DNA of 36,008 bases from Candidatus Gastranaerophilales bacterium (GCA_947624645.1 CANQLG010000017.1:1-36008), one strand, 5' to 3'. Counted from the first letter of the stretch, positions 1 to 36,008 are shown. Made by a program: numbers and translations. Notes: generated by a model from the letters alone, not told the origin.

Positions 1-5
1 TTTCC

Positions 6-158
6 GAAATAATCAAACTAAGCGTACACTTCAAACACACAGCCGAAATGCAGACAGGGGAATAGTTTTAATTCAACACCACCGTAATAATCATACTAAC
101 CGTTTATCCAAAAAAAGTCCAAAAAGACCGTTTTGTAAACGGGTAGTTTGATTATTTC
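6..158. repeat. Nested inverted repeats in non-coding leader
   Basis: Positions 1-285 hold no convincing gene. They do contain a repeated motif: a 15-base sequence GAAATAATCAAACTA at 6-20 has a perfect inverted copy at 144-158. A third, imperfect copy at 86-106 (AATAATCATACTAACCG followed by TTTA) pairs with 136-156 with only two mismatches. A short hairpin CCGTTT/AAACGG sits at 128-142 inside the right arm. The layout could be a structured RNA, the end of a small mobile element, or a degenerate repeat. I cannot name it. Confidence 0.5.
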
Positions 159-285
159 CGACAGCTAAAACCCAAACAGGAAGCCAACTTTCCGAAAAAA
201 GCAAACTACTCAATTAACTACAGAGGGATTGCGACTGGTACCTTTTTTTTGTATTGTTCTGTTCTTTTACAACTACAATAACTAC

Positions 286-314
286 AAAAAAGCCCTTGAA
301 AAATTCAAGAGCTT
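286..314 (-). terminator. Rho-independent terminator of tRNA-Gln
   Basis: On the minus strand AAGCTCTTGAA and TTCAAGGGCTT form a stem around a three-base T loop, followed by a run of six T. It begins a few bases past the CCA end of the tRNA-Gln gene, so it ends that transcript. Confidence 0.8.
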
Positions 315-318
315 TACT

Positions 319-394
319 TGGCTGGGACGGAAGGATTCGAACCTCCGAGATGCCTGGACCAAAACCAGGTGCCTTACCACTTGGCGACGTCCCA
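319..394 (-). tRNA. tRNA-Gln (anticodon TTG)
   Basis: Read on the minus strand, a 7-bp acceptor stem TGGGACG/CGTCCCA encloses D, anticodon and T arms. The anticodon stem CCTGG/CCAGG carries the loop TTTTGGT, giving anticodon TTG, which reads CAA glutamine codons. The T arm contains GGTTCGAATCC. The discriminator is G and the CCA tail is encoded at 319-321. Length is 76 nt with CCA. It has its own promoter and terminator and so is a single-gene unit. Confidence 0.95.
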
Positions 395-411
395 TCAACT
401 TTGACTATTAT

Positions 412-440
412 ATATTATTAAGACCATAATCAAAAGTCAA
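412..440 (-). promoter_or_regulatory. Sigma-70-type promoter for tRNA-Gln
   Basis: On the minus strand a -35 TTGACT (435-440) and a -10 TAATAT (412-417) are separated by exactly 17 bases. Transcription would start near 405, about ten bases before the mature tRNA 5' end at 394. The tRNA-Ser promoter in this window uses the same -10 hexamer and spacing. Confidence 0.65.
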
Positions 441-519
441 GATTTTTTATTTATATAGTGTATACTTTTATCTGTTTTTATGCCTTAATATAATAAAAAA
501 AGATAAAAGGAATAAAATT

Positions 520-1173
520 ATGCAAGCAAGACGAGCAGCTCGAGAATTAGCGTTAATACTTTTTTCTCAACTGGATACAATTCAAGATAATAAGTGGAAT
601 TTTCAAGATATTATATTAAAGTCTGTAAGAACTTTAACAAATAATTCAGCAGATGAACTAAATTCGGTTACAAATTCAATATTAGAGATAAAAGAATATA
701 TCAGAGAATATGAAGCAAATCATCCGGATAATTTAGAACGCCCGATAGATGTTTCAGACATGCCAGTCCCCGTTCCTATGACATCAGATATGCAAAACAA
801 GCTTGATGAGCTTTTAAATATAGCAGAAAAAGCCATGTTAGCAATAGAGATAGCAGAAATGGCGGCCTTAGAAGAAAATTCCGAGGTTAAAAACTATATA
901 GTAAAAATTACCAACGAGTATAAAAAACATAAAGAAGATATAGATGAACAAATAAAAAAATTTGCATTAGGGTGGGATATTAACAGGCTTGTCAAAATGG
1001 ATAAGGACATATTAAGAATTGCAATTTGCGAATTATTATATGTAAATGATGCACCCTTAAAAGTTGTAATAGATGAAGCGGTTGAACTTGCAAAGAAATA
1101 TTCTACCGAAGATTCGGGTGCCTTTGTTAACGGAATTTTAGGCAAAGTTGTTATTGAAAATAATTTAAAATAA
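520..1173 (+). CDS. nusB: Transcription antitermination factor NusB
   Basis: NusB binds boxA RNA with NusE/S10 and joins the antitermination complex on rRNA operons. At 217 residues it is longer than the roughly 140 residues of E. coli NusB. The N-terminus MQARRAARELALILFSQL matches the first helix of the family and looks like the cyanobacterial version. The C-terminal half holds the typical core, with KMDKDILRIAICELLY near residues 165-180, then VVIDEAVELAKKYS and GAFVNGILGKV. Residues of about 55-125 form an acidic helical insertion, a feature I associate with cyanobacterial NusB. The ATG follows AAAAGGA. ftsY begins 15 bases downstream, so the two genes are probably co-transcribed. Confidence 0.93.
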   Translation: MQARRAARELALILFSQLDTIQDNKWNFQDIILKSVRTLTNNSADELNSVTNSILEIKEYIREYEANHPDNLERPIDVSDMPVPVPMTSDMQNKLDELLNIAEKAMLAIEIAEMAALEENSEVKNYIVKITNEYKKHKEDIDEQIKKFALGWDINRLVKMDKDILRIAICELLYVNDAPLKVVIDEAVELAKKYSTEDSGAFVNGILGKVVIENNLK

Positions 1174-1188
1174 CTTTAGGGTAAGTTT

Positions 1189-2160
1189 ATGTTTAACTTT
1201 TTCAAAAGAAATGAAACAGGCACTAATCAGCCAGAAGATGATAAACCGAAATCTTTCTGGAATTTTTCGTTTGAAAATTTAAAGAAAACTATATCAAATA
1301 CTACTCAAAATCTTGTTAATAATGTTGTATCTAATGTGGAAGAAGAAGAAGTTTTTGATGATTTTATTTTGGATGATATGGAAGATTTACTTATAAAAGC
1401 AGATTTAGGAGTAAATTTGGCTTCTTCCATTACCGATAAACTGAGGAAACAAACTAAAGTAAAACCTTCGCAAATAAAGGAATTTTTAAAAGAAGAATTT
1501 ACAAAGATAATAAACACGGCAGGAAATAGCGAACTCAATTATAAAGACGACTCATTAAATATATACTTTATAACGGGAGTAAACGGAGCAGGAAAAACTA
1601 CGTTAATTGCCAAGCTTGCAAATAATTTCAGACTATCAGGTAAAAAAGTGCTTTTAGCGGCAGGCGATACATTTAGGGCTGCTGCCGAAGAGCAGCTTGA
1701 TATATGGGCAAAACGGGCACAAGTTGATATCGTAAGAAAAGACGGTATTGATGCGGCTGCTGTTGTTTTTGATGCCATAAAAAAAGCTCAAAATGAAAAC
1801 TATGATGTTTTAATTATTGATACGGCAGGCAGATTACACAATAAGCATAATTTAATGGAGGAGTTAAATAAAATAAAATCCGTTATAGATAAGCTTGCAC
1901 CTGACTCTTTACGTGAAAGTATGCTTGTTTTAGATGCAAACACAGGTCAAAACGGATTATCTCAAGCAAAATTATTTACTCAAGCTGTAAATTTAACTTC
2001 AGTAGGACTTACAAAACTTGATGGCAGTGCAAAAGGAGGTATCATAATTGCAATTGCCAAAGAATTTAATTTACCTGTTAAACTTATTGGCGTAGGCGAA
2101 AAGCTTGAAGACTTAAAATTGTTTAATTCTGATGACTTTATTAAAGCTCTATTTGAATAA
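1189..2160 (+). CDS. ftsY: Signal recognition particle receptor FtsY
   Basis: FtsY is the membrane-associated GTPase that docks SRP-ribosome complexes at the Sec translocon. The 323-residue protein has a short N-terminal A region (1-50, partly acidic), a helical N domain (about 50-115) and the G domain. Visible GTPase motifs are GVNGAGKTT at 130-138, GDTFRAAAEEQL at 159-170, DTAGR at 211-215 and TKLDGSAKGG at 275-284. The closing GVGEKLEDL segment is typical. The ATG follows a weak AGGG. Its last 12 bases overlap the convergent 3' end of cdsA. Confidence 0.96.
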   Translation: MFNFFKRNETGTNQPEDDKPKSFWNFSFENLKKTISNTTQNLVNNVVSNVEEEEVFDDFILDDMEDLLIKADLGVNLASSITDKLRKQTKVKPSQIKEFLKEEFTKIINTAGNSELNYKDDSLNIYFITGVNGAGKTTLIAKLANNFRLSGKKVLLAAGDTFRAAAEEQLDIWAKRAQVDIVRKDGIDAAAVVFDAIKKAQNENYDVLIIDTAGRLHNKHNLMEELNKIKSVIDKLAPDSLRESMLVLDANTGQNGLSQAKLFTQAVNLTSVGLTKLDGSAKGGIIIAIAKEFNLPVKLIGVGEKLEDLKLFNSDDFIKALFE

Positions 2161-2943
2161 CAGAATAAATAAAATACAATAATATGCGGCGGGTGCCGAG
2201 AAGATAAATGCATCCACTCTATCCAATATTCCGCCGTAGTCTAAAAACAGATTACTGCTGTGCTTTATTCCCAAATCTCTTTTTATTAGCGATATTGTTA
2301 AATCTCCTATTTGAGAGAATATTGAAATTATAATGCCCAATAATAAGCACTGCCATACTTTAAATATCGGAATTAAACAACAACACACAATGCAAGAAAA
2401 AAACAAATTTGATACTGAACCTGCTACTGTTTTATTGGGACTTATTTGCGGCGATAATAATTTATTTTTAAATTTAGGTCCTATTTTAGATGCTGCAAAA
2501 TCACCAACCATAACTGTCAATATATAAGTTAATATAATTTTCATATTATCCTGAGGATATACATAAAATAATTTAACTATATACAAAGTACAAAATATAA
2601 ATATAAAGCCCATAATTGTTGAAAAAGAGTTCAACATATAAGGTTTTTTATTTGTTATTATTGTATATAAGAATGTCATAAATATTCCTGCAACAAGAAC
2701 AGGTGTCACCCATTCTAATTTATTATATATATATAAATAAGCAAGTATTATCCCTATAATTTCGGGTATAAAATAATATATTTCAATATTTTTAAGTTTA
2801 GACATTAATCGATATTCCGTTAGCGTGCAAATAATAAACACCAAAGATAATATAAATAAAGCAATTTTAGATAAGATAATAGCCGAAATAATTAACCCCA
2901 GTGTTATAAACCCAAGAGAATATCTTATAAATTTATGATTCAT
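2149..2943 (-). CDS. cdsA: Phosphatidate cytidylyltransferase CdsA
   Basis: CdsA makes CDP-diacylglycerol from phosphatidate and CTP in the inner membrane, the branch point for phospholipid synthesis. The 264-residue protein is polytopic, with about seven hydrophobic segments. The family signature sits at the C-terminus: SQIGDLTISLIKRDLGIK followed by YGGILDRVD. The two aspartates expected to bind metal (GDL and LDR, 27 residues apart) are present. Two usually conserved positions differ: the KD of the signature reads KH, and HGG reads YGG. The start has GAGG six bases upstream. It follows lrgB by 33 bases, which suggests an lrgA-lrgB-cdsA transcript. Confidence 0.92.
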   Translation of the reverse strand: MNHKFIRYSLGFITLGLIISAIILSKIALFILSLVFIICTLTEYRLMSKLKNIEIYYFIPEIIGIILAYLYIYNKLEWVTPVLVAGIFMTFLYTIITNKKPYMLNSFSTIMGFIFIFCTLYIVKLFYVYPQDNMKIILTYILTVMVGDFAASKIGPKFKNKLLSPQISPNKTVAGSVSNLFFSCIVCCCLIPIFKVWQCLLLGIIISIFSQIGDLTISLIKRDLGIKHSSNLFLDYGGILDRVDAFIFSAPAAYYCILFILLFK

Positions 2944-2976
2944 TACTGCCTCTTATTAGTATTCAAATTTTAACAT

Positions 2977-3645
2977 TTAAAATATATAAATACAAATAAT
3001 AGTAGTAATAATTCCAATAATAATTAAAGCCAATGTAGCCATAACCACTTGTTTTGGTCTGTTTTTTTCAATACAACTTGAAGTACCCAATACATGGCTT
3101 GCAGCACCAATAGCGAGTCCGATAGATATATCACTTTTAATATGAAATAATTTTAAGAGTTTATGACCGAATACGGCACCATATATGCCGGTTAAAGCAA
3201 CAATACAAGCTGTAAGTTCGGGTATTCCGCCAATTGCTTTAGATATTTCAAGGGCAATAGGTGTAGTAACAGACTTTGGCATTAAAGATGTTATTATTTG
3301 CCAATCCGAATGAAATACTTTTCCGATAAAATAGCTGGTAATAAGTGCCGTAGCAGTTCCTATTATAAATCCCGTATATATTGCACGTTTATTTTTTGTA
3401 AGAAGCCCTATATTTTCCGACAAAGGATAACCTAATGCAATTGTCGCAGGACCTAAAAGGAGCGTAAGAAAACAAGCTGATTCATTATATTGTGTATAAT
3501 TTGTTTTAAATAAATATATAATCATTATTAAAATTATGCCCGCCAAAACATTCGGATTTATAAATTTAAGTTTTGGAAAACTCCTTAACCAAACTGCAAT
3601 TTCATAAACAATAACCGTTGTTATAAGACCCCACAAGTTAATCAT
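2977..3645 (-). CDS. lrgB: LrgB/CidB family membrane protein
   Basis: LrgB family proteins pair with LrgA and have been described as antiholin-like regulators, as pyruvate transporters in some Gram-positives, and as the glycolate/glycerate carrier of plastids (PLGG1, an LrgA-LrgB fusion). The 222-residue protein is almost entirely hydrophobic. It carries the family core PKSVTTPIALEISKAIGG, then GIPELTA and GAVFG, and ends with an ALGTSS-like stretch (HVLGTSSCIE). It overlaps the end of lrgA by eight bases, so translation is probably coupled. The transported molecule cannot be told from sequence. Confidence 0.9.
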   Translation of the reverse strand: MINLWGLITTVIVYEIAVWLRSFPKLKFINPNVLAGIILIMIIYLFKTNYTQYNESACFLTLLLGPATIALGYPLSENIGLLTKNKRAIYTGFIIGTATALITSYFIGKVFHSDWQIITSLMPKSVTTPIALEISKAIGGIPELTACIVALTGIYGAVFGHKLLKLFHIKSDISIGLAIGAASHVLGTSSCIEKNRPKQVVMATLALIIIGIITTIICIYIF

Positions 3646-4030
3646 GCCTGATTTCCCTTATTTTTTGGAATCTTACATATTTTATAATGTTATCAACAAT
3701 TATTGCGGTTAAAAGCAGAGTTAATGTAGCCGTTAATATTATATTTATTAATATAGGAATGAGATTTTTTTCTATAATTCCATAATATATAATTATTCCG
3801 ACAAATAACGGTACAAACAGAAGCGGCATATTTTTTAAAAGTAATTCACAAATATCTTTTACCCATTCTTTTTTTATAATATTCAATTGTAAAAGGCACG
3901 CAAAAACAATCAAACCCAATATCGGAGCAGGCAATATAAGATTTAAATGTTTAACTAAAATATTACATAAATATTGAATTGCAAAAATTATAATAAATCC
4001 TGATGTTAATTTATAAATACGGCTAAACAT
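3638..4030 (-). CDS. lrgA: LrgA/CidA family holin-like protein
   Basis: A 130-residue protein with four predicted membrane segments and the family motif LPAPILGLIVF near residues 32-42, followed by the NMPLLFVPLFVGII segment near 68-81. LrgA works with LrgB in one membrane system. The gene is the first of the apparent lrgA-lrgB-cdsA operon and is divergent from the radical-SAM gene at 4098, with 67 bases between the starts. I see no LytSR-type regulator nearby. Confidence 0.88.
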   Translation of the reverse strand: MFSRIYKLTSGFIIIFAIQYLCNILVKHLNLILPAPILGLIVFACLLQLNIIKKEWVKDICELLLKNMPLLFVPLFVGIIIYYGIIEKNLIPILINIILTATLTLLLTAIIVDNIIKYVRFQKIREIRHD

Positions 4031-4068
4031 AATTAGTATTTTAACATGAAAAAAATTATAATTTTTAG

Positions 4069-4074
4069 TATAAT
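4069..4074 (+). promoter_or_regulatory. Putative -10 box for first radical-SAM gene
   Basis: A perfect TATAAT lies 23 bases before the ATG at 4098, in the 67-base divergent gap with lrgA. No convincing -35 is seen at 16-18 bases upstream; TTAACA at 4041-4046 is 22 bases away. The ribosome-binding site would be AAGGG at about 4083. Confidence 0.4.
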
Positions 4075-4097
4075 TTACACAAAAGGGAATAATACCA

Positions 4098-5165
4098 ATG
4101 AGTTATAAATATGACTTTTGCCCTCTGCCATTTTCTGAAATGGAAATAGTAAGAGACGGGAATATATATTTATGTTGTCCGAGCTGGAATAATTTTTATT
4201 CTATCGGAAATATCTATACTCATAGTCTGGAAGAAATATGGAACTCTACCGAAGCAATTGAGTTCAGAAAAAAAATATTAAATAATGATTATTCATTATG
4301 CAGAATAGATAAATGCTGTTTATTACACAATAGAAATTTTTTCTCTGATTTTAAAATAGATACACCGCCCAAAGACGGACATCTTGATACAATGCCAATG
4401 CTGGTTAAATTCGGCTACGATTATGAATGTAATATAGCCTGCAAAATATGCAGAGATAAAGTAAAAAGATTATCCGATGAAGAATTAAAAATATTAGATG
4501 ATAAAATAGAATCTTTTTTCCTTCCGTTGTTAAAGACCGCAAAAATTCTTGTTATTAATACCCATGGTGATCCTTTCGGTTCAAGACACAGCTGCAAATT
4601 AATACAAAGAGCAATCGAAACATATCCGGATTTGAAATTTGATTTTACAACAAATGGTCTTTTATGCAACGAAGGAACATTTAAAAGATTAAATATCACT
4701 CCTGAAAAAATAGATAAAATAAGAGTTTCAATCCATGCTGCGACAGCTAAAACATACGGTAAAATGGTTACTCATGGTGAATTGATGTTTGATAAATTAA
4801 TGGAAAATATGCAATATTTATCTGAATTAAAAAAGGAACACCATTTTACATTTTTGATGAATTTTGTAGTTACTTCGTTAAATTACAAGGAAATGCCCGC
4901 TTTTGTTGATATGGCAGAAAAATATAATGCATATCCTATTTTTTGGGAATATAAAGAAGATAGTGTAGGTTATAACGCTCATTTAGAAAATTTATCAATT
5001 ACAGATCCAAAACATAAAGAACATAACGAACTCATTAAAGTTTTAAAACATCCTAATATGTATAAACACAATGACAATTTGTATCCCATTTTACTTGAGA
5101 TTCAAAATAAACCTGTTGAAACTTTATTGGATAAATTATTAAACAAATTTAAGGGGAAGAAATAA
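4098..5165 (+). CDS. Radical-SAM protein with N-terminal SPASM-like domain (A1)
   Basis: A 355-residue protein with two iron-sulfur regions. The radical-SAM cluster motif is C111-NIA-C115-KI-C118, which would bind the SAM-cleaving [4Fe-4S] cluster. A GGEP-like element appears as HGDPFGS. In front of it, residues 8-74 look like a SPASM auxiliary-cluster domain: C8, the C26-C27 pair, YSIGNIY, an EIWNS tryptophan segment, then C68 and C73. In most SPASM enzymes this domain follows the radical-SAM core, so the order is permuted. It is closely similar to the protein at 8205 (A2). The next gene begins two bases after its stop. The substrate is unknown; peptide modification is one possibility. Confidence 0.85.
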   Translation: MSYKYDFCPLPFSEMEIVRDGNIYLCCPSWNNFYSIGNIYTHSLEEIWNSTEAIEFRKKILNNDYSLCRIDKCCLLHNRNFFSDFKIDTPPKDGHLDTMPMLVKFGYDYECNIACKICRDKVKRLSDEELKILDDKIESFFLPLLKTAKILVINTHGDPFGSRHSCKLIQRAIETYPDLKFDFTTNGLLCNEGTFKRLNITPEKIDKIRVSIHAATAKTYGKMVTHGELMFDKLMENMQYLSELKKEHHFTFLMNFVVTSLNYKEMPAFVDMAEKYNAYPIFWEYKEDSVGYNAHLENLSITDPKHKEHNELIKVLKHPNMYKHNDNLYPILLEIQNKPVETLLDKLLNKFKGKK

Positions 5166-5167
5166 AG

Positions 5168-6142
5168 ATGTTTTGCTCACAGCCTTTTAACAGAATTGAA
5201 ATTTTTGCGAACGGAAATGTTTTTACCTGCTGTCCCGAATATATTAATAATTATTCGATTGGTAATATATATGAAACTCCGTTTAAAGATATATGGAACG
5301 GTGAAAGAGCAAAATTAATAAGAGAAAAAATACTAAATGGCGATTATACAATATGTAATAATATATGTAACCTAAAAAATAATAATTGTACAAATGAAAA
5401 ATATTTTTCCGAAACGGTAGAAGAATATCCCTCGGAAGTATCAATAAGTTCTGACTGTACCTGTAATGTAAGATGCCGAATATGCAGGGATGAATATAAA
5501 CATTCCACATATAACAAAGAAGATTTAGAAGAAGAAATAAACAAAATATGGATTCCGATATTCAAAAATGCTAAAATACTCAAGTTTGGTATAAGCGGTG
5601 AGCCGTTTGCAAGTTTAAAAGAAAAAATGATAATAAAAAAGGCTCAAGAAGTATATCCTGATATAAAATTTCATTTTCATACAAACGGAATCTTAGGTAA
5701 TGAAAAATTACTTAAAGAACTAAATGTATATAATAAAACAGAAATAATGACAGTATCGCTGCATTCTGCAACCAGATGGACATACAATAGAGTAGTTGTA
5801 GGCGGTAATTGGGATAAGGTATTATCTAACTTAAAATTATACTCACAAATGAAAAAAGATAACCTATTACACCAATTCAGAATGATATTTGTTGTATATT
5901 CAGAAAATTATAAAGATATTCCCAAATTTGTAAAGCTGGCAAAAAAATATAATGCGACAGCTGAATTTTGGGCATTAATGAAAAATGATTTTAATGAAAT
6001 AGGAAGAAATTTTGATAAATATTCCATTATTAATGAAAATCATAAATATCATAAAAATCTTATTAAGATTCTAAAAGACCCGATTTTACAAAGCGAAAAC
6101 GTAGTTTTATATCCTGTATTAAAACAATTAATACAGAAATAA
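5168..6142 (+). CDS. Radical-SAM protein with N-terminal SPASM-like domain (B1)
   Basis: A 324-residue protein of the same build as its upstream neighbour: an N-terminal auxiliary-cluster region (C3, C21-C22, C63, C67, with YSIGNIY and DIWNG between) followed by the radical-SAM triad CNVRCRIC near residue 100 and a GEPFAS element. It belongs to a second subgroup shared with the gene at 7227; both contain FHFHTNGIL, MTVSLHSAT and a GRNFDKYSI or GKNFDKYSI element near the C-terminus. The ATG follows GGGGAAG, and only two bases separate it from A1, so the two are one transcript. The stop is three bases from that of the convergent gene C. The substrate is unknown. Confidence 0.85.
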   Translation: MFCSQPFNRIEIFANGNVFTCCPEYINNYSIGNIYETPFKDIWNGERAKLIREKILNGDYTICNNICNLKNNNCTNEKYFSETVEEYPSEVSISSDCTCNVRCRICRDEYKHSTYNKEDLEEEINKIWIPIFKNAKILKFGISGEPFASLKEKMIIKKAQEVYPDIKFHFHTNGILGNEKLLKELNVYNKTEIMTVSLHSATRWTYNRVVVGGNWDKVLSNLKLYSQMKKDNLLHQFRMIFVVYSENYKDIPKFVKLAKKYNATAEFWALMKNDFNEIGRNFDKYSIINENHKYHKNLIKILKDPILQSENVVLYPVLKQLIQK

Positions 6143-6144
6143 AA

Positions 6145-7164
6145 TTAATAACCGTCAGGGGTTCTGCCCTGTTCAAAAACACGTTTTGAAAATTCCCAAT
6201 AATGAGTTTTTATACCGAGTTCTTTTGTTCTTTTTTCAAAATAATTATATATATCATAATAATGTTTAGGTACATTCGGGTCATAGTGATGCCATTCAGG
6301 GAAAAATCGTTTAAAATTAATATCCATTTTGGCGTTTTTAATGCCTATATCAGAAATTACGTGAAGCCACTTTTCAACTTCTTCAATTGAATCATTTAAT
6401 CCGTCAAGAATAATATATTTAGCTATCAAAGCATCAGGAGCCTTTTTGGAACAACTGAGATACCGTTTTATATTGGCAACAACACTGTCAAAAGCATCTA
6501 TTCTTTTAATTTTTTTATATAATTCCTTTGAACCGCAATCAAGTGAAAAATCAAAATCAACACAAGGTGCTTCTTTTAAAGCACGTTCTATTCCCTCAGA
6601 ATAGAAAATGCAAGATGAATGGAATGACATCCGTCCCACACCATAATCAAGACAAAGATTGATAATATCTTCCGCCTCATCAAGCACGGTCAAATCACCA
6701 CCGACTAGTTCTATATGAGCATTTTTTGATATTTTTTTCTTTTTATATAACTCTTTTAGGTATCCTAAAACAGAATAATATTTACCCGCACTTTTATCCG
6801 TTTGCAAAAAATCCGCATGTGAACTCAAAACACAATAAACGCATCCGCAATTACATTGATCCCAATAATTTAAATATATTTCATCTATTAAAGAACTATC
6901 TGCCCATTTCTTTTTTTGTAAATCAATACACCCTTTGCAATTTTCGGGAACAATACCTTTTTTACAATCATTTATAATATTTTTTCTGGTATGTTCAATT
7001 TTTTTCCAATCGATTTTCCCACCCTTAAAATTATCATAAAAAATAACTCCGAGTTTGTTTGAACAGCACGTTGCAACGCTGTCATGCATAAAAGTAACCC
7101 CGCCTTGCAAAAACCTGCAAGATTCATATTCTTTTTCATTATTTTTTTTGAAAAATTCAAACAT
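6145..7164 (-). CDS. Radical-SAM protein with N-terminal cysteine domain (C)
   Basis: A 339-residue protein, a more distant relative of the four genes around it. An N-terminal cysteine region (C16, the C33-C34 pair, and three cysteines in NDCKKGIVPENCKGC) precedes the radical-SAM triad CNCGCVYC, followed by a GGDLT motif in the GGEP position and a FSLDCGSKELY segment. The start has GAGAGGG six bases upstream of the ATG. It lies reversed between the B1 and B2 genes, with a 62-base divergent promoter region shared with B2. The same permuted layout suggests related chemistry on another substrate or another step; this is inference. Confidence 0.82.
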   Translation of the reverse strand: MFEFFKKNNEKEYESCRFLQGGVTFMHDSVATCCSNKLGVIFYDNFKGGKIDWKKIEHTRKNIINDCKKGIVPENCKGCIDLQKKKWADSSLIDEIYLNYWDQCNCGCVYCVLSSHADFLQTDKSAGKYYSVLGYLKELYKKKKISKNAHIELVGGDLTVLDEAEDIINLCLDYGVGRMSFHSSCIFYSEGIERALKEAPCVDFDFSLDCGSKELYKKIKRIDAFDSVVANIKRYLSCSKKAPDALIAKYIILDGLNDSIEEVEKWLHVISDIGIKNAKMDINFKRFFPEWHHYDPNVPKHYYDIYNYFEKRTKELGIKTHYWEFSKRVFEQGRTPDGY

Positions 7165-7226
7165 TTATGCCCTCTCTTGATAAAAGATTAACATAAATGA
7201 TAATATAAAAAAATAAGGAGTTTAAA

Positions 7227-8186
7227 TTGTTTTGTAATCAACCTTTTAACAGAATAGAAATATATGAAAACGGAGATGTATATAATTGCTGCCCGCCTTT
7301 TATCAATAATTATTCCATCGGAAATATTTTTCAAACTCCGTTTGACGAAATATGGAACGGAGAAAAATCAAAACTGTTGAGAAGAAAGATCCTTAATGGA
7401 GATTTTTCTCAATGCGCAGATATTTGCAACAAAAAAAACGGTAATGATTATATTGACAATTGTTTTGGAGAAACAATAACAAAATACCCCGAAGAAATTT
7501 CAGTCAGTTCAGATAACACCTGTAATGTCAAATGCAAAATATGCAGGGATGAAAACTTTCATACCACATTCAATAAAGATACGCTGGAAAATGAAATAGA
7601 GACCATCTGGCTTCCGATATTTAAAGATGCAAAACTGCTAAGGTTCGGATGCAGCGGAGAACCTTTTGCCAGTTATAAAGAAATGCTTTTAATCAAAAAA
7701 GCTTCTCAAAAATATCCGAATTTAAAATTTCACTTTCATACAAACGGAATTTTGGCAGATGAAGCTTTATTAAGAAATTTAAACGTTTTTGATAAAATCG
7801 ATACAATGACGGTTTCACTTCATAGTGCAACATTTTGGACATATAATAAAATCGTAAGAAATGGTAATTGGCATAAGGTTATGTCAAATTTAAAATTATA
7901 CTCCTCAATGAAACTTAAAAAATTTAGAATGATTTTTTGTGTATATTCGGATAATTATAAAGAAATGCCTTCTTTTATAAAACTTACGAAAAAATTCAAT
8001 GCGATAGCCGAATTTTGGGCACTTAGACCGAATAATGCGTGCGAAGTAGGCAAAAATTTTGATAAATATTCAATAATTAACCCTAACCACAAATATCATA
8101 AAAACCTGATTAAAATATTACAGAATCCGATTTTTAATGATGAAAACGTCATTTTATACCCGGAACTGAAAAACCTGATACAATAA
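7227..8186 (+). CDS. Radical-SAM protein with N-terminal SPASM-like domain (B2)
   Basis: A 319-residue paralogue of B1 (5168). The N-terminal region has C3, a CC pair at 21-22, YSIGNIF and EIWNG, and two further cysteines near 63-67; the radical-SAM triad is CNVKCKIC and the GGEP-like element GEPFAS. Translation starts at TTG: an AAGGAG sits six bases before TTG 7227, and the next residues align with the B1 start. It is followed 18 bases later by A2, repeating the A/B pair found at 4098-6142 but in opposite order. The substrate is unknown. Confidence 0.85.
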   Translation: MFCNQPFNRIEIYENGDVYNCCPPFINNYSIGNIFQTPFDEIWNGEKSKLLRRKILNGDFSQCADICNKKNGNDYIDNCFGETITKYPEEISVSSDNTCNVKCKICRDENFHTTFNKDTLENEIETIWLPIFKDAKLLRFGCSGEPFASYKEMLLIKKASQKYPNLKFHFHTNGILADEALLRNLNVFDKIDTMTVSLHSATFWTYNKIVRNGNWHKVMSNLKLYSSMKLKKFRMIFCVYSDNYKEMPSFIKLTKKFNAIAEFWALRPNNACEVGKNFDKYSIINPNHKYHKNLIKILQNPIFNDENVILYPELKNLIQ

Positions 8187-8204
8187 ATTTGAGGAAATAA
8201 TAAA

Positions 8205-9203
8205 GTGGAAAATAATAAATTTTGTACAAGACCGTTTGAAGAATTGGAAATACACAATACAGGTGAAGTTTATGCTTGCTGCCCAAATTGGAATAAATTT
8301 TATTCAATAGGTAATATTTTTACGGACTCTTTTGAAAATGTATGGAACTCGGATAAAGCAATAGAGTTAAGAAAACGAATATTAAATTTTGATTATTCTC
8401 TTTGTGACAAAGAAGGATGCGCATATTTAAAGCAAAATTTTTTCCCTTCAAAGTATGAGCTTAATTGTACACCGGTAATGAATAATTATCCGTTAACAGT
8501 AAAATTTGTATATGACTATGAATGTAATATTGCCTGTAAAATATGCAGGGACAGAATGAAAAGGCTTTCGGATGAAGAGTTAAATCTTTTAAATTCCAAA
8601 ATTGATACATTTTTTCTTCCAATGCTAAAAAATGCAAAAGTATTAATAATTAATGCCTATGGAGATCCGTTTGGGTCAAGACATTCAAGACTGGTTGTAC
8701 AAAAAGCGGCAAAAATGTATCCTGACTTAAAATTTGATTTCCACACAAACGGGATTTTATGTGATGAAACTCATTTTAAAAATATGAATATTACTCCTGA
8801 CAAAATAGAAAAAATAAGAATATCTATACACGCTGCAACAGCAAAAACATACGGGAAAATCGTTCCAAATGGTGAAATATATTTCCCTAAAATTATTGAG
8901 AACCTGAAGTATCTTCAAAACCTAAGACAAACAAATAATTTCCCGGTATACATACATTTTGTTGTGTGTGCTGATAACTTTGAAGAAATACCTGCATTTA
9001 TAGATATAGCGGAAGAAGTTGGGGCAGTTCCGCATTTTTGGGAATACAGGCAGGAAAATTGTGCTTGGCAAAACCCTGAAAATCTCTATGTAAGCCGTAA
9101 AGACCATCCGCTTCATCAAAAACTCGTTAAGGTGCTTCAGCACCCTAACGTAAAAAGATATAAAGATAACTTTTCTCCCGTTCTTTATGATGAAATTATT
9201 TAA
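8205..9203 (+). CDS. Radical-SAM protein with N-terminal SPASM-like domain (A2)
   Basis: A 332-residue paralogue of A1 (4098). The N-terminus has FCTRPFEELEI, ACCPNW and FYSIGNIF, then two cysteines in SLCDKEGC; the core triad is CNIACKIC, with YGDPFGSRHS as the GGEP-like element and RISIHAATAKTYGK shared almost exactly with A1. Translation probably begins at GTG 8205 after GAGGA. It lacks the basic C-terminal tail of A1. Its 3' end overlaps the convergent SIMPL gene by eight bases. The substrate is unknown. Confidence 0.85.
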   Translation: MENNKFCTRPFEELEIHNTGEVYACCPNWNKFYSIGNIFTDSFENVWNSDKAIELRKRILNFDYSLCDKEGCAYLKQNFFPSKYELNCTPVMNNYPLTVKFVYDYECNIACKICRDRMKRLSDEELNLLNSKIDTFFLPMLKNAKVLIINAYGDPFGSRHSRLVVQKAAKMYPDLKFDFHTNGILCDETHFKNMNITPDKIEKIRISIHAATAKTYGKIVPNGEIYFPKIIENLKYLQNLRQTNNFPVYIHFVVCADNFEEIPAFIDIAEEVGAVPHFWEYRQENCAWQNPENLYVSRKDHPLHQKLVKVLQHPNVKRYKDNFSPVLYDEII

Positions 9204-9936
9204 CGGTAAATGTTGCCGTTACTGTTGAAACAACCTTTTTCTCAACAGAAGAAGTATCATTAATACCATAATCTTCAACTGCTGTGGAATCAACTGGAAC
9301 TATTTGGAATACTCCGAGCTTAGCACTTGTCATAACTCCGATTTTACCGTTTGTGCCTTTAACCATACTTTGTGCACGTTCTTTAGCATTTTTAGAGGCC
9401 TCTTGTGCCGCTTTTATTTTTATATCATCCAAATTTGATACAAAATATTGAACCGCATCAGAGTGTAAATCAATATCCTGATTAACCAATACATTAACTT
9501 TTTTGGAAATTTCGGTTAATTTTTCAATATCATTCATTTTAACGGTAGCACTTTGGTTTGCTATGTAATATTCCACTTCATTAGTAGTATTATAGCTTCC
9601 CGGGAATTTTTTATATTGAGGATAACTGTCAATAACCGAAAACTCAATAGATTTAGCATCCACACCGTTTGAAATGAAAAAATCTTTAATTTTAGCACTG
9701 TCTTGTTCCAATTGAGAATATGCACCTTTTAAAGTCGGATTTTTAGCAGAAAATCTGATTGTCCAAGCTGCTGAATCTGAAGTAACTTTTTGGCTGGCAC
9801 TGCCTGTTACCCTGATTGTTTGATTTTGCAATTTTTGAAAATCTATAACCGCATTTGAAAGAATATATGTTGAAGCAACACTTCCCAAAGCTATCATAAT
9901 ACCTAAAAGAAAAATCTGATAATCTTTTATTTGCAT
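9196..9936 (-). CDS. SIMPL domain (DUF541) membrane-anchored protein
   Basis: SIMPL/DUF541 proteins are periplasmic or membrane-anchored and of unclear function; some are linked to oxidative stress or outer-membrane homeostasis. The 246-residue product has one N-terminal membrane segment (about 8-27), then the family fold: an IRVTGSASQKVTSDSAAW start, the repeated beta-alpha units, and a conserved AAQEASKNAKERAQSM helix. I chose the ATG at 9936 because AGGAG lies six bases upstream. A longer reading frame reaches 10023 but would put 29 lysine-rich residues ahead of the membrane anchor and overlap the promoter region of the divergent neighbour. Confidence 0.85.
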   Translation of the reverse strand: MQIKDYQIFLLGIMIALGSVASTYILSNAVIDFQKLQNQTIRVTGSASQKVTSDSAAWTIRFSAKNPTLKGAYSQLEQDSAKIKDFFISNGVDAKSIEFSVIDSYPQYKKFPGSYNTTNEVEYYIANQSATVKMNDIEKLTEISKKVNVLVNQDIDLHSDAVQYFVSNLDDIKIKAAQEASKNAKERAQSMVKGTNGKIGVMTSAKLGVFQIVPVDSTAVEDYGINDTSSVEKKVVSTVTATFTVK

Positions 9937-10023
9937 AATAAACTCCTTTTTTTTCATTCTATCATAAATTATGGCAAAAATAATTTTCTTTTTGTTTTTA
10001 TTTGAATAAAAAATGGAGGACAT

Positions 10024-10434
10024 ATGAATATATCATTTAAAGCAAATTTTGAAATGGATAACGGTGAAACAACTCCAAAGAGTGTTCGTGATTTTTATGA
10101 CAAGAATATAGATAATTTAAAAAGGAAAAAAGAATTATCTCTTAAAACAATTGATTATTTAAACAGTCCTGAAATCAAAGCAAAATTAAGACAATTGCCA
10201 AAAGAAGATGTTGTTATATTGAATACATTAACAAATCCCGCCGATGAAGATAATTGTATTGAAGATTCATTAGAACTTATGTATTATTCTGAAGACCAAA
10301 ATACAAATGAAAAGCTTGGTTTATATAAAGGTGACGAATTTTTACTTGAACATAAAATTGATTCATCTTCAGATAAACTTGATAAAGACGGTATAAAAGG
10401 CTGGTTAGATAAAATTGTTAAAACATTAAACTAA
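10024..10434 (+). CDS. Small hydrophilic protein, FKANF-start family
   Basis: I do not recognise a function. The 136-residue protein is hydrophilic, has no cysteine and no membrane segment, and is probably mostly helical. The first residues MNISFKANF resemble the start of many short proteins I associate with Gastranaerophilales genomes; that memory is soft evidence for the host. GGAGG just upstream of the ATG is a strong ribosome-binding site. It is divergent from the SIMPL gene and ends at a bidirectional terminator, so it is a single-gene unit. Confidence 0.75.
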   Translation: MNISFKANFEMDNGETTPKSVRDFYDKNIDNLKRKKELSLKTIDYLNSPEIKAKLRQLPKEDVVILNTLTNPADEDNCIEDSLELMYYSEDQNTNEKLGLYKGDEFLLEHKIDSSSDKLDKDGIKGWLDKIVKTLN

Positions 10435-10435
10435 A

Positions 10436-10459
10436 AAAAGAGGGTTAAAACCCTCTTTT
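10436..10459. terminator. Bidirectional terminator
   Basis: AAAAGAGGG and CCCTCTTTT form a strong stem with a short loop, directly after the stop of the small protein gene (10434) and before the nusA stop (10480). A/T runs on both sides let it serve both convergent genes. Confidence 0.85.
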
Positions 10460-10479
10460 AAATTCTTAATAAAATCTGA

Positions 10480-11715
10480 CTATTCTTCTTCAACGGTTTG
10501 TTGTTCATCTTGCCCTTCAATAGCGGAAATATCTTCTTCATCAACAGCATATTCTTCCTGTTCACGAATTTCTTCAGCTATTTCGTCGGAATTAATTGCA
10601 TCTTCCGAAGTTTCTTCAGCTTCATCTTCCTGATGATTTTGAGGCGCATATTCCATTTTTGCAGCTTGAGATTGACTTTTAATATCAATCTTCCAGCCTG
10701 TCAATTTATGAGCAAGTCTTACATTTTGACCGTCACGTCCTATGGCTAAACTTAATTGATCATCAGGTACAATTACAAAAGCTTCTTTTGAATATTCATC
10801 ATCAGCCAAAATATCAACAGACACTATTCTTGCAGGTGATAATGCATTAACAATATATTCAACGGGATTATCAGAGTATCTGACTATATCAATTTTTTCA
10901 TTCTTAAGCTCACCGATAATAGTTTGAATACGGCTTCCTCTCGGACCGATACAAGCACCTACGGAATCCACTTCGGGGTCATTGCTCGTAACGGCTATTT
11001 TGGTTCTGTATCCTGCTTCTCTTGAAATAGATTTAATTTCTACAATACCATCTTCAATTTCGGGTACTTCAAGTTCAAACAATTCTCTTACTATTTCTGC
11101 GTGAGCGTGTGATACTATAACTTGCGGAAGCCTTGAAGTTTCTTTTACATTTAATACAAATACTCTTATACGATTGCCGGGTTTATAATATTCTCCGGGA
11201 ATTTGTTCTTTTTGCGGCATTATAGCATCTGTCTTGCCGATATTTACTATTACATTTCTGTTTTCAACTCTTTGTATAATACCCGTTGTAAGAGTACCTT
11301 TCTTTTCCATAAATTCATCAAGCACTAGTTTCCTTTCAGCTTCACGAATTCTTTGAGTAATAACCTGTTTAGCACTTTGAGCAGCAATACGTCCAAAGTT
11401 TTCAGGCGTAACTTCAATTTTTACTTCATCTTCCAGTTCAACTTCATCATCTATCTCTTTTGCATCTTTCAATGAAATTTCCATATCAGGATCTTCAACA
11501 TTTTTTACTACAAGTTTTGTTCTGAATACGCCGATTTCACCTGATTGTTCATCTAATATAGCTTCAACATTTGGTACTTCTTTTTGTTTTATATGTTTTT
11601 TATAAGCCGTAACCATTGCGTCACAAAGTGATGCAATAATAACCTCTTTGGAAATACCTTTTTCTCTTTCCAGTTCTTCACACGCTTCAAACAGCGCCGT
11701 TCCGATTTTAATCAT
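10480..11715 (-). CDS. nusA: Transcription elongation/antitermination factor NusA
   Basis: NusA binds RNA polymerase and nascent RNA and affects pausing, termination and antitermination. From the chosen start the protein has 411 residues: N-terminal polymerase-binding domain (1-125), S1 domain (about 135-200, with GIIQRVENRNVIVNIG), KH1 (VGACIGPRGSRIQTII) and KH2 (LAIGRDGQNVRLAHKLTGW), then an acidic tail rich in Glu and Gln from about 355. The tail replaces the AR repeats of E. coli NusA. I chose ATG 11715 because AGGAG lies seven bases upstream; an upstream ATG at 11736 would overlap rimP. The order rimP-nusA is the common one. Confidence 0.95.
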   Translation of the reverse strand: MIKIGTALFEACEELEREKGISKEVIIASLCDAMVTAYKKHIKQKEVPNVEAILDEQSGEIGVFRTKLVVKNVEDPDMEISLKDAKEIDDEVELEDEVKIEVTPENFGRIAAQSAKQVITQRIREAERKLVLDEFMEKKGTLTTGIIQRVENRNVIVNIGKTDAIMPQKEQIPGEYYKPGNRIRVFVLNVKETSRLPQVIVSHAHAEIVRELFELEVPEIEDGIVEIKSISREAGYRTKIAVTSNDPEVDSVGACIGPRGSRIQTIIGELKNEKIDIVRYSDNPVEYIVNALSPARIVSVDILADDEYSKEAFVIVPDDQLSLAIGRDGQNVRLAHKLTGWKIDIKSQSQAAKMEYAPQNHQEDEAEETSEDAINSDEIAEEIREQEEYAVDEEDISAIEGQDEQQTVEEE

Positions 11716-11725
11716 TTTCTCTCTC

Positions 11726-12253
11726 CTATATTTCACTTGAATATAATTTAGCTGATATAATATTATCTTTTTTAATTAAAATATCTTTTTTATCTTTGTA
11801 TGCAAAAACTGTTAACCCAACATTTTCATCAAAATCAACAATTTTAGCTACAAATTGCTTTTCTCCCGATTCATCAACAGGCTCTTTTAATTTTAAATTA
11901 ATATCTTTTCCTTTAAAAATTAAATATTCTTTATCTGATTTAATTTTACGTTCCATACCAGGTGAACTTACCTCAAGATAATATTTAAACGGAATAAGTT
12001 CATCCAAAAAATCATTTAAACTTCTTGAAACTTTTTCGCAATCATCAAGATTAACTTCACGTTCCGTTGAATAAATAAATATTCTTAAAAACCATTTATG
12101 GTTTTCTTTTACCAATTCCGTTTCAACGGGAATAAGCCCATAACGCATAAGAGTATTATCAACCAAGGGTTCTAACTTTTCCATTAATTCCCTTTTATTA
12201 ACATATTCAAAAGGAACATTTTTGTCCGAATTATTATATCTATCCTTCGACAA
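11726..12253 (-). CDS. rimP: Ribosome maturation factor RimP
   Basis: RimP helps assemble the 30S subunit. The 175-residue protein has the usual two domains: an N-terminal alpha/beta domain with the LRIFIYSTEREVNLDDCEKV segment (the family reads v.iD...gv.ldDC) and EVSSPGMERKIK (family motif VSSPGldRpL), then a C-terminal SH3-like beta domain. Translation starts at TTG 12253: AAGGAG lies six bases upstream and no ATG has a comparable site. The stop overlaps the nusA ribosome-binding site, so translation of the two is probably coupled. Confidence 0.92.
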   Translation of the reverse strand: MSKDRYNNSDKNVPFEYVNKRELMEKLEPLVDNTLMRYGLIPVETELVKENHKWFLRIFIYSTEREVNLDDCEKVSRSLNDFLDELIPFKYYLEVSSPGMERKIKSDKEYLIFKGKDINLKLKEPVDESGEKQFVAKIVDFDENVGLTVFAYKDKKDILIKKDNIISAKLYSSEI

Positions 12254-12284
12254 AGCCTACTCCTTTCTATGATACTCACCTTTA

Positions 12285-12312
12285 AATAAAAAAGAAACGG
12301 AAAACCGTTTCT
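12285..12312 (-). terminator. Terminator-like hairpin in the rimP-nusA leader
   Basis: On the minus strand AGAAACGG-TTTT-CCGTTTCT is a perfect 8-bp stem followed by six T. No minus-strand gene ends just upstream: 12456-13262 is on the plus strand. The hairpin therefore lies between the expected rimP promoter and the rimP start and faces the direction of a terminator. It may be an attenuator or a 5' mRNA stabiliser. Confidence 0.6.
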
Positions 12313-12442
12313 CTAATCAACATATAATTATAATATCACAATATTATTTTTTTTAAAGTAAAGATTTATTTCAAAATAATAACAGAAAATTTTGAAATGT
12401 TTTTTATAATTTTATCAAATAGATTTTTTTTATGAATTAAAT

Positions 12443-12448
12443 TATAAT
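12443..12448 (+). promoter_or_regulatory. -10 box very close to the HD-protein start
   Basis: TATAAT ends seven bases before the ATG at 12456, and no Shine-Dalgarno sequence lies between. Transcription from this box would begin at or next to the ATG, giving a leaderless message. No clear -35 hexamer is visible. Confidence 0.4.
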
Positions 12449-12455
12449 ACATAAT

Positions 12456-13262
12456 ATGAAATCAATAAAAGAAACCGCAACAGAAGAAAGAATAATCCAA
12501 AAACTGCAAAATTATCCGAAATGCAGTGAAATAGCACAATATCTTTTTAATGATACGGAACTTCAGGAAATGCAAGAGTATGCAAATAATGTGTCCATAA
12601 AAAGATTGGGATATAATGACCATGGACCTGTTCACATGAGGCAGGTCGCAAGCAATGCAATAAAAATGCTTACCATTTTGCATGACTGCAACATAAAAAC
12701 CTCGCTTGAAACTGAAGAAATAGGAACTTTTGAAGACAGTATGTGTTCTGTTGTCATTGCTAGTTTAATGCACGATTTAGGAATGATGATAGGACGTCAA
12801 AGCCATGAAGAAATGTCTGTTATTCTTGCTATACCTATAATAGACAGAACTTTAAATTTTATATTTCCGGATAACATTCCAAAAAAAGTAATGATTAAAT
12901 CCTTGGCGTTAGAATCTATAATCGGGCATATGTCATCTCACAAAATTCATTCAATAGAAGCAGGTATTTTACTTATAGCAGACGGATGTGATATGACAAA
13001 AGGCAGAGCCCGCATTCCTATGTCTATTAATAAAACTCCAAAAGTAGGTGATATCCATAAATATTCAGCTAATGCCATAACAAGGGTAGGTATTCACCAT
13101 GGGGAAACAAAACCGATTAAAATTGACGTTGAAATGTCCAGTGAAGTCGGATTCTTCCAGATTGAAGAAGTTTTATTGCCAAAAGTAGACTCAAGCCCAG
13201 TTAAGCCATATATTGAGCTTTATGCAGGCGTTAAGGATAACGAGAAAAAACAATATTTATAA
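12456..13262 (+). CDS. HD-domain metal-dependent hydrolase (COG3294-like)
   Basis: A 268-residue HD-superfamily protein, probably a phosphohydrolase. Metal ligands are visible: H56 and H60 in NDHGPVH, the HD pair at 106-107 in SLMHDLGM, and H117 in RQSHEE. The layout resembles an uncharacterised HD family found in archaea and cyanobacteria; the substrate is unknown. The last residues lack any second domain. The ATG has no ribosome-binding site and follows a TATAAT closely. The 3' end overlaps the convergent mini-RNase III gene by six bases. Confidence 0.8.
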   Translation: MKSIKETATEERIIQKLQNYPKCSEIAQYLFNDTELQEMQEYANNVSIKRLGYNDHGPVHMRQVASNAIKMLTILHDCNIKTSLETEEIGTFEDSMCSVVIASLMHDLGMMIGRQSHEEMSVILAIPIIDRTLNFIFPDNIPKKVMIKSLALESIIGHMSSHKIHSIEAGILLIADGCDMTKGRARIPMSINKTPKVGDIHKYSANAITRVGIHHGETKPIKIDVEMSSEVGFFQIEEVLLPKVDSSPVKPYIELYAGVKDNEKKQYL

Positions 13263-13625
13263 ATTAAAATCTATAAGTTTTTCCATTATATTACACAGTT
13301 CATTATAACGTTTTTTATTGTGGATATAGTTAAAACCGAGTACAACCTCCAATGAAGTTGCGCTTGAATGTAATGATTTATCGATTTTTCTTGCGTTAGA
13401 AGTCGGAATATTTCTTGCTCTGCGTGCTAAATCCTGTTCTTTTTCATCCAAATACGGAACCAATTTATTTAACAGTTCCGTTTGAAACCCCGCATTTACA
13501 AAATGAACAGTTAATTTGTGCAATTTTTGCAGATTAGAAGTCAGCATTATAGTGCGCTCCCGAATAAATACTTCATATACGGCATCACCAATATGTGCGT
13601 AATTTTTTATATTTAATTGCTCCAT
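13257..13625 (-). CDS. mrnC: Mini-ribonuclease III
   Basis: MrnC is an RNase III catalytic domain without a double-stranded-RNA-binding domain; in Bacillus and in cyanobacteria it matures the ends of 23S rRNA. The 122-residue product has the nuclease signature HIGDAVYEVFIR near the start, then ARRARN and the LEVVLGFNYIHNKKRY helix, which carry the remaining acidic catalytic residues. I chose ATG 13625 because homology begins there; a TTG at 13646 would add seven residues. Neither has a good ribosome-binding site. It lies about 54 bases downstream of the helical protein gene and may share its transcript. Confidence 0.88.
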   Translation of the reverse strand: MEQLNIKNYAHIGDAVYEVFIRERTIMLTSNLQKLHKLTVHFVNAGFQTELLNKLVPYLDEKEQDLARRARNIPTSNARKIDKSLHSSATSLEVVLGFNYIHNKKRYNELCNIMEKLIDFNL

Positions 13626-13679
13626 TATATTGTTATGATATAACAAGTTTTATAAGTTTTAAAGCAGAATTTAAATCGC

Positions 13680-14054
13680 CTACTTGTTTTGATTTGTCTT
13701 GCGTTCTTCCAATATTTTTTTTGCTTTTTCGTATTTTGTTTTTAATAACTTATTTAACTTACTATCAAAATCGGATTTCATTTTATTTTGAATATCCACC
13801 AGTTTATTTTGGAATTTAATTAAATCATCTTCAGTATATTTTTTTGAATTAAATGATTTTTTTACTTTTTCCATTTCCATTTCAGCATTAACAATAATAT
13901 CAATAAGCTTATTAATGTCATCATCCGATAAATGATAATTTTTAAGCCTTATTTTAAGAGTTTTAATTTTTGCTTGACGAGCATATATTACTTCATTAAA
14001 ACCTGATTCATCATTAGGGTCTAAGTATTTTTCCGTAAATTTATCAAATTCCAT
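13680..14054 (-). CDS. Charged helical protein of unknown function
   Basis: I do not recognise this 124-residue protein. It is rich in Lys, Asp and Glu, lacks cysteine and tryptophan, and from about residue 35 onward looks like long amphipathic helices, probably a coiled coil. The stop of the B12-type radical-SAM gene upstream is only eight bases away, so the two are in one operon. That spacing leaves open that it is a partner of the radical-SAM enzyme, but nothing in the sequence shows it. Confidence 0.65.
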   Translation of the reverse strand: MEFDKFTEKYLDPNDESGFNEVIYARQAKIKTLKIRLKNYHLSDDDINKLIDIIVNAEMEMEKVKKSFNSKKYTEDDLIKFQNKLVDIQNKMKSDFDSKLNKLLKTKYEKAKKILEERKTNQNK

Positions 14055-14062
14055 AGTCTTAT

Positions 14063-15874
14063 TTACTCCAATTTAAAATCACATACTTGTTTAAGGTCGT
14101 ATCTGCATAAATATAAAAATAATATTTCTCTGCTTATTAAATGAAAAGATAAAACATTACCGTATGCCTCATAAGCACGTTTTGTACACAAATTAATAAC
14201 TTCATCAAGCTCTTTTTTTGTCATTCCGACAGCTTCATAATTATAAGTGGGTGAAAATTCTTCAACTTGTCTCGGTTCTCCGACTACACCGTATTTTTCG
14301 GGAGTTTCTCTCAGTTTGGTGTGTTTTCCCATAGTAAACACACTTTTCCCGTATGAATGAATTATATCGGTATTAGCACAAATCATATCAATAGTTTCGA
14401 TAGCTTCTTGCTTAGTTTCCGCAGGAAACCCGAAAAAGATAAAAGCAAAATTATAGATTCCGCACTCGCTTGCATCACGCATAATATTTAATCTGTTATC
14501 AATATCAATACCTTTATTAATAAGCTTCATAATCCTTTTTGAGCCAGATTCAAACCCCCATAAAATCATTCTGAGCCCACTTTTTTGCGCAAGATTGAGT
14601 ACTTCTTTGGTAAAACCGTTCTCAATACGGGCATCACAAAAATAATTAATATCTAAACCCTCTTTTATTATTCTTTTAGACATTTCCTCCATATATGCAG
14701 GACTTATTGCTTCATCTATAAATTCAAATTTAGAAATATTGTATTTTTCTTTAAAAGTTTTTATTTCTTTAATAAGTTTATCTATACTTTTAACATTATA
14801 ATAAAGCCCAAAATCATGATCACAAAAACTGCATTTCCTCCAGTAACAGCCCCTTGAAGCAGGGAACGGCATAACTATTTCGGGGGCAAAATATGCTTTT
14901 AAATCATAGCCGTCTAAGCTTGGACATTTTAAATCATTTAATTTTTTAGGTTCTATAACTTCGGTAGAACAAACTTTATTATCCTTTAAATAATATAAAT
15001 TCGGCACTTTTTCAATCGGAATTTCTCCATTCACATAACGGGAAAGCTCAATAACAGGTATTTCACCCTCCATTACCGTTAATGCATCACAGAATAATTC
15101 AAAAAATTCAGGATATTTTTCAATTGAATCTGCCACCCTGCCAAAATGATTTCCGCCAATACTGATAAAAGAATCCGTTTCTTTTTTTAATATATTTGCA
15201 AGAGTTAATCCCGCAATTATTTGGCTTGAAGAATTAATAGATATACCTATATGTTTAGCATCTTGTTCTTTTATTTTCTCCAATACCGAATAAAAATAAT
15301 CCGTATAAATATTGGTGTTTTTATCAAAAATATAATATTTTATACAATCATAATTTAATTTTAAAAGTTTATTTGTATACGCCGAAAATCCTATTTGAGT
15401 GGGGTAAAACGGCATAGAACAAATTTCAAGTGCCATATTTATATTTTTTAGTGCAGATAAAAATAATTTGGGATTATAATAATAATCCGCAGTTTTAAAA
15501 ATTTGCACCGATTTTTCAATCATAAGGGAAACAGCATTTAATGAAGATGAATATTTCTTCAAAAAACTGTCAATCATTGAAGCTTTAGCTATTTCATTTT
15601 GCTGCCAAAATTCATATTCATTTATATTTTTATTTTTAACATAATATTTTTTAATTTTTTCTTTTAGAATAGGGAGCATTGCTTTAGCTTTATCAATAGA
15701 TTCATTGACATAATCGGATGTCAAAATCTTATTATAAAAATCAACATTTAAATCTAATCCTGATGCAGTCAAACCTGTGTCCTCATATTGCCCTAATAGT
15801 GTAGGAAGAGCAAAATGAGGACTAACCGGCATCCATTGCGGCGGGAATATTAATAATGTCTTATTATTTTTCAT
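14063..15874 (-). CDS. B12-binding-type radical-SAM protein
   Basis: A 603-residue protein of the COG1032 type. Residues 1-50 (LLIFPPQWMPVSPHFALPTL) and about 205-300 (HIGISINSSSQII, ISIGGNHFG) resemble the cobalamin-binding Rossmann half; no DxHxxG base-off motif is seen. The radical-SAM core starts near 335 with PASRGCYWRKCSFC. The cysteines are C343, C348 and C351, a CX4CX2C spacing in place of the usual CX3CX2C. Later core elements FIDEAIS, LWGFESGS and FFGFPAETKQEA are typical. Such enzymes methylate or rearrange unactivated carbons on varied substrates; the target here is unknown. An EF-hand protein gene lies 43 bases upstream. Confidence 0.85.
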   Translation of the reverse strand: MKNNKTLLIFPPQWMPVSPHFALPTLLGQYEDTGLTASGLDLNVDFYNKILTSDYVNESIDKAKAMLPILKEKIKKYYVKNKNINEYEFWQQNEIAKASMIDSFLKKYSSSLNAVSLMIEKSVQIFKTADYYYNPKLFLSALKNINMALEICSMPFYPTQIGFSAYTNKLLKLNYDCIKYYIFDKNTNIYTDYFYSVLEKIKEQDAKHIGISINSSSQIIAGLTLANILKKETDSFISIGGNHFGRVADSIEKYPEFFELFCDALTVMEGEIPVIELSRYVNGEIPIEKVPNLYYLKDNKVCSTEVIEPKKLNDLKCPSLDGYDLKAYFAPEIVMPFPASRGCYWRKCSFCDHDFGLYYNVKSIDKLIKEIKTFKEKYNISKFEFIDEAISPAYMEEMSKRIIKEGLDINYFCDARIENGFTKEVLNLAQKSGLRMILWGFESGSKRIMKLINKGIDIDNRLNIMRDASECGIYNFAFIFFGFPAETKQEAIETIDMICANTDIIHSYGKSVFTMGKHTKLRETPEKYGVVGEPRQVEEFSPTYNYEAVGMTKKELDEVINLCTKRAYEAYGNVLSFHLISREILFLYLCRYDLKQVCDFKLE

Positions 15875-15917
15875 ACGGTAATTTTATCATATTTCCCGCC
15901 CACATACAAATTCGATT

Positions 15918-16982
15918 TTATTTGATTTTAAGTGCTAATTCTCTGTCTACTTCAGCTTCTATTGAATTTAATTCAGCTTTAGAAGGTTCTTCACCATCAT
16001 GTTTTTCTTTATATTTTTCTACTTTTTCTTGAATTAATTTTTCTCTCTTTAAGCTATTTACAGTTTCCTCTATTGATTCACTTAAATCTGACCCTTCTGA
16101 ATCCGCAGAACCCGAATAAGCTCCGGGAGCTCCTCCGTGACCGCCCCATAAATTACTTACGGATTCAATAATATTTTTAACGTTTCCATATATATCGGTT
16201 ATTGCAGATTCTGAATCATAAGCACCTTCATAAATATTATTTTCTACTTCATTTATTACTTCCCAATATTCTGATTCGTGCCCTACAAAATCAGCCTTTG
16301 ATATACAATCATATCCCATTTGGTCTAATATACTTGATAAATTAACTTCTGCACCTTGAGCATATCCGTCAGGTATTAAGCAATCTGCAAATATATAACT
16401 TCCTTTTTTACCGTTTGCATCTTGCATTACTTTTGCATCATCTGCATATACCGCATTATATACTTTTGTTTTTTCTTCTTCGGTCAAATTTTGTTTTTTC
16501 ATTAATTGTTTTATATCATCATCAACATCTATTAATGAAAAACTATATGTTCTGTTCGTCATAGAATCGGTATCACCAACCGCATCAACTCTAATCCCTT
16601 TTAATGCAAGTTCTTTTAGTGCAGCTTCACCTAAATAACTTTTTGAACAAGTTCCGTATTTGTCATATATTTTATTAACTTGTTCTTGGATATACAAATC
16701 TAACTCACTATCAAATGAGGCAGCTATCGCATCTGCAAGTTTTACACTTTCAACTTTTCCATCATTATCCGTATCAAGGCTGACTCTCCATTTTTCATTG
16801 TTTATCAGACAATTTGTCGCATTAGCCATCCTGTTATGATCGCTGTTTACTCCGTCGCCTTCAAATATACTGCTTTTTGATAAATTTGTTATAGCAGAAC
16901 TTGAATCGGTATTTTTACTCGTATTTTTATCTTTTGAATCATCATTGTATTTACTGATAATTTTTTGAATGTCAATACTCAT
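15918..16982 (-). CDS. EF-hand-containing protein of unknown function
   Basis: A 354-residue hydrophilic protein with no signal peptide or membrane segment. One calcium-binding-type loop is visible, SLDTDNDGKVESVKLADAI near residues 73-91; position 12 is Lys and not Glu, as in dockerin-like loops. Residues of about 275-310 are Gly/Ser rich (GGHGGAPGAYSGSADSEG), followed by a charged helical C-terminus. A strong AAGGAG precedes the ATG. A much larger EF-hand protein at 31837 shares the general style. Function is not known; a structural or surface role is a guess. Confidence 0.7.
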   Translation of the reverse strand: MSIDIQKIISKYNDDSKDKNTSKNTDSSSAITNLSKSSIFEGDGVNSDHNRMANATNCLINNEKWRVSLDTDNDGKVESVKLADAIAASFDSELDLYIQEQVNKIYDKYGTCSKSYLGEAALKELALKGIRVDAVGDTDSMTNRTYSFSLIDVDDDIKQLMKKQNLTEEEKTKVYNAVYADDAKVMQDANGKKGSYIFADCLIPDGYAQGAEVNLSSILDQMGYDCISKADFVGHESEYWEVINEVENNIYEGAYDSESAITDIYGNVKNIIESVSNLWGGHGGAPGAYSGSADSEGSDLSESIEETVNSLKREKLIQEKVEKYKEKHDGEEPSKAELNSIEAEVDRELALKIK

Positions 16983-17163
16983 AATTTTTTACTCCTTCTT
17001 AATATTTGCTTTATTTATATAAAAAATTTATATATAAATAAATTAATAAAATAAATTTATTTATTAAGAATTTGTTACAATTATTATATATTTAATATAT
17101 ATTTATTATATTTTTAATCATTACTAATTATATATTATTTTATATAAATGTGGTTTTAAAATA

Positions 17164-18690
17164 CTATTTTATTAACCCGAAATTCAAATCTGTCAACTCT
17201 TCAGGTTCCAATATTCCACCATTATTATAAAAATCATTCATTGCTTCTTCTGTCGGTTTAAATATTATTCCAGATTTATCAGGTATTTCTGACATCCCCA
17301 AATAACACTGTTTAAGATATTTAAAATATATCGGATATTCATTTTCATAATATATTTTATTTTCATATTTTCCAAATATTAAATCAAACGGGAAATCCCC
17401 ATCACCGGCGGAAATAATATCATTTGCAGTTTCTGCCGGTAAAATTGCATTTTTACCCTGTTTAAAATAAAATACCGCCATTTTATCTGTTATATATATA
17501 TTCCTTTTTTTATTCACATCTGAAAAATTTACATTGTCATAACTATGAAATATAAACGACAACAGTGAAAATATAATTGCTAATATTAATGTTATTTTCA
17601 ATTCTTTATTCAGTTTTAAATTTATTATATTACCGGTAATATACAATAATGATATATATAATATGAATCTTAAATTTAATAATAGCATTGAATACAAAAA
17701 CCAAAATCTTGGAAACATATAATATTCATCTTCTTTATCAATATAATATGGATATGTTTCACCCAGAAAGTATAGCGAAATATAAAAGAATAAAAGACCT
17801 AAATATGTGTATATTATATATCTGATTATTTTATTTTTATTTTCTATATTCGAAAACTTAAGAATTATAAGACCAATTACAGAAGGAAGCCATAAAAATA
17901 AATTCTTTATAAATACTATTTTAATTAGTATTTTTAGAAAAATCAGTATTGAGTTAATATTAAAGTACCAAGTAATTCCCCAATTATCAATTAATGCTTG
18001 AGTTCCTACCGCTTTTGAACTAAAAAATACGGAAATTAAACAAAAAATTAAAGGTAAATATACATACGAGTTTATTTTTTCATTATTATTTTTAATTTTT
18101 AGTATAATATTTTCTAAAAATAACAAAAATAACAAAATCGAAGTTACTCCTGCAAATATTTCATTCCCCATCCCTGTCAGAAATGCCAATATACATAATT
18201 TTAATATATCTTTTTTAGAAAGAGTATTTACCCCCCCCCAACATAAATAATAATCAGATATTTTCAACCATAAAGGTATGAAAAATACCAAAGGTATTAT
18301 ATAACCACAAAAAAATTGCATTGTTTCAAAAATTAAATAATTATTGCAAGCACTCATTAAAGATATAAGAACAAATATAGATATTATATATATTATTAAA
18401 TTATAAGAATTTAAATACTTATTTTTATATGAAAAACATTTCCCAAATAAATATATTATAAATGTGAGGAATACAGATTTTGTTAATCCTTCCGATATAA
18501 AAGCATAATTTTGAACAGGGATATTGAACATTTTAGGTATTATTTTAATAAAAATAAAAGCAAAAGTTTCTGTAAAATACCTGCCATGCGTATATGTATC
18601 TTTGGGTGCCCGAACTATAATATCTCTTATATCATCCCAAATAACTACTGCATACTTATATTGATATATGAAATAAATACATATAATCAA
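17164..18690 (-). CDS. Polytopic membrane protein, DUF6056/GT-C-like
   Basis: A 508-residue integral membrane protein with about ten hydrophobic segments and a C-terminal soluble part of about 100 residues. The N-terminal WDDIRDIIVRAPKDTYTHGRYF element resembles DUF6056-type proteins, which look like GT-C glycosyltransferases; the assignment is moderate. The annotated start is TTG 18690 without a ribosome-binding site. The frame stays open back to 18780 with no ATG. ATG 18749 would give MKKSFFFN plus a membrane helix, but it is in another frame and needs one more T in the T9 tract at 18730-18738. A G9 tract at 18231-18239 lies inside the gene, in frame (Trp-Gly-Gly-Val). Confidence 0.7.
   Translation of the reverse strand: MIICIYFIYQYKYAVVIWDDIRDIIVRAPKDTYTHGRYFTETFAFIFIKIIPKMFNIPVQNYAFISEGLTKSVFLTFIIYLFGKCFSYKNKYLNSYNLIIYIISIFVLISLMSACNNYLIFETMQFFCGYIIPLVFFIPLWLKISDYYLCWGGVNTLSKKDILKLCILAFLTGMGNEIFAGVTSILLFLLFLENIILKIKNNNEKINSYVYLPLIFCLISVFFSSKAVGTQALIDNWGITWYFNINSILIFLKILIKIVFIKNLFLWLPSVIGLIILKFSNIENKNKIIRYIIYTYLGLLFFYISLYFLGETYPYYIDKEDEYYMFPRFWFLYSMLLLNLRFILYISLLYITGNIINLKLNKELKITLILAIIFSLLSFIFHSYDNVNFSDVNKKRNIYITDKMAVFYFKQGKNAILPAETANDIISAGDGDFPFDLIFGKYENKIYYENEYPIYFKYLKQCYLGMSEIPDKSGIIFKPTEEAMNDFYNNGGILEPEELTDLNFGLIK
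18231..18239 (-). repeat. G9 homopolymer inside the membrane-protein gene
   Basis: Nine consecutive C on the plus strand (G on the coding strand) encode the Gly-Gly of LCWGGVNTL in the current frame. Gain or loss of one base would truncate the protein after about 150 residues. It is one of only two G/C runs of eight or more in the window. Confidence 0.8.
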
Positions 18691-18729
18691 TAAACCGATT
18701 AAATTAATATATATTAAATTCTCTTTATT

Positions 18730-18738
18730 AAAAAAAAA
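18730..18738 (-). repeat. T9 homopolymer at the start of the membrane-protein gene
   Basis: On the coding strand, ATG at 18749 is followed by A7, G and then T9. As written this ATG meets a stop after ten codons. With T10 it would read straight into the membrane-protein frame. A7 (18740-18746) and T9 together make a slippage-prone start region. Confidence 0.6.
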
Positions 18739-18780
18739 CTTTTTTTCATTTATACACCATTTTCTAGTTTCATATCTATT

Positions 18781-19511
18781 TTAATAAGATAATGCAGCGC
18801 CTATTGCCGAAAAATATTGTCCTTCCATCCTATTAATAAATGTTTTTTGAAGAGCAAGTTTTGCGAAATCTGTTATTCCCTTTATCTGTGACAATCCTCC
18901 TGATAAAAGAATTTCATCCCCATTCACTTTTCCTATTAAGGGCATAACTTTTTTTAATATTTGCCAAATAACTGCGTCGATTATTACCCCCCCCGTGAGC
19001 TTTTTGAAATTAATTCCACTATTTCACTCTGTGCAAAAACAGCACATACTGAAGAAAGATGAATCTCCGGTTCTTTTTTATCAGTTAAATCAATTGAAGC
19101 AAAATCTTCTTGAACCATATTAAGGACATTTGAAAGAAATATTCCGCTGCCTGCGGCACATTTGTCATTGACAAAAAACTCTTTTAATTGACCGTTTTTT
19201 TGGCGTATTATCTTAGTATCCTGTCCGCCGATATCAAATACAAGCTCACATTCCGGACAAATGAAATTTGCGCCTTTTGCAAGTGCTATTAACTCGTTTA
19301 TACATTTTACGGATTTAATATTTTCTTTCCCGTATCCGCATGAAACTACCTTCGCGTCCGGATATTCTGACAGAAGTTCCGAAACTTTTTTTTCAAAATA
19401 TTCTTTTTGATTTATGGGAGTTTTTTCGCTAAAAAGCTTTTCTATTTGCTTATCTTTCATAATACAGAACTTTGTATAAGTAGAACCTATATCCGCACCT
19501 ATTGAGTACAT
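18781..19511 (-). pseudogene. BadF/HgdC-type dehydratase activator ATPase, frameshifted at G8
   Basis: This is the ATP-dependent one-electron donor that activates 2-hydroxyacyl-CoA dehydratases. The 5' part (18984-19511, 175 residues) has GADIGSTYTK, DIGGQDTK, the NDKCAAGSG cysteine and SSVCAVFAQSE cysteine that hold the dimer-bridging [4Fe-4S] cluster. It then stops just after a G8 tract at 18987-18994. The missing C-terminus continues in another frame: VIIDAVIWQILKKV, ILLSGGLSQIKG and AIGAALSY, ending at 18781. One extra G (G9) would restore a 243-residue protein of nearly normal length. It overlaps the upstream dehydratase gene by 13 bases. It could be a phase-off allele, a real mutation or a sequencing error. 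Confidence 0.85.
18987..18994 (-). repeat. G8 homopolymer causing the activator frameshift
   Basis: Eight consecutive C on the plus strand, directly before the premature TAA of the activator gene. The two halves of the protein join in frame if the tract is nine G, or seven G minus one further base (net change of +1 modulo 3). Confidence 0.85.
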
Positions 19512-20647
19512 AACGTATCCTTTAGCAAATCTATCTGCTTTTTTGTTTTTTCCAAAGAAAGAAAATTGCGGTCTATCATGTCAATTTCAAGCTCAGCCTG
19601 AGGTATATTAATATCCTTTGCAGATACGAAATCACACTTGCAGCTTTTATTGTGAAGAGTTACAGAACAAAAAGCTTCAGAATCCTTTATTTGCTTTGTT
19701 AATCTTTCTGTTCTGTTTTTTTGAGATAAATTTAAGAAAGTATAGTTATATGCAGAAAACAACTTTTCAAAAGCATTACTTCCGCTATAATCAAGGCTCC
19801 ACCAAGTTATATAGTTTGAACCGCAAATTCTGAAATCATCTAAAAACTCTGAAAGATATCTTTTAGGGTGATACCATAAAGGGTAGCCCAGCCAAAATAT
19901 CGGGATTAAGTTTTTATCAGCATCGGGTAACTCTTTCATTTCTTCATAAAGAGCTTGATATAGCTCAATAGTACCTAAATTGCATCTTTGAGTAATAAGA
20001 TATGAAATATAATCAAAAATAGCAGTCGGTTTAATTTCTTTTTTTGTCAGTGCCTGTGCAACCTTGTTCCACCAATAAACACTTTCAGTACTATTTTGTA
20101 TATTTTTCTCAAGCAAATTTATATCAAACTTATTACCTGTTAAATTTTCCAGCCGGACTATTAAATCTTTATGTTGTTCGGTTACATATTTGTATGCCTG
20201 TTGCTTATCTGCCGACTCACCGGGATAGTCAATAACTATGAGCGGAACATTAAACCTTTGTGCAAGTATGTTCCACCAGTTGGGAAGTGTGTTGCATTGA
20301 TTGTTTGTTGCAATGAGTATATCAGGTTTTGGAGGGATGCCTCTGGGACCTTCTTCAAGTTCCAAACAGCCTTCTAAACAGCAAGAATATGAACAACAGT
20401 CACGACTTAAGTTACATTGCTCACTTTTTTCCAAAAAAGATTGTTCCTTATTACTTGCGGCTATCACAGCTGCATAGCTTTCAGGGTAATAATAATACAT
20501 GCCAAGAGTCTCCAGAATTTCAACGGGAGTAAAAGCCGTAACCCAAGCAACTTTTTTGTCCGGAGCAGCTCCTCTGGCATATTTTGAAAAATATTTATAA
20601 TATTCCCTCATTAAAGTCGACTGAAGTTTTATTGCAGATTCAACCAT
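19499..20647 (-). CDS. 2-hydroxyacyl-CoA dehydratase-type subunit (HgdB/BcrC-like), large
   Basis: A 382-residue member of COG1775, the family of 2-hydroxyacyl-CoA dehydratase, benzoyl-CoA reductase and double-cubane-cluster subunits. Typical elements are GAAPDKKVAWVTAFTPVEIL at 26-45 (the family reads ...wt.a.vP.Ell.A.G), the cysteine-rich SRDCCSYSCCLEGC near 80-93, ATNNQCNTLPNWW near 113-125, and VPLIVIDYPGE near 134-144. Cysteines in these places bind a [4Fe-4S] cluster. The start codon overlaps no other gene and follows the smaller subunit by 15 bases. The activator gene overlaps its 3' end. No CoA transferase or dehydrogenase gene is near, so the substrate is open. Confidence 0.85.
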   Translation of the reverse strand: MVESAIKLQSTLMREYYKYFSKYARGAAPDKKVAWVTAFTPVEILETLGMYYYYPESYAAVIAASNKEQSFLEKSEQCNLSRDCCSYSCCLEGCLELEEGPRGIPPKPDILIATNNQCNTLPNWWNILAQRFNVPLIVIDYPGESADKQQAYKYVTEQHKDLIVRLENLTGNKFDINLLEKNIQNSTESVYWWNKVAQALTKKEIKPTAIFDYISYLITQRCNLGTIELYQALYEEMKELPDADKNLIPIFWLGYPLWYHPKRYLSEFLDDFRICGSNYITWWSLDYSGSNAFEKLFSAYNYTFLNLSQKNRTERLTKQIKDSEAFCSVTLHNKSCKCDFVSAKDINIPQAELEIDMIDRNFLSLEKTKKQIDLLKDTLCTQ

Positions 20648-20662
20648 TGTGTTTGCACTCCT

Positions 20663-21601
20663 TTATATCATATCCGCAAAGGCTTCTAATGCAAGTTCAA
20701 ACTTCTTAGAGCCTTCAGAATTTGTCAACGAAATTTTTATTGACTTTATCCCCTCTGAATTAAGCTTTTTTTCATAAACCGAATAAAGATAATCATAAGC
20801 CTCGCAGTATTTTTGAGTGAGAAAAATTACACCCTGCGCTTTTTTACTTTTTATCTCGTTTATATCGTCTTTAATTATCTCACTAAAATTATTTTGAGTC
20901 GGAGATAGCCTTGATGATAATATATTTTTAGCAATATTTATATATATATCACCGGCAATCTCGCAAGGCTTTCGATTTGCCAGCCGTCCGGATTCAGGTA
21001 AATTATCCCCGACAACTTTAAACCCTGAATTTTCAATTACATTAAGAACATTCTCTGAAGTTAAAAATGAACCTATAAGAAATACTCTTTTGCCATCAGA
21101 TTTTTTTTCTTTTACTTGGGGAGTTGATTGTTCCATTAAAGGTTTTGTAAGCATTTTATGTATACCTTGAAGATAATCATAATATGAAATCATTTCAAGG
21201 TTTTCGTAAAGCATTTTGAGTTCTTTATTTCGTCTGTTTATAGTTTCAATTCTATCCGCAATATCAGTTATTTCAAATCCGTAATGAGCTTCTATTGCCT
21301 GTTTATACGACTTAATTTGATTCGCAAAATAATCAATTGCATATTCGTCTATTCTGGCAGGAACAGGCAATTGATAAACAAATTTATCCGTTTCTCCAAG
21401 ATAACTTTTAATAATTCTCGTACTGTCACATGATTTCGGAAACACTGCCCCATCAACAGAATTATCATATAACACCTGAGAAATATAATCCGATGCATAT
21501 TGGCAATAATGAGATATTGATATATTCCCGGAATACCCTGTAAATCGAACCGTATCACATATTTGTTCGGGAATAAAGCCCGACAAAGACAGTATATTCA
21601 T
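20663..21601 (-). CDS. 2-hydroxyacyl-CoA dehydratase-type subunit, small
   Basis: A 312-residue second COG1775-like subunit. The segment DGAVFPKSCDSTRIIKSYL near residues 50-68 matches the conserved cysteine region of HgdB-type subunits, and LPVPARIDEYAIDYFANQI resembles the following family segment. The C-terminal half begins with KRVFLIGSFLTSENVLNVIE (a family glycine-rich strand). It is shorter than the usual 370-430 residues. GAGAGGG precedes the ATG. It is the first gene of a minus-strand operon: small subunit, large subunit, activator, membrane protein. Confidence 0.8.
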   Translation of the reverse strand: MNILSLSGFIPEQICDTVRFTGYSGNISISHYCQYASDYISQVLYDNSVDGAVFPKSCDSTRIIKSYLGETDKFVYQLPVPARIDEYAIDYFANQIKSYKQAIEAHYGFEITDIADRIETINRRNKELKMLYENLEMISYYDYLQGIHKMLTKPLMEQSTPQVKEKKSDGKRVFLIGSFLTSENVLNVIENSGFKVVGDNLPESGRLANRKPCEIAGDIYINIAKNILSSRLSPTQNNFSEIIKDDINEIKSKKAQGVIFLTQKYCEAYDYLYSVYEKKLNSEGIKSIKISLTNSEGSKKFELALEAFADMI

Positions 21602-21796
21602 TTTTGCCCTCTCTATATACCATTTTAAAGCTGAAAAACTCTATATTCCACTACGAGGATATTATTTAATCTATTGTAATAATACACATATTTATTATTT
21701 TTGTCTATTAAAACAATTAATATGCTTAAATCTTTAATTATTTTAGTATATTTGTAAAGACTAAAAATATCAAAATATCTTTTCAAATACAATAAT

Positions 21797-21817
21797 AAAA
21801 AAGAGCCATAAGGCTCT
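21797..21817 (-). terminator. Terminator of tRNA-Ser
   Basis: On the minus strand AGAGCC-TTAT-GGCTCT is a 6-bp stem followed by six T. It begins seven bases past the tRNA-Ser CCA end. The sequence from here to 21602 is AT-rich and holds nothing else I can name. Confidence 0.8.
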
Positions 21818-21823
21818 CTTAAA

Positions 21824-21913
21824 TGGAGGAGGAGGTGGGATTCGAACCCACGGTACGCTCGCACGTACGACGGTTTTCAAGACCGCTCCGATCAACCGCT
21901 CCGGCACTCCTCC
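21824..21913 (-). tRNA. tRNA-Ser (anticodon TGA)
   Basis: Read on the minus strand, a GGAGGAG/CTCCTCC acceptor stem encloses a long variable arm (GTACGTGCGAGCGTAC) as expected for a class II serine tRNA. The anticodon stem GCGGT/ACCGT carries CTTGAAA, giving anticodon TGA. The T arm is GTGGGTTCGAATCCCAC. The discriminator appears to be T, and CCA is encoded at 21824-21826. Length is 90 nt with CCA. Confidence 0.95.
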
Positions 21914-21927
21914 AAAAGCGTATTTTT

Positions 21928-21956
21928 ATATTAATAAAAAAAATCTTAATTGTAAA
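21928..21956 (-). promoter_or_regulatory. Sigma-70-type promoter for tRNA-Ser
   Basis: On the minus strand TTTACA (21951-21956) and TAATAT (21928-21933) are separated by 17 bases, and the -10 ends 14 bases before the mature 5' end at 21913. Confidence 0.6.
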
Positions 21957-21986
21957 GTAGCTATTTTGTTTATTTGATTAAATAAC

Positions 21987-22014
21987 AAAAACGGACTGAT
22001 ATATATCAGTCCGT
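21987..22014 (-). terminator. Terminator after the response-regulator gene
   Basis: A perfect 24-base palindrome ACGGACTGATAT/ATATCAGTCCGT (21991-22014) is followed on the minus strand by a T-rich tract. It begins 17 bases after the stop of the minus-strand response regulator. Confidence 0.85.
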
Positions 22015-22030
22015 AAAATATATTTTATTA

Positions 22031-22714
22031 CTAGATAATATTTTCTTTTATTGCTTTAACAGCAGCCTGTACTCTATCATCAACACACAATTTTTGTAAT
22101 ATACTGCATACATGTGCTTTTGCCGTATGTACACTAACTATCAATTCTTTGGCAATTTCAGTATTACTTTTTCCCTTAACAAGATGTTTTAATACTTCAA
22201 GTTCTCTTTCTGTTAATTGTGCTCTTGCGTCTTGTACTTCATTTGATTGTATTAAAGATACATTTTCCGGTTTAGGGAAGAAATTTAATGCTACTGAAGA
22301 AACGGCAGGATCTACCCAGCATGCGCCATCTGCCACATTTCTTATAACTTCGGATAAAGTTTCGGGAGCTATATCTTTTAAACAATATGCATTTGCTCCT
22401 GCCCCAAGTGCTGCTATTACTTCCTCGCCACGTTCGTGTGATGTCAAAATAATTATTTTGGTATTTGGTGAGTTCTCTTTTATTTTTATTGTTGCCTCAA
22501 GTCCATTCATACCGGGCAGTCCTAAATCCATTAATACGACATTAGGTTGATATTTTTGTATCATTTCTATACCGGTTTGAGCATCTTCTGCCTCTGCTAC
22601 TACATTTATATGTTCATATTCATTTAATGTCGATTTTAACCCTACACGTGTTAACTTATAGTCCTCTACTATTATTACACTTACAACATCATTTTTTTGT
22701 AATACTTCTGTCAT
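22031..22714 (-). CDS. NarL/FixJ-family response regulator
   Basis: A 227-residue two-domain transcription regulator. The receiver domain (about 11-130) shows the acidic pair E17-D18, phosphorylation site D63 in LMDLGLPGMNG, T91 and K113 in CLKDIAPE. The C-terminal LuxR-type helix-turn-helix (about 165-227) reads LTERELEVLKHLVKGKSNTE, followed by IAKELIVSVHTAKAHV. No histidine kinase is nearby, so its partner is unlinked. The promoter region carries a 10-base inverted repeat (see 22731-22792), and a strong terminator follows, making it a single-gene unit that may control itself. Confidence 0.92.
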   Translation of the reverse strand: MTEVLQKNDVVSVIIVEDYKLTRVGLKSTLNEYEHINVVAEAEDAQTGIEMIQKYQPNVVLMDLGLPGMNGLEATIKIKENSPNTKIIILTSHERGEEVIAALGAGANAYCLKDIAPETLSEVIRNVADGACWVDPAVSSVALNFFPKPENVSLIQSNEVQDARAQLTERELEVLKHLVKGKSNTEIAKELIVSVHTAKAHVCSILQKLCVDDRVQAAVKAIKENII

Positions 22715-22730
22715 TTTATGCTTATCCTCT

Positions 22731-22792
22731 CTGCTTGATTACGTTACATTCCGTATTGCAACTGTTTTATATTAAATCAAGCAGGAGTACAA
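22731..22792 (-). promoter_or_regulatory. Inverted repeat and likely promoter of the response regulator
   Basis: CTGCTTGATT at 22731-22740 has a perfect inverted copy AATCAAGCAG at 22775-22784, 34 bases apart. On the minus strand a -35-like TTGTAC (22787-22792) and a -10-like TATAAA (22766-22771) bracket one arm, with a 15-base spacer. The other arm sits directly before the ribosome-binding site. The arms could be operator half-sites. Confidence 0.45.
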
Positions 22793-22852
22793 GGTAATTA
22801 ACCTGTTGTCTAATTTCATATTACCCATCTGTATTATTTAGAGGTTTAAAAA

Positions 22853-23350
22853 TTATAATTTTTCTTTTTTATGTCCTACCCCTAATACATCATATAATAC
22901 TGACTTTGTGGCATTTAATGCCAGCAGAACTCCTGCAACTTTTCCTACATTTTTAAATTTAAGTGCAATTGCAGATAATGCTATTAACGGCAGCGAACCG
23001 GATACCGTATTGAAAAATCCCGAGCAATATCCTACAACTTTATCTTTTATATTACATAAAGACAATGTCTGTTGTGAATCAAACAGCCATTTTTTTAATG
23101 TTGCTGTTGTAGCACTACGTTTATCCATTGTCATATATTGTTTATATTGATTGGAATACCTGTCAGCCATATTTATTTGTTCTAAGGAATAAGCTTTTTC
23201 TTTGCCGTTAACATGAGAGTCATATAATATCCCGACAACGGTTGCAGCACCAAGCACTTTTGATGCTATTCCAAGCGGTTTTCCGCTTATTGTTTGGGCA
23301 GCTCTTTGTACTACCGGAATTGCCGACTGTATTTTTGATATAATTGTCAT
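22853..23350 (-). CDS. Small protein with hydrophobic segments, unknown function
   Basis: I do not recognise this 165-residue protein. It has a glycine/alanine-rich hydrophobic stretch (about 26-43) and a second one near 113-152 (LPLIALSAIALKF, VAGVLLALNATKSVLYDVLG), with a hydrophilic middle. The C-terminus ends GHKKEKL. It follows the HEAT-like protein gene by 21 bases on the same strand, so the two are likely one transcript. It may be membrane-associated. Confidence 0.65.
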   Translation of the reverse strand: MTIISKIQSAIPVVQRAAQTISGKPLGIASKVLGAATVVGILYDSHVNGKEKAYSLEQINMADRYSNQYKQYMTMDKRSATTATLKKWLFDSQQTLSLCNIKDKVVGYCSGFFNTVSGSLPLIALSAIALKFKNVGKVAGVLLALNATKSVLYDVLGVGHKKEKL

Positions 23351-23371
23351 TTCTTACCTTACATTATTTTT

Positions 23372-24175
23372 TTACGTTTCTGATGGATCTTTTTCTTCAT
23401 CTCCGTTTTTTATAGGTTGTGCAGGAGTAGTATCCGGAACCTGCGTTCTTGTTTGTGCCGTTTTTATCAATGATTTATTTGCCATTATGGCTTCTTGTCC
23501 GAATAATTTATCTGATTTTTGTAATTCTTCCAATATTTTTATTGTATTATTATCACCGGTTGCACTTCCGCCTGCTATTACGCTCATTGCCAAAACTCTG
23601 TTATTTGGGGTAGGGTCTTGCAATGCTAAATTTAGTAATGCAGTTAAAGCAGGGTCATTATATCTTGTATTATCTTCTTCAAATCTTTTTATTAATTCGG
23701 TAATACCTGTCTGTCTTATATGACTATCTTGGCTTCTTAAATAACTTTCCAATGATTTTATGTAATCATCATTAAGTTCAACTACTTGTTTGGTTTTACC
23801 TCCATTGTTTGCATTTTCTGATATTGGACTACTTATTGGTGTATTTGCTATTGTTGCATTTTGTTCTGGATTTGTAACTTGTGTAGGCATTGGCTGGGTC
23901 CCGTTCGGCAGCTGATATGTTGCCTGAGCTGTTGAGGTCGAATTAGGTGCCCCAATTGCAGAAGGATTATATATGTATATATTAACTCCTGACGCTGCTT
24001 TTTTATTCGGATCATTATATACAGATGTCTGCGGGTATTGATATATTGGGGACGTTGTATTAGGACTTGTCACTGTTACTGTCTGCTGTTTTGGTGGTAT
24101 ATTGTTCCCATAAGTATATAACGGGGTCCCCGTCTGAGTATTTTGTATTATCTGATTTGCAGGTATATTTGTCAT
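23372..24175 (-). CDS. Pro/Thr/Gln-rich protein with HEAT-like C-terminal region
   Basis: A 267-residue protein of unknown function. The first 130 residues are low in charge and rich in Pro, Thr, Gln, Asn and Tyr (for instance QTVTVTSPNTTSPIYQYP) and are probably disordered. Residues of about 135-240 are helical and look like HEAT or armadillo repeats (YLRSQDSHIRQTGITELIKR, ALTALLNLALQDPTPNNRVL). The tail is short and charged. No signal peptide is seen. It is the first gene of a two-gene minus-strand unit and is divergent from rpiB across 134 AT-rich bases. Confidence 0.65.
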   Translation of the reverse strand: MTNIPANQIIQNTQTGTPLYTYGNNIPPKQQTVTVTSPNTTSPIYQYPQTSVYNDPNKKAASGVNIYIYNPSAIGAPNSTSTAQATYQLPNGTQPMPTQVTNPEQNATIANTPISSPISENANNGGKTKQVVELNDDYIKSLESYLRSQDSHIRQTGITELIKRFEEDNTRYNDPALTALLNLALQDPTPNNRVLAMSVIAGGSATGDNNTIKILEELQKSDKLFGQEAIMANKSLIKTAQTRTQVPDTTPAQPIKNGDEEKDPSET

Positions 24176-24309
24176 AGTTATTCTTACCCTTAACTATATA
24201 AACGCTCAAATCTAAAAAAACATGCTAGTTTTTATTTTAAATCTTTAAATTTTGTAACAATTTTAAATATGCTTTTTGCATTAATGATAAGATTAAAAAA
24301 GGGGTTGTT

Positions 24310-24747
24310 ATGAGTAATGAAAAAATTATTATAGCTTCTGATCATGCTGGGTTTGTTCTAAAAAATAAAATTTATGATTTTTTAACACAATCAGGATACA
24401 GTGTATTTGATTTTGGTGTAAATGATACTAAACCTGTTGATTATCCTATTATTGCAAAACAAGCTGCTTTAAAAGTTGCTTCTAAAGAATTTGACAGGGG
24501 AATTTTAATCTGCGGAAGCGGTGTAGGTATGTGTATTTGTGCGAATAAAATTAACGGTATAAGAGCTGTTGTTTGTTCCGATACGACTACCGCTAAATTT
24601 TCAAGACTGCATAATGATACTAATATTCTGTGTTTTGGTGAACGTATTATCGGTGAATATTTAGCTAAAGACATCTGCAATATTTGGCTTAATACCGATT
24701 TTGAAGCTGAAAGACACTTAAAAAGAGTTAATCTTATTGAGAATTAG
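24310..24747 (+). CDS. rpiB: Ribose-5-phosphate isomerase B
   Basis: RpiB interconverts ribose 5-phosphate and ribulose 5-phosphate in the pentose phosphate pathway. The 145-residue protein has all key elements: IIIASDHAGF at the start (D11, H12), C68 in ILICGSGVGM, ANKINGIRAVVCSD, and SRLHNDTNILCFGERIIG (H101 region). Length is normal for the family. GGGG lies just before the ATG. The 3' end overlaps the convergent REC-STAS gene by 14 bases. Confidence 0.95.
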   Translation: MSNEKIIIASDHAGFVLKNKIYDFLTQSGYSVFDFGVNDTKPVDYPIIAKQAALKVASKEFDRGILICGSGVGMCICANKINGIRAVVCSDTTTAKFSRLHNDTNILCFGERIIGEYLAKDICNIWLNTDFEAERHLKRVNLIEN

Positions 24748-25642
24748 AATCAAGTTTATCTATTATACTAACTGCATCTTCTACCGAGCTTGTGTATATT
24801 ATTGCTTCTTCCAAATATGCATAAGAAAGCGATTCTTTTATTGTTTCCGATGGGTTTATCAGTACAAATTTCCCGCCATTTTCTGCACAAGCTCTATATA
24901 TATCTGCAAATATTGATACATTATCCGAATCAAATGATGTTATTTCCTTCAAATCAAATATAACGTGTTTTATACCCGTATACATTGAAGCATTGACATT
25001 TTTTCTTAATGCATCATATACCTTTTCATCATTAAATCTCTTTATCAAATATGCTACGATATTATTATTAATTACATATCTGGTATATGAAACATTTTTA
25101 TCATCCTGGAATGTAGTACTCAGATATTTTAACAACTTAGAATGCCAATCTTTATCTTTTTTTATATAGAAATCAACTCCTGCTTCATAACATCTATCGA
25201 TTAAAGAAGTATCATCCGTTCCTGAAATTACAACTATATTACAATATTCATCAGATTCGTTTCTTTTCTTTACTGCTTCTTCTATTATTTCCATTCCGTC
25301 AGAACTGTCAGGCATAAATAAATCTATTATTATGCAATCAAAATGAATTTTATGTAAATCCGATACCGCTTCTTGTTTATTTCTTGCAATAGTCGGAGTT
25401 ATTCCTATTCGCTTTAATACCGTACTTAATTGATATATAGATAATTCTAAATCATCAGCTATTAATATTTTTTTATTTTCCAAGGAATCTACTTTTAATT
25501 CTGTTGAAAATGCATATATTTTACGTTCAATTTCTATTAATGCGGCCGTTATATCTTCCGAGCTTATTTGTCCGTTTCTCAGTTTATATTGCATTGAGGC
25601 AAGCTCAAATATTTTATTTATTTGTTCATTTGTTAAATTCAT
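24734..25642 (-). CDS. REC-STAS fusion regulator
   Basis: A 302-residue protein with a receiver domain and an anti-anti-sigma-like STAS domain. After a helical N-terminus (1-50), the receiver domain (about 57-175) shows D63-D64 in LIADDLELS, phosphorylation site D107 in IIIDLFMPDSSDGME, S140 and K161/K162. Residues of about 195-298 look like STAS: KHVIFDLKEITSFDSDNVSI (family reads vilDls.v.fiDSsGl) and GGKFVLINPSETIKESL. S239 is in the place of the phosphorylated serine of SpoIIAA-type proteins. It is probably the phosphorelay input of a partner-switching system; no kinase or sigma factor is nearby. Confidence 0.8.
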   Translation of the reverse strand: MNLTNEQINKIFELASMQYKLRNGQISSEDITAALIEIERKIYAFSTELKVDSLENKKILIADDLELSIYQLSTVLKRIGITPTIARNKQEAVSDLHKIHFDCIIIDLFMPDSSDGMEIIEEAVKKRNESDEYCNIVVISGTDDTSLIDRCYEAGVDFYIKKDKDWHSKLLKYLSTTFQDDKNVSYTRYVINNNIVAYLIKRFNDEKVYDALRKNVNASMYTGIKHVIFDLKEITSFDSDNVSIFADIYRACAENGGKFVLINPSETIKESLSYAYLEEAIIYTSSVEDAVSIIDKLDSNSQ

Positions 25643-25814
25643 ATTACCATCTTTTCGTAGTTAGTATAATAACAAAGTTCTTTGATATTTTCAATAATAA
25701 ATTTATATAATATAATTTAGTTAAGGTTTGTTTCATTAAAAATTGAAAATTTATTAATTTATAATGACAAAAAATATATTTTAATGTTTTAATGTACATG
25801 TCGACCTTTTTAGT

Positions 25815-25820
25815 TATACT
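25815..25820 (+). promoter_or_regulatory. Putative -10 box in the 25643-25838 divergent gap
   Basis: TATACT lies 18 bases before the ATG at 25839. It is inside GTTATACTAAC, whose outer GTTA/TAAC are inverted repeats. A similar GTTA...TAAC element with TATACT reading the other way lies at 25658-25671, before the REC-STAS gene. No clear -35 is seen for either. Confidence 0.35.
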
Positions 25821-25838
25821 AACCGTTGAAAGTTAAAA

Positions 25839-27002
25839 ATGAGAAATAATATTATTTTAAAAGTCTTTGTATTTGTATTTGTTATTATTTTAGCAGCGTT
25901 GAAGTCATTTGCTGATTCGGCAGATTTAAATGTTCTTTCCAAAATATATGTTGAAAAAACCGATAAAAATATCTACGGCATTAATATATTTTTTAATTCA
26001 AAATATAATAACAGTGCTTTTGTTCAGAAAAAAGATACAGGTTCTTACTATGTTTTTATTCCCGATACTGCTATGGATAAAAAAAGCACTTCAGTTATTT
26101 ATAAATACGGAAGAGATAAATCTAATATAAAAATTAATGTTGAAGAAAAGCCATTTTACAAGGATGACATTAAATCTTCTTATATCAGACTCACCGTTGA
26201 TGTAGCTCCCGAATATTCCATAAAGATATTATCAAATACTATGGATAAATATTCTCAAGTTTCATCTAAGCCTTTCTTTAATACTGTTAATATTATTGCC
26301 ATATTGTTGTTGATATGCGGATTTTTACTTATTTTAAAAGTTTTAAAAATGGCAAATATTAAATTAATCACAAACAGCTATACAGCTTTCCCTGCCGGTT
26401 ATATAAATTATGAAAACAATAATTCGGTTACAATTCCAAAAAATGCAGGCAAATTAAATTTATTGAGTTATTTCAATATGAAAAAAAATATAAAATCTTC
26501 AGAAAATCAGGATTTTAGTTGTTTTGATATTCCTATTACTTCAGATGACAATAAATCTTATGCCGATTATAAATCAGTTTTAAGTAATACTTCAAAATCC
26601 ATGAAAACAAAAGCTTTTAATATAAATCAAACTAACCCTGTTATTGCTAAACCATATGCAGATGAGTCTTCAGAACTTGAATTGCCCATTGTTGATGATA
26701 TTGTTCAAGAAAAGCAGGAAGAACCAAAACAAACTCAACCAGAATTGCTTTCTACCTTAAGGCTTGCTCCAAATAAAGGGTTTTATTTGACTACAATAGA
26801 AGATAATGCGTTTGGTTTATTCGGATTTGTTAATGACAATATTTACTTACTTAAAAAATTTAACGATTTATCTCAAATAAATCTTCAAGCCAGATTTTAC
26901 GACAGAAACTTTGATAAAGATGTTTACATTGTAAGAATGGATTCTTATAAAGCCATGGTTGAAGTATCTGATTCCGGCATGCAAGAATTAGCAGTATTAT
27001 AA
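25839..27002 (+). CDS. Membrane-anchored protein of unknown function
   Basis: I do not recognise this 387-residue protein. It begins with a signal peptide or anchor (residues 7-24) followed by a beta-rich region of about 120 residues (AMIN-like in size and style, but not identified), a second membrane helix near 148-170 (VNIIAILLLICGFLLILKV), and a cytoplasmic, partly disordered C-terminal half with a conserved-looking end (FYLTTIEDNAFGLFGFVND). It is the first of three genes (7 bases, then one-base overlap), so it is likely to work with the solute-binding protein and permease behind it. Confidence 0.65.
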   Translation: MRNNIILKVFVFVFVIILAALKSFADSADLNVLSKIYVEKTDKNIYGINIFFNSKYNNSAFVQKKDTGSYYVFIPDTAMDKKSTSVIYKYGRDKSNIKINVEEKPFYKDDIKSSYIRLTVDVAPEYSIKILSNTMDKYSQVSSKPFFNTVNIIAILLLICGFLLILKVLKMANIKLITNSYTAFPAGYINYENNNSVTIPKNAGKLNLLSYFNMKKNIKSSENQDFSCFDIPITSDDNKSYADYKSVLSNTSKSMKTKAFNINQTNPVIAKPYADESSELELPIVDDIVQEKQEEPKQTQPELLSTLRLAPNKGFYLTTIEDNAFGLFGFVNDNIYLLKKFNDLSQINLQARFYDRNFDKDVYIVRMDSYKAMVEVSDSGMQELAVL

Positions 27003-27009
27003 TTTATGT

Positions 27010-28224
27010 ATGAAAAAACTATTTTTTGTAATACTCATAATTATATTTTTGGTATTAATTTTAAAACCGTTTAATTACAACAAGAATAATATTTTACGTT
27101 TCTCTTCTTGGGGTTCAGAAAGTGAAGTTTCGGTTTTAAGAGATGTTATTAAAAAATTTGAACATGATAATCCCGATATTAAAGTGGAATTTATTCATAT
27201 TCCGCAGAATTATTTTCAAAAAATTCATTTATTGTTTGCTTCAGGTTTAGAGCCGGATGTGATTTTTATTAATAATCAGTATATTCAAATGTATATAGAT
27301 GCGGGACTTCTTGAGGATTTAAGCCAATATTTTAACATTGATGATTTTTTACCGGAATCAATAAAAATTTTTTCACAAGATAATAAGTTATATGCTATCC
27401 CCAGAGATATTTCTAATCTCGTTTTATATTGTAACAAAGATATTTTTAAACAAAAAAAAATAAAATTACCGGATAATTTAAAAAACATAAATGAATTAAA
27501 AGAACTTGCTTTAAAATTAACGGACAATAAACATTGGGGGATAAATTATGAGCCGGAGCCTTTATTTTGGTTGTATTATCTTGCATCAAATTCAACAGGA
27601 GCCATTTCTGACGATAAAAATTCAATAATTATAAATAATGAAAAAAGTATCAATACATTAAATTTGTATAGAGATTTTTTATATAAATATAAAATAGCCC
27701 CGACAAAATCACAAATCGGCTCTAAAACTACCGCACAAATGTTTATAAACGGGGAACTTGCCATGTATTTGGGCGGCAGATGGATGGTTCCTAAATTCAG
27801 GCAAAGTATTGATTTTGATTGGGATATTATTCAATTTCCTGTTATGGGAAATGCAAAATTATATTTTGATGCTTCAGGCTGGGCAATTGCGAAAAATTCT
27901 AAAAATAAAACTAATGCCGTTAAATTTATCAAATATTTATCCTCTAAATCAACTATTGATGAATTTACAAAAAGCGGGCTTATTATTCCTGCAAGAGCAG
28001 ATTCTTTTTATGATTCCATATTTTTAGATTCAAGTAAAAAGCCATACAACACAAATGTATACATAAAAATGCTTAAAATAACAAAACCCACTCCCGTTAA
28101 TAAAAATTATCCTATTATTAATGATATACTAAAAGAAAAATCACAAAATATTTTTGATTCAAATCAAGATGCTAAAGATGTTTTTGATGATAAAACAATA
28201 AAAAAGCTTGAAAGTCTTTTATAA
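27010..28224 (+). CDS. Extracellular solute-binding protein, family 1 (sugar-type)
   Basis: A 404-residue periplasmic-binding-protein fold of the MalE/UgpB type. An N-terminal hydrophobic segment (about 4-20) lacks a lipobox cysteine, so it is probably a membrane anchor or cleaved signal. The mature part begins ILRFSSWGSESEVSVLRDVI and continues KKFEHDNPDIKVEFIHIP and FASGLEPDVIFINNQYI, all typical of the sugar-binding group; later LAMYLGGRWMVPKF and ASGWAIAKNSKNKTNAVKFI are also typical. No ABC permease or ATPase is next to it; the next gene is a purine-type NCS2 permease sharing the TAATG junction. The ligand is unknown. Confidence 0.85.
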   Translation: MKKLFFVILIIIFLVLILKPFNYNKNNILRFSSWGSESEVSVLRDVIKKFEHDNPDIKVEFIHIPQNYFQKIHLLFASGLEPDVIFINNQYIQMYIDAGLLEDLSQYFNIDDFLPESIKIFSQDNKLYAIPRDISNLVLYCNKDIFKQKKIKLPDNLKNINELKELALKLTDNKHWGINYEPEPLFWLYYLASNSTGAISDDKNSIIINNEKSINTLNLYRDFLYKYKIAPTKSQIGSKTTAQMFINGELAMYLGGRWMVPKFRQSIDFDWDIIQFPVMGNAKLYFDASGWAIAKNSKNKTNAVKFIKYLSSKSTIDEFTKSGLIIPARADSFYDSIFLDSSKKPYNTNVYIKMLKITKPTPVNKNYPIINDILKEKSQNIFDSNQDAKDVFDDKTIKKLESLL

Positions 28225-29501
28225 TGGATATCTTTAAACTAAAAGAAAACAACACAAATATTAAAACTGAAATTATGGCAGGATTAACGACATTTTTCAC
28301 AATGTCATATTTATTTGTAATAAGTCCTCAATTACTTGCCGGAGCAGGGTTAGATTTAGCTTCTTCCATTACCGTTACTGCTTTAATAACATTTATCGGC
28401 AGTATATTATTGGCATTTATTGCTAATAAGCCATATGCCATCGCTCCTTTTTTAGGAGAAACTGCCTTCATCTCTTATACTGTTGTAGGTACCATGGGAT
28501 TTTCAATAAAAAGTGCATTTGCGGCAATACTAATTTGCGGTATTGCGCTTTTATTAATGACTGTTTTAAATTTCAGAACCTATCTTATCAACATGATAAG
28601 TGAAAATATTAAAATTTCTTTTTGCTGTGGTTTAGGATTATTCTTTATTTTCATTGCACTGAGAGATATCGGCATTATTAAATTCACCCCGGCTTCAATA
28701 CCGCTTCAAATTGGTAATCTTACCTCATTACCCGTATTATTGGGACTTTTTTGTTTCATTTTAATAGTTGTACTGGCAAAAAGAAATGTTAAATCCGCTG
28801 TTATCATATCAATTTTGGCTACAACGATATTAGGAATTATATTTAAAGATATCAGCATGCCAGATAAAATAATTTCTATGCCTTCAAGTATAGTATCTTC
28901 TATTGGGCAGACGGATTTCTCTCTTTTATTTAATAAGCAATTTCTTCCTTTGTTATTTGTGATATTTATACTTGTCAACATTGATACGTCAGGAGCAATA
29001 ATTGCCCTGTCTTATGCTTCAGGAAATTCTGCTAATGACAAAAAATCAATGATTTCAGACTCAATATCAGTAATATTGGCACCTATATTAGGTACAACAA
29101 CACCCGGTACTTATATTGATTCAATGACCGGAATATCAGCCGGAGGAAAAACAGGTTTAACTGCTGTTACTGTCGGAGTACTTTTTTTATTCGGTTTACT
29201 ATTTACTCCAGTTATAATGATAATTCCGCCTTATGCATATGCACCTGCCCTCTTATACGTCGGTATTCTTATGTGTTCCATGATTGTTAAACTGGATTTT
29301 AATGACATTTCAGAATATGCACCTGCTCTTTTTACAATTGCTGTTATGATTTTCTCTTACAATATAGGGGCGGGGATTATATCTGCATTTATTGTTTATC
29401 CTCTTATTCAATTGCTTTCGGGTAATAAGCACAAAACAAACATAATATCTTGGATTATGTTTGTTATATCTGTGTTATTTTTTATAATTTATCCGTATTA
29501 A
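28224..29501 (+). CDS. NCS2-family permease, AzgA/PbuG-like
   Basis: A 425-residue integral membrane protein with about 12-14 helices, similar to proton-coupled guanine/hypoxanthine permeases. Recognisable parts are KTEIMAGLTTFFTMSYLFVI at the start, ANKPYAIAPFLGETAF (the usual APGMGLNAFF motif reads APFLGETAF here) and TTTPGTYIDSMTGISAGGKT, followed by GLTAV and FTPVIMIIPPYAYAPALLYV. The change in the substrate-site motif makes the exact ligand uncertain. Its ATG overlaps the preceding stop by one base (TAATG), implying coupled translation with the solute-binding protein. No purine riboswitch is seen. Confidence 0.88.
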   Translation: MDIFKLKENNTNIKTEIMAGLTTFFTMSYLFVISPQLLAGAGLDLASSITVTALITFIGSILLAFIANKPYAIAPFLGETAFISYTVVGTMGFSIKSAFAAILICGIALLLMTVLNFRTYLINMISENIKISFCCGLGLFFIFIALRDIGIIKFTPASIPLQIGNLTSLPVLLGLFCFILIVVLAKRNVKSAVIISILATTILGIIFKDISMPDKIISMPSSIVSSIGQTDFSLLFNKQFLPLLFVIFILVNIDTSGAIIALSYASGNSANDKKSMISDSISVILAPILGTTTPGTYIDSMTGISAGGKTGLTAVTVGVLFLFGLLFTPVIMIIPPYAYAPALLYVGILMCSMIVKLDFNDISEYAPALFTIAVMIFSYNIGAGIISAFIVYPLIQLLSGNKHKTNIISWIMFVISVLFFIIYPY

Positions 29502-29566
29502 ATATTTAAAAGCATCATTGTATTAAATTTTTTACGTCTGTATATAAAATTAAGTAACTTTGCCAT
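29498..29566 (-). CDS. Possible 22-residue peptide gene
   Basis: A short frame starts at ATG 29566 with a GAGAGG six bases upstream, as good as the sites of real genes here, and encodes MAKLLNFIYRRKKFNTMM plus four residues, ending at a TAA that overlaps the NCS2 permease stop. The product is small, basic and amphipathic. Without conservation data it may be chance. Confidence 0.25.
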   Translation of the reverse strand: MAKLLNFIYRRKKFNTMMLLNI

Positions 29567-29664
29567 GTTGTACCTCTCTTATATATATAAAATATATATG
29601 AGTAAAAATATTGACTTAATGTAAACTAATATTAAAAAAATCATAATTTATACAATTAAAAATG

Positions 29665-29670
29665 TATAAT
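29665..29670 (+). promoter_or_regulatory. -10 box upstream of the secreted-protein gene
   Basis: A perfect TATAAT lies 21 bases before the ATG at 29692, and the ribosome-binding site AGAGGAG follows it. No clear -35 hexamer is seen 17 bases away. The rest of 29502-29664 is AT-rich with a TATATATATAAAATATATAT palindrome near 29580-29600. Confidence 0.45.
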
Positions 29671-29691
29671 AATTGAAAGAGGAGTTGATAT

Positions 29692-30276
29692 ATGAAAAGA
29701 TTATTGGTGTTGGTTTTATGTTTATTAATATTACCTGTATTTGCTTTTGCGGAGATAATACCGCATAAAATTTTTGCAGCCGTCCAAGAAGACATTGATT
29801 ATAAGTCAATAAAAAAAGGTGATGTAATTAAAGTCATATCAATAGAAAATTATAAAATTGGAGATAATATTATAATATCTGAAGGTGATATTTTAAATAT
29901 TAAAATAAAAGATTATGTAAAACCCAAAAGAGGCAAAATGGACGGATATTATAAAGTTGAATATCTGGCGGATAACATTGCCGACAACAATGGAACAATG
30001 AGGATATCAAATCCAAAAGATATGGAAAGTATAGTAAAATCGGCAGGAATTACTGTAACTGGTCATATATTAAAAGTACCGGGTTTTTCTCAGGCTGTTG
30101 CTGTTTCTAAAGGGCTTATAAAACCTAATGAAAATATGTCTCGAATTGCCTCCGCCGGCAAAAATCTTTATCAAAGCACTCCTCTTACATATATTGAAAA
30201 GGGCAAAAATTTTGAAATAGAAAAAGACGGAATCATTGTTTTAAAACTCAAATTTAAAGATGATAATCAAGAGTAA
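29692..30276 (+). CDS. Secreted protein of unknown function
   Basis: A 194-residue protein with a clear Sec signal peptide (MKRLLVLVLCLLILPVFAFA, cleavage likely after AFA at 20). The mature part is beta-rich (KKGDVIKVISIENYKIGDNI, EGDILNIKIKDYVKP) with a VTGHILKVPGFSQAVAVSKG segment in the middle. No catalytic motif is seen. AGAGGAG precedes the ATG. Only three bases separate it from the following membrane protein gene, so they form one transcript. Confidence 0.7.
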   Translation: MKRLLVLVLCLLILPVFAFAEIIPHKIFAAVQEDIDYKSIKKGDVIKVISIENYKIGDNIIISEGDILNIKIKDYVKPKRGKMDGYYKVEYLADNIADNNGTMRISNPKDMESIVKSAGITVTGHILKVPGFSQAVAVSKGLIKPNENMSRIASAGKNLYQSTPLTYIEKGKNFEIEKDGIIVLKLKFKDDNQE

Positions 30277-30279
30277 TTA

Positions 30280-31812
30280 ATGCGAAAAATATTATTTATT
30301 GCCTTTTTATTTATATTTTGTATAGGAACGTGTTGTTTAAACAATTATCCTGATTATGATTTATGGGCAAGACTAATTGCCGGTGCACATGTTATCGAAA
30401 CTCACAGTATCTTGAAAACAGATTTCTTATCTTATACTCCTACACATATTTGGTATGACCATGAATGGGGAGCAAGCACAATATTTTATTTTGTATTTAA
30501 ATATTTTGGGGCGCAGGGTTTAATGATATTAAAGGGGTTACTTTGTGCATTTACATTATTTTTCTGTTATAAAACAATAGAAATTAGAAAGCCCCAATCT
30601 ACGATTCCTTATAATATCTTATATTTTGTATTAATGTTTTTAGCGGTATTAAAGTCATTAGGTCCGCTTATAAGATGTCTTTTATTTACTTGTTTATTCT
30701 TTTCCATATTTATATATATACTTGAACTTTCACGAAACGGAAGAAAAAAACCACTTATACTTTTACCTTTTATAATGATTTTATGGAGCAATATTCATGG
30801 CGGATGTATTTCAGGATTAGGTATTATTGGTGTATATTGTTTAGGAGAATTTCTCAATAAAAAATCCTATAAAGAATATTTAATATCCTTTTTTACCTGT
30901 TGTGCAGCTTTATTTATTAATCCGTACGGGATAGGTTATGTTAAATTCTTATTCAGCGCTGCCACTTTGAACAGAAATTATATTGCAGAATGGGCTAGTC
31001 CTTTTTCTCACAAATTCTTTTATCAATATTTAAAATTTAAATTATATCTTGTTATAATGCTGCTGACTGAAATTATTTATCTGATAAAAAATAAAGTTAA
31101 TTATGAAAAACTTGATAAAACAAAATTCCTTATTATAATTCTTATGACATACTTATCCGTAACCCATGTAAGGCATCAATCATTCTTTATATTTACGGTA
31201 GGAACTTTTTTATACGATGAATTTTATTCGCTTTTTAATAAACTTATTGCAAAGATTAAAATACCCGAATCTCTTATACTTTTAAAGGAAATAACCGTAT
31301 ATTTTATACTTTTTATTGTATCTTTTCCTTATTTAATATCTCAAAATAAAGAAGTAAGAATAACTGAAACCGAATATCCCCGCTATGCAATAGAATTTGT
31401 AAAAATAAATAATATTAAAGGGAATCTGTTTATAAATTTTGATTGGGGAAGCTATGCAGCATATAAACTATATCCGAATAATTTAATAGTAATGGACGGC
31501 AGATATGAAGAAGTATATGACCCTAAATTGCTATTACAATTAAAAGATTTCCACCTTTTAAAAAATGATTGGTACAAGATAATAAGAGATTACAAAACCG
31601 ATGTTATGATTCTTGAAAAGAAGTACCCTGTATATAATAAAATAAAAGAGCATCCTGACTGGGCATTGGTATTTGAAAATAATCTTTCCGGAGTGTTTGT
31701 TCCTATCAACAACTTTAAAGATTATTATTTATATCCTCCGGTAAGTAATGATTATTATAATAATAACTTGTTTCAAACAGATATAAAGTTTAAGAAAAAC
31801 AAAAGAGACTAA
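30280..31812 (+). CDS. GT-C-like polytopic membrane protein
   Basis: A 510-residue protein with about ten membrane helices and a soluble C-terminal part (about 375-510). The first loop has DYDLWARLIAGAHVIE at 25-40 and, after a proposed turn, YTPTHIWYDHEWGA, a pattern seen in bacterial membrane glycosyltransferase-like proteins (acidic residues of the first loop, then HEWG). The C-terminal INFDWGSYAAYKLYPN and VMDGRYEEVYDP segments are also common in that group. It may transfer a sugar from a lipid-linked donor on the outer face; the acceptor is unknown. A perfect palindromic terminator overlaps its stop. Confidence 0.75.
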   Translation: MRKILFIAFLFIFCIGTCCLNNYPDYDLWARLIAGAHVIETHSILKTDFLSYTPTHIWYDHEWGASTIFYFVFKYFGAQGLMILKGLLCAFTLFFCYKTIEIRKPQSTIPYNILYFVLMFLAVLKSLGPLIRCLLFTCLFFSIFIYILELSRNGRKKPLILLPFIMILWSNIHGGCISGLGIIGVYCLGEFLNKKSYKEYLISFFTCCAALFINPYGIGYVKFLFSAATLNRNYIAEWASPFSHKFFYQYLKFKLYLVIMLLTEIIYLIKNKVNYEKLDKTKFLIIILMTYLSVTHVRHQSFFIFTVGTFLYDEFYSLFNKLIAKIKIPESLILLKEITVYFILFIVSFPYLISQNKEVRITETEYPRYAIEFVKINNIKGNLFINFDWGSYAAYKLYPNNLIVMDGRYEEVYDPKLLLQLKDFHLLKNDWYKIIRDYKTDVMILEKKYPVYNKIKEHPDWALVFENNLSGVFVPINNFKDYYLYPPVSNDYYNNNLFQTDIKFKKNKRD

Positions 31813-31824
31813 TTAGTCTCTTTT
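31801..31824. terminator. Bidirectional palindromic terminator
   Basis: AAAAGAGACTAA/TTAGTCTCTTTT is a perfect 24-base palindrome. It overlaps the stop of the GT-C-like gene (31810-31812) and lies 13 bases before the end of the convergent EF-hand gene, so it serves both. Confidence 0.85.
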
Positions 31825-31836
31825 GTTTATTTTTTC

Positions 31837-34077
31837 TTATTCATATTCACCAAATCTATACTGATCATATACCCCATTGACACCTAAATCGTTTAATATT
31901 TTGAAGTAGTCCTCTTGTATATCAATCCATTCATTGTCAATGCACTCTCTTAAAGATAATTCATCTTGTCCTGAAAATTCTTTAAACCTCATATCCATTA
32001 CTGCTAATACACTATCGTATTCATGATTAACTATTGGTCCAGATTCAGGGTGAACATAATTATATTCTATAGAAAAAACTCCATTAGTGAAATTATATAA
32101 AGTACCCGTTGTTCCTGCAGTAGCATGATAAAATTCTCTGCACAATATTTCCATAGAGTTTATTTGATAATTATCAACAATTATATGATTTTTCCCATCA
32201 TGAGCATCATCAATACATAATTTAGCATCATCCATTAATATTTGTACATATTTTTGGGTTAGATCGGGGTAATTTTTTATTTCTTCCGCAAAACTTGCAT
32301 CTCCATACTTTTCAAAATATTTAGTAAATATAAGTATTTTATCTTTATTAGTTAAATCATCTGAATATAAAATCTCTTCCACAGCTTCTCTATCCAGCTT
32401 CCCAAAGGTTGTTGGTCTTGCTTCATATAGCTTAGTAGCGAATGCTTCTGCTTGATTCTCACCAATTGTCACTACTCTGTCCTGTAAATATTGTTTTTGT
32501 TCAGCAGTCAGATTTGGATCGTTTATCACCATCTCATATTTTGTATAGTCATTATTGATGTCCTCAATCATTTGATTTAAAACAACATCTGATACTCCTG
32601 AGGTTTTAGTTGCTTCCGTCGGTTCTTCAACTTCCGTAGCTTCTGCTGCCACTGATGCTTCCGTCGATTCTTCAACTTCCGTAGCTTCTTCTGCTGCCAC
32701 TGATGCTTCCGTCGATTCTTCAACTTCCGTAGCTTCTTCTGCTGCCGCTGATGCCTCCGTCGGTTCTCCAACTTCCGGGGTTTCTGCTTCTGCTTCCGCT
32801 GATGCTTCCGTCGCTTCTTCAACTTCCGTAGCTTCTGCTGCCACTGATGCTTCCGTCGATTCTTCAACTTCCGTAGCTTCTTCTGCTGCCGCTGATGCTT
32901 CCGTCGGTTCTCCAACTTCCGGGGTTTCTGCTTCTGCTGCCACTGATGCTTCCGTCGGTTCTTCAACTTCTTCTCCGGGAATAGTTATACCTCGCGCTCT
33001 TAATTCTTCTTCTATCTGCGGCCAAACCTCAGGATAATATTTCATATAATAATTAATCATTTCTTCCCCACCTTCTATACAATTTTCAACATAGCCGGCT
33101 ATATCAGGGTTTGCGATTCTGTCTACACCTGAACCTGAATTTTCGTCACTACTTGTTGATTCCGGGGTCTCACTTCCTGTTTCTGCTTCATTTGAAGCTG
33201 TCAAATGTTCCTGTATTGATTCCGGGTGAACTTTTATACCATTCCATACCGAAAACTGAGTGAATTTTATTTTGCTTCTGTCTTTTGATTCATTGATATC
33301 TCCTAATTCATCAGCTGTCAGTACTCCATCACCATTTGCATCAAGTACTTCAAATATTACATCCGCAGTATTAGTTCTAAAATCTGCTGTATTTTCATGC
33401 TCTGTCAAATAAGCCAAACCTTCACTAAATTCTTCAGGTCCGATTTCATCACCTTCAAATTCATAAACAACATTATTCATACTTACATCATAAGTAGTTA
33501 AATTACTTCTTACTTCATTGGCTGCGTTTTCTATCTTTTCCATATCTACTTGGTCATTTGCTTCAGCATAATCAACTACCTTTCTATCAAATGAACCATA
33601 ATCCGTACTTGATGTAGATTTTTTCTCCGTATCTGTATCTGAATCTTTTTCCGGTTCTTGTGTTGAATCTATCATATGTTCCGCTACTGAATCAGAATGG
33701 ACTTTTATATTACTCCATACCGAAAATTGACTAAATTTTATTTTGCTTTTGTCTTCTGATACATTCATATCTCCTAATTCATCAGCTGTCAGTACTCCAT
33801 CATCATTTGCATCAAGTACTTCAAATATTACATCCGCTGTATTATCTCTAAAATCATCTGTATTTTCATGCTCTGTCAAATAAGCCAAACCTTCACAAAA
33901 ATCTGCCTGAGTGATTTCATCACCAAACTCAAAGATACAGTCATTCATATCAACATCATAATCCAGACCTTCTCTTACATTTTGTGCAGCTCTTTCTATT
34001 TCACCTATATCAACTTGTTGATTACTTCTTGCATAATCAACTACTTTCTTGTCAAAATCTCCATAGCTGCCCGTCAT
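31837..34077 (-). CDS. Large EF-hand protein with duplicated modules and Thr/Glu/Ala repeat
   Basis: A 746-residue hydrophilic protein without a signal peptide or membrane segment. Two near-identical modules (about 5-139 and 159-293) each hold one perfect EF-hand loop, DANDDGVLTADE at 89-100 and DANGDGVLTADE at 247-258, and a conserved KIKFSQFSVWSNIKVH end. A linker with many Ser/Glu follows, then seven tandem 15-17-residue units (374-485) of the type TEASVAAEATEVEE. The C-terminal 250 residues form a further helical domain of unknown type. AGGAG precedes the ATG. The repeat region is acidic. A structural or surface role is likely but unproven. Confidence 0.8.
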   Translation of the reverse strand: MTGSYGDFDKKVVDYARSNQQVDIGEIERAAQNVREGLDYDVDMNDCIFEFGDEITQADFCEGLAYLTEHENTDDFRDNTADVIFEVLDANDDGVLTADELGDMNVSEDKSKIKFSQFSVWSNIKVHSDSVAEHMIDSTQEPEKDSDTDTEKKSTSSTDYGSFDRKVVDYAEANDQVDMEKIENAANEVRSNLTTYDVSMNNVVYEFEGDEIGPEEFSEGLAYLTEHENTADFRTNTADVIFEVLDANGDGVLTADELGDINESKDRSKIKFTQFSVWNGIKVHPESIQEHLTASNEAETGSETPESTSSDENSGSGVDRIANPDIAGYVENCIEGGEEMINYYMKYYPEVWPQIEEELRARGITIPGEEVEEPTEASVAAEAETPEVGEPTEASAAAEEATEVEESTEASVAAEATEVEEATEASAEAEAETPEVGEPTEASAAAEEATEVEESTEASVAAEEATEVEESTEASVAAEATEVEEPTEATKTSGVSDVVLNQMIEDINNDYTKYEMVINDPNLTAEQKQYLQDRVVTIGENQAEAFATKLYEARPTTFGKLDREAVEEILYSDDLTNKDKILIFTKYFEKYGDASFAEEIKNYPDLTQKYVQILMDDAKLCIDDAHDGKNHIIVDNYQINSMEILCREFYHATAGTTGTLYNFTNGVFSIEYNYVHPESGPIVNHEYDSVLAVMDMRFKEFSGQDELSLRECIDNEWIDIQEDYFKILNDLGVNGVYDQYRFGEYE
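32623..32958 (-). repeat. Tandem repeat of 45-51 bases, seven units
   Basis: Seven units of 45, 48 or 51 bases encode 15-17-residue blocks. Two unit types alternate: one ends ATEVEE and the other AETPEVGE, and the order suggests duplication of larger blocks of two or three units. The spacing is always a multiple of three, so the frame is kept. Such a tract can change length by recombination or slippage. Confidence 0.9.
33199..34065 (-). repeat. Direct repeat of about 405 bases (two modules)
   Basis: The stretches 33661-34065 and 33199-33603 encode similar EF-hand modules and share long identical runs, for example the one coding for FEVLDAN and GVLTADELGD. They are a tandem duplication separated by a short acidic linker. 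Confidence 0.75.
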
Positions 34078-34166
34078 ATATACTCCTTTTCCTTCTTTCT
34101 ATTTTTATGTTATATCGGCACAATACGCCTATAACTTTAGAATAATATGGAGTATATTAAAATATG

Positions 34167-35258
34167 TTAAGATATCTCTTCTCTGTTTGACTTAAGACTC
34201 CAGCAATTTTTTGGACAAACAGCAGCGCATATACCACAACCTATACATTTTTCATCAATTGAAGAATATACTTTATCTTGAGAAATAATAGCCCCCTGTG
34301 GACAATTATTAATACATAGTTTACAGTCTATACAATTATTTTCCCATACAGGGCTTCTTAATCTTCCGTTCCCCGTTGCTGCAAGATTATATACCTTATA
34401 ATCATCCCTGATAAAATCACCAAATATACCATTCTCTATCCATTGATTCTCTCTAAATTCTTTAACTGATATATTTTTTTCTTTTTTTTCATCAGGAAGC
34501 GGAACTATTTTTTTCCATTCCGACCATATAGTCAGTTCATCGTATATATTTTGTCTTTCTATGTCCGACAAAAATTCTTTCAATCCGATTTTTAAAAAAC
34601 TAATATCATTATCACACAACTCTTGTATATCTACGCAATTCGCCATATCTTGAATAGGGCCTCTTACATAGATAATGCCGCCGACCATTCCAACGCATGA
34701 ACGGCTGCCTAATACCGATAACATATTCTCACAATCATAGCCGCAGACAACAGCAATACCACCACCCATAAATTCAAATCCGAATGAACCGGTATTCTTT
34801 AATACCCAAAATTCGGGAGATGTAAATTTGGGGTCATGTTTCATTAAAGCACCCGAACGTGTGCCAACTCTACCTGCAACATAAATTTTGCCGCCCGCTG
34901 CGCAGTGAGCTGCCGTATCTCCGCAATCACCTTTTACTATTATCTTTGCACCGGAATTTAACCAGCCTACATCAGCCGGTGCGGAACCCTCTATTATAAT
35001 TTTTGTTTTTTCCAATGCCATTGCCCCGGCTCTTTGTCCGGGATTTGTTATTTTAAAAACCAGTTCTTTGTCTCTGTCTTTTGCCCAGCTTGAACCGCCA
35101 ATATTATGTTGTCCGCATGCTTCTATATCAAAATTTGTATAACCCTCATTTATCTTTGCAGTTATTAATTGAAGCAATTCCTGCGTGGACATTCTTTTAT
35201 TTTCATTTAATGTTTTTATTTTATATTCTTCTTTTTCCATATTTTCCCTTATTAGCAA
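34167..35258 (-). CDS. Glutamate synthase GXGXG subunit with 4Fe-4S domain (GltB3-like)
   Basis: A 363-residue protein combining the C-terminal beta-helix domain of glutamate synthase (about 20-245, with repeated GxxG segments such as GQHNIGGSSW, ADVGWLNSGAKIIVKGDCGD and GGIAVVCGYDC) with a C-terminal ferredoxin region (about 305-355) bearing two clusters, CIDCKLCINNCP and CIGCGICAAVCP. In archaea and many anaerobes the GOGAT parts are split over separate genes (amidotransferase, FMN and GXGXG). It overlaps the preceding GltB2-like gene by seven bases and fits that arrangement. The likely role is in ammonia assimilation into glutamate. Confidence 0.88.
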   Translation of the reverse strand: MLIRENMEKEEYKIKTLNENKRMSTQELLQLITAKINEGYTNFDIEACGQHNIGGSSWAKDRDKELVFKITNPGQRAGAMALEKTKIIIEGSAPADVGWLNSGAKIIVKGDCGDTAAHCAAGGKIYVAGRVGTRSGALMKHDPKFTSPEFWVLKNTGSFGFEFMGGGIAVVCGYDCENMLSVLGSRSCVGMVGGIIYVRGPIQDMANCVDIQELCDNDISFLKIGLKEFLSDIERQNIYDELTIWSEWKKIVPLPDEKKEKNISVKEFRENQWIENGIFGDFIRDDYKVYNLAATGNGRLRSPVWENNCIDCKLCINNCPQGAIISQDKVYSSIDEKCIGCGICAAVCPKNCWSLKSNREEIS

Positions 35259-36008
35259 ACATATTGAATATCAAGTCTGTTTGCGACGTGCTTATCAACG
35301 GTAATCAATGCATCAGATCTGCCTATCGGCAATGTTGAATTTCCGACTGGCCCCATTAATTTCCTTAATTCCATATCGGTTGCAATAAAATAATTAACAA
35401 TATTTTGAGCAGCTACATCTATATCCAGCCTTTTGGTTAATCTTATATCTTGAGTAGCCAATCCTGCAGGACATAATCCTGTATTACAAGCATTACATTT
35501 GCCTGTATCATTGCCTATACAGCCAGCTATTTCAAGCAATTGTCTTCCCGTAAATACCCCGTTAGCTCCAAGACAAATTAATTTAAATGCATCAGCCGCA
35601 AAACTGCCGGTTTGCCCTAATCCTCCGCCCGCAAATAACGGAATTTCTCCTTGTCTGCCTTGGTGAACGGCTGCAAGATAACAATCTCTTAACTTGGATG
35701 TTATAGGATGCCCCGTATGGTTTAACGATATTTCATGAGCTGCACCCGTGCCCGCCGCTAAGCCGTCTATAAAAAATCCGCCTACTATATTATAAGGGTC
35801 TCTTAATAAATTATTGTATACGGAAACACTTGTAACAGATGCCGCAACCTTTATTGCGACAGGTACTTTAAAGTTAAATGCTGCATTCATTGATAAAAAC
35901 ATTTTTTGAACGCTTTCTTCTATCGAATACAACCCCTGATGAGTGGGGGGACTGAGCAAATCAGCTCTTGGGACTCCTCTGATTTCCTGCACGTATTTTG
36001 CCACTTTG
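35252..36008 (-). CDS. Glutamate synthase FMN-binding subunit (GltB2-like), 5' end outside window
   Basis: The 3' portion of the FMN/glutamate-synthase domain (the reading frame runs on past the window's right edge; a GTG at 36004 is internal). Visible family elements are FFIDGLAAGTGAAHEISLNH, PLFAGGGLGQTGSFAADAFK, LGANGVFTGRQLLEIAGCIG and the cysteines in GKCNACNTGLCPAGLATQD, which hold the 3Fe-4S cluster. The upstream part with the catalytic N-terminus and the rest of the operon lie outside. It is followed by the GXGXG-ferredoxin subunit. Confidence 0.88.
   Translation of the reverse strand, partial: KVAKYVQEIRGVPRADLLSPPTHQGLYSIEESVQKMFLSMNAAFNFKVPVAIKVAASVTSVSVYNNLLRDPYNIVGGFFIDGLAAGTGAAHEISLNHTGHPITSKLRDCYLAAVHQGRQGEIPLFAGGGLGQTGSFAADAFKLICLGANGVFTGRQLLEIAGCIGNDTGKCNACNTGLCPAGLATQDIRLTKRLDIDVAAQNIVNYFIATDMELRKLMGPVGNSTLPIGRSDALITVDKHVANRLDIQYVC

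Follow-up and report, generated by a model that had tools for sequence, protein, structure and literature searches.

Radical SAM genes with a putative Twitch-type domain in front of the core: a five-gene cluster and its expansion in a Gastranaerophilales genome

Five adjacent radical SAM genes of two types

The window, i.e., the whole analyzed stretch of 36,008 nt, belongs to a genome labeled Candidatus Gastranaerophilales bacterium (GCA_947624645.1, CANQLG010000017.1:1-36008). The region from 4098 to 9203 is filled by five neighboring open reading frames that resemble radical SAM genes (Table 1). They were designated A to E, with A, B, D, and E referred to as type 1 and C as type 2. The intergenic gaps comprise 2, 2, 62, and 18 bases (A-B, B-C, C-D, and D-E, respectively). 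Gene B starts 2 bases past gene A, and both probably belong to one operon. Gaps of these sizes leave no space for a precursor peptide gene inside the cluster, and no plausible small open reading frame was found between the five genes. An earlier note on this DNA had seen neither a precursor nor a transporter in the cluster or next to it, which was borne out by the inspection of the gaps and by a survey of the neighbors.

Table 1. Genes and features of the cluster (positions are those of the window, residues those of the respective protein)
Feature	Positions	Strand	Length	Description
Gene A	4098..5165	+	355 aa	Type-1 N-terminal-Twitch radical SAM enzyme; Twitch residues 8-73 (C8, C26, C68, C73); CX3CX2C residues 111-118
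Gene B	5168..6142	+	324 aa	Type 1
Gene C	6145..7164	-	339 aa	Type-2 radical SAM enzyme; front Cys C16, C33, C76, C79; CX3CX2C residues 104-111; no PF13186 match
C/D intergenic region	7165..7226		62 bases	Divergent; only gap of the cluster above 20 bases
Gene D	7227..8186	+	319 aa	Type 1; TTG start
Gene E	8205..9203	+	332 aa	Type 1; GTG start; no PF04055 match; CX3CX2C present; full-length match to the type-1 profile

The results of the Pfam searches differed among the five proteins. In A, B, D, and E, the SPASM model PF13186 matched N-terminally, within residues 3-73 and ahead of the CX3CX2C motif, with 45.3-49.1 bits (E values of 7e-13 to 1e-11; the Pfam cut-off is 21.5 bits), which is far above the level of chance. 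The same four proteins contain the YSIGNI and IWN/VWN segments. For gene C, no PF13186 match was obtained up to an E value of 0.1, and both segments are absent. The earlier note had placed a SPASM-like region with these segments in front of the core in all five genes; this holds for four of them, and not for gene C, which is encoded on the minus strand and represents a second family, a point the note had overlooked. The radical SAM model PF04055 scored above its cut-off only in B, C (41.9 bits), and D. Protein A remained below the cut-off (20.5 versus 29.5 bits), and no Pfam match to this model was found in E, the radical SAM core of which was recognized with the NCBIfam radical SAM models and the shared type-1 profile. 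The search with both models that had been proposed for each protein was therefore positive for PF13186 in four cases and for PF04055 in three. None of the five proteins contains an RRE (PqqD-like) domain according to Pfam. The CX3CX2C motif is present in all 46 members found in the genome (see below), and the structure models contain six beta/alpha units, which places these proteins in the radical SAM superfamily.

The front domain and the order of the domains

Alignments of proteins of this genome revealed the invariant cysteines of both types. In nine type-1 proteins, these are C8, C26, C68, and C73 in the front domain, followed by C111, C115, and C118 of the radical SAM motif; in nineteen type-2 proteins, they are C16, C33, C76, and C79, followed by C104, C108, and C111. 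The front cysteines of the two types have nearly equal spacing. The full SPASM pattern (CX9-15GX4C-gap-CX2CX5CX3C-gap-C) was not found, and the front domain conserves only four cysteines. Four is the number in Twitch domains, in which one Cys precedes a hairpin, one follows it, and two follow a helix, and in BtrN, four cysteines provide the complete ligation of the auxiliary cluster (PMC6231123, PMC9012708).

BtrN was also the solved structure that matched type 1 best by sequence profile. In a Protein Data Bank search, the type-1 front-domain profile alone matched the auxiliary-cluster domain of BtrN with an E value of 2.5e-10. With the full-length type-1 profile, BtrN was matched in two pieces in reverse order (E 4.6e-15): the core part of the profile (89-209) aligned to BtrN residues 20-140, and the front part (2-81) to residues 184-261. 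The match in two swapped pieces is direct evidence that the order is permuted relative to BtrN, in which the Twitch domain with the same four-Cys pattern lies behind the core. BtrN is the Twitch radical SAM dehydrogenase that acts on 2-deoxy-scyllo-inosamine in butirosin biosynthesis.

AlphaFold2 models of both types, one of type 1 (pLDDT 92.5, pTM 0.89) and one of type 2 (pLDDT 85.8, pTM 0.84), contain the succession Cys-hairpin-Cys-helix-Cys-Cys. The type-2 front domain alone had no match among solved structures and none to Pfam, and the comparison of the front-domain profiles of the two types yielded a probability of only 6.7%. When the full-length profiles of both types were compared, the probability was 97.9%, with the front cysteines in register. 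The assignment of type 2 to Twitch is thus weaker, because its front domain by itself is unmatched, and it rests on the Cys register, the predicted secondary structure, and the full-length match.

Taken together, the type-1 front domain is, judged from sequence and model, a BtrN-like Twitch domain with four cysteines for a single cluster and not a seven-Cys SPASM domain, and it is predicted to bind a cluster. We are nearly certain of the architecture, i.e., that a Twitch-type four-Cys domain precedes a (beta/alpha)6 radical SAM core in a large lineage-specific set of proteins. The permuted SPASM-type subfamily postulated in the earlier note was right in substance, as shown by the PF13186 and BtrN matches. 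The identity of the domain had to be revised, as it is of a related type but differs from the SPASM domains of AlbA, anSME, and PqqE. These enzymes and SuiB share with the proteins studied here a related auxiliary Fe-S domain and a radical SAM core, but their auxiliary domain is C-terminal, has seven cysteines and two clusters, and is often accompanied by an RRE and a linked peptide.

The order with the Twitch domain first is already known as a category, i.e., NCBIfam model NF033640 (N_Twi_rSAM), which also has Twitch ahead of the core and aligned along nearly the whole length of A, B, and D. The earlier note had named a known enzyme family with this order and a known product as a potential objection; a family with this order does exist, yet the scores of A, B, D, and E were 42.1-59.7 bits and far below the curated cut-off of 170, so that these proteins are distant relatives and not members by cut-off. 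Gene C did not match NF033640. A relative encoded on a Brachyspira hyodysenteriae plasmid has the same domain order as type 1.

The cores were compared with solved structures. For the type-1 core, DesII ranked first (Z 15.6, 234 residues, 4.1 A), and further matches were viperin (Z 14.0), NifB (about 14), and BlsE (Z 13.3). DesII and BlsE are radical SAM enzymes that act on sugars, a TDP-sugar in the case of DesII. Their similarity is confined to the core (model residues 82-341), with 14-16% identity. The scores of DesII and viperin are close, and the common fold gives no proof of function. The type-2 model aligned with Mmp10 and SuiB (Z about 14). The alignment method (VIA-align) runs in chain order, and therefore a permuted match to BtrN is not expected, and its absence from these results is no evidence.

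Expansion in the lineage and gene neighborhoods

The genome is that of a gut relative of cyanobacteria. According to searches and fetched stretches, the genome (2.14 Mb, 99.8% complete) contains 37 full-length type-2 and 9 type-1 genes, i.e., about 46 in total, on 16 contigs. The five-gene cluster is thus one patch of a 46-member expansion, which had escaped the earlier note. All seven cysteines (4+3) are retained in 46 of 46 members. The genome has 76 PF04055 matches; for 29 other genera of the family, the median is 20 (range 13-48). Within the genus, 27 of the 29 sampled genomes contain type-2 genes, with 11 to 42 copies apiece. Two neighboring genera include genomes with 10 and 18 type-2 genes, and such genes are absent from most of the order. 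Reciprocal best matches with the genome of another species, G128, were found for 31 genes, with a median identity of 73%, whereas the identity to the nearest paralog is about 40%. This difference shows that the copies are old, distinct, and retained.

The named relatives stem from metagenome-assembled genomes of rabbit and ruminant guts, most of them labeled Candidatus Gastranaerophilales. Several share one chromosomal site, at which one to five radical SAM genes lie close to nusA, lrgAB, and a gene for a SIMPL-domain protein, and divergent pairs of a type-2 and a type-1 gene are a recurrent arrangement. In the open-access literature, we found neither a report of a radical SAM expansion in this lineage nor a text on an N-terminal SPASM domain. 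A broken homolog is present elsewhere (L067).

Inside the genome, the copies stand among unrelated housekeeping genes. The search for conserved neighbors suggested by the earlier note did not reveal a partner: among 88 in-genome neighbors, no family was common to more than a few, and there was no excess of glycosyltransferases. Neither a transporter or peptidase family nor, among the listed neighbors, a transposase or integrase family was recurrent.

Outside the genus, homologs are mostly rare. Ten of 66 neighbors there are GT2 glycosyltransferases, and polysaccharide pyruvyl transferases, RgpF, and GT61 were also found. These glycan neighbors are not independent, because about half of the eleven loci contribute them, and some of these have similar neighborhoods; the other half or so are not glycan loci. 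Fusions also occur: a GT2 domain is joined to one type-2 homolog, and hexapeptide repeats are joined to another. On a Paracoccus plasmid, the gene of a type-1 relative (28% identity, E 1e-32) adjoins two glycosyltransferase genes. The relative in B. hyodysenteriae was recovered as one tblastn piece (query 8-276, 23.5% identity), and the 36-kb plasmid of this species carries glycosyltransferase and rhamnose genes beside radical SAM genes (PMC4267127). For type-2 proteins, no relatives were detected in plasmids or phages. Scans of viral contigs detected no relative, and the only one found in phages was weak (Vibrio phage, 24% identity).

Type-2 genes are absent from two of the 29 sampled genomes of the genus; both of these contain five GT2 genes, versus 15-36 in the others. 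This low number may be due to shared ancestry. Among the genomes with type-2 genes, the copy number does not visibly track the GT2 number, and thus the link between GT2 and type 2 rests on two possibly related genomes.

Putative function and alternatives

If the enzymes act like other members of the superfamily, the cluster at the CX3CX2C motif would be reduced and would cleave SAM to a 5'-deoxyadenosyl radical, which would abstract a hydrogen atom from the substrate. As in BtrN, the four front cysteines would fully ligate one [4Fe-4S] cluster. Such a ligation points to an electron-accepting rather than a substrate-binding role of the front cluster; the electron would come from the substrate radical, and the net reaction would thus be a two-electron oxidation. 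Some paralogs could instead catalyze a redox-neutral epimerization or elimination. The neighborhoods and fusions of the relatives, together with the similarity to BtrN, DesII, and BlsE, point to sugars as putative substrates, either as nucleotide sugars or as glycan intermediates. With about 46 paralogs, each with its own substrate or position, the set would diversify the glycans of the cell surface. We tentatively propose this reading as a whole, i.e., that the proteins are Twitch-first radical oxidases or epimerases of cell-surface sugars with one substrate or position per paralog.

A small molecule, i.e., a sugar, is favored over a peptide as the candidate substrate. Peptides or proteins encoded elsewhere, in an unlinked RiPP or post-translational system, are nevertheless the main alternative, although we regard it as unlikely. 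Many characterized SPASM and Twitch enzymes act on peptides (PMC6231123), weak NCBIfam matches to peptide maturases were obtained, the type-2 model aligned to the protein- or peptide-acting Mmp10 and SuiB, and scattered genes that lack a partner would suit protein substrates. However, the gaps in the cluster are too small for a precursor, Pfam detected no RRE in the five proteins, no transporter or peptidase family recurs in the neighborhood, and relatives elsewhere lie beside glycosyltransferases. A role as metalloenzyme maturases, or in making a cofactor or a non-sugar small metabolite, seems quite improbable. Maturases for tungsten cofactor and putative metalloenzymes did yield the top NCBIfam bit scores (49-65), but the cut-offs, at 380-400, are far higher, and the stretch that scores best comprises only the core. 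In addition, 46 paralogs seem to be far beyond the need of a cofactor pathway, and no metalloenzyme recurs among the neighbors.

The spread of many copies among housekeeping genes, and the broken homolog mentioned above, would also fit a non-adaptive or selfish duplication that did not lead to distinct functions. The complete retention of the seven cysteines, the 31 reciprocal orthologs with their high median identity, and the lack of a recurrent transposase or integrase among the listed neighbors make this very improbable. The least probable alternative, which we consider to be hardly credible, is that the proteins are viperin-like antiviral nucleotide enzymes. Viperin structures matched the type-1 core (Z 14), and PADLOC pVip models gave weak matches of up to 38.6 bits, confined to the core, but the viperin model NF038283 scored 19.8-29.7 bits where it matched at all, with a cut-off of 180, and the cluster does not include a defense gene. 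Viperins are not known to carry a Twitch domain at the front.

Returning to sugars as substrates, a more far-reaching and rather doubtful proposal is that one gut Gastranaerophilales genus and two neighboring genera have built up some 10-50 distinct Twitch-first enzymes, which would have left their original glycan loci and together would decorate surface glycans with novel oxidized or epimerized sugars, with type 2 as a new family.

The main points of note are the size and the conservation of the expansion. Two related, uncharacterized families of radical SAM enzymes, both with the auxiliary domain in a permuted position, account for 46 genes of a 2.1-Mb genome. The permutation offers a direct way to examine if an auxiliary cluster functions alike from the opposite end of the chain. 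Should sugars be their substrates, the enzymes would extend carbohydrate chemistry by many radical reactions and would represent a route by which a gut lineage alters its surface.

Genomic settings of type-1 genes

In several species, genes of type 1, the N-terminal-Twitch radical SAM family, were found at a conserved chromosomal site near a SIMPL-domain gene and nusA-rimP (loci L079, L084, L085, L088, L090 and L093). At L068, a type-1 gene is adjoined by ORFs resembling Cas9, Cas1 and Cas2. The type-1 homologue at L067, in a genome from a different family, is divided by a stop codon into two pieces, and glycosyltransferase-like genes lie nearby.

Fusions of type-2 homologues

Homologues of type 2, the second radical SAM family, were joined in one protein to hexapeptide repeats at L059 and to a family-2 glycosyltransferase domain at L063.

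Coordinates of the described features
Sequence	Positions	Strand	Feature	Length (aa)
L059	3568-5466		type-2 fusion
L063	4265-6382		type-2 fusion
L067	4811-5905		divided type-1 homologue	114 + 232
L068	6781-11094		Cas9-, Cas1-, Cas2-like ORFs	996, 319, 115
Window	14063-15874	-	radical SAM protein	603
Window	18984-21601	-	three neighbouring ORFs
Window	31837-34077	-	ORF with EF-hand-like segments	746

Other genes of the window

The window encodes another radical SAM protein, unrelated to type 1 or type 2, whose N-terminal portion resembles a B12-binding domain. The three neighbouring ORFs resemble 2-hydroxyacyl-CoA dehydratase subunits and their ATP-dependent activator. The 746-aa ORF combines the EF-hand-like segments DANGDGVLTADELGD with an extended E/T/A-rich array of near-identical repeat units.
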